A model generated the notes under the pieces. That model was not told the DNA's origin. It did no database searches and worked only from the letters and a program-made list of their open reading frames with translations. Below are positions 1-64,000 of a stretch of 64,000 nucleotides of DNA, one piece after another; the stretch's first letter is position 1; each line of letters begins with the position of its first letter. Source of the stretch: Mesorhizobium sp. NBSH29 (lineage in GTDB: Bacteria; Pseudomonadota; Alphaproteobacteria; Rhizobiales; Rhizobiaceae). Both the position numbers and the translations under genes were made by a program. The stretch lies in assembly GCF_015500055.1 (NCBI RefSeq), contig NZ_CP045492.1, forward strand, positions 382,501-446,500, given 5' to 3'.

Positions 1-183
1 TACGAGCTGGTCGTGAACGGCACCAAGGTGGACCCGATGCGAGTGCGTCTGCCGGTGGGTCGCACGCTCAAGGGCAAGGAACTTGAAGCCTACAAGCGCG
101 AGCGCAGGCGCATCGACGACTTGCTGGAACAGAAGGACGGCGACAGCTTGAAGGTCGCCTCGGCAAAACTGTCGTCCTCCTGA
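1..183 (+). CDS. M23 family metallopeptidase, C-terminal end (partial)
   Basis: Only the last 60 codons lie in the window, read in frame from base 1 to a TGA at 181-183. The stretch 'YELVVNGTKVDPMRVRLP' resembles the end of the LytM/M23 fold, where 'HYE...NG..VDP' follows the last metal-binding His of zinc endopeptidases that cut peptidoglycan cross-links. The catalytic residues themselves are upstream of the window. A charged tail rich in Lys, Arg and Glu follows. The gene converges on the L,D-transpeptidase, with 21 bases between the two stop codons. The family call rests on this short tail only, so it is moderately sure. Confidence 0.6.
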   Translation, partial: YELVVNGTKVDPMRVRLPVGRTLKGKELEAYKRERRRIDDLLEQKDGDSLKVASAKLSSS

Positions 184-204
184 CGGGGAAGGCGCGACGT
201 GCGC

Positions 205-1680
205 CTACTCCAGAAACTCAACGGAAACACCAGCCTTGACGATTTTGGCCAGTTCTTGGGCATCCCAGTTGGTTAGCCGCACGCAGCCATGGCTCTCGGT
301 CTTTCCAATCTTTGACGGATCGGGCGTACCGTGGATGCCATAGGTTGGCTTTGAAAGCGCAATCCAAACGCTGCCGACAGGTCCATTGGGACCGGGCGGT
401 ATCTTGAGGATGTCGTGGTTTTCACCCTGCTTGAAGTTGATCTTCGGATTGTAGGTATATTCCGGATTGATCGCGATGCGCGCCACCGTATGCGTCCCCG
501 TTGGCGAAGGCGTATCGCCCGAGCCGATGGTCGCGGGATAGGCAGCAACCAGCTTGCCACCCGCATCATAGGCGCGAACCTGCTTCTGTCTCTTGTCGGC
601 AACGATTCGAGCCACCGGCGTCTTCACCGCGCCGCCAACATTGGCCACGCGGATCATCGTACCGGGACGCCCGAAATTCGCGCTTGGGTTCAGCGCTTTG
701 AGATAGCGCTCATCCATATGAAAGCGTTCAGCCAGCATTTCGATAACCGAGGTATAACTCAGCCGGTCCAGTTTGGCCTTTTCGCCGTAATCGGACGGCA
801 CAGAGGCAACGAAAGGCCCTGCCGCATCTTCAGCCGAAATCGTATAGCTGGTGAAAGCATCACCGCCGCTATCGGCCAGCGCCTTCTTGATCCCAGCCGC
901 ATCAGTCGAACGCAGCACCAACCCTGTAGCCTCGCGGTAGGCAGCAAGACCCTTATCCACATTCCCCCCGAAATGACCATCGATCACGCCGGGTGAAATG
1001 CCTTTGCGGTCGAGCAGCACTTGCAACTCGGCAACTTCGATACGCGCCTTCGACGTGACCGGGGGTTCGATTGCAGCCGGCGCCGAGGCCGGGTTGGTCG
1101 GCTCGACAATCACATCAGAGGGCTGCTCGCCGGGAATCGAGGCTTCCACTGTGGGCTCGTAGGTATCGACATCCCGTTGAATGGCGGGGGCCAGTGGCTG
1201 GCGCTTGACCGGACCGCGGGTAACTGTACGCGGTTGCGCCGCGGGCTTGCGCACACCCGGTGGAGGCGCTTCCGGAAATGCTTCCTGGTAGGCGGGCTCG
1301 CGTCCGTACGGATCTTCCGGTGCCGCAAATTCGCCCTCGGGTGCCGCGCGCCCGAGCTGACGCATACGATCCTGCCGCAGCCGCGTCATATCCTCGGGGT
1401 CATCAAGATAATAGCGGTCACGCGGCGGCTGCCGGCGCGCCGGTCGGGCATTCCCACGCCGCGGTCTCTGGATCGAGAGAATTTCACCCGTATAGGGATC
1501 GATCAACACCCGCCGGCCAAGACCATCATAGTAGACCTCAAGATCGCCGGATTGCGCCAGTTGCAGCTCAACCGAGCGCGAAGGCTGCATAATTGCAGGC
1601 GACACACTTTCGCGAGCGTGCGCCTGCAGAGGCACAGCGCCTGCCACCACCACCGAAACGAACAACAATTTGCCTAGCAT
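205..1680 (-). CDS. L,D-transpeptidase (YkuD family) with peptidoglycan-binding region
   Basis: Probable periplasmic enzyme that forms 3-3 peptidoglycan cross-links or anchors proteins to the wall. An N-terminal signal sequence ends near the Ala-Arg at about residue 22. A long Pro/Arg-rich linker follows, then a peptidoglycan-binding-like helix bundle (about 210-270, 'LQVLLDRKGISPGVIDG') and a LysM-like segment. The YkuD domain fills the last 140 residues, with the hallmark 'HGT' (His450) and 'SHGCVRL' (catalytic Cys466). ATG at 1680 is preferred; the open frame reaches a TTG at 1689, three codons earlier. At 491 residues it is longer than minimal YkuD enzymes because of the linker. Family is certain; the exact wall reaction is inferred. 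Confidence 0.93.
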   Translation of the reverse strand: MLGKLLFVSVVVAGAVPLQAHARESVSPAIMQPSRSVELQLAQSGDLEVYYDGLGRRVLIDPYTGEILSIQRPRRGNARPARRQPPRDRYYLDDPEDMTRLRQDRMRQLGRAAPEGEFAAPEDPYGREPAYQEAFPEAPPPGVRKPAAQPRTVTRGPVKRQPLAPAIQRDVDTYEPTVEASIPGEQPSDVIVEPTNPASAPAAIEPPVTSKARIEVAELQVLLDRKGISPGVIDGHFGGNVDKGLAAYREATGLVLRSTDAAGIKKALADSGGDAFTSYTISAEDAAGPFVASVPSDYGEKAKLDRLSYTSVIEMLAERFHMDERYLKALNPSANFGRPGTMIRVANVGGAVKTPVARIVADKRQKQVRAYDAGGKLVAAYPATIGSGDTPSPTGTHTVARIAINPEYTYNPKINFKQGENHDILKIPPGPNGPVGSVWIALSKPTYGIHGTPDPSKIGKTESHGCVRLTNWDAQELAKIVKAGVSVEFLE

Positions 1681-1984
1681 GTCTGCCAATTCTCTATCCC
1701 GCGCTTCGCCACAAGCGGATCTGCCGCCACGGCACGCTTAAAAATGGACCATCAAACATGAACCGGGCATGAAAATGGCCAACTGCGAAACAAATCGTGA
1801 AGGCAAGATAGAACGCGAGCCGCCGCCATTCGTTCCTGGTCTTCGGTCTCGTGGTATAGAAAGGCTGCTTCGCCCGCCGGACCGAATGCCGTCCGGCCAG
1901 TGAGTGGGAGCGGGCGCGGCACCGCCCGCGTGAACGAACAACACCGCTGGCCACTTTCACACCCCATGCAAAGCGAGAGCCATC

Positions 1985-2290
1985 TCACAAGCCGCGGTGA
2001 TCCGGGTTCAACATCATGACGAAATCGAGCAGCGCATTCAGCGTGCTTTCACCGGCACGCGTCAGCGGCACATCGCAGGCGGGGCGATCGGGCGTTCGAA
2101 AGCCTGCCATGCAGCGCGTCTTGCCACGGCATTCGCGGTTGCGGCAGCGTTGGGGCGCATCGTCATGCGCGGCGGCGATTCGAAACAGCATCAGCAGGAT
2201 GTCGTAGGCGCCGGCACGCATTTCATGGCCGGCGATCTTCTGGAGCGGCCGGGGTTTTTTGGGTGGGTAGGTTTCGAATTTGGTCGCCAT
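1985..2290 (-). CDS. Small Cys-rich protein of unknown function
   Basis: 101 residues from an ATG at 2290. The central part carries four closely spaced cysteines, 'CRNRECRGKTRC' plus a later Cys in 'DRPACDVPL', within a basic stretch that could bind a metal. The N-terminus is Lys/Pro-rich and a helical segment 'YDILLMLFRIAAAH' precedes the Cys cluster. I do not recognise a named family. Support for a real gene is the coherent amino-acid pattern and the fact that it is the best frame in an otherwise gene-free stretch. It stands alone, with about 300 bases on the 3' side and 450 on the 5' side. No function is proposed. Confidence 0.6.
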   Translation of the reverse strand: MATKFETYPPKKPRPLQKIAGHEMRAGAYDILLMLFRIAAAHDDAPQRCRNRECRGKTRCMAGFRTPDRPACDVPLTRAGESTLNALLDFVMMLNPDHRGL

Positions 2291-2742
2291 GGCTTCGTTC
2301 CTTTGTCTGGAGTTGAACAGCCGCGTTCCCCCGGCACGGCAAGGCTTCGCCCGCCGAACTGGCGCACCAGCCGGATTGATAAGTGGGGAAGCGGGGCGCG
2401 GCTCGGCACCTCTTTTTATGATTTTATTGGCGCCTTCCCGACGCCCCGCCGGCTGCTTGTCCTGTCATGGTGCTGCGGGCGCGTTCAAGCTCTCACCGCA
2501 GCGGCAGGACCCAGGCTTAGGGGCTCATCACCCAGCAGAACCACCACAGTTCCACCAGCCCGGCACCGTCGCCCTGCCCCTGGCCACCTGGTGCGCAACC
2601 AGGGTTCCCACGTGCAGGACGCGAGGGAATTATGCGGGCGGGTGGAAGGGCGTGGATAGATTTGGGTCGTTGAAAGGAGCGGATATTATTTAGGGTACTG
2701 TTTTTACTGGTTTAAATATCATGATGACTCTCGCAACCACGC
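2291..2742. other. Gene-free stretch of about 450 bp
   Basis: No convincing gene, tRNA or repeat was recognised. The plus-strand frame across it (about 2280-2693) has low-complexity Pro/Arg/Ala-rich content and no family resemblance. The last 70 bases, next to the end of the DUF6958 gene, are AT-rich. It should contain the promoter of the minus-strand gene starting at 2290. Confidence 0.5.
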
Positions 2743-3039
2743 TTATCCGCATCTATAAAGCTGAACCGGCTTGCTCTCGGCGCGCTTGATGATTTTCTTT
2801 GCTTCGAGATCAAGCTGTACGGCCTTCAGCCACCAGCCGGCGGTGGCACCTTGCGGGAACAGGTCTTCCGGCAGATGCGGCAATAAAGCGGTGCGCGCGT
2901 CAGCCACCGTCAGCCCGGGTGATGCATCGGGCAAGATCGCTAGCAACGCATCGCGCATCGCCATATATTTTGCCCGGCTGACCCGCTCGGTACGGCCCGG
3001 TGTGGTGATGCTCTCGATTTCAACCTTGTCCTCAGGCAT
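2743..3039 (-). CDS. DUF6958-like protein
   Basis: 98 residues. The C-terminal half has the pattern 'LPEDLFPQGATAGWWLKAVQLDLEAK', quoted here only as a family pattern split at 'ATAGWWLK', which I associate with small DUF6958-type proteins and which looks like a winged-helix-like fold. The start ATG at 3039 lies inside the end of the upstream DUF6151 gene, an 8-base overlap that implies translational coupling. It is the third gene of a TetR-DUF6151-DUF6958 operon. Function is unknown; family name is from memory and moderately sure. Confidence 0.75.
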   Translation of the reverse strand: MPEDKVEIESITTPGRTERVSRAKYMAMRDALLAILPDASPGLTVADARTALLPHLPEDLFPQGATAGWWLKAVQLDLEAKKIIKRAESKPVQLYRCG

Positions 3040-3568
3040 CGACCGTCCTCGCCACTTCGATTTTCGGATTTCTGAAACCCATTCCGATCCAGGCCCACAG
3101 CAGCTTCATGTAAAATGAGACGGTGTGGGTTTTCAGGTTCGGCACGTTGTCCGGCAGGTGTGAAGCGTCGGGTAAATCGCTGACCATGGTGCGTATATCG
3201 ATCGCCGGTCGCGAGGATTCCGGCCACAGGTGCAGATAGAGGCTCAGCCAGTGCGCGCCTTTCATTTCCAGAAGCACCGGCGTGTTGCAGCAGGTGGCAA
3301 CCACGCGGCGCGAGCCGGCGTCGGCCACGAGCCGGAACTCGGCCAGATGCTCCCTGCCGGAGACAAACCGGATGCGGTCCTTGCGGTATTCGGCGCTGGC
3401 GGTGGCTTCATGGGAAGTGAGAATGTTGGGCGCCCGCGGCAGCTTTGCCAGCCGCGCTGCTGCCTGCCGGCAGCTGTTGCACAGACATTCGGAGACCAGA
3501 ATTGGTTCGCCCTGCACTTCCAGCCGGGTTTTGCCGCACGCGCAGCCAATATGAGTGAACTTGCTCAT
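3032..3568 (-). CDS. DUF6151 family protein with GFA-like Cys motif
   Basis: 178 residues. The N-terminus has 'CACGKTRLEV' and 'SECLCNSCRQ', the spacing of zinc-binding cysteines in glutathione-dependent formaldehyde-activating (GFA) enzymes, so a Mss4-like zinc fold is likely. The rest matches what I recall as DUF6151, with a 'CCNTPVLLEMKG' segment where GFA enzymes carry their second Cys pair. It overlaps the TetR gene by 4 bases upstream and the DUF6958 gene by 8 bases downstream, so the three are one transcript. Activity on formaldehyde adducts is possible but not shown by sequence. Confidence 0.8.
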   Translation of the reverse strand: MSKFTHIGCACGKTRLEVQGEPILVSECLCNSCRQAAARLAKLPRAPNILTSHEATASAEYRKDRIRFVSGREHLAEFRLVADAGSRRVVATCCNTPVLLEMKGAHWLSLYLHLWPESSRPAIDIRTMVSDLPDASHLPDNVPNLKTHTVSFYMKLLWAWIGMGFRNPKIEVARTVDA

Positions 3569-4200
3569 GATGCCTCTTCCTGCGTGAGATGAAACAGATG
3601 CCGGATGTAGCGATCCAGATGGTCAAGACTTTCCCGCGCCAGCTCGGAATCGTTGCCGGCCTTGGCGAGGAGGAAGCCGCCATGGAGAACGGCCTGGGTG
3701 TGCCGGGCCAGGCTGGCGGCGGTCCAGCCATCGTCGATGCCCCGTTCGCGCCGCGCCGCTTCTACATCGGCCTCCAGCGTTGCGGCATGGCCGAAAATGC
3801 TGCGGCCACAGGCATCGCGAATATCCGCCGATGTCGCAAATACCTCCTGCGCCATGGTTCCGACAAGGCAGCTGAATTCGGCAATCTCGCCACCGATAAT
3901 GGCCCGGCGGAAAGCCACATAGGCGAGCACGCGCTCCAACGCGCCAGTGGCTTCGTGATAAGGTGCTGCAGCGAAGAATTCTGTGGTGGTCTCTTGCCAG
4001 AATTCCGCCGCTGCAACACCCAGAGCTTCCTTGCTGCCGAAGCTGTGAAAGAAGGCGCCCTTGGTGACTTCCGCCGTTTTGCAAAGATCATCGACGCTGG
4101 TTGCCGCAAAGCCCTTGGCGCGGATGACATCCCGCGCCGCCTTAAGCAGCCGTGTCCGTGCGTCGCCGCGTTCAGGAGAATGTTTGGTCGGTCTAGCCAT
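3565..4200 (-). CDS. TetR/AcrR family transcriptional repressor
   Basis: 211 residues from ATG at 4200; an in-frame TTG two codons upstream (4206) is less likely. The N-terminal helix-turn-helix is typical: 'ARTRLLKAARDVIRAKGF', then 'TSVDDLCKTAEVTKGAFFHSF'. The C-terminal ligand-binding domain is of the TetR_C type often beside small detoxification genes. It is the first gene of an operon with the DUF6151 and DUF6958 genes. A 20-bp inverted repeat sits 9-28 bases upstream of the ATG within a good sigma-70-like promoter, so it very likely represses its own operon. The ligand is unknown. Confidence 0.93.
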   Translation of the reverse strand: MARPTKHSPERGDARTRLLKAARDVIRAKGFAATSVDDLCKTAEVTKGAFFHSFGSKEALGVAAAEFWQETTTEFFAAAPYHEATGALERVLAYVAFRRAIIGGEIAEFSCLVGTMAQEVFATSADIRDACGRSIFGHAATLEADVEAARRERGIDDGWTAASLARHTQAVLHGGFLLAKAGNDSELARESLDHLDRYIRHLFHLTQEEAS

Positions 4201-4206
4201 TTGCAA

Positions 4207-4234
4207 TTCATACCATCCGGTCGGTATGAGTCAA
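4207..4234 (-). promoter_or_regulatory. Promoter with overlapping TetR-type operator
   Basis: On the minus strand, TTGACT (4229-4234) and TATGAA (4207-4212) are separated by 16 bases and form a plausible sigma-70 promoter. The region 4209-4228 is an inverted repeat (CATACC...GGTATG, 8 of 10 base pairs matching) covering the spacer and the -10. The predicted transcript start falls at or next to the ATG at 4200 and no Shine-Dalgarno sequence is present, so the message may be leaderless. Bound repressor would block RNA polymerase. Confidence 0.75.
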
Positions 4235-4520
4235 CCCAGTGCGATCGACCACAAGGCAGCTTGCCATGGCAAACGTTGGCGACCGATGAGAGAACGACCA
4301 GTGGCGAGCAGAGCCACAAAATGCCCCCGCATTGGTGGCATGACCGTATTCCCAGCTCAGGCGCAGGTCCTCCCAGTTGGCGGCGAACTGGATCCAGTTC
4401 GCGGTCTGCTGGTTTCCGGGAACACGAAGCCAAAGAAGACCCCCAGACTGACCACGATCAGCGCGGCGGAAATCAGCGCGTAGCCCCCCGGAATGATCGC
4501 GCCGGCGGTCGTGCAGCGCG
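4225..4520 (-). pseudogene. Remnant of a small membrane protein gene (DUF1772-like), frameshifted
   Basis: On the minus strand one frame at about 4509-4415 encodes a clean membrane helix, 'AIIPGGYALISAALIVVSLG' followed by 'VFFGFVFP'. The reading then continues in another frame as 'NQQTANWIQFAANWEDLRL' and 'SWEYGHATNAG', and a hydrophobic stretch 'LWLCSPLVVLSSVANV' follows in a third frame. The pattern 'W..LR..WEYGHA' resembles DUF1772 / anthrone-oxygenase-like membrane proteins. The helix frame has an upstream stop, so the N-terminus is missing. I infer a decaying gene with at least one, probably two, frameshifts. Family is tentative. Confidence 0.5.
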
Positions 4521-4628
4521 ATCATTTTGAGAAGCACTGTTCTTCACCTTCTGGGCGTTGCGTATGTCGACTAATGCAGTCGCCGCTTCGTCGTTCCGGC
4601 AGGATGGCCCTTGCCTCAATGTCGAACG

Positions 4629-4652
4629 CTCCCGCCGGTAGGCCGGCGGGGG
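4629..4652 (-). terminator. GC-rich hairpin after clpB
   Basis: CCCGCCGG (4631-4638) pairs with CCGGCGGG (4643-4650) around a 4-base loop, about 20 bases beyond the clpB stop codon. There is no T-run on the minus-strand side, so it is a weak candidate for an intrinsic terminator or a 3'-end stabiliser. Confidence 0.45.
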
Positions 4653-4670
4653 GCGCGGGTCGGCTCTGCC

Positions 4671-7277
4671 TCAGGCCGCCTCAGCCGGCTCCAAGTCCCG
4701 CGGTTTCGCCCGAAAATTCAGCCGGTCTGATCCGGCCGTCACCTTGACCTTCGAGCCATCCAGCACTTCGCCGAGCAGGATTTTTTCTGCCAGCGGGTCC
4801 TGAAGCTCTTTTTGCATCACCCGCTTGAGAGGGCGTGCGCCATAGGCTGGATCATAGCCCTTATTGGCCAACCAGTTGATTGCCTCATCGTCGAGCGACA
4901 GCTTGATCTTGCGGTCAACCAGCAGCTTTTCCAGCCTTTCGAGCTGGATTTGCACAATCGCACCCATATCCTGACGGCGCAGACGGTGAAACAGGATCAC
5001 CTCATCAATGCGGTTCAGGAATTCAGGCCGGAACGCCGTGCGCACAACACCCATAACCGTATCGCGCACAACGTCGACATTCTCGTCATCGCCAAGCCCA
5101 ACCAGATATTCGGAGCCCAGATTGGAGGTCATGATGATCAGCGTGTTGCGGAAATCGACCGTGCGGCCCTGCCCGTCCGTCAAGCGCCCATCGTCCAGCA
5201 CCTGCAACAGCACGTTGAAGACGTCCGGATGCGCCTTCTCGATCTCGTCGAAAAGAATGACCTGATAGGGCCGGCGACGCACAGCCTCAGTCAGCGAGCC
5301 GCCTTCCTCATAGCCGACATAGCCGGGAGGCGCGCCGATCAACCGCGAGACTGAGTGCTTTTCCATGAATTCCGACATATCCAGCCGCACAATCGCGCTG
5401 TCATCATCAAACAGGAAGTTGGCAAGCGTCTTGGTCAGCTCTGTTTTGCCAACGCCCGTTGGCCCAAGAAACATGAAAGAGCCGATCGGTCGGTTGGGGT
5501 CCTGCAATCCGGCACGCGCGCGGCGCACAGCTTTCGACACCGCCTGAACCGCCTCGCCCTGCCCGACAACGCGTTTCGCCAGCGCATCTTCCATGCGCAA
5601 AAGCTTGTCGCGTTCGCCTTCCAGCATCCGGTCAACCGGAATGCCGGTCCAGCGCGACACAATATGCGCGATATGGTCTGGCGTTACGGTCTCTTCGACC
5701 ATGCCGCCCTTGCCATCCTGCGCCTCTGCATCCACCAACCTCTTTTCCAGATCAGGAATCTTGCCGTAGGCCAGCTCGCCCGCGCGCTGAAACTCGCCGG
5801 TGCGCTGGGCAATAGCCAGCTCATTGCGGGCATCATCCAGTTCGCCCTTCAGATCTGCGGCAAGCCCAAGCTTGGCCTTTTCCGCAATCCAGACGGCGCT
5901 AAGCCCATCTGATTCTTCCTCGAGCGAAGTCAGTTCCTGCTCCAACCGGCCAAGACGGTCTTTCGAGGCATCATCTGTTTCAACTTTGAGCGCTTCACGC
6001 TCGATCTTGAGCTGCATGATGCGCCGGTCAATCTCGTCGAGCGCTTCGGGTTTGGAATCAACCTGCATCCGCAGGCGCGACCCCGCCTCATCCATCAGAT
6101 CAATCGCCTTATCTGGCATGAACCGATCGGTGATGTAGCGATTGCCAAGCGTGGCCGCAGCCACCAGGGCCGAATCCGAAATGCGCACCTTGTGGTGCTG
6201 CTCGTATTTTTCCTTCAGCCCGCGCAGAATGGAAACCGTGTCTTCGACACTCGGCTCATTGACAAAAACCGGCTGGAAACGCCGCGCCAATGCGGCATCC
6301 TTTTCCACATGCTTGCGATATTCATCCAGCGTCGTGGCGCCGACGCAGTGCAGTTCACCGCGCGCAAGTGCCGGCTTCAACAAATTGGAGGCATCCATCG
6401 CGCCTTCGCCCTTACCGGCTCCCACCAGCGTGTGCATTTCGTCAATGAACAGGATGATACCGCCCGCAGCCGCCGTGACTTCCGATAGAACCGCCTTCAA
6501 CCGCTCTTCAAACTCGCCACGATATTTGGCACCCGCAATCAGCGCGCCCATATCGAGCGCCATCAATTGCTTGTCTTTCAGCGTTTCTGGCACATCTCCA
6601 TTGACGATGCGTAGCGCCAGGCCTTCCGCGATCGCGGTCTTGCCGACGCCCGGCTCGCCAATCAGCACCGGATTGTTCTTGGTGCGCCGCGACAGAACCT
6701 GGATGGTGCGGCGAATTTCATCATCGCGGCCAATCACCGGATCAAGCTTGCCAGCGCGTGCATCGGCAGTGAGATCACGCGCATATTTTTTCAACGCATC
6801 ATAGCCCTGCTCGGCACTGGCAGAATCTGCGGTGCGCCCTTTGCGAATAGCCTCAATTGCCGAATTGAGCGATTGCGGCGTCACACCGGCCTTTGCCAGA
6901 ATGTCAGATGTTTTCGCCGATTTCTCGACAGCAAGCGCGCTCAGCAAGCGCTCCACCGTAACGAAACTATCGCCCGCCTTTTTTGCAAGCTCTTCGGCGG
7001 TAGAAAAAACCTTCGCCGTCGGCTGCGCCAGATAAAGCTGGCCATTGCCACCCTCAACCTTCGGCATAGCATTGAGTGCTGCATCAACGGCAAGCCGCAC
7101 ATCGGCGGACCGGCCACCGGCGCTGTCGATCAGAGATCCGGCCAGCCCTTCCTCATCATCAACCAGCACTTTGAGCATGTGCTCGGGCGTAAACTGCTGG
7201 TGATTGCGCGACAATGCGGCCGTCTGTGCCGACTGGATAAAACCGCGCACGCGTTCTGAATATTTTTCGAGGTTCAT
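4671..7277 (-). CDS. clpB: ATP-dependent chaperone ClpB
   Basis: Cytoplasmic AAA+ disaggregase that works with DnaK/DnaJ/GrpE to rescue aggregated proteins. 868 residues, full length for the family. The Clp N domain (about 1-150) is followed by AAA-1 with Walker A 'GEPGVGKT' (207-214), the coiled-coil M domain (about 400-530, rich in 'KIEREALK' and '[11 protein letters not shown]') and AAA-2 with Walker A 'GPTGVGKT' (near 607), ending in the D2 small domain. ATG at 7277 follows a good AGGAGA site. It is followed by a gene-poor stretch and preceded by the terminated DUF4167 gene, so it is probably transcribed alone. Heat-shock control is expected but I could not place a convincing RpoH promoter. 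Confidence 0.99.
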
Positions 7278-7410
7278 TCACTGTCTCCTATCGTCACCAG
7301 CCCGCTTAGCGGCACCGGATCCGTTGCGGTGACGGACCTGCTTTATAAGCCAAGCCGTTGAGAAACATATGGTGATGGCGCGACAATCCTCAAGAGTGTT
7401 AGCCACCAAC

Positions 7411-7442
7411 AAAAACGGCGGAGACTGAAAGCCCCCGCCGTT
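7411..7442 (-). terminator. Rho-independent terminator of the DUF4167 gene
   Basis: Read on the minus strand, AACGGCGG (7435-7442 complement) pairs perfectly with CCGCCGTT (7414-7421 complement) around a 13-base loop, and the stem runs straight into a run of five Ts (7411-7415). It lies 26 bases after the DUF4167 stop codon and separates that gene from clpB. Confidence 0.88.
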
Positions 7443-7467
7443 CAAACTATATCCCGAAAATTCTGGC

Positions 7468-8286
7468 TCAGCTGTCGGATGTCACCAGCGGTGGCTTTTC
7501 AGCCGGAGCCTCCGACGCGGCAGCCGCGACGGGTTCAGGCGCTGGCGCATCATTGCCAGGCGTTTCGTTATTGCTGGCACCGGCATTCTGCTCGATGCGC
7601 GGGCGGCGCGGGCGGCGCGGGCGGCGCGCTGGCTGCTGTCTTTCCTCCTCGCCATCATCACCACCTTGAGCGGCATCGGCGATAGGAGCAACGGTAGCTT
7701 CGGCGTCCGTCCCCTGCCCGCTATTAGCAACATGCGCGCGCGGTCGGCGTTCTTCCCTGTTTTGAGAAGCCTGCTTGTTATAAGCAACTTCGGCTGGCGT
7801 GCCGTCGATCACCGGTTGAGGCCCCGAGCCATTGTCACCTGAGCCATTGTCCTCGTTCGAACGCTGTTGGTTCGGTTGTCCCTGCGAGTTGCCGTTGCCG
7901 AAACCCTGATTGTTAGCGTTGCCGATATCCATATCGTCATCGCCACCTTCCTCATCTCCGTCAAAGCGATTTTGCTGAACCGGCATCTGCGCTTGGGCGG
8001 CGGCAATGATGCGGTTGTAGTGCTCAGCGTGCTGGAGATAGTTCTCAGCCATGACGCGATCACCGGAGCTGTGAGAATCGCGAGCAAGTGTGGTATATTT
8101 CTCGGCGATCTGCTGGGCTGATCCACGGATTTTGACATCCGGACCATTGCTTTCATAGTTACGCGTCAGCGGGTTGGGGCCTTTGCGGTTGTTATTACCA
8201 CTGTTGTTATTGCTGTTACTGTTGTTATTGCCGCCGCCATTATTATTGCGACCGCGCATACGACGGTTCTGCTGTTGTGGCCTCAT
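7468..8286 (-). CDS. DUF4167 domain protein with Asn-rich N-terminus
   Basis: 272 residues. The first 35 residues are low complexity (Asn/Gly/Arg repeats after 'MRPQQQNRRMRGR'), which suggests an unstructured RNA-binding-like tail. The DUF4167 core is at about 40-100: 'RGSAQQIAEKYTTLARDS' and 'AENYLQHAEHYNRII'. The C-terminal half is disordered and acidic, with an 'RRPRRPRRPR' block encoded by a 9-base tandem repeat at 7601-7627, and a Pro/Ala-rich end. This protein is typical of Hyphomicrobiales; I know of no established function. It has its own terminator, so it is probably one transcription unit. Confidence 0.93.
   Translation of the reverse strand: MRPQQQNRRMRGRNNNGGGNNNSNSNNNSGNNNRKGPNPLTRNYESNGPDVKIRGSAQQIAEKYTTLARDSHSSGDRVMAENYLQHAEHYNRIIAAAQAQMPVQQNRFDGDEEGGDDDMDIGNANNQGFGNGNSQGQPNQQRSNEDNGSGDNGSGPQPVIDGTPAEVAYNKQASQNREERRPRAHVANSGQGTDAEATVAPIADAAQGGDDGEEERQQPARRPRRPRRPRIEQNAGASNNETPGNDAPAPEPVAAAASEAPAEKPPLVTSDS
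7601..7627. repeat. Tandem 9-bp repeat, three units
   Basis: Three exact copies of GGGCGGCGC in a row inside the DUF4167 gene. They encode the Arg-Arg-Pro repeats of the basic block. Being a multiple of three, gain or loss of a unit would change the length of the basic patch without a frameshift. Confidence 0.85.
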
Positions 8287-8598
8287 CCGATTCTCTTCAT
8301 GTTGTAGAGCTTTACGTTGAAAAAATTATGTGGCCGGCGCACGTCACGTGTCAGCCGTTCCATCCGTCCTACCGGTGTTCGCCTGCATCTCTTGCGCTGG
8401 CGTCACATCCATCCCGTTCCGGTTCGTTTACTTGCCGGATGATCCCGCACGAAGCTAAGGCGTCGTTCACGCAGAAGGCAGCTTTGTCTTCGGAAACCGA
8501 ATCGATAACAGCACTGCCTGCTTCGTCTCATCCGGTAAAAAGACCCTAAACACATTCCCCACCAATGCCAAGTATTTTTTAATTCTCCTCCAAACGCT
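8287..8598. other. Intergenic region upstream of the DUF4167 gene
   Basis: About 310 bp between the end of prmC and the start of the DUF4167 gene, both on the minus strand. No gene is recognised. A short AT-rich segment (about 8320-8332) close to the DUF4167 start could hold its promoter -10, and AAGAGAA just before the ATG can serve as a ribosome site. The plus-strand frame 8277-8549 shows no family features. Confidence 0.5.
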
Positions 8599-9468
8599 TC
8601 ATTTCATTTCGAAAATCAACGTTCTGTCACTTCCAGCCAGGTCTTTCGAAGCTGCAAAAAGCCGCAAATCAGCGCGTTCGAATATCGCGGTTACGTCTTC
8701 CTTCTGGGTGTGGCCAATTTCGACCGCCACGCAGCCACCGGGCAGAAGATGGAGACCAGCATCGCGGGCAATGACGCGGTAGGCATCAAGGCCGTCATTG
8801 CCGCCATCAAGCGCCCGCAAAGGATCGAAATGGCGGACTTCCGGATCGAGTTCTGCCAACTCCTGTTGCGAAATATACGGAGGGTTTGAGACAATCACAT
8901 GATAGCCGCCGGAAACGTCCGCAAACCAATCGGAGCAAAGCGTGGTGAAGCGGAACTCCAGCCCATTTTCCGCCGCGTTGCGGGCCGCCGTTTCGAGCGC
9001 ATCGACAGAAATATCGACACCGGTAGCCTCCGCTTGCGCAACCTCGCTCAAGAGCGCCAGTGCAATCGCGCCCGTCCCGGTGCCAAGATCGAGGATGCGG
9101 CAGCCACCCACGCTCAGGACTGTCTTGCGCACGATCGGTAACACCGCTTCCACCAGTGCTTCCGTGTCGGGACGTGGTTCCAGCGTTTCTGCCGAGAGCG
9201 AAAGCCGCAATCCGTAAAACTCGCGAAACCCAAAAATGCGGTGCACCGGCTCGTGGTTCAGTCTTCGGTCGAGCGCGCTTGCAACAGCCGCCACAATCGG
9301 CGGGGGAAGCGGCATATCGGGATTGGAAATCGCTTCTTTGCGGCTGGTCGACGAAAAATGTTCGACGATCATCCGCGCCTCAAGGGCGGGGTCTTCGATG
9401 AAGGAAACGCTGAGACGCCGCCGCGCATGGCCAAGCAGGGCGCCAAGCGAAGCGTGTGCTTCAGCCAT
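8599..9468 (-). CDS. prmC: Peptide chain release factor N5-glutamine methyltransferase PrmC
   Basis: Methylates the Gln of the GGQ motif in release factors RF1 and RF2. 289 residues from ATG at 9468. The N-terminal helical substrate-binding part is followed by the Rossmann methyltransferase with SAM motif '[10 protein letters not shown]' (127-136) and the diagnostic 'NPPY' (195-198) that holds the target Gln. The open frame runs further upstream to 9540, but the ATG at 9468 overlaps the prfA stop by 8 bases and gives the family N-terminus. It is translationally coupled to prfA, its own substrate, the usual arrangement. Confidence 0.97.
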
Positions 9469-10540
9469 TGCTGCCCAGGTCCGCGAGCAGTTTGGATTGA
9501 TGATCGGCGCTGAGCGCATTGATGATCTCATCCAGTTCACCCATCATCACGCGATCAAGTTTATAGAGTGTTAGGTTGATGCGGTGGTCGGTCAGCCTCC
9601 CTTGCGGAAAATTATAGGTGCGTATCCGCTCAGAGCGATCACCAGTGCCCACCTGGGCGCGGCGCGATTCAGACCGCTCATCGGCGAGCTTTGAACGCTC
9701 CAGATCGTATAGCCTTGCACGCAAAATCTGCATCGCCCGTGCCCGATTCTGGTGCTGTGATTTTTCTGCCTGAACGACGATGATGCCTGTGGGAAGGTGC
9801 GTGATGCGCACTGCCGAGTCGGTCGTGTTGACGTGCTGCCCGCCCGCACCCGAGGCACGCATCGTATCGATACGGATATCCTCGTTCTTGATTTCGACAT
9901 CCACTTCCTCGGCTTCCGGCAACACTGCAACCGTAGCTGCGGATGTGTGGATACGGCCCTGCGCTTCGGTGGCCGGCACGCGTTGCACGCGATGCACTCC
10001 GGACTCGAACTTTAGCTTGGCAAACACCGCCTTGCCCGAAATGGTGGCTATGATTTCCTTAAACCCGCCCGCGTCGCCATCGCTTGCAGATGCAATCTCA
10101 AACTTCCAGCCCTGTTCGCCCGCGTAGCGCTCATACATGCGGTAGAGATCACCCGCAAAGAGCGCCGCCTCATCGCCGCCCGTTCCGGCGCGAATTTCGA
10201 GAATGGCATTCTTGTCATCAGCAGCATCGCGCGGCAGGAGGAGAAGCTGGATGCCAGCCTGCAACGCCTCGATGCGGTCTTCCACGCCCGGCAGATCCGC
10301 CTCGACCAGACCACGCATCTCCGCATCGGTGGACTTGTCTGAGAGCATTGCTTCCAGATCCGTCAATTCAGCCTCGGCGCTCCGCAGTTCCCGGATCCGG
10401 CCAACCAGCTCCTGAAGCTCGGAATATTCCGAAGCCATTTTCACATAGGCTTCAGGTTCCGGCCCGGTCGCCATCGACGCTTCGAGCATATCGAAGCGCT
10501 TTACTACCTGGTCCATACGGTCGCGGGGCAGACTGATCAT
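9461..10540 (-). CDS. prfA: Peptide chain release factor 1
   Basis: Terminates translation at UAA and UAG. 359 residues, normal length. The 'PAT' stop-codon recognition tripeptide is at 189-191 and the 'GGQ' peptidyl-tRNA hydrolysis motif at 233-235, inside '[11 protein letters not shown]'. ATG at 10540 gives the family N-terminus ([11 protein letters not shown]); the open frame extends 20 codons upstream into the end of ptsP without homology. It sits 13 bases after ptsP and overlaps prmC, so ptsP-prfA-prmC are probably co-transcribed. Confidence 0.98.
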
Positions 10541-10553
10541 GATTTCAAAAACT

Positions 10554-12824
10554 TTAAAGCGGAATATTGTGGACGGCAGCGAAGGCCTGCAAATCGGCAC
10601 GCATGTTCTTCATCGCGTTGGGATGCGCCAGTGACTGGTCGAGAAGCGTCGTCAGTTCGGCCAGCGGAAGCTCCGTCAGCATGGCTTTGACGGGGCCGAT
10701 GGAGGCGGGAGACATGGAGATCGAGCGGTAGCCGATACCGAGCAGCGCCATTGCGGAAATGGGCCGGCCCGCAAGCTCCCCGCATAAGGTTACGGATGTC
10801 CCGGTGCGGTGACCGGCATCCGCGATCTGCTTCAGCACGCGCAGGAACGGTACGGACAGCGGGTCAAAGCGCTCAGCAAGCTGAGTATTACCGCGATCCG
10901 CTGCCATAACGAACTGGAACAGGTCATTTGATCCGACTGACACGAAGTCGACCGTCTTCATCAATTCGTCCAGCTGCCACAAGAGCGAGGGCACTTCGAT
11001 CATCGCACCAAGTTTGAGAATGGTCGGCAAATCATGCGCAAAGCGCGACAAATGTCGCACCTCCCGGTCGATCAGTTCGCGCGCCTGCATGATCTCACTG
11101 ATCTCAGTCACCATCGGCAGCATCAGACGCAATTCCCGCCCACCTGCCGCTTTCAGCAACGCGCGCACCTGGGTGCGCAAAAGCGTTGGGCGATCCAGCG
11201 TCAGACGTATGGCACGCCAGCCCAGCGCAGGATTTTCCTCATGGGCAGAACTCTTGAAATAGGGCAGCACTTTGTCACCACCGATATCGATGGTGCGGAA
11301 GGTGACGGGCTGGTTATGCGCTGCATCCAGAACATCGCGGTAAAGCCGCTCCTGCGCTTCGGCCCGCGGGAAGGTAGCGGCGACCATGAACTGCAGCTCG
11401 GTCCGGAACAGCCCTATGCCTGCCGCACCCGATTCGGCAAGTTGTGGAAGGTCGACCGCCAGACCGGCATTCATCATCAGGTCGATATGCGTGCCGTCCA
11501 GAGTGGTCGAAGGCTTGTTGCGCAGCTCACGGTAAAGTTCCTGCCGGCGCGCGCGGAATCGCACTTTCTCAGCAAACGCTGCCTCGACATCGGGCTGCGG
11601 GCGCAGGTGGATTTTGCCTTCATCGCCATCGACGATGATCGCGTCGCCATTTTCCGACATGGAAACGGCGCCCTTGACCTGGCCTGCCACCGGAATGCCC
11701 ATGGCGCGAGCAACGATAACGACGTGGCTGGTAACAGCACCGTCTTCGAGCACCAGCCCGCGCAATCTGTCGCGCGGATAATCAAGCAGTTCGGCAGCAC
11801 CCATGGAGCGCGCAACGATGATGGCATCACGCGGCAGTGTTGCCGCCAAAAGCTCTGGTCCATGGCCCATGAGTTGGCGTAGAAGCCGGTTGGCCAGATC
11901 ATCGAAATCGCTCATGCGTTCGCGCAGGTAGGGGTCGGTCATGTGCAGCATGCGCGCCCGCATATCGCTCTGCACTTTTTCAACAGCCGCTTCCGCCGTG
12001 AGTCCGTTGCGCACCGCCTCCTCCAGCCGGCGCACCCAGCCCCGGTCATTGGCGAACATACGGTAGGCTTCAAGAACCGCGCGATGCTCGCCCTCAAAAG
12101 CAACATCGCGTCGCGACAGCATGTCGTCGATGGAAAGACGCAGCGAGCTGACCGCTTTTTCGAGCCGCAGCGTCTCCTCGTCGCTGTCTTCATTGAAAAG
12201 ATTGGTGACGACTATACGCGGCTCATGCAGGACAACGTGGCCAAGACCCACGCCTTCGTTGAAGGACAGGCCCGAAAAGGTTGCCGGACGGCTGAGATCA
12301 AGTTCGAGGCCTGGCCGCGTCAGGCGCGATAGATCGCCCGTGGCGATCATCTCCGCGATCACCATAGCGGTGGTTTCCAGCGCCTCGGTCTCATCTTCGC
12401 GGTATATGCGTTTGGTGCGGTTTTGCACGACCAGAACGCCCAACGTGCGCCCGGCCCGCAGCACCGGAACGCCTAGGAAGGAATTATACACCTCCTCCCC
12501 GGTCTCCGGCAGATAGGCGAAGGCAGGATGCTTTTGAGCGTCAGAAAGATTGAGTGCCCGCGCGCTCGCCGCGATCGTGCCGACCAGACCCTGGCCGAGC
12601 TGCAATTGCGCCAAGTGGACCGCGCCGGGGTTCAAACCTTCGGTGGCGTAAAGCTCAAGAACCGAATCCGCGCGCAAAACGTAGAGCGAGCAAACCTCGG
12701 CCACCATGTTCTGGGCGATCTCACGGACAATGCGGTCAAGCCTCTCCTGTGGCTCCAGCGGCTCAGCCATGAGCTCGCGGAGCCGTTTCAGAAGCACGCG
12801 AGGTCCAGCGGGCATATCACGCAT
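10554..12824 (-). CDS. ptsP: Phosphoenolpyruvate-protein phosphotransferase, nitrogen PTS enzyme I
   Basis: Enzyme I-Ntr takes phosphate from PEP and passes it to NPr (PtsO), feeding the regulatory nitrogen PTS. 756 residues from ATG at 12824, seven bases after a GGAG. An N-terminal GAF domain (about 10-160, '[20 protein letters not shown]') senses glutamine-type signals in known family members. The swivelling phospho-His domain carries '[17 protein letters not shown]', whose His is the phosphorylation site. The PEP-binding TIM barrel with 'GLFRTELQF' and '[10 protein letters not shown]' fills the C-terminus. The longer frame to 12872 adds 16 unlikely residues. Lies directly downstream of lysC, with a 76-base gap. 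Confidence 0.97.
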
Positions 12825-12900
12825 CGGGCTCTCCAACGGCTTCGGGTAGCGCTTCCCTCCTTGAAGCGCCAAACCGTGCCGCTATGGGAATCTCGTCTGT

Positions 12901-14154
12901 CTACTGCTTATCCAGACCGTAGACGGAATGCAAAGTGCGAACTGCAAGTTCCGTGTAGGCTCCATCGATAAGAATGGAGATTTTGATCTCGGATGTTGTG
13001 ATGGCGCGGATATTGATACCCTTTTCGGCAAGCGCCTTGAACGCCGTTGCCGCAACACCTGCATGGCTGCGCATCCCGATACCGATCACCGAAACCTTGG
13101 ACATACCCGCTTCCGACTGCACCATGTCGAAGGTGATGGTCTCCTTCATCCGGTTCAACACTCCCAGCGCCTTGTCAAGATCGCTCGACGGCACCGTGAA
13201 CGTCATGTCGGTGAACGATCCATCCTCGGAAATGTTCTGAACGATCATATCAACGTTGAGATTTGCTTCGGCCAGCGGGCCGAAAATGCTGGCGGCGACA
13301 CCAGGACGGTCAGATACCCGGCGCAAAGAAAGCTGCGCTTCGTCCTTGGCATAAGCAATTCCGGTTACAACCTGCTGTTCCACGATTTCATCCTCGTCGC
13401 AAATGAGCGTTCCGGGCGGATTGTCGAAATCACCCATGCCCGGAGCATCAGGATCTTCAAAGGACGAGCGCACAAAGGTGCGCACCTTGTGAACCATCGC
13501 AAGCTCGACCGAGCGCACCTGTAGAACCTTGGCGCCAAGTGACGCCATTTCGAGCATTTCTTCAAATGAAATGCGAGAAAGCCGGCGGGCCTTTGGCTCG
13601 ATGCGCGGGTCGGTCGTATAGACACCATCCACATCGGTATAGATATCACAACGATCAGCCTTCACCGCCGCCGCAATCGCCACAGCACTCGTGTCCGAGC
13701 CGCCGCGGCCAAGCGTGGCGATGCGATTGTCGGGTCCGATACCCTGGAAACCGGAAATCACCGCCACTTGGCCGAAACCAAAGCGCTTGATGAGTTCTGT
13801 ACCGTCAATCTCCTGGATCCGCGCTGCACCATGGGAGTTGTCGGTGCGTATGGGGATCTGCCAGCCCTGCCATGACCGTGCATCAACGCCGATGCCCTGA
13901 AGCGTAATCGCCAGAAGCCCTGAGGAAATCTGCTCGCCGGCTGCCACAACGGTATCATATTCGCGCGCATCATGCATGGGCGAGGCTTCGCGAGCCCAAC
14001 CGACCAACTCGTTGGTCTTGCCGGACATGGCGGAGACCACCACGGCGACCTCGTGCCCCGCATCGACCTCGCGTTTGACGTGGCGCGCGACGTTACGGAT
14101 GCGGCTGATGTCGCCGACGGACGTGCCGCCGAATTTCATCACGATACGCGCCAT
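12901..14154 (-). CDS. lysC: Aspartate kinase
   Basis: First step from aspartate to lysine, threonine and methionine: ATP-dependent phosphorylation of aspartate. 417 residues. The kinase domain opens with 'VMKFGGTSVGD' and includes 'RGGSDTSAVAIAAAVKA'. Two C-terminal ACT domains (about 265-417, 'ISEDGSFTDMTFTVP' and 'INIRAITTSEIKISILI') would give feedback inhibition by lysine and threonine. Monofunctional, normal length for class II enzymes. It heads the minus-strand run lysC-ptsP-prfA-prmC; a LysE-type exporter gene lies on its 5' side. Confidence 0.98.
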   Translation of the reverse strand: MARIVMKFGGTSVGDISRIRNVARHVKREVDAGHEVAVVVSAMSGKTNELVGWAREASPMHDAREYDTVVAAGEQISSGLLAITLQGIGVDARSWQGWQIPIRTDNSHGAARIQEIDGTELIKRFGFGQVAVISGFQGIGPDNRIATLGRGGSDTSAVAIAAAVKADRCDIYTDVDGVYTTDPRIEPKARRLSRISFEEMLEMASLGAKVLQVRSVELAMVHKVRTFVRSSFEDPDAPGMGDFDNPPGTLICDEDEIVEQQVVTGIAYAKDEAQLSLRRVSDRPGVAASIFGPLAEANLNVDMIVQNISEDGSFTDMTFTVPSSDLDKALGVLNRMKETITFDMVQSEAGMSKVSVIGIGMRSHAGVAATAFKALAEKGINIRAITTSEIKISILIDGAYTELAVRTLHSVYGLDKQ

Positions 14155-14302
14155 GAAGCTGAATTGCCTTCCGGTTAATTGGACCGAAGCCGGTTCCCGT
14201 TACGATGCCGCGGCCGAATGCGCCGGCGCAGGTCGCGGTTTCCATAGCCAAATCAGGAAATTCCCGCAAGGCACGGGCTTTGAAAAGCGACGACGTGGAG
14301 TG

Positions 14303-14932
14303 CTATGCCCTGGACAACAGCAGGCGAATTCCAGCAAAGCCAAAGAACACCGCAAGTGTGCCCTCGATCCAGCGCCGCGATTTTTGATAGGCGCGAACCA
14401 TGGGAACGGTGGAAAACACTAGCGCGTAGCCGCAGAAAACCGATATCCCCAACAGCCCGCATCCTGCCAGGATGGCGGGGAAGGTGTAAGCCGGCGCCGA
14501 GGGCCCGAGGCCGAGCGACATGATGGCTATCCAGCCCAGCACCGCCTTGGGATTTGTGAGATGGAGGAAAACGCCACGCCGGTAGAACACGGCTTTGCTG
14601 ACAGTGGGCGCCGAGACCAGCGGTTGCGGCAGCCGCGCAGTAAGTGCGGATCTGGCCGACTTCACGGCGAGATAGATAAGGTAAAATCCGCCCGCGATCT
14701 TGATGAAAAAAAGCGCCTGCGCATAATGGGCCAGAACCGCCGAAATGCCGGTAGCTGCGAGCGTCGCCCAGAACATGCTGCCCGTGAAAACACCGAGCGC
14801 CAGCGCAACCGCTGACGCGCGGCCCTGCCCCATGGCGACGCCCATAATCGCCATGTTGCTGGGGCCTGGGCTCGCGGTCGCAATCAGGTAAGCGGCGTAA
14901 ACGAGCAGAATCTGGTTCAAATGATCACTCAT
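14303..14932 (-). CDS. LysE family amino-acid exporter
   Basis: Inner-membrane exporter of the LysE/RhtB superfamily. 209 residues from ATG at 14932, with a GGAG 11 bases upstream; a TTG three codons earlier is less likely. The N-terminal signature 'TASPGPSNMAIMGVAMGQGR' is diagnostic, and about six hydrophobic segments follow. Substrate cannot be read from sequence; lysine or threonine is suggested by the adjacent aspartate kinase gene but this is inference. A 148-base gap separates its stop from the lysC start. Confidence 0.93.
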   Translation of the reverse strand: MSDHLNQILLVYAAYLIATASPGPSNMAIMGVAMGQGRASAVALALGVFTGSMFWATLAATGISAVLAHYAQALFFIKIAGGFYLIYLAVKSARSALTARLPQPLVSAPTVSKAVFYRRGVFLHLTNPKAVLGWIAIMSLGLGPSAPAYTFPAILAGCGLLGISVFCGYALVFSTVPMVRAYQKSRRWIEGTLAVFFGFAGIRLLLSRA

Positions 14933-14968
14933 GGAAGGCAAACTCCGCGGTCGGATCCGACTAAGACA

Positions 14969-15726
14969 CTATGTCTTCAGCCGGTACCCCGTCCGGAAGA
15001 TCCACGCCACGACAGCCAAGCAGGCCAGCAGAAACATCAGCGTCATGCCGATGCTCACTCCAACGCTGACATCCGACGTGCCAAAGAAAGACCAGCGGAA
15101 CCCACTGACCAGATAGACAACGGGGTTGAACAGCGAGATCGTCTGCCAGAAGGGCGGCAGCATCTGGATCGAATAGAACGAGCCGCCGAGGAAGGCGAGC
15201 GGGGTGACAACCAGAAGCGGAATGAGCTGCAGCTTCTCGAAACCGTCGGCCCAAATGCCGATGATAAAGCCAAACAGGCTGAACGTCACCGCCGTGAGCA
15301 CTAGGAACAGCACCATAGTCAGCGGATGCTGGATGGTCAGCGGTACAAAAAGTGATGCTGTGGCCAGAATGATCAACCCAAGCATGGTGGATTTGGTCGC
15401 AGCAGCACCAACATAGGCCAGTGCTACCTCGAAATAGGAGACCGGCGCCGACAGAACTTCATAGATCGTGCCCGTGAATTTAGGGAAGTAGATGCCAAAT
15501 GAGGCATTGGCGATCGACTGGGTCAAAAGTGTCAGCATGATCAATCCGGGCACAATGAAAGCACCATAGCTGATCCCTTCCACGCTCTCGATGCGCGACC
15601 CGATGGCGGTCCCGAAAACCACGAAGTACAGCGATGTCGAGATGACCGGCGAAACGATGCTCTGAAACAGCGTGCGGAAAGCGCGCTGCATCTCGAACAC
15701 ATAGATGGATTTGACGGCGCGCCAGT

Positions 15727-15730
<4 letters not shown>
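14969..15730 (-). CDS. ABC-2 type transporter permease (YadH-like)
   Basis: 253 residues with six predicted membrane helices and the ABC-2 family pattern, including the amphipathic '[20 protein letters not shown]' start and the '[20 protein letters not shown]' segment before the last helices. Its ATG overlaps the stop codon of the ATPase gene by 4 bases, so the two form one exporter. The family includes YadH, NodJ-type and drug or polysaccharide exporters; the cargo is unknown. Confidence 0.93.
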
Positions 15731-16653
<923 letters not shown>

Positions 16654-16900
16654 GATGGGGCTGCCGTTGAGAGCGGAAGGAAGGGCAAGTGCGCTGATGC
16701 GAATGGCATATGGGAGAGCCGACGGTGCAATACCATAGTTTTGAGAGATATCCGGAAGCCGAATGCAACCTATGCTGCCAATACCCGACACCGCGCAACA
16801 ATGGCACCGGGATGCGAAGCAGAGTTCTATTGACTTGTCCAGTCTTGACATTCGGCTGCGGGAACCCGACTTCCTTGCCTTCCAAGGAGACACCGAGACT

Positions 16901-17653
16901 ATGCCCGAAGCCCGCCGAACGACAATCGACGCCCGCGAGATCGAGCACTTTTCAAGCCTCGCCGCCGAATGGTGGAACCCAAACGGCAAATTCCGCCCAC
17001 TGCACAAGTTCAACCCTGTCCGCCTTGCCTATATCCGGGACCAAATCGCCGCCCGCTTTGGCCGCGACCCGCGCGCTGCGCGCCCATTCGAGGGCCTGCG
17101 CATCCTTGATATCGGTTGCGGAGGCGGACTCTTGTGCGAACCGATGGCGCGGCTTGGCGCGACAGTAGTGGGCGCCGACGCCTCTGCTAACAATATCGAG
17201 GTCGCCAAGCTACATGCAGTTGAGGGTGGCCTCGACATCGATTATCGCGCCACCACAGCCGAAAATCTGGCCGACGAAGGCGAAAAATTCGACGTCATTC
17301 TCAATATGGAGGTGGTCGAACATGTCGCCGACGTAGAGCTTTTTATCAGCAAATGCGGCGAGATGCTCAAGCCCGGCGGTATCATGTTCGTGGCGACCAT
17401 CAACCGTACATTGAAAGCGCTCGGCCTGGCGATCATTGGAGCCGAATACGTGCTGCGCTGGCTGCCGCGAGGAACCCACCAATATGGCAAGCTTGTCCGT
17501 CCCGAAGAACTGGACGCTGCCCTAGTCAAGGCCGGGCTGTCGACCACTGACCGCACCGGCGTGACATACAATCCGCTCGCCGACCGCTGGCAGCGATCAA
17601 CGGACATGGACGTCAACTATATGGTCCTGGCGGAAAAACCCGCCGAGGCGTGA
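16901..17653 (+). CDS. ubiG: Bifunctional 3-demethylubiquinone 3-O-methyltransferase / 2-polyprenyl-6-hydroxyphenol methylase
   Basis: Carries out both O-methylations of ubiquinone biosynthesis using SAM. 250 residues from ATG at 16901, preceded by AAGGAGA at 16883-16889; the longer frame from 16763 is non-coding leader. '[17 protein letters not shown]' is the UbiG N-terminal signature and '[19 protein letters not shown]' the SAM site. It is divergent from the ABC ATPase gene, leaving about 250 bases for both promoters, and converges on the DUF1178 gene. Confidence 0.97.
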
Positions 17654-17667
17654 CGTATCCGTGACGC

Positions 17668-18093
17668 TCAATTCCGATCGTCGGGAAACGAGGGTATCGG
17701 CATGAACTCAACCCCGTCCTCAACCAGACCGCGCGCCTCATCCACCGTAGCTGCGCCGTAGATACTGCGCGCATCAGTCTCGCCAAAGTGGATTTTGCGT
17801 GCCTCTTCGGCAAATTTATCGCCGACATCCTCAGAGTTGGCACGCATCTTCTCCGATAGCGCCTTCAGCTCAGCCATCGCCTGACGCTGACTTGCATCAA
17901 GCGTCAATGCCATCTTTTCCTTTTTGCGGCCGGTTGAGACCGCAGGTGCCATCAGCGCTTTTTCGACCAAATGCGAACCGCAGACCGGGCATTCCACAAA
18001 GCCCCGCTTCTGCTGAGTTTCGAAATCCTCATTGTTGCGAAACCAGCCTTCAAACGCGTGGTCGCGCTCACAGCCCAGTGAAAAGCGGATCAA
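17668..18093 (-). CDS. DUF1178 family protein
   Basis: 141 residues. The N-terminus 'MIRFSLGCERDHAFEGWF' and 'FVECPVCGSHLVEKALMAP' match the DUF1178 zinc-ribbon-like pattern (Cys8, and the CPVC pair near 36-39), typical of alphaproteobacteria and some beta relatives. The start is a TTG at 18093 that shares four bases (TTGA) with the stop codon of the upstream amidase gene, so translation is coupled. Function unknown. Confidence 0.93.
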   Translation of the reverse strand: MIRFSLGCERDHAFEGWFRNNEDFETQQKRGFVECPVCGSHLVEKALMAPAVSTGRKKEKMALTLDASQRQAMAELKALSEKMRANSEDVGDKFAEEARKIHFGETDARSIYGAATVDEARGLVEDGVEFMPIPSFPDDRN

Positions 18094-18950
18094 GATGCCG
18101 CCCTCAAACCGGCCTTTGTGCCGATCATGCGCACCGAAAATTCGCGTGCATTCTTGAGGTTGGGTATTTTTCGGCGTGCCGCAGCCACCGCGTCGGTATC
18201 GATATCGGCATAGACGATACCGGGTTCATCATTGCCGGCATCGGCCAGCACTTTGCCCCATGGGTCGATGATGAGGGAGTGTCCAAACGTCTCGCGGCCG
18301 TCCTCATGAAGCCCGCCTTGCGCGGCGGCAATAACAAATGCTCCGTTCTCGATAGCGCGTGCACGCAGCAAAACATGCCAATGCGCTTCTCCCGTCTGTC
18401 GGGTAAAGGCAGCAGGCGCAGTCAGGACCTCGGCGCCGGCTAGGGCCTGCGCGCGAAACAATTGCGGAAACCGCACATCAAAGCAGATCGCCAGACCGAA
18501 CCGGCCCTGCGGCAGGTCGAGCACCACGGTCTCTAGACCTGGCTCATAGGCCGCCGACTCCCGCCAACTTTCGCCATTGTCCAAATCCACGTCAAACATA
18601 TGCACCTTGTCATAGGTAGCTACGAGGCCACGGTGGGCGTCATAGACCAGCGCGCGATTGGCAAGCTTGCCGTCGCTGGCAACGATGGCATTTGAACCGA
18701 CATGGATAGTAATTGATAGCTCGGCGGCGATCCTTGCTGCCGTTTGCGCCACAATGTCCTCGTCAACCGTCCCGAACAGCGACGAACGAGCAGCCTCGTC
18801 GCGCACCATAGCATTGGTCATTTCCGGCGTCTGGATATAGGTTGCGCCCTTAGCGGCCGCCTCTCGCACCATCTGTTCAAAATCGCTCGCGTTCTTCTTC
18901 GGATCGATGCTGGAGCGCATCTGGATTGCGGCTGCCTTGAAATTCCCCAT
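18090..18950 (-). CDS. Carbon-nitrogen hydrolase, Nit1/deaminated-glutathione amidase type
   Basis: Nitrilase-superfamily amidase. 286 residues from ATG at 18950 with GGAG seven bases upstream. The catalytic triad is visible as Glu43 ('TPEMTNA'), Lys115 ('YDKVHMF') and Cys156 ('ICFDVRFP'). Known relatives repair deaminated glutathione. The neighbouring glutaredoxin gene ends 15 bases upstream, which fits a glutathione-related role, but substrate is inferred. Co-transcribed with grxC and the DUF1178 gene. Confidence 0.93.
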   Translation of the reverse strand: MGNFKAAAIQMRSSIDPKKNASDFEQMVREAAAKGATYIQTPEMTNAMVRDEAARSSLFGTVDEDIVAQTAARIAAELSITIHVGSNAIVASDGKLANRALVYDAHRGLVATYDKVHMFDVDLDNGESWRESAAYEPGLETVVLDLPQGRFGLAICFDVRFPQLFRAQALAGAEVLTAPAAFTRQTGEAHWHVLLRARAIENGAFVIAAAQGGLHEDGRETFGHSLIIDPWGKVLADAGNDEPGIVYADIDTDAVAAARRKIPNLKNAREFSVRMIGTKAGLRAAS

Positions 18951-18964
18951 GGTCTCCGTCCTCT

Positions 18965-19228
18965 TCAATTGCCGACAGCGAGCATAGCGTCAAGCCTGCC
19001 GCTTTTGTCCAGATCGTGCAGTTCATCCGAGCCGCCCACATGCGTCTCGCCGATGAAAATCTGTGGGAACGTCCAACGCCCAGAACGGTCTATCATCTGC
19101 TGGCGCAGTTCCGGTGAGAAGCTGGCGTCATGCTCGGTGTATGTGACGGCTTTTTTGTCGAGCAACCGCTTGGCCGCCGCGCAGTAGCCACACATCATGC
19201 GGGTGTAAATCGTCACTTCGGCCATCAT
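18965..19228 (-). CDS. grxC: Glutaredoxin 3
   Basis: Glutathione-dependent dithiol oxidoreductase, 87 residues. Active site 'CGYC' at 13-16 (one residue earlier if the second ATG is used) and the glutathione-binding 'TFPQIFIGETHVGGSDEL' with the cis-Pro. Two adjacent ATG codons at 19228 and 19225 are both possible starts after GGAAGAG. Lies between comF and the Nit1-like amidase gene on the same strand, 21 bases after comF. Confidence 0.96.
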   Translation of the reverse strand: MMAEVTIYTRMMCGYCAAAKRLLDKKAVTYTEHDASFSPELRQQMIDRSGRWTFPQIFIGETHVGGSDELHDLDKSGRLDAMLAVGN

Positions 19229-19249
19229 GTCTCTTCCATTCTACCCATC

Positions 19250-20035
19250 CTATATAGTTTCCACCTCGCCCGCCTGAAAGTCCCCCGGGATAACACGCGC
19301 AAAGGTCAGCACATCAACATGGGCGGCACCTGCGCGCTTAAGCGCCAAGGTCGCCGCCCTCACCGTTGCGCCCGTCGTATAGACATCGTCGATGAGAAGG
19401 ATGGTACGTCCCCTCACCTTAATGTCCGCCGCCGCGGGAACCTGGAACGCACCCTTCACATTGGCGTCGCGTTCGGACTTCTTCAAGCCCACCTGTTGAC
19501 GTGTCCCCTTAACGCGATGGAGCGCACCTGGTTCGAATGGCCTAGTACCAAGCCGGGCAACTGCGCGCGCCAGTTCGGACGACTGGTTGAAACGGCGTGA
19601 AAGAAATCGCCGCCAGTGGAGCGGCACCGGCACGACCAGATCAGCGTCGGCAATCAGGTCTCTTCCCGCCCGCAGCATCCACCGAGCCATCCACGGCGCG
19701 AGGTCGGTACGGTCGTGATATTTCAGCCCCTGCACCATCTGCCGGGCGATGCCGGAATAAGAAACCGCCGCCCGCGCCCGCCCAAAGGGCGGCGGGTTGG
19801 CGATCGCTTCCGCCGACAGGAACCCCTCGCCCATGTCATGGCTGAACGGCGTGCCCATCACCTCGCACCACGGTCGCTCCAAAAACTTAAGCTGCGGCCA
19901 GCACGCCGCGCACAGTGTTCCCGGTTGAGATGTCTGACGGCGACAACCGGCACAAACCGGTGGAAACAAAAGCCGCGCCGGCCAGCGCAGTGCCGACGAC
20001 GCAAATCCCTTGATCTCCCGTGCCAGATCAGTCAC
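19250..20035 (-). CDS. comF: ComF family protein (phosphoribosyltransferase fold)
   Basis: 261 residues from a GTG at 20035. An N-terminal zinc finger has the pattern 'CAGCRRQ...CAACW', and the C-terminal phosphoribosyltransferase domain has the PRPP loop 'ILLIDDVYTTGAT'. Relatives take part in DNA uptake in competent bacteria; in Rhizobiales without known natural competence the role is unclear. First gene of the minus-strand run comF-grxC-amidase-DUF1178, divergent from the methyltransferase gene with about 80 bases between starts. Confidence 0.93.
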   Translation of the reverse strand: MTDLAREIKGFASSALRWPARLLFPPVCAGCRRQTSQPGTLCAACWPQLKFLERPWCEVMGTPFSHDMGEGFLSAEAIANPPPFGRARAAVSYSGIARQMVQGLKYHDRTDLAPWMARWMLRAGRDLIADADLVVPVPLHWRRFLSRRFNQSSELARAVARLGTRPFEPGALHRVKGTRQQVGLKKSERDANVKGAFQVPAAADIKVRGRTILLIDDVYTTGATVRAATLALKRAGAAHVDVLTFARVIPGDFQAGEVETI

Positions 20036-20118
20036 GTGCTTTTCTCAAATGCTCTAGTCCACATCTGACTGGAGAATTAGTGGCCCGGCAAGCACGCGAT
20101 TGTGTGGAGCATGGTAAA

Positions 20119-21012
20119 TTGGAAAAAATCTTCGACGAAGCATTAATCGTGGCGCGTAAACGCCGCGCTTTGGCATCTGCAGACGCAGGCGCTGCCTTTC
20201 TGATGACGCGCGTCGCGGACGATCTTGCCGAGCGCCTGTCGACGGTGGAACGCCGTTTTCCTACCGCCGCCGCGCTCTTTTCAACGACGGCACATGCAAC
20301 CGAAACGCTGCGCGCCTCCGGCAAGGTCGACAGCATATCCCGCATCGAGACGGATGGCGCGATGCTCGGTCCGGAGGGCGGCGCGGTCGCGAACGCTGGA
20401 CAGAAAATCCCGTTGAACCCGGAAAGTCTTGATCTCGTGGTGTCACTGCTTGGCCTCCAGGATATCAACGATATCCCGGGTACCCTTATCCAGATCCGGC
20501 GGGCGCTGAAGCCGGATGGGCTGTTTCTCGCGGCCTTTTCAGGCAATGGTACCCTTGCCGAACTGCGCGAGTGCCTGCTTGCCGCAGAAACCGAAATCAG
20601 AGGCGGCGCCAGCCCGCGAGTAAGCCCGCTTGCCGATGTGCGTGAAGCCGGAGGCCTGTTGCAGCGCGCTGGCTTTGCCCTCCCGGTAGCGGATGTGGAA
20701 ACAGTGACCGTGCGCTACGACACGATGTTCGGCTTGCTGAAAGACCTGCGCGGCATGGGAACCACCAATTCGCTGGCCGACCGATCACGCCAGCCAGGAA
20801 CACGACACCTGTTTCAGCGCGCCGCTGAAATCTATGCCGAGCGCTTTGCCGATCCCGATGGGCGCATTCGCGCGACATTCTCGTTTATCTGGTTGTCCGG
20901 CTGGGCTCCACATACCTCGCAGCAAACACCCCTTAAACCGGGCTCGGCCAAAACCTCGTTGACAAAATTTCTCGATGACATCGAAACGGGGAGTGATCGC
21001 AGCGAAACCTGA
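20119..21012 (+). CDS. SAM-dependent methyltransferase-fold protein, NDUFAF5-like
   Basis: 297 residues if translation starts at the TTG at 20119, nine bases after GGAG; a GTG at 20104 is an alternative and the open frame runs to 20020. The N-terminus 'IFDEALIVARKRRALASADA' and 'FLMTRVADDLAERL' match the NDUFAF5/BioC-like family found in alphaproteobacteria, where a Class I methyltransferase domain follows. The glycine-rich SAM loop is weak, as in the mitochondrial complex I assembly factor NDUFAF5, which acts as an Arg hydroxylase. That link is inference. Converges on the EamA gene, stop codons 1 base apart. Confidence 0.88.
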   Translation: MEKIFDEALIVARKRRALASADAGAAFLMTRVADDLAERLSTVERRFPTAAALFSTTAHATETLRASGKVDSISRIETDGAMLGPEGGAVANAGQKIPLNPESLDLVVSLLGLQDINDIPGTLIQIRRALKPDGLFLAAFSGNGTLAELRECLLAAETEIRGGASPRVSPLADVREAGGLLQRAGFALPVADVETVTVRYDTMFGLLKDLRGMGTTNSLADRSRQPGTRHLFQRAAEIYAERFADPDGRIRATFSFIWLSGWAPHTSQQTPLKPGSAKTSLTKFLDDIETGSDRSET

Positions 21013-21013
21013 T

Positions 21014-21892
21014 TTAGACTGCGCCCACCGGCTTTGCGGTCGCCAGCGCAACACCAAAGGTGGTCACCGCCATCCCGGCGATCTGCACCACTGTCAATGC
21101 CTCTCCGAACAGCACCCAAGCCAGTACCGCCGTGACGGCTGGCACCAAATAAAAAAGCGATGCGACCTTCGACATCTCGCCCTCCCGGATGAGATACATC
21201 AGAAGGAAGATCGCGCCAATGGACAGCACGAGCACCAGCCACGTCATAGCAAAGACCAGTTCGCCATTCAGGGTGAAGGTGCGCGTTTCCAGCCAGGCCG
21301 AAGCGATGCCCATCACCAGCGCACCACCGAGATATTGAAACATCGTCCCCGTCACCATGTCAGTCTCCCCGCCATGGCGTTTCTGCCATACAGTGCCAAG
21401 GCTCATGCTGAACATCGAGACAAGCGCAGCACCGAGCGTCGCCACGGTGATGCCACTGCCAAGCGTGCCGAATTTCGGCGAAAGGACGATGATCACGCCG
21501 GCAAATCCGATGGCCAGACCTAGCCAGTGTTTAGGTAAAACCGTCTCGCCAAGCAGTTTTCCGGCCAGAAGCGCCGTGACCAGCGGCTGCAAACCCATGA
21601 TGAGTGCTGCGATACCAGCAGGCATGCCGCGGTGGATCGCCCAAAACACGCCACCCAGGTAAAGACCGTGCATCAGAACCCCGGCAAACATCGCATTGGC
21701 GATGCCCACGCGGCTAGACCTTCGCACTGCCACCAAGCACAAAATGCCCGCAACGATGAGAACCGCAATGCCGAAACGGGCTGCGAGAAAGCTAAATGGC
21801 TCCGCCCAGGGCATCGCATAGCGCGCGCCGATGAAACCGGTAGCCCAGAGCACAACAAAAAGGGCAGGAACGAGCCGAACCGGAGAAATCAT
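21014..21892 (-). CDS. EamA/DMT family transporter
   Basis: 292 residues from ATG at 21892 with ten predicted membrane helices in two EamA repeats (about 5-135 and 150-285). Motifs include 'VLWATGFIGARYAMPWAEP' at the start of repeat one and 'LFYLVPAVTAVLAWVLFGEAL' in repeat two, typical of metabolite or drug exporters of the 10-TMS drug/metabolite superfamily. The longer frame to 21955 is not needed. Substrate unknown; the neighbours (a methyltransferase gene and gluQRS) give no clue. Confidence 0.93.
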   Translation of the reverse strand: MISPVRLVPALFVVLWATGFIGARYAMPWAEPFSFLAARFGIAVLIVAGILCLVAVRRSSRVGIANAMFAGVLMHGLYLGGVFWAIHRGMPAGIAALIMGLQPLVTALLAGKLLGETVLPKHWLGLAIGFAGVIIVLSPKFGTLGSGITVATLGAALVSMFSMSLGTVWQKRHGGETDMVTGTMFQYLGGALVMGIASAWLETRTFTLNGELVFAMTWLVLVLSIGAIFLLMYLIREGEMSKVASLFYLVPAVTAVLAWVLFGEALTVVQIAGMAVTTFGVALATAKPVGAV

Positions 21893-21993
21893 GAAGGGGC
21901 GCCACAGAGGGTTGAAAGCCCCGCTGTAGACCGTTCCGCTCGGCGCGCAAAGCAAACAATCTAATCTTCAATACCAGCCCAGTTGCACTAAAT

Positions 21994-22875
21994 TCACTCC
22001 AGACCGACCATTCGTCTCACGTCAGCGGGAGTGACACCAGCCTCGCGCAGCGCACGAATACCGCTGTCACGGTTCGATTTGGAGAGTTTGCGCCCGTCTG
22101 GCCCTTCGATCAGCCGGTGGTGGAAATAGAGTGGCGCAGGCAGGCCGAGATGCTGCTGGAGCAGACGTTGAATCGCTGTGGCCTGATAAAGGTCGCGCCC
22201 GCGGACAATATGGCTAACCCCTTGCAGCGCATCATCCACCACCACCGAGAGGAAATAGCTGGTCGGGATTTCCTTGCGCGCAATCACCACGTCGCCAAGC
22301 AGTCGTGGTTCGGCCAATATCGTTCGGCGAGCCTCCCAGCTGCCATCCTCTGCCTCCTGCCATGACAGCTCTTCCGCCGGCAATGCCCCGCAGGCTTTCT
22401 CGACATCAAGCCGCCAGACAAAGCTCTCGCCTGACGCGATACGCTTGAGACGCCCCCTCTCCGAAAGTTTTTTGTCGAGCCCCGGATAGAGGGGAGCGCC
22501 ATCCGGATCACGTGGCCAAAGGTCTCCCGCAATGGTGCGTTCAGCCAGAAAGCCGCGGATTTGACCACGCGTCATAAATGCGGGGTATACGAAACCGGCC
22601 TTGATCAGTCGGGCTAGCGCAGCTTCATAGTCGGCGAAATGTTCCGACTGTCTCCGCACTGGGGTCTCCCATTCTATCCCCAACCATTCAAGATCGCGGT
22701 AGATCCCGGCCTCGAATTCCGGCGTGCAGCGGGACGTATCGATGTCTTCGATCCTGAGCAAAAACCGCCCGCCAACGCGGCGTGCCATGTCATGGTTCAG
22801 CAATGCCGACTGCGCATGACCCAGATGCAATTCGCCATTCGGACTGGGTGCAAATCGGAATGTCAGCAGCGTCAT
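21994..22875 (-). CDS. gluQ: tRNA glutamyl-Q(34) synthetase GluQRS
   Basis: Attaches glutamate to the queuosine base at position 34 of tRNA-Asp. 293 residues from ATG at 22875, the length of GluQRS rather than of full GluRS because the anticodon-binding domain is missing. Class I motifs are present: 'FAPSPNGELHLGHA' (HIGH-like) and 'DGRKLSKSN' (KMSKS-like). The open frame extends 27 codons upstream without homology. It is divergent from the AlkA-type gene with 75 bases between start codons. Confidence 0.96.
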   Translation of the reverse strand: MTLLTFRFAPSPNGELHLGHAQSALLNHDMARRVGGRFLLRIEDIDTSRCTPEFEAGIYRDLEWLGIEWETPVRRQSEHFADYEAALARLIKAGFVYPAFMTRGQIRGFLAERTIAGDLWPRDPDGAPLYPGLDKKLSERGRLKRIASGESFVWRLDVEKACGALPAEELSWQEAEDGSWEARRTILAEPRLLGDVVIARKEIPTSYFLSVVVDDALQGVSHIVRGRDLYQATAIQRLLQQHLGLPAPLYFHHRLIEGPDGRKLSKSNRDSGIRALREAGVTPADVRRMVGLE

Positions 22876-22950
22876 GGCCAGACGGCAATCCTGTTGTGTG
22901 ATGTTCCAGACGATTGCTACGGTGAGTGCCCAACAGGAACAAGGTCCCCC

Positions 22951-23592
22951 ATGCATCGTATTCAGTCAGATGCCGACATTGAAGCCGGGCTCGATACGCT
23001 CTGCCTGCTCGACCCTCGGCTGGAAAAGGTGCGATCCATAGCCGGGAAGGTGCCACTGCGCCTTTCTGAACCGGGGTATCAACATCTTGCCTCGATTGTC
23101 GTGTCCCAACTGGTGAGCCGTGCCAGTGCCGAGGCGATCTTTGGCCGACTGGTCAAAATGCTCGACCCCTTGACCCCCAGCGCGGTGCTGGCCGCCGACG
23201 AAGATATCTTTCGCAGGGCAGGACTGTCACGCCCCAAGCAAAGAACGCTTCTGGCTGTTGCTGCTGCTGTGGAAGACGGGCTCGACTTGCACCATCTGTG
23301 CACCCTCGATGCAGACCAGGCCATTGCCCGGCTAACACAGATCTCAGGCATCGGCCCATGGACCGCCGAATGCTATCTGCTGTTCGCCGCAGGCCATCCC
23401 GATGTGTTTCCCACAAAAGACGTCGCGTTGCAGGCTGCTGTCGGCCACGCGTTTGGCATTGAGCCTCGGCCTGGAGAAAAAATTCTCGCCGCACTGGCCG
23501 AATCATGGAGCCCGTGGCGGGGCATAGCCGCTCGGTTGTTCTGGGCATATTACCGCGAATGGAAGGGGCGCGACGCCATCCCCGTTGAGTAA
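22951..23592 (+). CDS. DNA-3-methyladenine glycosylase II (AlkA-type, HhH-GPD)
   Basis: Base-excision repair glycosylase removing alkylated purines. 213 residues from ATG at 22951; the frame is open from 22639 but that part overlaps gluQRS. The helix-hairpin-helix with Gly/Pro loop is 'ISGIGPWTAECYLL' (about 131-144) and the catalytic Asp157 follows in 'DVFPTKDVALQ'. It is the short form lacking the extra N-terminal domain of E. coli AlkA. Confidence 0.95.
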   Translation: MHRIQSDADIEAGLDTLCLLDPRLEKVRSIAGKVPLRLSEPGYQHLASIVVSQLVSRASAEAIFGRLVKMLDPLTPSAVLAADEDIFRRAGLSRPKQRTLLAVAAAVEDGLDLHHLCTLDADQAIARLTQISGIGPWTAECYLLFAAGHPDVFPTKDVALQAAVGHAFGIEPRPGEKILAALAESWSPWRGIAARLFWAYYREWKGRDAIPVE

Positions 23593-23721
23593 TCCGAACA
23601 AAACACTGGAGTTGCACGTTGCTCGTCCAACCGGAATCGTAACGAGACGGCTTCACATTCCTGTCACCTCGGGCTTACACTATCTGCGCCGATCGGTTCT
23701 GGAGCCAAGGAGGTGCCACAC

Positions 23722-24279
23722 GTGACGATCGCAGTGTCGCCAAATGGGCTGCCCGCGCTCGTGCTGAATGCGGATTATCGCCCGCTCAGCTATTATCCCC
23801 TGTCGCTATGGTCGTGGCAGGACGCCATCAAGGCTGTGTTCCTGGACAGGGTGCACATTGTTGCCGAGTACGAGCACCAGGTTTCCTCACCTACGTTTTC
23901 GATGCGGCTGCCAAGCGTGGTTTCGCTGAAGACCTATGTGAAGCCCTCACGCAATCCCGCCTTCACCCGTTTTAATGTATTCCTGCGCGATCGATTCCAG
24001 TGCCAATATTGCGGCACACCGGAAGATCTGACCTTTGACCATGTGATCCCGCGCCATTGCGGCGGCGCAACGACCTGGGAAAACGTCGTTGCCGCTTGCT
24101 CGCCGTGCAACCTGCGCAAGGGCGGCATGCTGCCGGCCCAAGCGAAAATGTGGCCCATCCAGAAGCCATTCCAGCCGACTGTGCATGACCTGCACAACAA
24201 CGGCAAACGCTTCCCGCCAAACTATCTGCACGAAAGCTGGATCGATTATCTCTACTGGGATGTCGAACTGGAGCCGTAG
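23722..24279 (+). CDS. HNH endonuclease
   Basis: 185 residues. The HNH core is clear: 'FQCQYCGTPEDLTFDHVIP' with the first Cys pair and catalytic His, then 'WENVVAACSPCNLRKGG' with the second Cys pair. A perfect AAGGAGG at 23707-23713 selects the GTG at 23722; the GTG at 23713 lies inside that site. This chromosomal HNH protein is widespread in Hyphomicrobiales and is not part of a restriction or phage cluster here. Substrate is unknown. Its stop is two bases from the convergent dsbB stop. Confidence 0.95.
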   Translation: MTIAVSPNGLPALVLNADYRPLSYYPLSLWSWQDAIKAVFLDRVHIVAEYEHQVSSPTFSMRLPSVVSLKTYVKPSRNPAFTRFNVFLRDRFQCQYCGTPEDLTFDHVIPRHCGGATTWENVVAACSPCNLRKGGMLPAQAKMWPIQKPFQPTVHDLHNNGKRFPPNYLHESWIDYLYWDVELEP

Positions 24280-24281
24280 GC

Positions 24282-24794
24282 TCAGCCGCGCAAAAAGGCC
24301 GCCCGAACTGCGACCCCCATCAGGATCAGGCTAGCAATCGCATTCCAGCCAGCCATCGACAGCCCGAGAAATCGCAGCGCCGCCGTGTCGCAGGACGGCG
24401 GAATGATCGTGTTAAGTACATCCAGAACGCCGTTTCCCCCCGTCGCGGCCGAAGTGACCGCACCGCAATCGCTGGGGCCAGGCCACCAGCCCCATTCCAC
24501 TCCGGAATGAAAAACAGCGAGATAAAGCCCATAGGCCATCAGACCAGCGCCGAAGAGCAGCAATCCACGGGTGAGCGGCGCGGGAATGCGCAAGGTGGCA
24601 GAGAGAGCGGCCAAAAGCATCAGCGGCGCCCCGACATAATAGGGCGTGCGCTGCTCCAAGCACAGCTTGCATGGCATGTAGCCACCAAGATGTTCAAAGG
24701 CGAGCGCGCCGCCAACCACAGCGGCCATGGCAAGCGCCAGAAACACAGCGCCCTGGATCTGGTTGCGCCCTATGGGTGCGTTGAAAGCTGTCAT
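24282..24794 (-). CDS. dsbB: Disulfide bond formation protein B
   Basis: Inner-membrane protein that reoxidises DsbA and passes electrons to quinone. 170 residues with four predicted helices. The first periplasmic loop has 'PCKLCLEQR' (Cys42, Cys45) and the second has Cys110 ('SDCGAV') and Cys135 ('PSCDTA'), the two redox pairs of the family. ATG at 24794. It lies 23 bases downstream of the yqaA stop on the same strand, so the two are probably co-transcribed. No dsbA is in the window. Confidence 0.94.
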   Translation of the reverse strand: MTAFNAPIGRNQIQGAVFLALAMAAVVGGALAFEHLGGYMPCKLCLEQRTPYYVGAPLMLLAALSATLRIPAPLTRGLLLFGAGLMAYGLYLAVFHSGVEWGWWPGPSDCGAVTSAATGGNGVLDVLNTIIPPSCDTAALRFLGLSMAGWNAIASLILMGVAVRAAFLRG

Positions 24795-24817
24795 GAATGG
24801 GTTCCGTAAAAATCAGA

Positions 24818-25405
24818 TCAGTGAAAATATTTGACGGCGAGATATAGCAGAATAAGGGCACCCGCCCCCAATCCTGCCAAAAGCCCGAGCCGCTTCTCGA
24901 TGAACTCGCGGATCGGCTCCCCATGTTTCTTCAGCAACCAGGCTAGGAAGTAAAACCGGGCGCCGCGCGCTACTATGGCCGCAAGGATAAAAATCCATAT
25001 ATTGACGCCAATGACGCCGGACAAAATGGTTACCACCTTTATCGGCGGCAGATGGGCAAGACCCGAAGTGATGAGCATCAGGACGATAAAACCCATGCCG
25101 CTTGAGGTGCGCAGCGCTTCAAAACTATCATATTTGCCGTAAAATTCCAGCACCGGCCTGGCTACTGCCTCATAGGCAAAATGGCCAAGGAACCAGCCAG
25201 CAATGCCGCCCAGAACCGAAGCAATAGTCGCGATCAAGGCATAGCGATAAGCGCGTTCCGGACGGCTGAGCGCCATCGGCAGAAACAGCACATCGGCGGG
25301 GACAAGAAAGACCGAGCTTTCAATGAACGCGATAAACGCCAGCCACCATTCGGCCGATTTACGCGCTGCCAGTGAGAGCGTCCAGTCATACAGTCTGCGA
25401 AGCAT
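24818..25405 (-). CDS. YqaA family membrane protein (DedA/VTT-like)
   Basis: 195 residues with five or so hydrophobic segments. The N-terminal 'FIESSVFLVPADVLFLPMAL' and 'ASVLGGIAGWFLGHFAYEAV' follow the SNARE-associated/VTT (DedA-like) pattern. DedA relatives are proposed lipid transporters that keep membrane balance; the YqaA branch is uncharacterised. ATG at 25405. Upstream of dsbB on the same strand and divergent from tRNA-Leu. Confidence 0.93.
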   Translation of the reverse strand: MLRRLYDWTLSLAARKSAEWWLAFIAFIESSVFLVPADVLFLPMALSRPERAYRYALIATIASVLGGIAGWFLGHFAYEAVARPVLEFYGKYDSFEALRTSSGMGFIVLMLITSGLAHLPPIKVVTILSGVIGVNIWIFILAAIVARGARFYFLAWLLKKHGEPIREFIEKRLGLLAGLGAGALILLYLAVKYFH

Positions 25406-25533
25406 CGGAAATCCCAGTTTGCGCGGGGATGCTTACAGCCGCACGCTTCGACGCACAATGGTGCAGGCGGTCGCAATAGAGTAGGCTTTTGTCAAATTGA
25501 TCGTGCCATCGTTGCAGTTCTGGCTTTGCAGAG

Positions 25534-25561
25534 TTGACGCGCCACCCCCTCTCCGTATAGT
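25534..25561 (+). promoter_or_regulatory. Promoter of tRNA-Leu
   Basis: TTGACG (25534-25539) and TATAGT (25556-25561) are separated by 16 bases, a strong sigma-70-type match. The predicted start near 25568 lies about 26 bases upstream of the mature tRNA 5' end. Confidence 0.8.
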
Positions 25562-25593
25562 CCGCTCGCTGTCCGACCTTAAATCGTGGCCGG

Positions 25594-25678
25594 GCCCCTG
25601 TGGCGGAATTGGTAGACGCGCTCGACTCAAAATCGAGTTCCGCAAGGAGTGCTGGTTCGATTCCGGCCAGGGGCACCA
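25594..25678 (+). tRNA. tRNA-Leu (anticodon CAA)
   Basis: 85 bases with the acceptor arms GCCCCTG (25594-25600) and CAGGGGC (25668-25674) pairing fully, a discriminator A and an encoded CCA. The D loop has TTGGTAGACGCG, the anticodon arm CTCGA-CTCAAAA-TCGAG places CAA at 34-36, and GGTTCGATTCC forms the T arm. The long variable arm is of the class II type expected for leucine. It reads UUG codons. Confidence 0.97.
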
Positions 25679-25803
25679 TTTCAGCTTCTAACGCTGTGCG
25701 ATTTAAACCGTATTTACCAGGTTGGGGCGCGAGTTGCCTGCGGGCTGGATTGTGGCTAGTTTTCTTCCGGACTAGTTATCAACGCCTCGCTGGGATCCCG
25801 CGG

Positions 25804-26415
25804 ATGCAAGCTCTTGGTAGCCCAGATGTTTTCCCACCATCGGCGATGCGAAACCGCGATCCCATTCTCGGCGTATTACGTGAATTTCTGCCTGCGGATG
25901 CGCGTGTTCTCGAGATCGCCTCCGGGTCTGGGGCTCACGCCCTGCATGCCGCCGCCCAGATGCCGCATTGGACTTGGCAGCCTACCGAGATTGACGCTGT
26001 GGCGGTGGATGCGCTGACGGTCCTACAACGCGACGCTAATTTGCCCAACCTGCTTGCGCCTCTGCTTCTTGATGCCTCAAAAATGAATTGGCCGGTTTCG
26101 AACGCGGACGCCATCGTGGCGGTTAACATGATCCATATTGCGCCATGGACAGCGACCAAAGGACTATTTTGCGGAGCCACCAGATTACTGGAGTGCGGCG
26201 GGCTGCTATATCTCTATGGGCCCTTCGAGGAAGACGACCGCGAGACCCTCCCCGGCAATGTTGCTTTCAATCAGAGCCTGAAACAACGCAATCCAGAATG
26301 GGGATTGCGCAATCTTTCAATGCTCCGTGGCATGGCAGGGGATTCCGGGTTCGAGCAGATCGCGCGTATCGAGATGCCAGCAAACAATCTGAGCGTGATT
26401 TTTCGACGCTGCTGA
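25804..26415 (+). CDS. DUF938 family protein (putative SAM-dependent methyltransferase)
   Basis: 203 residues from ATG at 25804; the frame is open upstream through the tRNA. 'PSAMRNRDPILGVLREFLP' is the DUF938 signature and 'VLEIASGSGAHALHAA' the SAM-binding loop. Later 'NMIHIAPW' and 'LYLYGPF' are also family blocks. DUF938 proteins resemble methyltransferases, but no bacterial substrate is firmly established. Convergent with the Lrp gene. Confidence 0.93.
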   Translation: MQALGSPDVFPPSAMRNRDPILGVLREFLPADARVLEIASGSGAHALHAAAQMPHWTWQPTEIDAVAVDALTVLQRDANLPNLLAPLLLDASKMNWPVSNADAIVAVNMIHIAPWTATKGLFCGATRLLECGGLLYLYGPFEEDDRETLPGNVAFNQSLKQRNPEWGLRNLSMLRGMAGDSGFEQIARIEMPANNLSVIFRRC

Positions 26416-26506
26416 TCCTCCCATTGAATCCAACATTCTGGTTTTTGATCGCGCATCTCTGTGTTGCTCCAGCTTCACGCCAAGGCGCTGCTGGTTCGCC
26501 AACCGT

Positions 26507-26944
26507 TTAAAGTCGTGCCCGCGTGCTCCTTGGAGTTGCCAGCAGCAGGCTGGTTTCGCTGCCCGTGATACCCTGCACCAGCCGGATGCGGCGCAGTATC
26601 GCATCGAATTCGGCCAGGGTTTGAGTGGTGAGTTCGACAACCAGGTCCCAACGGCCATTGGTGGTGTGGATGGTTGTCACCTCCGCAAAACCACCAAGTG
26701 TGCGGATCACCCGGTCCGCCGCATGACCCTCAATTTCAATCATCGTAATGCCCCGAACGCTTTGGTCGACCGCATCCGCCCGCAAGATCACCGTATATCC
26801 GATAATAATGCCGGCGCGTTCCATCCGCGCAACCCGCGATCGTACGGTCGCACGTGAGACCCCGAGATCCACCGCCAGGTTCGAAATGCTGCGCCGCGCA
26901 TCGTGTCTCAAAAGAGTGATCAGCTGTTCGTCGATTGTATCCAT
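26507..26944 (-). CDS. Lrp/AsnC family transcriptional regulator
   Basis: 145 residues from ATG at 26944. The N-terminal winged HTH 'SISNLAVDLGVSRATVRSRV' is followed by an AsnC ligand-binding (RAM) domain from about residue 65. It is divergent from the arginase gene with 124 bases between starts, which hold an Lrp-like operator. By analogy with ArcR/OccR-type systems I infer it controls arginase and ornithine cyclodeaminase in response to arginine or ornithine, and itself. The open frame upstream of the ATG is not coding. Confidence 0.93.
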   Translation of the reverse strand: MDTIDEQLITLLRHDARRSISNLAVDLGVSRATVRSRVARMERAGIIIGYTVILRADAVDQSVRGITMIEIEGHAADRVIRTLGGFAEVTTIHTTNGRWDLVVELTTQTLAEFDAILRRIRLVQGITGSETSLLLATPRSTRARL

Positions 26945-26966
26945 GTTCCAAATTGAAAGCCATACC

Positions 26967-26979
26967 TGCCAATTTGGCA
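26967..26979. promoter_or_regulatory. Inverted repeat, likely Lrp-type operator
   Basis: TGCCAATTTGGCA is a perfect dyad (TGCCAA/TTGGCA around one T), centred about 29 bases upstream of the lrp ATG. Further TTGCCA half-sites occur at 27019-27024 and near 26995, giving spaced sites between the divergent lrp and arginase genes, as expected for a regulator that binds as a multimer. Confidence 0.65.
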
Positions 26980-27068
26980 AGCCCTTCTCGCGCTTTTGCC
27001 ACTTTGAGCCATTCAAATTGCCAGCATTACCGGCTTGGATGCGCTGCAGAATATCGGGGTAACAAAAA

Positions 27069-27989
27069 GTGCATTTTACGATACTCGGGATGCCGGTCCA
27101 AGATGGGTCCGGGCGCATGGGGTGCGAAATGGGGCCAAGTGCCTTGCGTACTGCAAGACTGGCGCTCGCGCTGAGGGAACTCGGCCATACGCTAACCGAC
27201 CTTGGAACTGTGGTGCCGCGCGAGGCGCGACCGGCCGTTCACGGCAACACGTCCCTGAAATGCCTGCCCGAAATCGTCGCCTGGACGACCGCCATCACGG
27301 AAGCTGCCTACCACGCTGCTGACGGCGCGGTTCCGATATTTCTAGGCGGCGACCACAGCATTGCCGCCGGTACCCTGGCCGGCATGGCACGGCGCGCATT
27401 CGAGGCGAAACGCCCGCTCTTTGTTCTTTGGCTGGACGCCCACCCGGATTTTCATACGCTCGATTCCACAAACAGTGGAAATTTGCACGGCGTACCGTTG
27501 GCCTATGCCAGCGGTCAGGCAGGCTTCCAGGGCTTTTTTCCGCGCCTTGCGGTGCCGGTTGACCCCGAAAACATTTGCGCCATGGGGATCCGCAGCGTTG
27601 ACCGGGCAGAGCGCGAAGCGCTGCGTCATGCCGGCGTCACCGTGCATGACATGCGCGCCATCGACGAGATGGGCATAGCCCCGCTGTTGCGCACCTTCCT
27701 TGAACGCGTCAGCGCGGAAAACGGCATGTTGCATGTCAGCTTTGACGTCGATTTTCTGGACCCCTCTATTGCGCCCGCCGTTGGCACCACGGTTCCAGGT
27801 GGCGCGACTTTTCGCGAAGCGCATCTGGTCATGGAAATGCTGCATGACAGCCACCTGGTCACCAGCCTCGACCTTGTTGAGCTGAACCCCTTCCTCGATG
27901 AACGCGGCCGCACGGCTACCCTGATGGTCGACCTGACTGCGAGCCTCATGGGCCGCAGCATCATGGACCGCCCGACCCGGAGCTATTGA
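27069..27989 (+). CDS. rocF: Arginase
   Basis: Hydrolyses arginine to ornithine and urea with a two-manganese centre. 306 residues from a GTG at 27069. Metal ligands are visible: 'GGDHS' (93-97), 'DAHPDFH' (123-129) and 'SFDVDFLDP' (about 224-232), in a full-length ureohydrolase fold. Its stop overlaps the ornithine cyclodeaminase leader, whose ATG is at 27992, so the two genes form an operon converting arginine to proline. Control by the divergent Lrp-type regulator is likely. Confidence 0.97.
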   Translation: MHFTILGMPVQDGSGRMGCEMGPSALRTARLALALRELGHTLTDLGTVVPREARPAVHGNTSLKCLPEIVAWTTAITEAAYHAADGAVPIFLGGDHSIAAGTLAGMARRAFEAKRPLFVLWLDAHPDFHTLDSTNSGNLHGVPLAYASGQAGFQGFFPRLAVPVDPENICAMGIRSVDRAEREALRHAGVTVHDMRAIDEMGIAPLLRTFLERVSAENGMLHVSFDVDFLDPSIAPAVGTTVPGGATFREAHLVMEMLHDSHLVTSLDLVELNPFLDERGRTATLMVDLTASLMGRSIMDRPTRSY

Positions 27990-27991
27990 AA

Positions 27992-29041
27992 ATGACTGAA
28001 CACCTGAACATCGTACCCTTCGTCAGCGTTGACAACATGATGAAGCTGGTACACGCCATCGGCATAGACCGCTTCCTTCGAGAGCTTGCCGATTACATTG
28101 AGGAAGACTTTCGGCGTTGGGAGCAGTTCGACAAGACCCCGCGCATCGCGTCCCACAGCATGGATGGTGTCATCGAGCTGATGCCAACCAGCGACGGCCA
28201 GCTCTACGGCTTCAAGTACGTGAACGGGCACCCGAAAAACACGCGCGATGGACGCCAGACGGTAACCGCATTCGGCGTACTCGCCGATGTCGGCAATGGC
28301 TACCCGATGCTGTTGACCGAAATGACCATCCTCACTGCGCTACGCACCGCAGCGACATCGGCGATGGCAGCGAAGTATCTGGCACCGGCAGGCTCCGAAT
28401 GCATGGCCATTATCGGCAATGGCGCCCAGTCCGAATTTCAGGCAGTCGCGTTCAAGGCGCTGGTCGGCATCAAGCGTCTGCGGCTGTTCGACATCGACCC
28501 ACAGGCCTCTCAGCGCTGCGCCAGAAATCTTCAGGGCTACGGTTTCGACATTGACTGTGTCGCATCCGCCCAGGAAGCAGTCGAGGGTGCACATATCATC
28601 ACCACGGTAACCGCCGACAAGCGCTCCGCCACCATTCTCACCGACAACATGGTAGGCAACGGCGTCCATATCAACGCGGTCGGAGGCGACTGCCCGGGCA
28701 AGACTGAACTACACCGGGACATCCTGTTGCGCTCCAGCATTTTCGTCGAATATCCACCTCAGACTCGTATCGAAGGCGAAAGCCAGCAGCTCGACGACGA
28801 TCATCCGCTGGTGGAACTGTGGGAAGTGATCGTTGGAAAAACCCAAGGCCGGACCGACGCGCGACAAATAACGCTGTTTGATTCCGTCGGCTTTGCCATC
28901 GAGGATTTTTCGGCACTGCGCTATGTCCGGGACCAATTGGGCAAGACGGGCCTTTACGACGAGCTTGACCTGCTGGCTGACCCTGACGAACCACGCGACC
29001 TTTTCGGGATGTTGCTACGAGCGACGCCAGTAGCCGCCTGA
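27992..29041 (+). CDS. ocd: Ornithine cyclodeaminase
   Basis: Converts ornithine to proline and ammonia using NAD. 349 residues from ATG at 27992, nine bases after GGAG; two codons of the longer frame overlap the arginase stop. The family core is 'VNGHPKNTRDGRQTVTAFG' and the Rossmann loop is 'AIIGNGAQSEFQAVAF'. Length and the 'DIDPQASQRCARNLQGYGF' segment fit true Ocd rather than short ketimine reductases. With arginase it completes arginine-to-proline catabolism, as in the arcA-arcB region of Agrobacterium. Confidence 0.96.
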   Translation: MTEHLNIVPFVSVDNMMKLVHAIGIDRFLRELADYIEEDFRRWEQFDKTPRIASHSMDGVIELMPTSDGQLYGFKYVNGHPKNTRDGRQTVTAFGVLADVGNGYPMLLTEMTILTALRTAATSAMAAKYLAPAGSECMAIIGNGAQSEFQAVAFKALVGIKRLRLFDIDPQASQRCARNLQGYGFDIDCVASAQEAVEGAHIITTVTADKRSATILTDNMVGNGVHINAVGGDCPGKTELHRDILLRSSIFVEYPPQTRIEGESQQLDDDHPLVELWEVIVGKTQGRTDARQITLFDSVGFAIEDFSALRYVRDQLGKTGLYDELDLLADPDEPRDLFGMLLRATPVAA

Positions 29042-29045
29042 TCAC

Positions 29046-30005
29046 TCAATATGTAACGGTCACCACCACCGTGTCGTTGTACACCCCCGGCGAGGGGGTC
29101 TGTTGCGCTGGCACACGGCCATAGACGGTGAAATTCTGAGTGCCGCCACTGCCGGAGCCCGGCACGGTGCTGCCCGGTGTTGCCACGTCTCCCCACGGCT
29201 GGCTACGCGCTGCATCCTTGTAAAGACCGTAGGTAACGCTCTCGAGAAGCCTGGACATCTTTCGCTCCGTCGGTGTTCCATTGGCATTGCCGCCACCAAG
29301 CGACACCGAATAGGCGCTGTTTTGCGTGCATTGCACGGCGACGCCACCCGTGGCATCGACATTGGTGTTCAAAACACCATTGGTTCCGAAATCGAGATTT
29401 TGGGCTGAAACCAGACAGTTCGCGGGAATGTTCGCTGTCACGTTGAAAGTCGGACGTGCAGCAGTGCCGCTGGGTGTCGTGCAGTCACTGCTCGACGTCG
29501 CGCGGTATAGAAATTCGACATCGGCGCTGCTGAAGGCAGCCAGATAACTTCCTGTCGGCACCGCCTGCTGGCCGCCAAACACCGAGCCATAAATCGTATC
29601 GCTGGCCGAGCCTGCGCCAAGCAGGAGTCCTACCGCCATCGCCGGCGCTCGCGCCGGATAGGGCCAGGCGTAAGACCCCCATACTGCCGTGCGCGAGGCG
29701 TCGGAATAGAGTTGGTAGTTGAGCGTACCAGCGCCTGCCATCTGCCGAGCGCCAGCGGTAGCCCCACCGGTGCCCGCTCCGATATTCGGACAGACAAGCA
29801 CACGTGGAGTCAAGACCGAATAGCCGCTGCAACTGGCGCTTATTGTTGCCGTTGAATTGGTTGCGCTTCCCGACAACGTATCCACATTGCCGAAGCTGAG
29901 AGTGCTGACCGTGAAGTTGCAGGACTGCGCGCTGGCGCTGCTTGTCCAACCTAGCGCTACCGTCAAAAATAAAGCTGACAGACTGCACCGCATCATCCGG
30001 GTCAT
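29046..30005 (-). CDS. Tandem spore-coat U domain protein, likely pilus tip adhesin (CsuE-like)
   Basis: 319 residues with a signal sequence (MTRMMRCSLSALFL... ending at 'ASAQS'). Two SCPU domains follow: about 27-185 ('CNFTVSTLSFGNVDTLSG') and about 190-319 ('LDFGTNGVLNTNVD'), both with disulfide cysteines and ending in 'VVVTVTY'. In archaic chaperone-usher pili the two-domain subunit is the tip adhesin and the single-domain ones build the rod. Its ATG overlaps the usher stop by 4 bases and it is the last gene of the operon, the position of csuE. Despite the name, it has nothing to do with spores. Confidence 0.88.
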   Translation of the reverse strand: MTRMMRCSLSALFLTVALGWTSSASAQSCNFTVSTLSFGNVDTLSGSATNSTATISASCSGYSVLTPRVLVCPNIGAGTGGATAGARQMAGAGTLNYQLYSDASRTAVWGSYAWPYPARAPAMAVGLLLGAGSASDTIYGSVFGGQQAVPTGSYLAAFSSADVEFLYRATSSSDCTTPSGTAARPTFNVTANIPANCLVSAQNLDFGTNGVLNTNVDATGGVAVQCTQNSAYSVSLGGGNANGTPTERKMSRLLESVTYGLYKDAARSQPWGDVATPGSTVPGSGSGGTQNFTVYGRVPAQQTPSPGVYNDTVVVTVTY

Positions 30006-32416
30006 TGGCAGACCACCCCGCTGATGACCACCTGTTCGCCTGGGCTTTCGCGGTAGGCAAAGCTGGCATCGCAACTGGCCAAACCTGCCAATAACACGTG
30101 GACCGAGTTCTGGGTCTGCAGGCCCGTCACATAGGCTTCGCCATCATAGCCAATGACAAATGTTTCCGACGATCCGTTGGCCTTGCCTTCCATCCCAACT
30201 CCCAGCGGCGTCCCGTTGCCGTCGACGAATTTGACCAGTGCGGCTGCCGCTTTCTCAGTCACGCCAAAGTTGATGACCACGCCGCTCCTATCAGCAGGAA
30301 CTACCACTTCTTTGGTTACAGGAACGTTTGCATCGATCGGCAAGCGGCTTGGATCAATGGAAAGCGTGTTGGGTTCATAGGAGTTGAGATCGGAAATAAG
30401 AATCTTGCCATTGCGATTGGTCCTTCCAATCGGGCGGTTCTGCAACTGCACATCGACATCGGGCGCCCCCACATCAACAACCGCAAACGCGTCATGAATA
30501 TGGTTCGTGGCAAAGATGGCACCGCCTGCCATCGCCAACGCCCCGTCCACCTGCGCGGTTGCGCGAACGTCGCCGGCATATTGCTGGATGCCGGCCTGCA
30601 TGCGGGCAAACGGCGCGCGGTAGCTGCCCGAAGCCGATCGGTTGACCACAGCACCCTGAGAAGCATGCAGGCGCCAGCCATAGCTGCCATTCTCAAGCCG
30701 CTCCGACTTGACCACGTCGGCCGCGACGCTGGTGCCATCAGGCCCATACTCGACTGCTGAGGATGCTGTTACAGACTCTCCCAGTGAAAATGATAAGCCG
30801 GCGAAGACACCAAAGCTATCGCGATCGTCCAGATCCTTGAAGGCGGTGGCAAAGAGCGACGCTCGCTTGAACACCTGCTGGCGGTAGGACACGCCGACAA
30901 TCTGGCTGCTGTCACCTTCGGCGTCCTTGATATGAGTATAGGAAAGGTTGAGGCTGGACATGTCGAGCGGCATCGGCGCGCTGAGCGTCACCTGTTCAAT
31001 GGCCCGCGGCACCCCGGCACTGAAGATCGGCAGTCCATGTTCGTCGGACAGCGCGGGCATGGCCGTTACCGAGGCAATGTCCTGATAATCACCAAATGCT
31101 CTCTGCACGCGACCGTAAAGCGTGAACCCTGAGTGGCTGAGCTCGACAGTAGCATTTACCAGCCCACCGGTTCGCCCGTCATGATAGCTACCGGCGCCAG
31201 CAAGCGAAGCAACGCCGTACGGGCCAAGCGGGAAAGCCACGCCAAGGCCACCATTGATCAGGCTGTCTCCGCCTTCGGCGTGCCCCTCTAACGTCAGACG
31301 GTCTGTCAGCCCGTAGCGGAATGTCGCTGAACCCATCAGACGGTCATCATAGTCATTGGACTCGACGCCAAAGTTGCGGCGCGGATAGCCAACCTCTGCC
31401 GAAAAATCCAGCAGGCCTTTGGCGAGAAGCAAGTTCGACGTGTAAAACGGCAACGTCGTCACCGTCTCGCGCCCAAGGCTGTCGCGCACCACGACGCGCG
31501 CCTCGCCTCCACCAGAATAGGCCGGCACGTTGATGACCTGGAATGGCCCGGCGGATATATCGCCAGCATAGCTGCGGGTATTTTGAGTGTAAATTTCCAG
31601 CGTCGACGGCACCGCAGCAGTGCCTGCAAAAGATGGTAGCGGCAATGTCACAAGGTCGGAGCGCAAGGAAAAGCGGCGCTGCGCCTGGATACCGCCGAGA
31701 TAAACCGGTCGTGTCCAGCCTAGGCCGCCGGAAGTAAAGTCGCCGGCCCGGTAAACCATCATGCGCTCGGGGTCGGAATAGCTCCAGGTAGTGGCAAGCC
31801 TTGTGACGTCACCCAGTTTGCCTTCTGAATACCCGGCTATAAACCCTTGGCTGAGTGTCCCCATTGGCCCGAAAGCTCGCGCTTCAAATCCACCCGTAAT
31901 GCCCTCAAAAAGGTTGGTTTCGCCCTCAAACAGGGTATTGGAGCTGGCAAACAGTGAATAATTGAGAACTGCCCCTATCGACGATTGCGGCTTGATGCGC
32001 TCTGTCTTCCCCGGGCCGGCAACATCGACGATTTTGGGGGCCCGCGCATCGTTGGTGGCGATGATGTAAAGCTGTTGCATCGCTTCGTCGAGGTCGGCTG
32101 AAACATCTGGCAGGTCGTCGAGCCTCACCAACCCATCGGCACTTACCGGCGCGCCCTGCGGTTTCAACCCGATCTCGACCAGTTCGTCTATCGTGGTCGC
32201 TAGACTTCCATCGGCAAGCTGTTTGAAGTTCCCGATCAGCCCCGTCGACACCATGTTCATGAAAACTTCGAGATAGAGCTCACGCACCGCCGGCACCTCT
32301 GCCTCGGTCTGGTCAGCGCGCGGCGTATCGGTCTCCTCGGCAAAGGCCGGGAAGACAGATACCGCCAGCGAACCAAGTAGTACCGTGAGCCTAGCGGCCG
32401 ACCGCAACTTGCGCAT
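30002..32416 (-). CDS. Outer-membrane usher of a chaperone-usher pilus
   Basis: 804 residues from ATG at 32416 (MRKLRSAARL), with a signal sequence ending near 'FAEE'. FimD/PapC-type beta-barrel of the archaic (Csu-like) class: an N-terminal domain 'ELYLEVFMNMVSTGLIGNF', the long barrel, and a C-terminal plug/CTD with 'GYDGEAYVTGLQ' and a final Cys pair. It threads subunits through the outer membrane. It overlaps the chaperone gene by 26 bases upstream and the tip gene by 4 bases downstream. The longer frame to 32617 lies in the chaperone gene. Confidence 0.93.
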   Translation of the reverse strand: MRKLRSAARLTVLLGSLAVSVFPAFAEETDTPRADQTEAEVPAVRELYLEVFMNMVSTGLIGNFKQLADGSLATTIDELVEIGLKPQGAPVSADGLVRLDDLPDVSADLDEAMQQLYIIATNDARAPKIVDVAGPGKTERIKPQSSIGAVLNYSLFASSNTLFEGETNLFEGITGGFEARAFGPMGTLSQGFIAGYSEGKLGDVTRLATTWSYSDPERMMVYRAGDFTSGGLGWTRPVYLGGIQAQRRFSLRSDLVTLPLPSFAGTAAVPSTLEIYTQNTRSYAGDISAGPFQVINVPAYSGGGEARVVVRDSLGRETVTTLPFYTSNLLLAKGLLDFSAEVGYPRRNFGVESNDYDDRLMGSATFRYGLTDRLTLEGHAEGGDSLINGGLGVAFPLGPYGVASLAGAGSYHDGRTGGLVNATVELSHSGFTLYGRVQRAFGDYQDIASVTAMPALSDEHGLPIFSAGVPRAIEQVTLSAPMPLDMSSLNLSYTHIKDAEGDSSQIVGVSYRQQVFKRASLFATAFKDLDDRDSFGVFAGLSFSLGESVTASSAVEYGPDGTSVAADVVKSERLENGSYGWRLHASQGAVVNRSASGSYRAPFARMQAGIQQYAGDVRATAQVDGALAMAGGAIFATNHIHDAFAVVDVGAPDVDVQLQNRPIGRTNRNGKILISDLNSYEPNTLSIDPSRLPIDANVPVTKEVVVPADRSGVVINFGVTEKAAAALVKFVDGNGTPLGVGMEGKANGSSETFVIGYDGEAYVTGLQTQNSVHVLLAGLASCDASFAYRESPGEQVVISGVVCQ

Positions 32417-33107
32417 CGATCGGCCCCAGATGGCTGGCTCCGGACAGTTTGGCATTAGATCCGGACAGCCGGTTCGCCCCTCCGAGCGGCCATTGCATGG
32501 TAGCCCCGCCGAGCACATAGCCGACAAGACCGGGACTGCTGGCAATCGTTTTGCCATCCTGAGACAGACCAATATCAGCAAGGCGAAGCCGGCTCGCGCC
32601 CTTGTTTTGTGCAACAAGCATCAGGCTGCTACCGTTCTTTTTCAGCTTCCATGACACTTCCGGCCCCGATGCGGCAGGATTTCGAAAGAAGACTGGTATG
32701 GACTGCCGCACCACGAGCGCCACCGTACCCGCCTTCAGGCGGGAGGGATCAGGCACCTCATCGACCACCAAGCGGTAGCTTTCCTCTGCCTTCACCACGC
32801 TCTTGGAAACGCGCACAACACGGACGACATAGTCAGCGTTGGGTGCAAGCCTTGTGTGCGGAGGGCTAGCCACGACCGCAGCGGTTGGCTCCAGCGTTTC
32901 GATGCCGCCTTTTTGACTCCAGCGAAACACGCGGACCTGCACCTGGATCGGTGCTTTGCCATCATTGTGAAGGTTGAGCATGCCCGCGCTGTCGGGCGCC
33001 AGCATCTCGATGGTTGTCGGAGCCACCTGCAGCGACGCAGCGTCGGCAATCGGTGATACAAGCGTCAGAAGCGCGATGGCAGTACTGAGTTTCGGTAGGA
33101 AACGCAT
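32391..33107 (-). CDS. Periplasmic pilus chaperone (PapD/CsuC-like)
   Basis: 238 residues. Signal sequence to about residue 23 ('ISPIADAASL' region), then the Ig-like chaperone: 'QVAPTTIEML', 'LHNDGKAPIQVQVRVF' and a conserved G1-strand region near 'KAEESYRLVVDEVP' that contains the Arg and Lys used to hold the subunit C-terminus. Short-loop archaic type. It ferries pilin subunits to the usher by donor-strand complementation. ATG at 33107; the frameshifted pilin gene ends 24 bases upstream. Confidence 0.92.
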   Translation of the reverse strand: MRFLPKLSTAIALLTLVSPIADAASLQVAPTTIEMLAPDSAGMLNLHNDGKAPIQVQVRVFRWSQKGGIETLEPTAAVVASPPHTRLAPNADYVVRVVRVSKSVVKAEESYRLVVDEVPDPSRLKAGTVALVVRQSIPVFFRNPAASGPEVSWKLKKNGSSLMLVAQNKGASRLRLADIGLSQDGKTIASSPGLVGYVLGGATMQWPLGGANRLSGSNAKLSGASHLGPIDAQVAVGR

Positions 33108-33131
33108 AATACAAGTTCCTCCGCTCGTTGT

Positions 33132-33634
33132 TCAGTATGTGACGGTAACCGCTACGACATCCGTATAGACACCCGGTCCAGGGGTGGTTTGCGGCGGAAC
33201 GCGTCCATAAACGATGTGGGGAAGAGCAAGACCAGTACCAATGCCGGGAACAGTTGATCCGTTCGCACCACCTCCGCCTGTTCCCCAGACATCGGTGTGC
33301 AGTAAATCGGTATAGAGCGAATAGTCGATCGTACCGGCGACATTAGTCATCTTGCGCGCAGCGATCGTTGCTCCGGCACCATTTCCAGCACCCAATCCCA
33401 ACGTGTAAGGGGTGAGCAGCGTGCATTGGACGCTGACCGTGCTGATCTGATCAACATTGGCATTATCACGCCCTGCGTGCCAAAGTCCATGTCGCTAGCG
33501 GAACCTACCGAACATGCTGCCTGGATCGTAATTCTAACATTCATGTTGGCCGTCGACGTGGCAGCCATAACCGGCCCCATAGGTGTCAGAGTTGTCGCGA
33601 CGGCGGCCACTAGGGCCAATGGTACAAGTTTCAT
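33132..33634 (-). pseudogene. Major pilin subunit (spore-coat U domain) gene with a one-base frameshift
   Basis: A strong AAGGAG precedes the ATG at 33634. Residues 1-60 read as a signal sequence and start of an SCPU domain ('MKLVPLALVAAVATTL', 'CSVGSASDMDFGTQGVI'). At 33464-33467 the frame breaks: the continuing homologous sequence 'NANVDQISTVSVQCTLL' and 'GLGAGNGAGATIAARKM', ending 'VAVTVTY', is in the next frame. Adding one base (GTG-AT?-AAT) restores a 167-residue protein, parallel to 'GTNGVLNTNVD' in the tip gene. As written the product stops early after unrelated residues. It is either a true mutation or an assembly error. It is the first and only rod-subunit gene in the operon. Confidence 0.85.
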
Positions 33635-33941
33635 AAGACGCTCCTTCAAGATAGCCCGCAAATCGCGGGTTGATCGTCAAGTAAGCCCTGTCCCACCCCG
33701 TTTTGGTCCTCTAGTCGTAACGATTCAATTAATTCGGGTGATTAGAAGAAGTTTCACGTAGAGCGAGAGTGTGACATGACTAACAACACTTTAAACGTGC
33801 ATTGCTTTGCGTGGCCTGCACGAGCGCTCAAACTTTGGGTTGAAATCGGTTGCACGGCGGCGCGGCCCGCCACTTTCTAGTAATGGGACCAGCAAACGGT
33901 CGATATGGGATTATCTACGCCGCGGCTCAGCGTAGCGTTCA
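33635..33941. other. Intergenic region upstream of the pilus operon
   Basis: About 307 bp between the pilin start and the acyltransferase stop, AT-rich at 33700-33800. It must hold the pilus promoter on the minus strand. A small inverted repeat CCCGC-AAATC-GCGGG (33655-33669) lies in the probable 5' leader, about 20 bases before the pilin ATG. No gene was recognised. Confidence 0.55.
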
Positions 33942-35225
33942 TTAGCGACGGCCGAAAAGTTCCTTGACCCGGTTCCGCAACATACGCGCCATATTGCGAG
34001 TTTCGCTGTAGAGGTGCAATTGCGAGGCCGCCTGGCGTGCTGCCCTGTCAGCATCCGGCGTCAGCCCCAGCACCATGGTGCCGATAGGCTTTCGCTCGGT
34101 CCAGAGGCGGCTGAGCACAGGATGATCGTGCACAGCGCAGGAATCAGTCGCCATGATGTTGGGATCATCGAGATGGTTGTGGGTGACCTCGATCATCAGA
34201 AGCGCGCCAGGCGAGAACGCCGCATAGCGTTCGTCGTAGGCCGTCTTCCAAGTATAAGCGATGCCGTTTTCTAGGAACACAATCAGGCAGGCAATGACAA
34301 CTCCATCCAGCGTCAACGAATGGACCCGGCACAGATCCCGTTCGGCCATCAGGAATACCGCTTCGCGCGCGAAGGCTGCACGGTAGCGGTCGATCGCCAT
34401 GGCGGTGCGTTCACGCCCCTTCCAACCGGCAGCCTCGAGCGTCAGAAATGCTTCGGCGCCACGCCTGATCTCATCCTCATCGCGCGCCACGTGATATTCA
34501 AGAACGCCTTGATCAGCCAGTCGGCGTTTGAGACGGCGAAATTCGCGCAGATGATGCGGTCTTAGCGCCTGCTTGAAATAGTCCTCGCCTTCCAGTCTGC
34601 TCTCCAGAAATGGCCGCTCGTTCTGGTTTGTGGTGACAAGAGCAAGTCCCTTGGTATCCGCGATTGAGCGGAGGATCGTTGAAACTGGCCCGTCAAGCCG
34701 GATGTCGGGCATGACAAAAACCTTGGGAAGCTTCAGATGCTTGCGCGACAAAATGGTAAATAGGTCCTCTAGCACGCCGGCTGGGTCGTCTCTGTCGACG
34801 AGTGGGGTGCCAAGAGGGCCGAAAGGACTGGCCCAGCTACGCATGATTGAGACGCCAAGAGGAATGGTTGGTCTCTCGATTGAAAACGGCACTAGAAGTC
34901 TCAGCCGGCTACGAAACTCATCACCGTCACGGATAACCGCCAACCGCACTTCGCGATCATCCAGTCGTGGCATCGCCGGTGCCAGAAAGCGTGGATTGAA
35001 AAATACATTCGACTCGATGGTACGCGGTGTCAGATGGTCGAGCTCCTCGACCAGATCGAAACCCGCCGAGGCTGAGTAGATCGCCAGCTTGCGCGGCGGC
35101 CGGTGATCCCCCAGCGTTTCAATCTGGGCGCGCTCAACCGCGGCATTTCTCAGCCCCGCCAGTTCGGCAATCATCGGCGCAGAAGGGCTGCCGCTCAGTT
35201 CTTCCAGCAGCGGGATAGCGACCAT
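33942..35225 (-). CDS. GNAT-fold acyltransferase, CelD/BcsL type
   Basis: 427 residues. The pattern 'RTIESNVFFNPRFLAPAM', a double GNAT-like region, and the later 'LEAAGWKGRERTAM' and 'LFLENGIAYTWKTAYDERYAAFSPG' are those of Acetyltransf_6 proteins, many of which modify cell-surface polysaccharides (for example near cellulose genes). ATG at 35225 shares one base with the flippase stop (TGATG), so the two are translated together. Substrate unknown; a surface-glycan modifying role is inferred from the partner gene. Confidence 0.85.
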   Translation of the reverse strand: MVAIPLLEELSGSPSAPMIAELAGLRNAAVERAQIETLGDHRPPRKLAIYSASAGFDLVEELDHLTPRTIESNVFFNPRFLAPAMPRLDDREVRLAVIRDGDEFRSRLRLLVPFSIERPTIPLGVSIMRSWASPFGPLGTPLVDRDDPAGVLEDLFTILSRKHLKLPKVFVMPDIRLDGPVSTILRSIADTKGLALVTTNQNERPFLESRLEGEDYFKQALRPHHLREFRRLKRRLADQGVLEYHVARDEDEIRRGAEAFLTLEAAGWKGRERTAMAIDRYRAAFAREAVFLMAERDLCRVHSLTLDGVVIACLIVFLENGIAYTWKTAYDERYAAFSPGALLMIEVTHNHLDDPNIMATDSCAVHDHPVLSRLWTERKPIGTMVLGLTPDADRAARQAASQLHLYSETRNMARMLRNRVKELFGRR

Positions 35226-36616
35226 CAGTCTGCTCCTTTGGCCGGCACTGCCGGCACAAAAATGGCCATCAGGAACCCGAGTTTGCGCCAGACCGTAAAT
35301 GACAGGGCAGACGCTTCAAAAATCATCGACAAGGCAGTCGCAATGGCGGCACCCCAAAGACCGAACAGGGGGATCAAGGCGACTGACAGAGCGACGTTGA
35401 ATGCAAGCGTCAGCGCGTAAACCACAGCACAGACATTCTGGTTGCCGCTCATCGTCAGAACGCTTTCCGCTGGCCCGACGGCCGCGCGTGCCACCACGCC
35501 TATAACGAGCAAGAACAGCAGTGGGTAACCGCGCACGAATTCGGGGCCGAACAGCGCCAGCATGGGCTCGCCGACGGCCAATACTACCGCCGCCATCAAA
35601 AGCGACGGCCAGAACGTCCATGAAACGGTTTCGCGCGCAAACGCCGCCAGTCGATCCGGGTCGGTGTGCGTGAAATGCGAATAGCGCTGCGCCACTCCGG
35701 CTTTCACCGCAAAATATGCGAAATGAACCAGCGCCAACGTCTTCACGGTCGCGAAATAGACTGCCACGTCGTCAGGCTGCATGAACGCGCCAACCATCAA
35801 GACATCAGCATTGGTGAGCAGGAAAAAGAAACTTTCGACCAGGAAGATCGGCAGGGAGATCACAAACCATTCGCGCATGTGGATGGTGCGCGGGCCTGCC
35901 GGCAATTTGCGGTCAAGCCGCGTCTTTACCTCAATCAGTTGTGAGATTGTCGTCAGATAGGTCGCAAGGATGGCCGCAATGATTGCGTTCGACGCGCATG
36001 GCTCGTAGCCGGCAAGCAATGCCGCACCCATGATTAGCAAAATGAGAGTGGGACGCGTGATATAGGCCGGCGCCAATGCAGAAATCGTCCATGAATTGGC
36101 CCGCGAAATACCTTGCAGGACGTCAGACAGAGCAATCATCGGGATGCAGATGATACCTAGATAAAACGGCACCACATAATAGCTCTCGACCATCGACGCG
36201 AACAGCCACAATCCAATCATCCCGGCGGCTGCAATTGTCGTTGAGGCGATGAGCACGAACACCCGGCTGACGAGCAGGATACCGCGCAGTTCTGCAAGAC
36301 GTTTCTGGCCTAGATATTCGGGGATGTAGCGGATGACTGAGGTGTGGAACCCGAGGCAGGAAAGATTGCCAACGATGATCATCGTCACCCAGACGAGTAC
36401 GAAAATCCCATACTCAAAACTGCCCATCCAGCGGGCCAGCAACACTTGGCTGACAAAGGCCACGGCAGCGTTGAAAATCCGGATGGAGAAAGCGATAAGC
36501 GACATACGACCAGCGCTGCCCCGCTCATCGTTTGAGAAAAGCAGCGCGTCCACGCGGTTGAGCATAGGCCGCGCGCGCAGCGCAAGTCGCTGCGGCAAAA
36601 GCCGCTCGGCAGTCAT
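35225..36616 (-). CDS. Polysaccharide biosynthesis protein / lipid-linked oligosaccharide flippase (Wzx-like)
   Basis: 463 residues from ATG at 36616, with about 12 to 14 membrane helices starting 'MSLIAFSIRIFNAAVAFVSQ' (M near residue 38) and 'MGSFEYGIFVLVWVTMIIVG', the MATE-like/MOP flippase pattern. It would move undecaprenyl-linked sugar units across the inner membrane for capsule or exopolysaccharide. The open frame goes to 36859 but upstream of 36616 it overlaps the promoter of the divergent monooxygenase-like gene. No clear Shine-Dalgarno precedes 36616, so the start is uncertain. Linked by a one-base overlap to the acyltransferase. Confidence 0.88.
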   Translation of the reverse strand: MTAERLLPQRLALRARPMLNRVDALLFSNDERGSAGRMSLIAFSIRIFNAAVAFVSQVLLARWMGSFEYGIFVLVWVTMIIVGNLSCLGFHTSVIRYIPEYLGQKRLAELRGILLVSRVFVLIASTTIAAAGMIGLWLFASMVESYYVVPFYLGIICIPMIALSDVLQGISRANSWTISALAPAYITRPTLILLIMGAALLAGYEPCASNAIIAAILATYLTTISQLIEVKTRLDRKLPAGPRTIHMREWFVISLPIFLVESFFFLLTNADVLMVGAFMQPDDVAVYFATVKTLALVHFAYFAVKAGVAQRYSHFTHTDPDRLAAFARETVSWTFWPSLLMAAVVLAVGEPMLALFGPEFVRGYPLLFLLVIGVVARAAVGPAESVLTMSGNQNVCAVVYALTLAFNVALSVALIPLFGLWGAAIATALSMIFEASALSFTVWRKLGFLMAIFVPAVPAKGAD

Positions 36617-36764
36617 TGCCGCGGAAAAGCGCAACGCATTTTTCTCCGTTTCCCTTCGTATCCAACAGGCATAGCCACAACTCTTTAAGAAACGGTTGGG
36701 CAGCAGCCTGCAATCCGCCCGGAGTGAAGCACACGTTGCAAAGTGCACCGGTACAAATTTGCCC

Positions 36765-36795
36765 TTGACCTCAACTGCACTTGAAGTCCTAGGGC
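36765..36795 (+). promoter_or_regulatory. MerR/SoxR-type promoter with operator dyad
   Basis: TTGACC (36765-36770) and TAGGGC (36790-36795) are 19 bases apart, the over-long spacer of MerR-family activated promoters. The spacer is covered by a 22-bp dyad (36767-36788, 9 of 11 pairs matching; core CCTCAA...TTGAAG) close to the SoxR-box style CCTCAAG-N-CTTGAGG. A transcript would begin about 20 bases before the ATG at 36819. No MerR-family gene is in the window. Confidence 0.7.
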
Positions 36796-36818
36796 TGGAT
36801 TTCCGAGCCAGCGAAAAG

Positions 36819-37172
36819 ATGGATACCCACCAAATGAACAAGCCGACGCAAACCGCCAAACCCTACTATCGGATCGACAGTTTTCTCGTGCCCGTCGCTG
36901 CACGCACGGAGTTTCTTGCCCGTGTGCACGAGACCCACGCTGTGCTACGCCAACAGGATGGTTTTCGGCAGGATTTTATCGTTGAGCAACACCTTGACGA
37001 GGCCAAATTAACGATTGTGACCGTCGCAGAATGGGATAACGAGGACGTGGTTGCAAACGCCCGCAAACAGGTTCAGGTCCTGCACGCAAAGAACAATTTC
37101 GACCCACAGCAGTTTTTTGCCAGACTCGGCATCAAGGCCGAGATGGGCAATTACCGGCCAGTTGCCGAATGA
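36819..37172 (+). CDS. Small antibiotic-biosynthesis-monooxygenase-like protein
   Basis: 117 residues from ATG at 36819 (112 if the ATG at 36834 is used). Pattern 'RIDSFLVPVAARTEFLAR' then 'QDGFRQDFIVEQ' and 'LTIVTVAEWDNEDVVANAR' is that of the dimeric alpha-beta-barrel ABM fold, used by monooxygenases and heme-degrading enzymes. No catalytic residue is diagnostic. It sits behind a MerR/SoxR-type promoter, which hints at a stress-inducible oxidative or redox role; this is inference. Converges on secA. Confidence 0.75.
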   Translation: MDTHQMNKPTQTAKPYYRIDSFLVPVAARTEFLARVHETHAVLRQQDGFRQDFIVEQHLDEAKLTIVTVAEWDNEDVVANARKQVQVLHAKNNFDPQQFFARLGIKAEMGNYRPVAE

Positions 37173-37224
37173 CAATCGACCGGGGTCTTTAAGCGATAGA
37201 CCGGCCCCCCGATCTAACGCTTCA

Positions 37225-39951
<2,727 letters not shown>

Positions 39952-40183
39952 CCAATGGTCCTTTCAAACGTGCCGACAGCTCGGCCGGTGCAGCCGTGAC
40001 AATCCGCCGGGGCAGAATTTATCAAAAAAGCGCCCCGAATTCGCTTCTGGACGCAAAGTCGAAGGACAGATAAGAGGGGCCCCCTACGATGTCAACGCCG
40101 CTTGATTGCGGCGTGATGCGCTCAATTCCGCCCCATTCGACTGGTTTGGAAGCATTTTTCAGACCCCACCGGAGAAGTTGCCG

Positions 40184-41071
40184 ATGCCTGTTTTGTTTTC
40201 TCGCGCCACGTTAGTCACTTGCGGACTGGCCATCGGTACCCTGTTGCTCCCTGCTGGCCTCGCCAGCGCCGAGGAAGACAAGGTGATCGCCACCGTCAAT
40301 GGGCAGCCCATCACCGATGCCGAGCTGTCGCTTGCACAGAGCGACCTAGACCAGCAATTCTCAAGGCTCCCCGAAGATCAGCGCCGCGCAGCAGCGCTTT
40401 CAGCCGTTATCGAAATCCGTCTTATGAGCGAAAAAGCCAAGACTGATGGACTGGATAAGGATGCAGACTTTCAACGCCGGATGGAATTCCTCCAGCAGCG
40501 CGCACTTCACAGCGTGGTTGTCGAGGCAGACGTTGCAGCCAAAGTAACGGACGCAGAAATCCGCGCCCGCTACGACACCGAAATTGCCGCTACGCCTCCC
40601 GTCAACGAAGTACATGCACGCCACATCTTGGTGAAGACCAAGGAAGAGGCCGAAGCCCTTGTGAAAGAACTCGACGCCGGCGGTGATTTCGAGAAGCTCG
40701 CCAACGAGCACACCAGCGATCCAAGCGGCAAGACAAGCGGTGGCGATCTCGGCTATTTCGGTCCCGGCCAGATGGTCCCTGAGTTTGAAACAGCAGCAAT
40801 GGCGCTCGAAGTCGGCGCCTACACCAAAGTACCTGTTCAGAGCCAGTTTGGCTTCCACATCATCAAGGTGGAGGACAAACGCGCCCAACAGGCACCCGAA
40901 TTTGATCAGGTCAAGGATCAGTTTCGCTCGATGGTACTGCGCGATAAATATTTCGCGTTGGTAAAATCGCTGCGCGATGCGGCCAAGGTAGATATCGCAG
41001 ATGCCGACCTCAAGGCGGGCGTCGAGCAGATGGAAAAACAGGCGCGGGGCGAGGCCGAAGCCAAGCCGTAA
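40184..41071 (+). CDS. Periplasmic peptidyl-prolyl cis-trans isomerase (parvulin/SurA-type)
   Basis: 295 residues from ATG at 40184, eight bases after GGAGAAG. A signal sequence ends near 'AGLASAEED'. The SurA-like N-domain ('VNGQPITDAELSLAQSDL') is followed by a rotamase domain (about 135-235: 'HARHILVKTKEEAEAL', 'DPSGKTSGGDLGYFGPG', 'TQSQFGFHIIKVED' region). It folds outer-membrane or periplasmic proteins. Divergent from secA, and the protein it helps export would use that pathway. The frame is open 26 codons further upstream. Confidence 0.93.
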   Translation: MPVLFSRATLVTCGLAIGTLLLPAGLASAEEDKVIATVNGQPITDAELSLAQSDLDQQFSRLPEDQRRAAALSAVIEIRLMSEKAKTDGLDKDADFQRRMEFLQQRALHSVVVEADVAAKVTDAEIRARYDTEIAATPPVNEVHARHILVKTKEEAEALVKELDAGGDFEKLANEHTSDPSGKTSGGDLGYFGPGQMVPEFETAAMALEVGAYTKVPVQSQFGFHIIKVEDKRAQQAPEFDQVKDQFRSMVLRDKYFALVKSLRDAAKVDIADADLKAGVEQMEKQARGEAEAKP

Positions 41072-41093
41072 CCGTACCATTCTGCAAGCTTCA

Positions 41094-41119
41094 ATGGCGC
41101 CGCCCAGAAGCGGCGCCAT
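41094..41119 (+). terminator. Hairpin after the PpiC gene
   Basis: ATGGCGCCGC (41094-41103) pairs perfectly with GCGGCGCCAT (41110-41119) around a 6-base loop, 23 bases beyond the PpiC stop. No T-run follows, so it is a stable 3' hairpin or a weak terminator between the PpiC gene and argJ. Confidence 0.5.
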
Positions 41120-41227
41120 CATAAACCTGGTCTATGTCGCAAAGGCACTGAGCGAATACGCCTTGCGTCGCCCCAATTCATCGGGCAAACCGGCCTTCCT
41201 TTCGCGTTCACGCCGCCGAGGCTTCCC

Positions 41228-42469
41228 ATGTCGACCGCAATCTCACCGCTTGCACCCAAAAAGCAGCCAAAAATGCCGGCGATTGACGGCGTACGCATCG
41301 CCACAGCGGAGGCGGGCATCAAATATAAGGGTCGCACCGATCTTTTAGTGATGAGCTTTGAAGCGGACACACAGGTTGCCGGCGTCTTCACCAGATCCAA
41401 ATGCCCTTCCGCCCCCGTCGATTTCTGCCGCGCCAATCTCGGAAAAGGATCGGCACGCATACTTGTCGTAAACTCCGGCAATGCCAACGCCTTCACCGGT
41501 CGGAAGGGCCTCCAGTCGACAATCGCCACCGGCGAGTCTGCAGCAAAGGCTGCCGGCTGTACGCCCGGCGATGTGTTTCTTGCCTCGACCGGTGTCATCG
41601 GCGAGCCTCTGGACGCCGGCAAATTCAGCCATCTTCTGGCAGATATGGTGAAGGACGCTGAGCCGTCGCGCTGGGCCGACGCAGGTCGGGCCATCATGAC
41701 CACCGACACCTACCCGAAATATGCCACTCAAACGGTCAAACTCGGCAATGTCGACGTGACCATTAACGGCATCGCCAAGGGCGCAGGCATGATCGCCCCC
41801 GACATGGCGACTATGCTATCCTTCGTCGCAACCGATGCGCCAATTGCAGCGCCGGTATTGCAGGCTCTGTTGTCGCAAGGTGTGGGAAGGACCTTCAATG
41901 CGGTGACTGTGGACAGCGATACGTCGACCAGCGACACGCTGCTCCTCTTCGCGACAGGTGCTGCTGGCAAGCGCGGCGCACCAGAGATTACCGAGTTGAA
42001 GGATCCGCGCCTTTCAAGTTTCAAGCGTGCCCTCAACCGAATTCTAAAATCACTGGCGTTGCAGGTGGTGCGTGATGGCGAAGGCGCGCGCAAGGAGGTT
42101 GAGATCAACGTCACCGGAGCCAAATCCGCTCGCTCGGCCAAGCGCATCGCTCTCTCTATCGCCAACTCGCCACTGGTCAAAACTGCGGTTGCCGGCGAAG
42201 ACGCCAATTGGGGCCGCGTGGTGATGGCGGTCGGCAAGGCTGGCGAACCCGCGGACCGCGACCTGTTGTCGGTCTGGTTCGGCGACATCCGCGTGGCCCA
42301 CAATGGCGAACGGGATCCCGAATATTCGGAAGCAGCCACATCCGACTACATGAAACAGGATGAAATCCGAATCCGCGCCGATATCGGCATTGGCCGCGGC
42401 AAAGCCACCGTCTGGACCTGCGATCTCACCAAGCAATATGTGGAGATCAACGGCGACTACCGGAGCTGA
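41228..42469 (+). CDS. argJ: Bifunctional glutamate N-acetyltransferase / amino-acid acetyltransferase
   Basis: Transfers acetyl from N-acetylornithine to glutamate, the recycling route of arginine synthesis. 413 residues, typical. '[10 protein letters not shown]' is a family block. The precursor self-cleaves before Thr195 in '[12 protein letters not shown]', which then becomes the nucleophile. ATG at 41228. Followed directly by the GNAT and mutT genes, whose starts overlap or abut, so the three form one transcription unit. Confidence 0.98.
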
Positions 42470-42470
42470 C

Positions 42471-43241
42471 TTGGCGATCGCCGTGACACCCGATCTGGCA
42501 CGCGTCCGCCGCTATGAGGCCGCAGGTTTTCGCGCCTGGCCGGCGGCTTCCGTCCACTATGACGGTACATGGGTGATCCGCCTGACGCTCGATCATCCTG
42601 CCAAACGGTTGAACTCGGTAAATCCGCTCGATCCGGGCGATATTACCGATCTCGACGAGCGGGTCGTGCGCGCCGCGCGCCGTTTTCAGGCCAACGGACA
42701 AATCTTGACCTTCCGCCTCTCTCCACTCTCGGGTTCGGTATTAGATGGACATTTTGACCATCTTGGCTGGTCGCGCTTTTCCGAATCCATCGTCATGCGG
42801 TTGCCGCTGACAAACCTAACTGTCGACATCGAGCAGGTTTTACCACCGGTCGAAGATAGGGCGTCCTTCATCGCACAGGCCGCCATGGTGCATGACGCCG
42901 ATCCCGCCTACTTGGCCGGTCTGGCCGAACTGCTTGGGCGCATTCAGCCGCATCTTGGTCTCTTCGTACTGGAATCCAGCAAGGGCCCGTTGGCCAGCGC
43001 CATCTCAGTACACGATAACGATCTTGCCGGCATTTTCGAAGTCGCCACCAGCCTGAACCATCGCGGTCAGGGCCATGCGCGCCGGCTCCTTCTGGCAATG
43101 TTGAACTGGTCGAAGTCACGCGGTGCACGCGAGGTCTGGCTGCAGGTCGAGGCTGACAATCTGCCTGCATGTGCGCTTTATCGCTCGTTCGGCTTCAAAG
43201 AAGTTTACCGCTATCACTACAGACGGCCACCGGCTGTCTGA
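42471..43241 (+). CDS. GNAT family N-acetyltransferase
   Basis: 256 residues from TTG at 42471, five bases after GGAG and one base past the argJ stop; a GTG at 42483 is the alternative. The C-terminal GNAT core is clear: 'EVATSLNHRGQGHARRLLLA' with the acetyl-CoA loop and 'LQVEADNLPACALYRSFGF'. The N-terminal half (about 1-110) is divergent, which is usual for this argJ-linked protein. Substrate unknown. Between argJ and mutT. Confidence 0.9.
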   Translation: MAIAVTPDLARVRRYEAAGFRAWPAASVHYDGTWVIRLTLDHPAKRLNSVNPLDPGDITDLDERVVRAARRFQANGQILTFRLSPLSGSVLDGHFDHLGWSRFSESIVMRLPLTNLTVDIEQVLPPVEDRASFIAQAAMVHDADPAYLAGLAELLGRIQPHLGLFVLESSKGPLASAISVHDNDLAGIFEVATSLNHRGQGHARRLLLAMLNWSKSRGAREVWLQVEADNLPACALYRSFGFKEVYRYHYRRPPAV

Positions 43242-43243
43242 AA

Positions 43244-43657
43244 ATGGAAACCCATGCGAAGCGCCTGCTCCTCGTTGCCGCCTGCGCCCTTGTCGACGCC
43301 GATGGCCGCGTGTTGCTATCGCAGCGGCCTGAAGGCAAGTCCCTCGCCGGCCTTTGGGAGTTTCCAGGCGGCAAGGTTGAGACCGGCGAAACGCCCGAAG
43401 AAGCGCTCATCCGCGAATTGCGGGAAGAAATCGGCATCGAGACAAAGGCCGCCTGCCTCGCTCCGCTCACTTTCGCCAGCCACAGCTACGAGACTTTTCA
43501 TCTGCTGATGCCGCTATATGTTTGTCGCCGTTTCGAGGGTACGCCACACCCGCGAGAGGGCCAAACCCTGAAATGGGTGCGTCCGCGCAACATGCGCGAC
43601 TATCCGATGCCCGCTGCCGATGCCCCTTTGATCCCTTTCCTGCTCGATCTCCTTTGA
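43244..43657 (+). CDS. mutT: 8-oxo-dGTP diphosphatase (MutT, Nudix)
   Basis: Removes oxidised guanine nucleotides from the pool. 137 residues from ATG at 43244, two bases after the GNAT stop. Nudix box 'GGKVETGETPEEALIRELRE' followed by 'EIGIE' matches GX5EX7REUXEEXGU. 'LLVAACALVDADGRVLLSQR' and 'LAGLWEFPGGK' are MutT family blocks. The longer frame back to 43169 overlaps the GNAT gene. Confidence 0.96.
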   Translation: METHAKRLLLVAACALVDADGRVLLSQRPEGKSLAGLWEFPGGKVETGETPEEALIRELREEIGIETKAACLAPLTFASHSYETFHLLMPLYVCRRFEGTPHPREGQTLKWVRPRNMRDYPMPAADAPLIPFLLDLL

Positions 43658-43757
43658 TAAGGCTCTTCCTGCGTCATCGTTAATCGATCCTTTAGCCCTA
43701 TGTGAAAAATTGGCGGAGGAACTATTTTGGCGTACGCGCACTCCGGAGATCCAGAAC

Positions 43758-44072
43758 ATGCGTTCTGACGATGATTGGGACTTGATCGAGCCGTCAGTTC
43801 GCGGCTTGCGCGAAACCGGCATGGGCCTGATCCGGCTGGCGCTGCTCTTTGGCGTCATTGCCGTTGCGTTTACGCTTATTCTCGTCCCTACTGCAGACGA
43901 GACGTCGCGGTCCTGGTCGGCTCGCAACGAACTACCAGCCGGTGTCGACAATTTTACCACCGGCAGCGTGCGGCGGCTTGACAACTATACCATTCGGCGC
44001 AGCGTTCTGCAGTCCAATCCCAGTGCAGGATGCATTATCCGCAGTTATGGCCAACGGGAAGGCGACTGCTAG
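43758..44072 (+). CDS. Small single-pass membrane protein of unknown function
   Basis: 104 residues from ATG at 43758, nine bases after GGAG; the open frame begins at a TTG at 43710. An acidic N-terminus 'MRSDDDWDLIEPSVRGLRET' leads into one membrane helix (about 25-45, 'LALLFGVIAVAFTLILV'), then a periplasmic or outer segment. I do not know a named family. It lies 47 bases upstream of an Flp pilin gene, so co-expression is possible. Confidence 0.7.
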   Translation: MRSDDDWDLIEPSVRGLRETGMGLIRLALLFGVIAVAFTLILVPTADETSRSWSARNELPAGVDNFTTGSVRRLDNYTIRRSVLQSNPSAGCIIRSYGQREGDC

Positions 44073-44119
44073 CGACGCCACCTTAACCTTTCTTAATATC
44101 CATCTTGTAGAACGATTTT

Positions 44120-44290
44120 ATGATCCGGCAATTTTTGAAGCACCAGGGCGGCGCAACCGCAATCGAGTATGGGCTGATCGGAGCTCTAATCTCGCTTGCC
44201 ATCGTTGCCGGCGCCAGCAGTTCAGGGATGAGCCTCGGCGATTTATGGATCGCCACAGCGACCAAGCTCTCGGCCGGGCTCCAGAATTAA
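44120..44290 (+). CDS. Flp family type IVb pilin
   Basis: 56 residues. 'GGATAIEYGLIGALISLAI' is the Flp signature: the prepilin peptidase cuts after the Gly, Glu at +5 and Tyr at +6 follow, then a hydrophobic stem. Length fits Flp pilins (50-70 residues). In tad/cpa loci it builds adhesive fibres; no cpa/tad genes are in the window, so assembly depends on genes elsewhere. A 40-bp inverted repeat follows. Confidence 0.9.
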   Translation: MIRQFLKHQGGATAIEYGLIGALISLAIVAGASSSGMSLGDLWIATATKLSAGLQN

Positions 44291-44305
44291 AACGCTGCGC
44301 TATCC

Positions 44306-44345
44306 TATAGCTATCCAATGTTTGCTAAAACATTAGATAGCTATA
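44306..44345. repeat. 40-bp near-perfect inverted repeat
   Basis: Arms of 18 bases at 44306-44323 and 44328-44345 (TATAGCTATC... and ...GATAGCTATA) match with one mismatch around a 4-base loop GCTA. It is AT-rich, lies 15 bases after the Flp stop and 59 bases before the yihY stop on the opposite strand. No T-run follows on either strand, so it is either a bidirectional terminator-like hairpin or a small repeated element. Confidence 0.85.
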
Positions 44346-44404
44346 ACCCTTTGTTTCAAACGTCTCCAGACGCCAAGTCGCTGCACACTTTTGCTGGAGT
44401 TTCT

Positions 44405-45271
44405 CTAGGTGCCGACGCGGGCCCGCGCGTCCAGATAGCGCTTTATCGCGGCATTAAATTCGCCGCCCAGAATAAAAATCAGCGACATGATGTAGAGAAA
44501 CACCACCGCGATCATGATCGAGGCCAACCCCGCATAGGTCGACACGTAGGACGAAAAGCGGTCGAGATAGGCGGCGAAGATCGTCGAGCCCGCCAGCCAA
44601 GCGGCCAGCGTGAAAATAATCCCTGGGACAATGTCGACAAATCGTCTTTTACCGCCAGGTAACCAGAAGTGCACTGCGACCAGCCCCACCACGATGACGC
44701 TTGATGCAATGACATATCGCCACACTGTGCTGGTACCCGTGTAGGGTTGCAGCCATTCAAATTGCGAAGTTGCCAGCCGCGCCAAAATGGGCGCAAACAC
44801 CAGAAACACGCTGATGATAACGAAAATGATTGTGGCAAACACCACAAAGCCCAGGCTCTGCAGACGCCGGAACACAAAACCGCGTGTCTCGCTGACGCGG
44901 TAAGCCCGGTTCAGAGATGTGCGAAGCGCCTCAATACCGTTGGAGGCAAAGAACGCCGCCAACAACACACCGTACGTCAACAGGTCACCGCGCTGGATAG
45001 TCAGCACATTGACGACCTCTCGGGCGATAGGTTCAGCAATCTGGTCGGGCCAGGTATCGAAAACCAAATGGACCGCAGTCTCCGAAAATGCTTCGGCACC
45101 GAGAAAACTGGCAAGCGTGGTTGCGAAGATCAGGAATGGAAACAGCGCCATCAACGCGCTGATAGCCAGATGACTGGCCATCGACCAACCGTCATCATCG
45201 TTGAAATGGCCAAGCGCATCCGAAAGGATGCGCCGTATCGCAACGATCTTCCGCAATGCAGCTCCTTCCAT
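44405..45271 (-). CDS. YihY/virulence factor BrkB family protein
   Basis: 288 residues from ATG at 45271, with six predicted membrane helices. 'MASHLAISALMALFPFLIF' is the YihY N-terminal block and 'IFILGGEFNAAIKRY' lies near the end. The family was once called RNase BN by mistake and is an inner-membrane protein of unknown activity; BrkB relatives relate to serum resistance in Bordetella. The upstream gene is the divergent SDR, only 38 bases from start to start. Confidence 0.93.
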   Translation of the reverse strand: MEGAALRKIVAIRRILSDALGHFNDDDGWSMASHLAISALMALFPFLIFATTLASFLGAEAFSETAVHLVFDTWPDQIAEPIAREVVNVLTIQRGDLLTYGVLLAAFFASNGIEALRTSLNRAYRVSETRGFVFRRLQSLGFVVFATIIFVIISVFLVFAPILARLATSQFEWLQPYTGTSTVWRYVIASSVIVVGLVAVHFWLPGGKRRFVDIVPGIIFTLAAWLAGSTIFAAYLDRFSSYVSTYAGLASIMIAVVFLYIMSLIFILGGEFNAAIKRYLDARARVGT

Positions 45272-45309
45272 TGTTTCACCGCCGCGAATATGGGAAGGCT
45301 TTTGCCCAA

Positions 45310-46173
45310 ATGGCAAGCACAACCAGCCCTGTTCATAATCACGACGCGCCGCGCACTATTCTTGTCACCGGTGCTTCGTCAGGCATCGGCGCACATTGCG
45401 CCCGCGCCCTGAAGGCCGATGGGTGGAGGGTCTTTGCCACTGCCCGCAAACCTGCGGATATTTCCGCTCTCCATGCAGACGGCATAGAATCTCTCTACCT
45501 CGACTACAGCGAACCAGAATCAATTGCAGCCCTTGTCCACGAAATTCTGACGCGCACCGGCGGAACGCTCGACGCTCTGTACAATAATGGCGCTTACGCC
45601 CAGCCTGGCGCCGTCGAGGACTTGCCGGTCGATGCGCTACGCCAGCAATTCGAGGTCAATCTTTTCGGCTGGCATGACCTCACCCGGCGTATTCTGCCTA
45701 TCATGCGCGCCCAGGGGCATGGCCGCATCATTCACTGTTCGTCCATCCTGGGGCTGACGCCAGTTAAGTTTCGAGGGGCGTATGCAGCCTCCAAACATGC
45801 TCTGGAGGGACTGATGCTATGCCTGCGCATGGAGCTTGAGGATTCGGGCATTCATGTCTCGCTTATAGAGCCCGGACCGGTGACATCAAAAATCGCTTCA
45901 AATGGTCTCTATTGGTTCGAAAAAAACATCGACGTTGCGAATTCTGCTCACCGCGAGGCCTACCGTGATCAACTTAAAAGGCTGCGCGGTGGCGGTACCA
46001 ATTCGCGTTTCAAGCTCGGGCCGGAGGCAGTTTATGCGGTATTGCGCCACGCCCTCCTGTCGCGGCGGCCCAAGCCGCATTATACTGTCACAACGCCAGC
46101 GAAGATCGGCGTGTTCTTGAAACGCATTTTGCCGGCATCGCTGCTCTACCGGATTCTTTCCCGGCAGGGCTGA
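45310..46173 (+). CDS. Short-chain dehydrogenase/reductase (SDR)
   Basis: 287 residues from ATG at 45310 with GGAAGG about 11 bases upstream. NAD(P)-binding 'VTGASSGIGAHCARAL', the 'NNGAYAQPG' motif and the catalytic 'Ser...Tyr-x-x-x-Lys' ('CSSILG' and 'YAASKHALEG') are present. The sequence and C-terminus 'LLSRRPKPHYTVTTPAKIG' fit SDRs of unknown substrate. Divergent from yihY and followed 23 bases later by a small twin-TM protein gene. Confidence 0.93.
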   Translation: MASTTSPVHNHDAPRTILVTGASSGIGAHCARALKADGWRVFATARKPADISALHADGIESLYLDYSEPESIAALVHEILTRTGGTLDALYNNGAYAQPGAVEDLPVDALRQQFEVNLFGWHDLTRRILPIMRAQGHGRIIHCSSILGLTPVKFRGAYAASKHALEGLMLCLRMELEDSGIHVSLIEPGPVTSKIASNGLYWFEKNIDVANSAHREAYRDQLKRLRGGGTNSRFKLGPEAVYAVLRHALLSRRPKPHYTVTTPAKIGVFLKRILPASLLYRILSRQG

Positions 46174-46196
46174 ATGCAGCAACCCCGGAAGGCTTC

Positions 46197-46391
46197 ATGG
46201 GTACCGTATTCAACATTCTGGCCATCCTCGTCATGTTCGCTGTGGTGGTCGTTCTGATCCGAGGCCTCGCCAACATGCTGCGCGGCGGCTCCGGCAATGC
46301 TTCCAACAAGCTCATGCAGGCGCGCGTCATGCTGCAGGCCGTGGCACTTGTGTTCATACTTCTGGCGTTTTACTTCACCCGCGGCGGCTGA
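46197..46391 (+). CDS. Twin transmembrane (HIG1-like) small protein
   Basis: 64 residues made of two hydrophobic helices (about 4-26 and 43-62) joined by a short basic loop 'RGLANMLRGGSGNASNKLM'. The pattern matches small proteins of Hyphomicrobiales annotated as twin transmembrane or HIG1 domain, related to respiratory-complex associated proteins. Function in bacteria is unproven. It lies between the SDR and the cobalamin adenosyltransferase, with 11 bases to the latter. Confidence 0.85.
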   Translation: MGTVFNILAILVMFAVVVVLIRGLANMLRGGSGNASNKLMQARVMLQAVALVFILLAFYFTRGG

Positions 46392-46402
46392 ACGGCTGAC
46401 AC

Positions 46403-46978
46403 ATGGTCAAGCTAAACAAGATCTACACCCGAACCGGCGATGACGGCACAACGGGTCTCGGCACCGGCGAGCGGCGGCTGAAGTTCGACCTCCGCGTCAA
46501 AGCCTACGGCACTGTCGACGAGGCCAACGCATGTATCGGGCTCGCACGCGTGCATACCAGAACCACCCATCCCGACCTCGATACCATGCTGTCGCGCATA
46601 CAGAATGATCTGTTCGACCTCGGCGCCGATCTTTCAACTCCCGACGGCGGCAAGGAACTCGGCTATGAGCCCCTGCGCATCATCGCCACACAGGTCACCC
46701 GGCTGGAAAACGACCTCGATCTTTTGAACACGAACCTTGAGCCACTGCGCTCTTTCGTTCTGTCCGGCGGCTCAGCTGCCTCGGCCAATCTCCATTTGGC
46801 GCGCACTGTTGCCCGCCGTGCCGAGCGCATGATGGTCGAGTTGGCGCAGGCCGAGCCCATCAATCCTGAAGGGTTGAAATACATCAACCGCGTTTCCGAT
46901 TTTCTGTTTGTCGCGGCTCGCGTCGTCAATGACAACGGAAAGGCCGACGTGCTATGGGTGCCTGGCCAGAACCGCTAA
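46403..46978 (+). CDS. Cob(I)alamin/cob(I)yrinate adenosyltransferase, PduO type
   Basis: Transfers adenosyl from ATP to reduced corrinoid, the last step to coenzyme B12. 191 residues. 'TRTGDDGTTGLGTGERR' is the PduO-type ATP-binding N-terminus, with 'DEANACIGLAR' and the late 'RVSDFLFVAARVVN' block. The family is also called MMAB in mitochondria. Close by are rhomboid and etfBA, a neighbourhood that I have seen conserved in Rhizobiales. Confidence 0.95.
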   Translation: MVKLNKIYTRTGDDGTTGLGTGERRLKFDLRVKAYGTVDEANACIGLARVHTRTTHPDLDTMLSRIQNDLFDLGADLSTPDGGKELGYEPLRIIATQVTRLENDLDLLNTNLEPLRSFVLSGGSAASANLHLARTVARRAERMMVELAQAEPINPEGLKYINRVSDFLFVAARVVNDNGKADVLWVPGQNR

Positions 46979-46999
46979 GCCAGAGGGAGCGGAAACACC

Positions 47000-47770
47000 A
47001 TGTTCATCCCGCTCCATGACGCCAACAGCCTGAAGTACATCAAATTGCAATATGTGACGTTGGCGCTGATCGCAGCTAACGTTGTGGTCTATCTGATGAC
47101 CTCGCTAGGCAGCGCGCAATTCAGCGAGGCAGCCGTAATCGGCTTCAGTTATATCCCCTCAGTCGCATTCGACATCGCCCAACTGCCTCCGCAATATGAG
47201 TTCGTCCCCGAAAGCCTGACCTACGTCACCTACACCTTTCTGCATGGCGACATTTTTCACCTCGGGGGCAACATGCTGTTCCTCTGGGTGTTTGGTGACA
47301 ATGTCGAAGACGCACTTGGGCATGTTCGATATTTCTTTTTCTATTTCATCTGTGGCGCCGTCGGCGCGTTCTTGCATGGCATCGTGGCTATGGAATCGCA
47401 GATGCCGCTAATCGGAGCTTCGGGCGCCATTGCTGGCATCGTGACTGCCTATCTGGTGCTGCATCCGCGGGTAAAAATATGGGTGCTGGCCTTTGGCCGT
47501 ATTCCGTTGCGCATCCCGGCCTATGCCGTGCTAGCGCTCTGGATTTTGTTCCAGATCTCTATGTTTGCACTGGGCGGAGACGATCAGATTTCCTGGGCGT
47601 GTCATGTCGGCGGCATCTTGGCTGGCGGTGTCCTGGTGTTCTTGCTGCGCCGCAGCGACGTGCCTCTTCTGGATAAGGCGATCGTCACGCCAGACGCGGT
47701 TGTCGTCGAGGACAACAGCGCCGTAGCGCCGGGCAGGGCCGGGCCAGTGCCTCGCTGGGGACGCCAATAA
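47000..47770 (+). CDS. Rhomboid family intramembrane serine protease
   Basis: 256 residues with six membrane helices. Catalytic Ser141 lies in 'GASGAIAG' and His202 in 'CHVGG', so both members of the dyad are present and the protein should be active. 'HLGGNMLFLWVFGDNVED' is the family block before the active-site helix. Substrates are unknown. It starts 21 bases after the cobalamin adenosyltransferase gene and is followed by a 200-base gap before etfB. Confidence 0.94.
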   Translation: MFIPLHDANSLKYIKLQYVTLALIAANVVVYLMTSLGSAQFSEAAVIGFSYIPSVAFDIAQLPPQYEFVPESLTYVTYTFLHGDIFHLGGNMLFLWVFGDNVEDALGHVRYFFFYFICGAVGAFLHGIVAMESQMPLIGASGAIAGIVTAYLVLHPRVKIWVLAFGRIPLRIPAYAVLALWILFQISMFALGGDDQISWACHVGGILAGGVLVFLLRRSDVPLLDKAIVTPDAVVVEDNSAVAPGRAGPVPRWGRQ

Positions 47771-47921
47771 TTCAAACGATTCGCGCTACGGCGCGGTATT
47801 GACGCTCTTGCGACAGGCAACTACGGTCCGCGCGCTCCCAACTGGCTCTCTGGCCTTGAACGGTATGCAACACGACTTTTTCATCTCCGGCATGTCGGCT
47901 TTCGACAAGCTGGACCTTTGC

Positions 47922-47938
47922 GGCGCTGCTATAGCGCC
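47922..47938. repeat. Short palindrome upstream of etfB
   Basis: GGCGCT (47922-47927) and AGCGCC (47933-47938) pair around a 5-base loop in the leader about 34 bases before the etfB ATG. It may be a 5' leader hairpin; no riboswitch family was recognised. Confidence 0.4.
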
Positions 47939-47971
47939 TTCGAAATTTCCGTCTAAGGGGTAATAAACTCG

Positions 47972-48721
47972 ATGAAAGTGCTGGTTCCTGTAAAACGGGT
48001 AGTCGATTACAACGTGAAGATCCGCGTCAAGTCGGATGGATCGGGTGTCGAACTCGCCAATGTGAAAATGTCGATGAACCCGTTCGACGAAATCGCCGTC
48101 GAAGAGGCGATCCGTCTCAAGGAATCTGGCAAGGTCGAAGAAATCATCGTTGTTTCTGTTGGCCCTCAGCAAGCGCAGGAAACCCTGCGTACCGCACTTG
48201 CCATGGGCGCTGACCGTGCAATCCTGGTCAAAACCGATGATCTGGTGGAGCCGCTTGGCGTAGCCAAGGTGCTCAAGGGCGTTGTCGACGCCGAACAGCC
48301 AGGCCTCGTGATCCTTGGCAAGCAGGCAATTGATGACGACGCCAACCAGACCGGCCAGATGCTCGCTGCCCTTCTCGGCTGGAGCCAGGGCACTTTTGCC
48401 TCGAAGGTTGAAGTCGCTGACAGTTCGGTAAAGGTTACCCGCGAAGTTGATGGTGGTCTTCAGACCGTCGAGCTAAAAATGCCAGCGATCATCACCACCG
48501 ATCTGCGCCTCAATCAACCGCGCTATGCATCTTTGCCCAACATCATGAAGGCAAAGAAGAAACCGATGGAAGAAAAGACCGCTGCCGATTTCGGCGCCGA
48601 CCTGTCTCCGAGACTCAAAGTCCTCAAGACCGAAGAGCCAAGCGGCCGCAAGGCAGGCGTCAAGGTCAAGGATGTCGCCGAACTTGTCGACAAGCTGAAA
48701 AACGAAGCCGGCGTCCTCTAA
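47972..48721 (+). CDS. etfB: Electron transfer flavoprotein, beta subunit
   Basis: With EtfA it carries electrons from acyl-CoA dehydrogenases to ETF-ubiquinone oxidoreductase. 249 residues. '[15 protein letters not shown]' is the N-terminal family block and '[20 protein letters not shown]' the AMP-binding region of the beta subunit, with '[13 protein letters not shown]' near the end. ATG at 47972 lies 24 bases before the next reading unit etfA and starts the etfB-etfA unit, which is closed by a strong terminator. Confidence 0.98.
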
Positions 48722-48745
48722 GGCAATCACAAGGAGTTTGAAGAT

Positions 48746-49675
48746 ATGGCTATTTTGCTGATTGCAGAACACGACAATGCAAGCGTTTCTGAACAGACGG
48801 CCAAGGCGCTGACAGCAGCACTGAAGATCGGCTCTGATGTCGATATCCTGGTCGCAGGCAAGGGCGCCAAGGCGGCCGCCGATGCGGCTTCCAAGCTAAA
48901 CGGCGCGCGTAAAGTTCTGCTTGCCGAGGCCGATGAACTGGCCGAACAACTTCCCGAGCCGCTAGCAGCCCTCATCGTGTCGCTCGCCGGCGGCTACGAT
49001 ACCATCGTTGCCCCGGCAACCTCCATGGGCAAGAACGTCACGCCACGCGTCGCTGCATTGCTGGACGTCATGCAGATCTCAGAGATCGTCGAGATCGTTT
49101 CCGCCGACACATTCAAGCGCCCGATCTACGCAGGCAACGCGATCCAGACTGTGCAGTCCACCGACAAGACCAAGGTTATCACCATTCGAACAGCCTCCTT
49201 CCAGGCAGCTGGCGAAGGTGGTTCAGCAGCCGTGGAAACCGTCAAAGCGGCAGAAAATCCTGGCCTGTCAACCTTCGTGGAAAACCGCCTGTCAGAGAGC
49301 GATCGCCCCGAATTGACTTCGGCCAAGATCATCATCTCGGGCGGCCGCGCCCTCGGCTCGGCAGAAAAGTTCACGGAAGTCCTGCTTCCAGTGGCTGATA
49401 AGCTGGGTGCTGCCGTCGGCGCCTCGCGCGCGGCAGTTGACGCTGGCTACGCGCCAAACGACTGGCAGGTCGGCCAGACCGGCAAGGTCGTAGCGCCTGA
49501 CCTATACATCGCAGTAGGCATTTCCGGCGCGATCCAGCATCTGGCAGGCATGAAGGATTCAAAAGTCATCGTCGCCATCAACAAGGACGAAGAAGCGCCA
49601 ATCTTCCAGGTCGCCGATTACGGCCTGGTGGGTGACCTCTTCGTTATCTTGCCTGAGCTTGAAAAAGCGCTTTGA
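48746..49675 (+). CDS. etfA: Electron transfer flavoprotein, alpha subunit
   Basis: FAD-binding partner of EtfB. 309 residues. The C-terminal FAD domain shows '[10 protein letters not shown]', '[20 protein letters not shown]' with the FAD-contacting Arg, and '[16 protein letters not shown]'. ATG at 48746 follows AAGGAG (48731-48736). Twenty-four bases separate it from etfB. A rho-independent terminator follows 30 bases after the stop. Confidence 0.98.
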
Positions 49676-49705
49676 GCCACTGACTGTCCAAACATGCAAA
49701 GTTTT

Positions 49706-49739
49706 AAGAGCGGGGTAGACGAAGCTGCCCCGCTCTTTT
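49706..49739 (+). terminator. Rho-independent terminator after etfA
   Basis: AAGAGCGGGG (49706-49715) pairs perfectly with CCCCGCTCTT (49728-49737), with a 12-base loop, and ends in a short T-run (49736-49739). It ends the etfBA transcript about 30 bases beyond the etfA stop. Confidence 0.9.
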
Positions 49740-49806
49740 AGTTTGCACTGCAATAACAAGGGGCGGGCAAAAGATTGCCCTTAACCAGCTCCGGACGGGA
49801 TCAGAC

Positions 49807-50688
49807 ATGGCCGCAACGATCGAAACCATTGGCATCGTAGGTGCAGGGCAAATGGGCAGCGGTATCGCCCATGTCGCAGCGCTGGCAGGCTATCAGGTTC
49901 TGCTCTACGACCTTTCGCCCGAGCAAATCGAAAAGGGCCTCGCCACTGTCAGCGGCAACATGGCGCGCCAAGTCAGCCACGGCAAGCTCGACGAAGCAGA
50001 CCGCAAGGCTGCCAGTGACCGTATCAAGGCAGCGCCCAAAATGTCTGACTTGGCCAGCGCCGATCTCGTGATCGAAGCGGCAACCGAAGACGAGATCGTC
50101 AAACGCAAGATCTTCGCGCAGCTTTGTCCGGTGTTGAACCCGCAAGCGATCATCGCCTCCAATACCTCATCGATCTCGATCACCCGGCTGGCAGCCCAGA
50201 CGGATCGACCCGAACGCTTCATCGGCATTCATTTCATGAACCCGGTGCCGGTGATGAAACTGGTCGAGTTGGTGCGCGGCATCGCTACCGGTGATGAAAC
50301 CTTCGAAGCCGCCAAGGAATTTATCCGCCGCCTCGACAAGACGTCGACCGTGGCTGAAGATTTCCCCGCCTTCATCGTCAACCGCATCCTGCTACCGATG
50401 ATCAATGAAGCGATCTACACGCTGTATGAAGGCGTCGGCTCTGTCGATTCTATCGACACCGCCATGAAGCTCGGCGCCAACCACCCAATGGGCCCGCTAC
50501 AGCTGGCGGATTTCATCGGACTGGACACCTGCCTTTCCATCATGCAGGTGCTGCATGATGGCCTGTCTGACAGCAAATACCGCCCCTGCCCGCTTCTCGT
50601 AAAATATGTCGAAGCCGGCTGGCTAGGCCGCAAAACCGGCCGCGGCTTCTACGATTACCGCGGCGAACATCCGGTCCCAACGCGCTAG
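49807..50688 (+). CDS. hbdA: 3-hydroxybutyryl-CoA dehydrogenase
   Basis: NAD(P)-dependent oxidation of 3-hydroxyacyl-CoA in short-chain fatty-acid or PHB metabolism. 293 residues. '[18 protein letters not shown]' is the NAD loop; '[11 protein letters not shown]' and '[18 protein letters not shown]' contain the substrate-contacting residues and catalytic His; the C-terminal domain has '[14 protein letters not shown]'. Reading from etfBA, it may share a role in acyl-CoA oxidation; the terminator makes a separate transcript likely. ATG at 49807. Confidence 0.96.
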
Positions 50689-50719
50689 ATTACAAGTTAC
50701 AATAGAGGCTTCGCGAAAG

Positions 50720-51268
50720 ATGGCAGACCAGGGTACGCAGGGGATGCTTTCGCCGTTTCTCCGAAATGCGCGATTGCGCGCCGCACGCAAGTGGTTGAAT
50801 GGCAAGGTTCTGGACATCGGGTGTGGTTCCGGACGGATCGCCTCGTTCGTTTCTGCAGACAACTATGTGGGATATGATCGCGACGTCGCAGTCATTTTTG
50901 AAGCGAAACAGGCATTTCCTTCACACCTATTTACGTCGTCCATGCCAAGTGACTCCAGTTTCGATACTATCGTCGCGCTAGCGTTGGTTGAGCACCTGCC
51001 CGATCCGGCAGGCGAGCTTGTGCGATGGCATGAGAGGCTGAAGGCGGGAGGCAGGATCGTTCTGACCACTCCTCACAAGGCATTCCGGAAAGTTCACGAC
51101 CTCGGCGCAAAGGCTGGAATCTTTAGTCGCGATGCTGCCGACGAGCATGAAGTGATGTTCGACCGCAGTAGTCTGATTAAGCTGGCCAAAGACTGCGGCT
51201 TTGAGGATGTGACCTACCAACGCTTTCTGTTTGGAGCCAACCAGTTGCTGGTAGCAAAGAAACGCTAG
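50720..51268 (+). CDS. Class I SAM-dependent methyltransferase
   Basis: 182 residues. 'VLDIGCGSGRIASFV' is the SAM loop, 'VALALVEHLPDP' and 'LKAGGRIVLTTPH' are the next methyltransferase motifs, and 'DEHEVMFDRSSLIKLAKDCGF' fits the UbiE/biotin-like small family. Substrate unknown. It sits 31 bases after HbdA on the same strand and converges on tlpA. Confidence 0.88.
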   Translation: MADQGTQGMLSPFLRNARLRAARKWLNGKVLDIGCGSGRIASFVSADNYVGYDRDVAVIFEAKQAFPSHLFTSSMPSDSSFDTIVALALVEHLPDPAGELVRWHERLKAGGRIVLTTPHKAFRKVHDLGAKAGIFSRDAADEHEVMFDRSSLIKLAKDCGFEDVTYQRFLFGANQLLVAKKR

Positions 51269-51270
51269 CG

Positions 51271-51960
51271 CTACCTCACGCTCTCGATTAATCGCTTTGC
51301 ATCGTCGCTGGCCCAGTTCGCAGGCCCGTTCATATGAGCGAGCAGGCAGCCATCATCATCGACCAGCAGGGTGACCGGCAGCCCGAGCGCCAGACCGCGC
51401 TTCTTTAGATCGTTAAATAGTGCCAGACTGCTTTCGCGGTAAAACGCGAGGCTACCAATTCCGACATCTTCAAAAAACTTTTTCGGCTTCTCATCCCCGC
51501 CGGTATCAACATTGACTGCGATTACCTCGAATGTGTCGCTGCCCATCTCCTTCTGCAAGGCATCAAGCTCAGGCATCTCGGCACGGCATGGCGCGCACCA
51601 AGTTGCCCAGAGGTTGATCAGCAACGTTTTACCCGAATGATCGGCCAGCGTCATCGGCGTACCTTCGGGCGAATTGAAAGCCAGGCCCTTGAGCGACTGC
51701 GGAGGGTCTGCTGCCAGCATAGCCGCCACGTCGCCTATAGCAGCAGCGCCGACACGCTTTGCCTTATCCGTCTTGGCAATGCAGGCGGCGGTATCGGCCT
51801 CACCGGATCCAAGCTGCTGCGATGTAGCTGGAGCCTCGACTCCGTTGCCAGAAGGAGCCCCAGTGACGTATACCGCCAGCGCACCTGCCGCCACGCCTGC
51901 AACGGTGGCTGCGGCAACCACCCGCCAGGTCAGGGACATCGATTTTCTAGGCTCTGTCAT
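51271..51960 (-). CDS. tlpA: Thiol:disulfide interchange protein TlpA
   Basis: Membrane-anchored thioredoxin used in cytochrome c maturation and copper delivery in relatives. 229 residues from ATG at 51960 with an N-terminal membrane anchor (about 9-32, 'TWRVVAAATVAGVAAGALAV'). The active site is 'WCAPCRAEMPEL' (CAPC), inside 'LINLWATWCAPC'. A cis-Pro is near 'LGLPVTLLVDDDG'. Start-to-start distance to argH is only 32 bases. Confidence 0.95.
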   Translation of the reverse strand: MTEPRKSMSLTWRVVAAATVAGVAAGALAVYVTGAPSGNGVEAPATSQQLGSGEADTAACIAKTDKAKRVGAAAIGDVAAMLAADPPQSLKGLAFNSPEGTPMTLADHSGKTLLINLWATWCAPCRAEMPELDALQKEMGSDTFEVIAVNVDTGGDEKPKKFFEDVGIGSLAFYRESSLALFNDLKKRGLALGLPVTLLVDDDGCLLAHMNGPANWASDDAKRLIESVR

Positions 51961-51992
51961 AGTCAAAAAATCTCCGGGGATTGGATATCACG

Positions 51993-53393
51993 ATGAGCGA
52001 CAAGAAGGCCAGAAACGCAATGTGGGGCGGACGATTTGCCTCGGGGCCGGCTGCCGTAATGGAAGCCATCAATGCGTCGATCTCCTTCGACAAGAAGCTT
52101 TATGCGCAAGACATTGAAGGCTCGCTTGCTCATAGCAAGATGCTCGCCGCAAAAGGCATCATCACGGCCGAAGATCAAAGGAAAATCTCTGAGGGATTGA
52201 TCACGATCAGGTCAGAGATCGAAGATGGAAAATTCGAGTTCTCCACTCGGCTCGAAGATATTCACATGAACATCGAAGCCCGTTTGGCAGAACTGATCGG
52301 CCCGACGGCTGGACGTTTGCACACGGCACGCTCGCGCAATGATCAGGTCGCTCTCGACATGCGCCTATGGGTCAAGCAGGAGCTGACCCGGACTGCCCAA
52401 GCATTGAAGCAGCTTATCACCGTCTTCATCGACAAGGCTGAGGCCCATGCGGGGACCGTCATGCCCGGCTTCACCCATATGCAGGCAGCGCAGCCCGTCA
52501 CCTTTGGCCATCACACAATGGCCTATGTGGAAATGTTCGGCCGCGACCTGTCGCGCGTGCGCGATGCACTGGCACGCATGGATGAAAGCCCGCTTGGTTC
52601 AGCAGCCCTAGCCGGCACCAGTTTCCCAATCGACCGCCACATGACAGCGCAGGCACTTGGCTTTCGTGAACCGACACGCAACTCTCTCGATTCCGTCTCG
52701 GACCGCGATTTTGCGCTCGAATTTTTGTCTATAGCATCCATCACCGCGACACATCTCTCGCGCCTGGCAGAAGAGATCGTCATCTGGTCAACGCCGCAAT
52801 TCGGTTTTGTGCGCTTGTCAGATTCCTGGTCTACCGGCTCTTCCATCATGCCGCAAAAAAAGAACCCCGACGCCGCTGAGCTGATTCGTGGCAAGACCGG
52901 GCGCGTCAGCGGTCATCTGATCGGCATGCTCACAATGCTCAAGGGCCTGCCACTGACCTATTCAAAGGACATGCAGGAAGACAAGGAATCGGTGTTCGAT
53001 GCAGCCGAAACCCTGGATCTGATGCTGGCTGCCATGACTGGCATGTTCAGTGACCTCAACATCAATGAAGAAGCCATGCGCCGCGCCGCCGGCGCTGGTT
53101 TTTCCACTGCCACCGACCTTGCAGATTGGCTGGTCCGCGAGGCAGGCCTGCCTTTCCGTGATGCCCACCACGTGACTGGCCGAGCTGTTGCCATGGCCGA
53201 GGAACGCAAGATCGGCATCGAGGAGCTTCCGCTCGCAGATTTGCAAGCGCTGAATAACGCCATCACGCAGGATGTTTTCAATGTACTATCGGTGGAAAAC
53301 TCAGTGAAAAGCCGGATTTCCTTTGGCGGCACCGCACCCGATCAGGTGCTACAACAGATTGCCTATTGGCGCGCCCGTCTGGACAATGCGTGA
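51993..53393 (+). CDS. argH: Argininosuccinate lyase
   Basis: Last step of arginine synthesis: argininosuccinate to arginine and fumarate. 466 residues from ATG at 51993; the frame begins at 51981 with a TTG that directly follows GGGGA and is less likely. The superfamily signature '[12 protein letters not shown]' is near residue 282, and '[16 protein letters not shown]' and '[18 protein letters not shown]' are also present. The argH-lptM-lysA order is the common Hyphomicrobiales one. Confidence 0.98.
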
Positions 53394-53468
53394 ACCCTTG
53401 AAAAACCGTTTCCCCCCGCAGGCGTCGATGCGCTACAAGCGTCTGGCAGAATTTGGGATGATAAATCG

Positions 53469-53672
53469 ATGATGGCGCGTACCCTTGCAACAGCGTTGGT
53501 TTTGACAGCGGCTCTCGCTGTATCAGGCTGTGGCCGCAAATCAGGTCTGGATTCGCCCTATGAGGCCGCAGTGCAAGCGCGCAAGGATGCAGAAAAGGCG
53601 AAGGAGCCGCTGCCGCCGGAACCAACGCCGCCCCTAAAGGACAGGCGTTTCATTCTCGACGGCCTGATCTAG
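53469..53672 (+). CDS. lptM: Small lipoprotein LptM (YifL-like)
   Basis: 67 residues with a lipoprotein signal and lipobox 'LAVSGCGRKSGLD' giving an acylated Cys. In E. coli LptM helps mature the LPS translocon LptDE. The tail 'PPEPTPPLKDRRFILDGLI' has the conserved Pro-rich end of the alphaproteobacterial form. Two adjacent ATGs (53469 and 53472) are possible starts. It lies between argH and lysA, 75 and 51 bases away. Confidence 0.9.
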   Translation: MMARTLATALVLTAALAVSGCGRKSGLDSPYEAAVQARKDAEKAKEPLPPEPTPPLKDRRFILDGLI

Positions 53673-53723
53673 TCTCGTGGCTTTTAGACGCGCATCAGGC
53701 AATTTTAGCCAGGACCTATACCT

Positions 53724-54992
53724 GTGAACCATTTTGACTACCGCGACGGCGTCCTCTTCGCTGAAGACGTTTCGGTGCCCGACATTGCCACACAGGTAGG
53801 CACCCCATTTTACTGCTATTCAACGGCCACGCTTACCCGTCACTACGAGGTTTTCGCCAAAGCGTTCGACAAACTCGACGCTATGGTCTGCTATGCTCTG
53901 AAGGCCAATTCCAATCAGGCTGTCATCCGCACGCTGGCAAAGCTGGGCGCGGGCGCCGATGTCGTCTCCGAAGGTGAATTGCGACGTGCGCTTGCAGCAG
54001 GCATTGCACCTGAGAAGATTGTCTTTTCCGGTGTCGGCAAAACCGCGCGCGAGATCGACTTCGCGCTCGAGATCGGGATCCATTGTTTCAACGTCGAATC
54101 CGAGCCTGAGCTGGAGCTTCTGTCTGCCCGCGCCGTGGCAGCTGGTAAGACGGCACCGGTTTCATTGCGCATCAATCCCGATGTCGATGCCCGCACCCAC
54201 AAGAAGATTTCCACTGGCAAGGCCGAAAACAAGTTCGGCATCGCGTTAAAGCACGCGCGCACCGCCTATGCGCGGGCGGCTAGCCTGCCCGGCCTGCGGG
54301 TCGCTGGCGTGGACATGCATATTGGCAGCCAGATCACTGAGTTGGAGCCCTATGACGCTGCCTTCAAACTGCTGGCAGAACTTGTCGGCCAGCTGAAGGA
54401 AGATGGCCACGCTATCACCCATGTTGATGTGGGTGGCGGGCTGGGCATTCCGTATCGGTCGGACAATTCGCCCCCGCCCTTGCCTGATGCCTATGCCCAG
54501 ATCGTACATAAACACATCGCCCCGCTTGGCCTGAAGACGGTTTTCGAGCCGGGACGTCTACTCGTCGGGAATGCTGGAATTCTGGTTTCCGAAGTGATTT
54601 ACGTAAAGGAGGGCGACGCAAAGAACTTCCTGATCGTTGATGCGGCTATGAATGATCTGATCCGCCCGACGCTCTATGACGCCCATCACGACATCGTGCC
54701 GGTGCGCCTGGCTGCTGAATACGCCCCGCGCCTTACCGCCGACATTGTCGGGCCGGTCTGCGAGACGGGTGATTATCTTGGGCTTGACCGTGAATTGCCG
54801 CGCATGGCACCGGGCGATCTCATCGCGGTACGCACCGCTGGGGCCTATGGCGCTGTTCAGGCTGGAACCTATAATACCCGCCTTTTGATCCCCGAAGTGA
54901 TGGTCGATGGCGACCGTTTCCACGTCGTGCGGGCCCGCCCGACCTATGAGGATTTGATAGGGCTCGATTCCTTACCTGACTGGCTGGATTAA
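53724..54992 (+). CDS. lysA: Diaminopimelate decarboxylase
   Basis: PLP enzyme of the last step to lysine. 422 residues from a GTG at 53724 preceded by AGGACC. The PLP Lys60 lies in 'CYALKANSN'; 'MHIGSQI', 'VGGGLGIPY' and 'CETGDYL' are family blocks contacting PLP and substrate. Together with lysC at 12.9-14.2 kb it frames lysine synthesis. Convergent with the Usp gene, with 21 bases between stops. Confidence 0.98.
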   Translation: MNHFDYRDGVLFAEDVSVPDIATQVGTPFYCYSTATLTRHYEVFAKAFDKLDAMVCYALKANSNQAVIRTLAKLGAGADVVSEGELRRALAAGIAPEKIVFSGVGKTAREIDFALEIGIHCFNVESEPELELLSARAVAAGKTAPVSLRINPDVDARTHKKISTGKAENKFGIALKHARTAYARAASLPGLRVAGVDMHIGSQITELEPYDAAFKLLAELVGQLKEDGHAITHVDVGGGLGIPYRSDNSPPPLPDAYAQIVHKHIAPLGLKTVFEPGRLLVGNAGILVSEVIYVKEGDAKNFLIVDAAMNDLIRPTLYDAHHDIVPVRLAAEYAPRLTADIVGPVCETGDYLGLDRELPRMAPGDLIAVRTAGAYGAVQAGTYNTRLLIPEVMVDGDRFHVVRARPTYEDLIGLDSLPDWLD

Positions 54993-55013
54993 AGCAGCCA
55001 TTCAGGTGGCATT

Positions 55014-55868
55014 CTAGCGGAACATCAACACCGGAACCTTGCAGCGCCGCACCATAGCGGTCGTGGTGCTGCCAATCACAAGATTGCGGATGCGTGAGTG
55101 CCCATAGGCGCCCATGACCAGAAGACCGATATCAGAAGCTTCAACGCGTGCGCCAATCACTTCGTCAGCATCGCCGGGCAGCAGCTGGATGTCCACCTCG
55201 AACCCACCCGCAGCCAATTGTTGCGCAGGCGCCTCAAGTGCTGTCCGATTTTCTGAACTGTCAGTACCGACACTCAAAAGCGTGCACCCCATGCCATTAA
55301 GAAGCGGCGAATGCGCTACATATTCAACAGCCCGCTTCGCGCTCTTCCCGCCATCATAGGCAATGATAAAACGCTCGATCGGCTTGTAGGCGCGTGAGGC
55401 AACAAAGGTCGGCTTGGTCGAAGCACGCACCAGCCGCTCCAGATTTGATCCCAAATGCAGCTTGGCGAAATCCGCCCCCTCGCCCCGCTTGCCGATTATC
55501 ACGAGCTCGGCACTGGCTTCTGCCGCAACCACAGTGTCAATAAGATCACCTATCCGCATACGCGTAGCGACATCCATAATGCCCTGCGCTTCAATAAGCG
55601 CCTTTGCATCATCCAGAATATGGCGTCCGCGCTCTTGCGCCATCTTGGCGCGCTCCTCGTCCAGTTGCGCCATGGATTTCAAAAGAGCGGTGCGCGCGCC
55701 AAGTGCGATGCTGCCGCTCAAATCCATAGGTGTGCTGGCCGTCTCGCGCCGCCCCAAAACATGCAAAAGCTCGATCGAGCCAGATAAGCGCGAAGCAATC
55801 CAGGCGGCGTGTTCGCAAACGCTCTTGGCGTAGAGTGAACCGTCAACAAGTGCGAGTATGCTGGACAT
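55014..55868 (-). CDS. Universal stress protein, two Usp domains
   Basis: 284 residues in two Usp domains (about 1-150 and 160-284). The second ends with the ATP-binding-type 'GAYGHSRIRNLVIGSTT' (G-2x-G-9x-G pattern), while the first has 'GKRGEGADFAKLHLGSNLERL', partly degenerate. It would bind nucleotides and act in stress responses. It starts 12 bases after the SulP stop, so the transporter and Usp are co-transcribed. Confidence 0.94.
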   Translation of the reverse strand: MSSILALVDGSLYAKSVCEHAAWIASRLSGSIELLHVLGRRETASTPMDLSGSIALGARTALLKSMAQLDEERAKMAQERGRHILDDAKALIEAQGIMDVATRMRIGDLIDTVVAAEASAELVIIGKRGEGADFAKLHLGSNLERLVRASTKPTFVASRAYKPIERFIIAYDGGKSAKRAVEYVAHSPLLNGMGCTLLSVGTDSSENRTALEAPAQQLAAGGFEVDIQLLPGDADEVIGARVEASDIGLLVMGAYGHSRIRNLVIGSTTTAMVRRCKVPVLMFR

Positions 55869-55880
55869 ATCGGTCCTCCC

Positions 55881-57365
55881 TTAATGGCCCATCAGGCGCT
55901 CAAGCGCACCGGGCTTGTCATGAACCCCAAGCCGATCGACAATCGTCTCACTGGCTTCGTTCATGCCAATCAAATTGACTGAGGCACCCTCGCGGCGGAA
56001 CTTCAACACAATCATGTCGAGCGCTGCCACACTGGAAATATCCCAGATATGCGCCTGACTGACATCTATGGTGACACGTTCAAGCGCTTCCTTGAAGTCG
56101 AACGACGCCGTGAAATCATCCGATGATGCAAAGAACACCTGACCTTCCACAACGTAGCTGCGCTGGCGCCCATCTGCAGAAAGCGTCGAGGTAACCCGAA
56201 GCAATTGCGAAATCTTCCACGCAAAGAAGATGCCCGATAAAAGCACGCCGATCAAAACGCCGATCGCCAGATTATGCGTGAACACAACACTGGTGACAGT
56301 TGCCAGCATGACGATGGACGAACTGCGCGGATGGTCACGCAAGTTGCGGATCGACGACCAGCTGAATGTGCCGATCGACACCATGATCATGATGGCGACA
56401 AGTGCAGGCATCGGGATCTGCTTCACCCAATCGCCCAGCACCACAATCATGAACAGCAACAACACGCCGGCAGCGAATGTCGAGAGCCGCCCGCGTCCGC
56501 CAGACTTCACATTGATCATAGATTGGCCAATCATCGCGCAGCCCGCCATGCCGCCGATAAAACCGGTCGCGGTATTGGCAATGCCCTGGCCAATGCATTC
56601 TTGGTTCTTGTCGCTAGGCGTGTCGGTCAAATCATCAACAATGGTCGCCGTCATTAGCGATTCAAGCAACCCGACAGCTGCAACCGCTGCAGAATAGGGC
56701 AGGATGATCATCAAAGTTTCGAATGTGAGCGGAATTTGCGGGATCAGAAAAATTGGCAGCGTGGAAGGCAATTCGCCCATATCGCCAACAGTGCGAACAT
56801 CCAGTCCGAAATAGATAGACAGTGCCGTCAAAACGAGAATGCAGATCAAGGGTGATGGCAGCGACTTCGTGATGAGCGGGAAAAGATAGATTATCCCCAA
56901 TCCACCAGCGACCATGACATAGGTCAGCCAGGACACACCAATCAGCTCCGGCAGTTGCGCCATAAAGATAAGGATCGCCAGCGCATTCACGAACCCCGTC
57001 ATGACAGAGCGGGAAACAAAGCGCATGACATAGCCAAGTTTGAACAGGCCAGCGACGATCTGGATCAATCCTGCAAGCACGGTGGCAGCCAGCAAATATT
57101 GCAGCCCATGGTCCTTCACCAGCGTCACCATCAACACTGCCGTGGCCGCTGTTGCAGCCGAGATCATGCCCGGGCGTCCGCCTGTAATTGCCGTGATCAC
57201 GGCAATTGAGAACGAAGCATAGAGACCAATCTTGGGATCCACACCTGCGATGATAGAAAAGGCTATCGCCTCAGGGATGAGCGCCAGCGCCACGACCAAG
57301 CCAGAAAGCAGGTCACCTCGAATATTACCGAACCATTGTTGCCGGTAAGCAATCAGTGAAAACAT
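55881..57365 (-). CDS. SulP family anion permease with STAS domain
   Basis: 494 residues from ATG at 57365, 54 codons into the longest frame (another ATG at 57380 is possible). About 11 to 12 membrane helices with '[19 protein letters not shown]' (the SulP helix-1 block) and '[22 protein letters not shown]' (the family signature region). A C-terminal STAS domain (about 400-494) ends '[17 protein letters not shown]'. Relatives carry sulfate or bicarbonate; the substrate here is unknown. Paired with a Usp gene. Confidence 0.95.
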
Positions 57366-57625
57366 ACAAATATCCAACATATGGAAACCGCTCGGACCCA
57401 TGGCCCGGCAAACTCTGATTAGCGGTTTGAATATTATCCGGCGGATCGGCGGCCGGAAGAGCCACCCGGATTTCAACCGGGTCCAGGAGAGCGGCTCTCT
57501 ATAGTGCCAGGAGACCGAACACTGCAACCTTGACGCTGGTACAATCGCGCATTTTTTTGCGATACCGCGGAACCAGGGTGCCCGATGCGCATTAATGCCC
57601 CTGATGGGACGAGGGGTTCACTTTT

Positions 57626-60600
57626 TTGCAGAGCAACAGCGCCGCTGATTTGTCCTTCCTATCCGGCGGCGGCGAGGCCGCTCAGATCATTGCCCATTTT
57701 AATTGGGCCACAACCCCGCTTGGTGATCTTACAACGTGGCCGAAAAGCCTGCGCGCGCATATTTCGCTTATCCTGCGTTCTCCAGTGCCAATTGTCACCC
57801 TTTGGGGCAACGAAGGCATCATGATCTACAATGACGCCTACTCCACTTTTGCCGGCGGCCGCCACCCAGACCTGTTCGGCTCCAAGGTACGCGAAGGATG
57901 GCCTGAAGTCGCAAGCTTCAACGACAATGTCATGAAGGTCGGCCTGGCCGGCGGCACGCTTGCCTATCGCGACCAGGAACTAACCCTGTATCGCAACGGC
58001 GAGGCCGAGCAAGTATGGATGGATCTCGACTATTCGCCGCTGCTTGATTCCAAAGGCAAGCCCACCGGCGTCATGGCAATCGTTGTCGAAACCACTGGCA
58101 AGGTACGGGCCGAGCGCGAGCTCAAGGCAGAACGCGAATCGTTGCGCCGGATGTTCGAGCAGGCACCGGGCTTCGTGGCCATGCTGAGCGGCCCCGATCA
58201 TAGATTTGATATGGTCAACGAAGCTTTTCGCAAACTTGTAGGTTACCGCGACCTTCTTGGCCGCCATGTTAGCGAAGCCCTTCCAGAGATGACCGGGCAA
58301 GGTTTCCTGAAGCTGCTCGATCAAGTGCGCGAGACCGGCGAACCCTACATCGGCAATGGTGTCAGGGTCGAACTCGCGGCCGAATCCGACGGCGAGCAGG
58401 AAGAGCACTTCGTTAATTTCATTTACCAGCCGATAGTCTCAGAGGGCGACGCTGTAACCGGTATCTTCGTACAAGGTTATGACATCACCGAGCAGAAGCG
58501 CACCGAGCTGGCACTGCGCGAGAGCGAAGAACGCTTCAGGTTAGTCGCTGAAAACGCACCGGTGATGCTGTGGATGAGCGACGAGAACAGCAAATGCCTC
58601 TATCTCAATCGCAGCCTGCGCGACTTCTGGAATGTCACGCCGGACGACTTCCCCGCGTTTGACTTTGTCGAGAAAATCCACCTCGAAGACCAGGAGAAAC
58701 TAGTCCCCTACCGTGCAGCGATGGCAAGCCACTCGCCTTTTTCGGTAGAAACACGCATGCGCCGCGCTGACGGCAGTTACCGCACGATTCTCACCAATGC
58801 GCAGCCCCGCTTCGGTATGAAGCGCGAATTCGTTGGCATGATCGGCGTCAATGTCGACATGACCGAAGCGCGCGCAAATGAGGCAGCGATCCGCCGCGAA
58901 AGTCGAAAGCTCGCCGTACTCAACCGCACGGGAGCAGCGCTCGCAGCCGAACTGGAGGTTGAAAAGATCGTCCAGCTGATCACCGAAGCCTGCACCGAAC
59001 TGGTGGGCGCACAGTTCGGGTCGTTTTTTTACAATGTGCTGAACGACAAGGGCGAGAGCTACATGCTTTACGCCCTCTCGGGCGTTCCAAGCGAAGCGTT
59101 CTCCAAATTTCCGATGCCGCGTGCTACGGCGGTTTTTCAGCCCACCTTCCAGGGCGAAGGTGTCGTGCGTTCCGACGACATCCTGATTGATCCTCGCTAC
59201 GGCAAGAATGACCCTCATTATGGAATGCCAAAAGGTCACCTGCCGGTGCGCAGCTACCTAGCGGTTCCGGTCATTGCGCGCTCAGGCGAAGTCATCGGTG
59301 GCATGTTTTTTGGCCATGCAGAGCCAGCTCGCTTCCAGTCCGAACATGAAGACCTGTTGCTCGGTATCGCCGGTCAGGCTGCGACAGCGATGGACAATGC
59401 CAGATTGTTTCAGTCTGCAGAGCGCGAAGTAGCCGAGCGCCGTCAGGCAGAGGCCGCCTTGCAGGCTCTGAACGCCACGTTGGAACAGCGCGTTGTCGAC
59501 GAAGTATTTGAACGCACGAAGGCTGAAGACCAGTTGCGCCAGGTCCAGAAGATGGAAGCCGTCGGCCAACTCACCGGCGGCATCGCGCACGACTTCAACA
59601 ACATGCTCGCCGTGATTATCGGCGGTCTCAATCTGTTACAGCGCAAACTCGCCAAGGGCGAAACCGATGTCGAACGCTTCGTGGAAGGGGCCATCGATGG
59701 TGCCCAGCGTGCTGCTTCGCTGACGCAGCGTTTACTGGCCTTTTCTCGACAGCAGCCGCTAGCCCCCGAGCCCCTGAACCCCAACAAGCTTGTCTCCGGT
59801 ATGACCGAGCTTCTTGGCCGCACGCTGGGTGAGCCGATCAATGTGCAAACAGTGCTGTCCGCCGGTCTGTGGCAGGTTCGCGCCGATCCGGGACAACTTG
59901 AAAATGCCATCCTCAATCTGGGCGTCAACGCCCGCGACGCCATGCCGGCGGGGGGACGCCTGACAATTGAAACCTCGAATGCCTACGTCGATGACGCATT
60001 CGCCAAAGAATATGCCATCACGCCGGGCCAATACGTTCTGATCGCAGTAGCGGACACTGGAACCGGCATGAGGCCGGACGTAATAGCCAAGGCGTTTGAC
60101 CCATTTTACACGACCAAAAGCGTTGGCAAAGGCACCGGCCTGGGTCTGAGCCAGGTCTATGGGTTCGTACGCCAGTCAGGCGGTCACGTTAAAATCTACT
60201 CCGAGATCGACGTTGGCACGACAGTCAAAATTTACTTGCCGCGTCATTATGGCGAGGTGGTTGAAAAGCTGGTGCCGGCCAGTGTTTCGGGCAATCATCG
60301 TGGTTTGGCGAGCGAAATCATCATGGTCGTCGAGGACGAAGACCGCGTGCGCGCCGTATCTGTCGAGGCTTTGAAGGAACTTGGCTACAGCGTCATCGAG
60401 GCGGCCCGTCCCTCCGATGCGATCCGCATTCTCGAAGATCAAAAGGTCGCTTTGTTGTTTACCGATGTGGTGATGCCCGAAATGTCAGGCCGCGAACTGG
60501 CAGACCTGGCGCGTCAGATGCAGCCCGGTCTGCGCGTTCTCTATACCACCGGCTATACCCGCAATGCCATTGTCCACAATGGCATTCTCGATCACGGCAC

Positions 60601-60673
60601 CAGTCTGCTTTCCAAACCTTTCAGCCTCGATGAACTGGCAAGCAAGGTTCGCCATATCCTCGACGACGAATGA
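57626..60673 (+). CDS. PAS-PAS-PAS-GAF hybrid sensor histidine kinase
   Basis: 1015 residues starting at TTG 57626, about 10 bases after GAGGGG. Sensor part: three PAS domains (about 40-150, 175-285, 300-420; 'RLVAENAPVMLWMSDENSK' opens the third) and a GAF (about 430-600, 'LNRTGAALAAELEVEKIV'). HisKA has His655 in 'GGIAHDFNNM'; the ATPase domain has 'GTGTGMRPDV' and 'GTGLGLSQVYGFVRQSGG'; the C-terminal receiver (about 895-1010) has Asp947 in 'LLFTDVVMPEMSG'. No membrane helix, so it senses an internal signal. No partner regulator is nearby. The gene is flanked by the divergent SulP and the convergent desaturase. Confidence 0.95.
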   Translation: MQSNSAADLSFLSGGGEAAQIIAHFNWATTPLGDLTTWPKSLRAHISLILRSPVPIVTLWGNEGIMIYNDAYSTFAGGRHPDLFGSKVREGWPEVASFNDNVMKVGLAGGTLAYRDQELTLYRNGEAEQVWMDLDYSPLLDSKGKPTGVMAIVVETTGKVRAERELKAERESLRRMFEQAPGFVAMLSGPDHRFDMVNEAFRKLVGYRDLLGRHVSEALPEMTGQGFLKLLDQVRETGEPYIGNGVRVELAAESDGEQEEHFVNFIYQPIVSEGDAVTGIFVQGYDITEQKRTELALRESEERFRLVAENAPVMLWMSDENSKCLYLNRSLRDFWNVTPDDFPAFDFVEKIHLEDQEKLVPYRAAMASHSPFSVETRMRRADGSYRTILTNAQPRFGMKREFVGMIGVNVDMTEARANEAAIRRESRKLAVLNRTGAALAAELEVEKIVQLITEACTELVGAQFGSFFYNVLNDKGESYMLYALSGVPSEAFSKFPMPRATAVFQPTFQGEGVVRSDDILIDPRYGKNDPHYGMPKGHLPVRSYLAVPVIARSGEVIGGMFFGHAEPARFQSEHEDLLLGIAGQAATAMDNARLFQSAEREVAERRQAEAALQALNATLEQRVVDEVFERTKAEDQLRQVQKMEAVGQLTGGIAHDFNNMLAVIIGGLNLLQRKLAKGETDVERFVEGAIDGAQRAASLTQRLLAFSRQQPLAPEPLNPNKLVSGMTELLGRTLGEPINVQTVLSAGLWQVRADPGQLENAILNLGVNARDAMPAGGRLTIETSNAYVDDAFAKEYAITPGQYVLIAVADTGTGMRPDVIAKAFDPFYTTKSVGKGTGLGLSQVYGFVRQSGGHVKIYSEIDVGTTVKIYLPRHYGEVVEKLVPASVSGNHRGLASEIIMVVEDEDRVRAVSVEALKELGYSVIEAARPSDAIRILEDQKVALLFTDVVMPEMSGRELADLARQMQPGLRVLYTTGYTRNAIVHNGILDHGTSLLSKPFSLDELASKVRHILDDE

Positions 60674-60678
60674 TTGGC

Positions 60679-61701
60679 TCAGGCCAGCGCCCGCGCCTCC
60701 CTGAACGATACAAGCCTGCCTCGTGCTTCGTCCCAAAGGACCAGTTTAACGCAGCGCAGGCTTTGCAACAGCGTGATGCGCCCGACGTCGCGCAGTTCGG
60801 GATAATCGCGCAAAACTTCCGGCAGCCGGTAGCATGGCACGCGAGCCGACAGGTGGTGAACATGATGGACACCGATATTGCCAGTCATCCAGCGCAACAC
60901 AAGCGGCAGATCGTAATGCGACGACCCATGCAGTGCCGCTTCCTGAAAATTCCAGTCTTCGCCCCCGGCCCAATGCGTTTCTTCGAACTGGTGTTGGACA
61001 TAAAACAGCCAGATGCCGGCTGCCCCTGCCAGCGTGACAATCGGAAGATGCACTACAAAAAACGGGATCGGGCCGATCAGCCATATCAACCCGGCTGCAA
61101 TAACCACGATTGCCAGATTGGTTGCCATGGTCGAGACCCACGGTTGCAGGCCCGAAGACATCATGCCGAAGGGCAGCCGCTGCTTGAAGAAGAACAGCCA
61201 GATCGGACCGATGCCGAACATCACCAGCGGATGCCGGTAAACCCGGTAGCAAAACCGCCCCCAACCCGAAAGTGCTCGATATTCATCCACCGTCAACGTG
61301 GTGATGTCGCCCATGCCACGCTCGTCCAGATTACCGGCAGATGCATGGTGGGCGGCATGGCTCCGCCGCCAGTAATCATACGGCGTCAGGGTCAAAACCC
61401 CGATGGCACGGCCAATCCAGTCATCGGTCAAGCGATGCGCGAAAAACGAGCCGTGGCCGCAATCATGCTGGATCATGAACAGCCGGAGCAGAAATCCTGC
61501 CGCCGGAATGATGAGCAAAAGTCCAATCCAATAGCCATAATGCACCGCTGCCCAAGACAGCGCCCAGAACAGCGCGAAGGGCACGACTGTGACCGCCAGC
61601 TCAAAAGCGCTTCGACCCCGATGCGGCTTGCGGTAATTAGCAAGAATCTTTGGCCATGAGGGAGCGATTGCCGGCATGGCGGAAGGGGGAGAATTCAACA
61701 T
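60679..61701 (-). CDS. Fatty acid desaturase
   Basis: Membrane di-iron desaturase, 340 residues. Three His boxes are present: 'HDCGHGS' (79-85), 'RRSHAAHH' (112-119) and 'HHVHHLSARVPC' near 280. Four or so membrane helices lie between. It introduces a double bond into membrane lipid acyl chains, or may act on other lipids (the family includes ketolase-like relatives). ATG at 61701; the Shine-Dalgarno is weak and the ATG at codon 9 (61677) is possible. Its stop is five bases from the kinase stop. Confidence 0.93.
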   Translation of the reverse strand: MLNSPPSAMPAIAPSWPKILANYRKPHRGRSAFELAVTVVPFALFWALSWAAVHYGYWIGLLLIIPAAGFLLRLFMIQHDCGHGSFFAHRLTDDWIGRAIGVLTLTPYDYWRRSHAAHHASAGNLDERGMGDITTLTVDEYRALSGWGRFCYRVYRHPLVMFGIGPIWLFFFKQRLPFGMMSSGLQPWVSTMATNLAIVVIAAGLIWLIGPIPFFVVHLPIVTLAGAAGIWLFYVQHQFEETHWAGGEDWNFQEAALHGSSHYDLPLVLRWMTGNIGVHHVHHLSARVPCYRLPEVLRDYPELRDVGRITLLQSLRCVKLVLWDEARGRLVSFREARALA

Positions 61702-61923
61702 GTGCTACGATAGACCGCGTGTGGGCCTGCACTCAAGAGCTTTGACGTCGCACAGGCTGGCAATATTTACCAAGCGTAAGCATTTCCACAGAGATGGAGC
61801 GTTTTCCGGCAGCCGGCCAGGTCACGTTTTCGTCAACCCGCCTCGCCTTTGCCGTGTTTGATGTTATTCTTCGAATCGTGCCGACGCTCGTATTGCAGAC
61901 TGAGACCGCGTCGGGAAAGGCTG

Positions 61924-64000
61924 ATGACCGAAACGGCGACCCCACCTGATACACCGGAATTTGAGCGAAGGCTTTCACGCACGAGGCTGATAACCCGCGC
62001 TGGCGTAATTCTTGAGCGCGTCTGGCCGCTGGCGCTGCCGCTGGTAATTATCTTCAGCCTGTTTCTGTCGCTGTCTTGGTTCGGCCTCTTCCGGCTGATG
62101 CCCGATATGGCCCGGATAGGACTTGGAGCCTTGCTCGCGTTTTCGGCGCTGGCCGCATTGTTTCCGTTCCGCTTTATGCGCAATCCTACCGATAGCGAGG
62201 TCGACCGTCGCATCGAACATGCCAACGCTTTGGCTCACACCCCTGTTCTGGTCCAGACCGACCGGCTCGCCGGCAAGACCGATAGCTTTGCCGATGCCTT
62301 GTGGCGGGAACATCGCCGCCGCATGGCAGGAACCCTCAGCGCCATGCATGTCGAATTGCCGCGCACCAGCGTGCCTGCACGAGATCCTTTTGCGTTGCGC
62401 GCAGTCGCCGCGCTGATGCTGGTTGCGGGCTTTGCCTTTTCGCTCGGCCCGTTCGGCGGTCGAATCACCGACATCATCACGCCACGCGCGGTCCATCTGG
62501 CGCCACCCGCCCGCATCGATGCCTGGGTGACCCCGCCTGCATACACCAACCGTCCACCGGTTTTCCTGACCGTTGCCGAAGATGCTCAGCCCCTGTCTCA
62601 CACCGTTCCGGAAGGCACCGACGTGACCGTGCGCGTCACCGGCGGCGATGGCGCGGAAACACTTGGCTATACCCATCTGGATGGCAATACACGTGATCTG
62701 CAGGCTGGTGCCGCACCCCGGAGCAGCGCACCCTCTTCAATCGGCACAGCGCCCCGGCAATTTGCCGGAAAGCTCAGCGAGGATGGTGTCCTGTCGCTCA
62801 AGTCCGGTGAGCAGGAATTGGGGCGCTGGGCCTTTTCCATCCTTCCCGACGGTGCACCTCAGATCAGTTTCACCGAGCAGCCCAAGCGCGCCGCCAATGG
62901 GAGTCTCGAACTGAACTATTCCATCCTGGACGATTATGGCGCCGCCAGCGCCGAAGCCGGCTTCACGCTGGCTGAGCCGCCGGCGGAAAATGCCCACCCG
63001 CTTTATGCGCAACCCGAGATGAAACTCTCGCTACCCGGTCGGAGTGACGAAAAGGGTATTGCGAAAACCATTCGTGACCTGTCTGAACATGTATGGGCCG
63101 GCGCGAGCGTCAAAATCACCCTGAAAGTCATTGACGCCGCAGGGCAGGAAGCAGCCAGCGAACCCCGCACTTTCACCCTTCCGGAAAGGCCGTTCAGCAA
63201 TCCTCTGGCGCGCGCTGTACTCGAGCAGCGCCGCATTCTTGCGCTGGACGCCAACCGCAAACCCCGCGTGTTGGACCTTCTGGATGCCATCACGCTGCGG
63301 CCCGAAGACACCTTTTCCAACATGTCGCATTACCTCGCGCTGATGAGTGCCCGGACGCGGCTGGACATGGCAACCACAGATGACCAGCTTCGCGATGTGG
63401 TGGCCTATCTGTGGGCTGTTGCACTGGGCATCGAGGAAGGCGATCTATCCGCAGCCCAAAGGCGTTTGAGCCAGGCGCAGGATGCATTGAAGCAGGCGCT
63501 GAAAGATGGCGCATCGAACGAGGAGATCGACAAGCTGATGCAGGAACTGCGCCAGGCGATGGCTGAGTTCCTGAAGGAGCTGGCACAGCGCGCTGAGCAG
63601 AACCCCAACACCGCCATGCCTTCACCCGACCAGCAGATGCTGCGAGAGAATGACTTGCAACGCTTGATGGACCAGATCGAAAACCTCGCCAAGTCGGGCT
63701 CACGTGATCAGGCTGAGCAATTGCTCTCGCAATTGCAGGAGATGATGAACAACCTGCAGGCAGGTCGCCCGCAGCAGGGTAAGCAGGGCCAAAACGCTCA
63801 GAATAACGAGATGCGCAAGCAAATGGACAAGCTCGGCGAGATCATGCGACGCCAGCAGGAAACGATGAACGAGACCTTCCGTATGGACCAGATGCAGCGC
63901 AACCAGCGCGGCGAGCAGGGCGAAACCCCGCAGGGCGGCGGAAAGCCGATGACGCCCGAGGAGTTCGCTGAGGCAATGAAGCAGTTGCAAGACCAGCAGG
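61924..64000 (+). CDS. TIGR02302/DUF4175 family protein (partial, runs off the window)
   Basis: At least 692 residues with ATG at 61924 after GGGAAAGG. Three N-terminal membrane helices (about 30-52, 58-78 and 158-175) are followed by a large periplasmic part. From about residue 490 it becomes a long Gln/Glu/Met-rich coiled coil ('EQLLSQLQEMMNNLQAG', 'MRKQMDKLGEIMRRQQE'). The gene continues past the right edge. TIGR02302 is typical of alphaproteobacteria near lysA; its function is not known. It is divergent from the desaturase gene. Confidence 0.9.
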   Translation, partial: MTETATPPDTPEFERRLSRTRLITRAGVILERVWPLALPLVIIFSLFLSLSWFGLFRLMPDMARIGLGALLAFSALAALFPFRFMRNPTDSEVDRRIEHANALAHTPVLVQTDRLAGKTDSFADALWREHRRRMAGTLSAMHVELPRTSVPARDPFALRAVAALMLVAGFAFSLGPFGGRITDIITPRAVHLAPPARIDAWVTPPAYTNRPPVFLTVAEDAQPLSHTVPEGTDVTVRVTGGDGAETLGYTHLDGNTRDLQAGAAPRSSAPSSIGTAPRQFAGKLSEDGVLSLKSGEQELGRWAFSILPDGAPQISFTEQPKRAANGSLELNYSILDDYGAASAEAGFTLAEPPAENAHPLYAQPEMKLSLPGRSDEKGIAKTIRDLSEHVWAGASVKITLKVIDAAGQEAASEPRTFTLPERPFSNPLARAVLEQRRILALDANRKPRVLDLLDAITLRPEDTFSNMSHYLALMSARTRLDMATTDDQLRDVVAYLWAVALGIEEGDLSAAQRRLSQAQDALKQALKDGASNEEIDKLMQELRQAMAEFLKELAQRAEQNPNTAMPSPDQQMLRENDLQRLMDQIENLAKSGSRDQAEQLLSQLQEMMNNLQAGRPQQGKQGQNAQNNEMRKQMDKLGEIMRRQQETMNETFRMDQMQRNQRGEQGETPQGGGKPMTPEEFAEAMKQLQDQQ

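Follow-up and report, generated by a model that had tools for sequence, protein, structure and literature searches.

Which regulator acts on the promoter-like element that lies upstream of a small ABM-family gene in Mesorhizobium sp. NBSH29? The window, that is, the whole 64,000-nucleotide stretch analysed here (C1:382501-446500), carries on its plus strand, at 36765-36795, the hexamer TTGACC, a 19-bp spacer and the hexamer TAGGGC. The −35 element TTGACC (36765..36770, plus strand) overlaps a 22-bp dyad of the SoxR-box type, GACCTCAACTGCACTTGAAGTC (36767..36788), in which 9 of 11 pairs are complementary and whose core is ACCTCAACTGCACTTGAAGT (36768-36787). The spacer itself, TCAACTGCACTTGAAGTCC, occupies 36771-36789, and the −10-like element TAGGGC (36790..36795, plus strand) follows 19 bp downstream of TTGACC. 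The first-pass annotation had described the two hexamers, the dyad with its 9 of 11 pairs and the 19-bp spacing, and this description proved exact on recheck. The dyad is CCTCAA-N6-TTGAGG-like, with TTGAAGT in the window one base off TTGAGGT. TAGGGC is a poor −10 hexamer; its first two positions, TA, are common to the four homologs that were aligned first. A general sigma-70 scan, which covers 16-18-bp spacers only, did not report the site. SoxR belongs to the MerR family, acts as a dimer and carries a [2Fe-2S] cluster as its redox switch, and a SoxR-activated promoter is recognized by a box placed between −35 and −10 elements that are separated by a 19-bp spacer, which is the arrangement found here. 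From its sequence, we judge the element in front of the ABM-like gene to be a SoxR-activated promoter, with a probability of about 0.88.

We examined how often such a sequence occurs by chance and where else it is found. With up to 3 mismatches allowed, TTGACCTCAAN6TTGANGTNNTA had a single match in the window, one with 0 mismatches, and 100 shuffles of the window gave a mean of 0.03 matches (3 shuffles with a match). The exact promoter pattern, searched in 297 genomes of the order, was present at 30 sites spread over 26 genomes; two of these sites belong to the genome from which the window comes. The reversed pattern, used as a control, yielded zero among the matches listed. Within the 4.0-Mb genome, the shorter pattern ACCTCAAN6TTGANGT was found with 0 mismatches at three places, namely the window site, C1:2158819 and C1:3474970. 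When up to 2 mismatches were allowed, there were 46 genome-wide matches versus 40 for the reversed control, and therefore only the exact sites are informative. A genome scan for further copies of the dyad had been proposed by the first-pass annotation; the two other exact sites both adjoin SoxR-like or MerR-type genes. The promoter element is thus well above chance.

Whether the element is kept in front of homologous genes was determined with protein-level searches, which matched 7 of 60 relatives and 30 of 397 genomes of the order (E<=1e-10); a first scan of genome contigs with the window protein alone as query found no relative. The window's family and order together provided 34 distinct homologs with DNA, for each of which 300 bp upstream was scored. 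The 34 leave out L030 and L039, which duplicate L037 and L031, as well as L036, for which tblastn gave no match, and a second G340 hit with no locus, and weaker homologs fall outside the count because it takes in matches at E<=1e-10 from at most 11 first-look candidates per genome. The promoter TTGACCTCAA-N6-TTGAGGT-N2-TA was present within 300 bp, at no more than 3 of 19 mismatches, before 22 of the 34 homologs; the remaining 12 had at least 7 of 19 mismatches, and the gap between the two groups was empty. Downstream control stretches of the same genes gave 0 of 280 at 4 or fewer mismatches, the best having 5. The −35 element TTGACC was identical in all 22 box-bearing homologs, these rows being selected for motif similarity, and in four aligned homologous upstream regions 17 of the 21 invariant columns lay inside the promoter.

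A search of named genomes, queried with peptides from box-bearing members, gave 71 ABM loci, most of them from Rhizobium, and the promoter was found at 3 or fewer mismatches in 63 of these, whereas none of 802 control stretches matched at 5 or fewer mismatches. The homologs are phylogenetically non-independent. Carriers of the promoter also included Billgrantia, Alkalilimnicola, Aliidiomarina (2), Sphingomonas (4) and the actinobacterium Couchioplanes. The eight named loci without it belong to two Devosia, two Nitratireductor (5 mismatches each), the Rhizobiales isolate L165 and three metagenome-assembled genomes, of Hydrogenophilales, Lysobacteraceae and Ectothiorhodospiraceae. Conservation of the dyad and of the 19-bp spacing upstream of orthologs had been named beforehand as a point on which the first-pass reading could fail; both are conserved, though 12 of the 34 homologs lack them. 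Two box-less ABM homologs, L033 and L034, carry a different upstream dyad, TTGACAACATGTTGTCA or close to it, which suggests another regulator for these genes.

We then compared the distribution of the box with that of SoxR, which was called when a protein scored above the cut-off of TIGR01950, with at most 9 first-look candidates scored per genome. By this measure all 22 box-bearing genomes encode SoxR, as do 6 of the 12 box-less genomes; across the order the figure is 95 of 397 genomes. The difference between box-bearing and box-less genomes gives a Fisher p of 0.0007, a guide only because the genomes are not independent samples. Four genomes (G344, G261, G129 and G092) have soxR and the ABM gene in divergent orientation, with the box in the space that separates them, upstream of the ABM gene. 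A divergent gene with the SoxR cysteine motif was found by script at 16 of the 30 exact promoter sites in the 297 genomes, and at two further exact sites, L067 and L083, soxR is divergent by coordinates. Counting against SoxR are the 6 of 12 box-less homologs that reside in SoxR-encoding genomes, and the use of the same box by at least one other MerR subfamily. Taken together, the conservation before homologs, the co-occurrence with soxR and the four divergent soxR-ABM genomes support the SoxR-type promoter that the first-pass annotation had proposed.

The window's own genome has nine TIGR01950 matches, of which only C1:3163909-3164319 is above the SoxR cut-off. All nine lie outside the window, so that the absence of the regulator from it, as noted at first pass, holds. 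The SoxR protein is intact (180 bits versus a cut-off of 116.9) and contains the CX2CXCX5C motif, CIGCGCLSLDRC, with its four cysteines. It is 83% identical to SoxR of G001, of the same genus, and 49% identical to that of G012, of the same family. Its gene is 2.74 Mb from the site along the 3.64-Mb contig, and the box before it is weak (4 of 19 mismatches).

The box could instead be read by another MerR-family activator, such as the product of G000:C1:3474540-3474965, whose gene has a near-identical box, ACCTCAAGTTGGCTTGAAGT. A non-SoxR MerR-type gene is divergent at 5 of the 30 exact sites (L069, L070, L077, L078 and L079), and the regulator therefore cannot be told from the box alone. However, homologs of C1:3474540 (E<=1e-15) are present in only 7 of the 22 genomes with both the ABM gene and the box, versus 22 of 22 for SoxR, and it is soxR that stands divergent from the ABM gene in the four genomes named above. 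On the count of 7 of 22, this protein was rejected as the first-choice regulator, and we consider regulation by a MerR-family activator other than SoxR unlikely. Less likely still is that SoxR binds the site chiefly as a repressor, as on the soxR side of the mfsA-soxR region of Stenotrophomonas maltophilia, or that it drives transcription on the opposite strand. The dyad is nearly symmetric, and in a passage of PMC4411124 the S. maltophilia soxR promoter is described as repressed by SoxR at −4 to +14; yet the box in the window, which lies between −35 and −10 elements facing the ABM gene, has the geometry of activation, and, with both strands searched, the best score was obtained in the orientation toward the ABM gene at 22 of 22 box-bearing loci, these loci having been chosen by a scan in that orientation.

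A dyad that matched by chance and has no regulatory role would account for the poor −10 hexamer and for the 12 of 34 homologs that lack the element. Against this stand the position and spacing kept upstream of homologs (22 of 34, and 63 of 71 in the named genomes), the control stretches, in which the best matches had 5 mismatches (n=280) and 6 mismatches (n=802), and the zero for the reversed pattern in the 297-genome scan, among the matches listed. On the basis of the window shuffles, the reversed-pattern scan and the downstream control stretches, a chance match was rejected; it is strongly disfavoured and, in our judgement, barely credible.

Regulation by SoxR would proceed as follows. The protein would sit on the dyad between the TTGACC −35 and the TAGGGC −10, whose 19-bp separation would be too long for good contact with sigma-70 RNA polymerase. 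According to the portion of PMC4411124 consulted, oxidised SoxR distorts such a long-spacer promoter and makes it usable by RNA polymerase. By what is established for SoxR elsewhere, redox-active compounds would oxidise its cluster and the spacer would be distorted, upon which the ABM-type gene would be transcribed from about 36802, a start and an induction that are likewise predicted from SoxR biology. The enzyme made would then oxidise a redox-active aromatic compound. Its substrate would probably be a phenazine or a quinone, a suggestion made only by analogy with PumA and phenazine methosulfate.

The target gene (36819..37172, plus strand) has 117 codons from ATG 36819, or 112 from ATG 36834. 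The latter, Met6, aligns with the starts of homologs, an agreement that is only suggestive because those starts are the nearest ATG picked by script. Against the Pfam ABM profile (PF03992), the window member scored 20.5 bits (E=0.00055), below the gathering cut-off of 23.1, and 20 of 22 aligned members, the window protein among them, matched PF03992 at E<=0.001 (best 4.2e-8). By these profile matches the protein is a member of the ABM monooxygenase family, where "monooxygenase" is the family name and the oxygenase activity is putative. A profile of the family searched against the PDB had SnoaB as its best match (E=4.6e-4), a phmmer search of the PDB with the single protein yielded nothing beyond a meaningless match at E 0.91, and no NCBIfam family for the ABM protein was found at E<=0.001. 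A single-sequence fold prediction showed the order beta-alpha-beta-beta-alpha-alpha-beta expected for the family, but with low confidence (mean pLDDT 63). In a Foldseek search with this low-confidence model, the best natural-protein match was again SnoaB (E 0.016), and no match was found at E<=0.001. SnoaB (PDB 3kg0, 3kg1, 3kng) is a cofactor-independent oxygenase, to which the window protein bears only a remote similarity. Annotation covered 34-40 kb of the window, where the neighbours of the gene are secA and a gene resembling those for polysaccharide flippases, the two names having been assigned by eye from the open reading frames.

How does this locus compare with known SoxR systems? We take PumA and PA2274 of P. 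aeruginosa to be the same protein. The closest counterpart of the promoter is that of mfsA in S. maltophilia, whose box, ACCTCAACTGCAGTTGAGGT, as given in the part of PMC4411124 seen, is identical to the window box in 18 of 20 bases. The same part of that paper places the mfsA box between −35 and −10 elements with a 19-bp spacer, as in the window, and reports that SoxR binds it and that binding is lost on mutation. The E. coli SoxR box, as printed in a passage of PMC4411124, matches the window box in 14 of 18 bases. In S. maltophilia the gene controlled encodes an efflux pump and adjoins soxR, whereas the target in the window is an ABM-type gene far from soxR.

Monooxygenases under SoxR have been described elsewhere. 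Excerpts of PMC4146615 include PA2274 in the SoxR regulon of P. aeruginosa, and SCO1909/ecaB, a monooxygenase similar to ActVA-ORF6 and PA2274, in that of S. coelicolor. An excerpt of PMC8859910, citing Sporer 2018, describes PumA of P. aeruginosa as SoxR-controlled and acting on phenazines, and adds that its product from phenazine methosulfate is a more oxidised compound. The statement in the first-pass annotation that no link between the target gene and a regulator of this kind is known therefore does not stand, since SoxR control is published for PA2274 and SCO1909 (PMC4146615, in part) and for PumA (PMC8859910, in part). PA2274, SCO1909/ecaB and PumA resemble the present case in that a monooxygenase is under SoxR, a likeness of description in the passages cited. 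P. aeruginosa and S. coelicolor make redox-active antibiotics, whereas the carriers of the ABM gene found here are mainly rhizobia. In the open-licence literature, no paper stating a SoxR-ABM pairing in rhizobia was found among the matches listed. The matched portions of PMC12300148 and PMC3904158 mention both subjects of the search and draw no link between them.

These results indicate that the ABM-like gene is very probably a solid but expected addition to the SoxR regulon. The same switch stands before most of the relatives examined, and therefore the locus extends a known circuit and does not constitute a new one. A study of soxR in Agrobacterium is said to have atu5152 as its target locus, and a literature search for atu5152 found nothing. 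The present finding would extend the SoxR-ABM pairing to rhizobia and several other groups, and would tie an uncharacterised group of ABM-like proteins to redox stress. Conservation of the pairing across rhizobia and beyond supports a role of SoxR mainly as a sensor of redox-active small molecules. With family members preceded by the promoter in rhizobia, in sphingomonads, in some Gammaproteobacteria and in one actinobacterium, we tentatively suggest, at somewhat less than even odds, that SoxR and a stand-alone PumA/SnoaB-like oxygenase may form a conserved detoxification module in presumed non-producers of redox-active antibiotics, which would destroy phenazines or quinones from neighbours or plants. 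Such a module is made somewhat likelier by the precedent of PumA, as described in part of PMC8859910; SoxR-controlled monooxygenases were previously known in antibiotic producers (PMC4146615 and PMC8859910, passages).

Inspection of the window's own genome also revealed related boxes at other loci. Just upstream of its soxR gene, a SoxR-box-like promoter, TTGACTTCAAGTGCGGTTGAACAGTTA, lies on the minus strand at about 1945-1971 of L027 and faces away from soxR. On the side that it faces no clear gene was seen, and Rfam at gathering thresholds gave no RNA in L027; a similar promoter is present in the soxR locus of G001 (L098). A perfect palindromic SoxR box at C1:2158819-2158838 (L025:2320-2339) faces an MFS gene. 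On its other side is a soxR-like gene (L025:2400-2723), which looks decayed, with the N-terminal part absent from the match and two of the four cluster cysteines missing in the frame read. The near-identical box at C1:3474970-3474989 (L026:2471-2490) lies between the MerR-type gene, which lacks the SoxR cysteine motif, and an MFS gene divergent from it.
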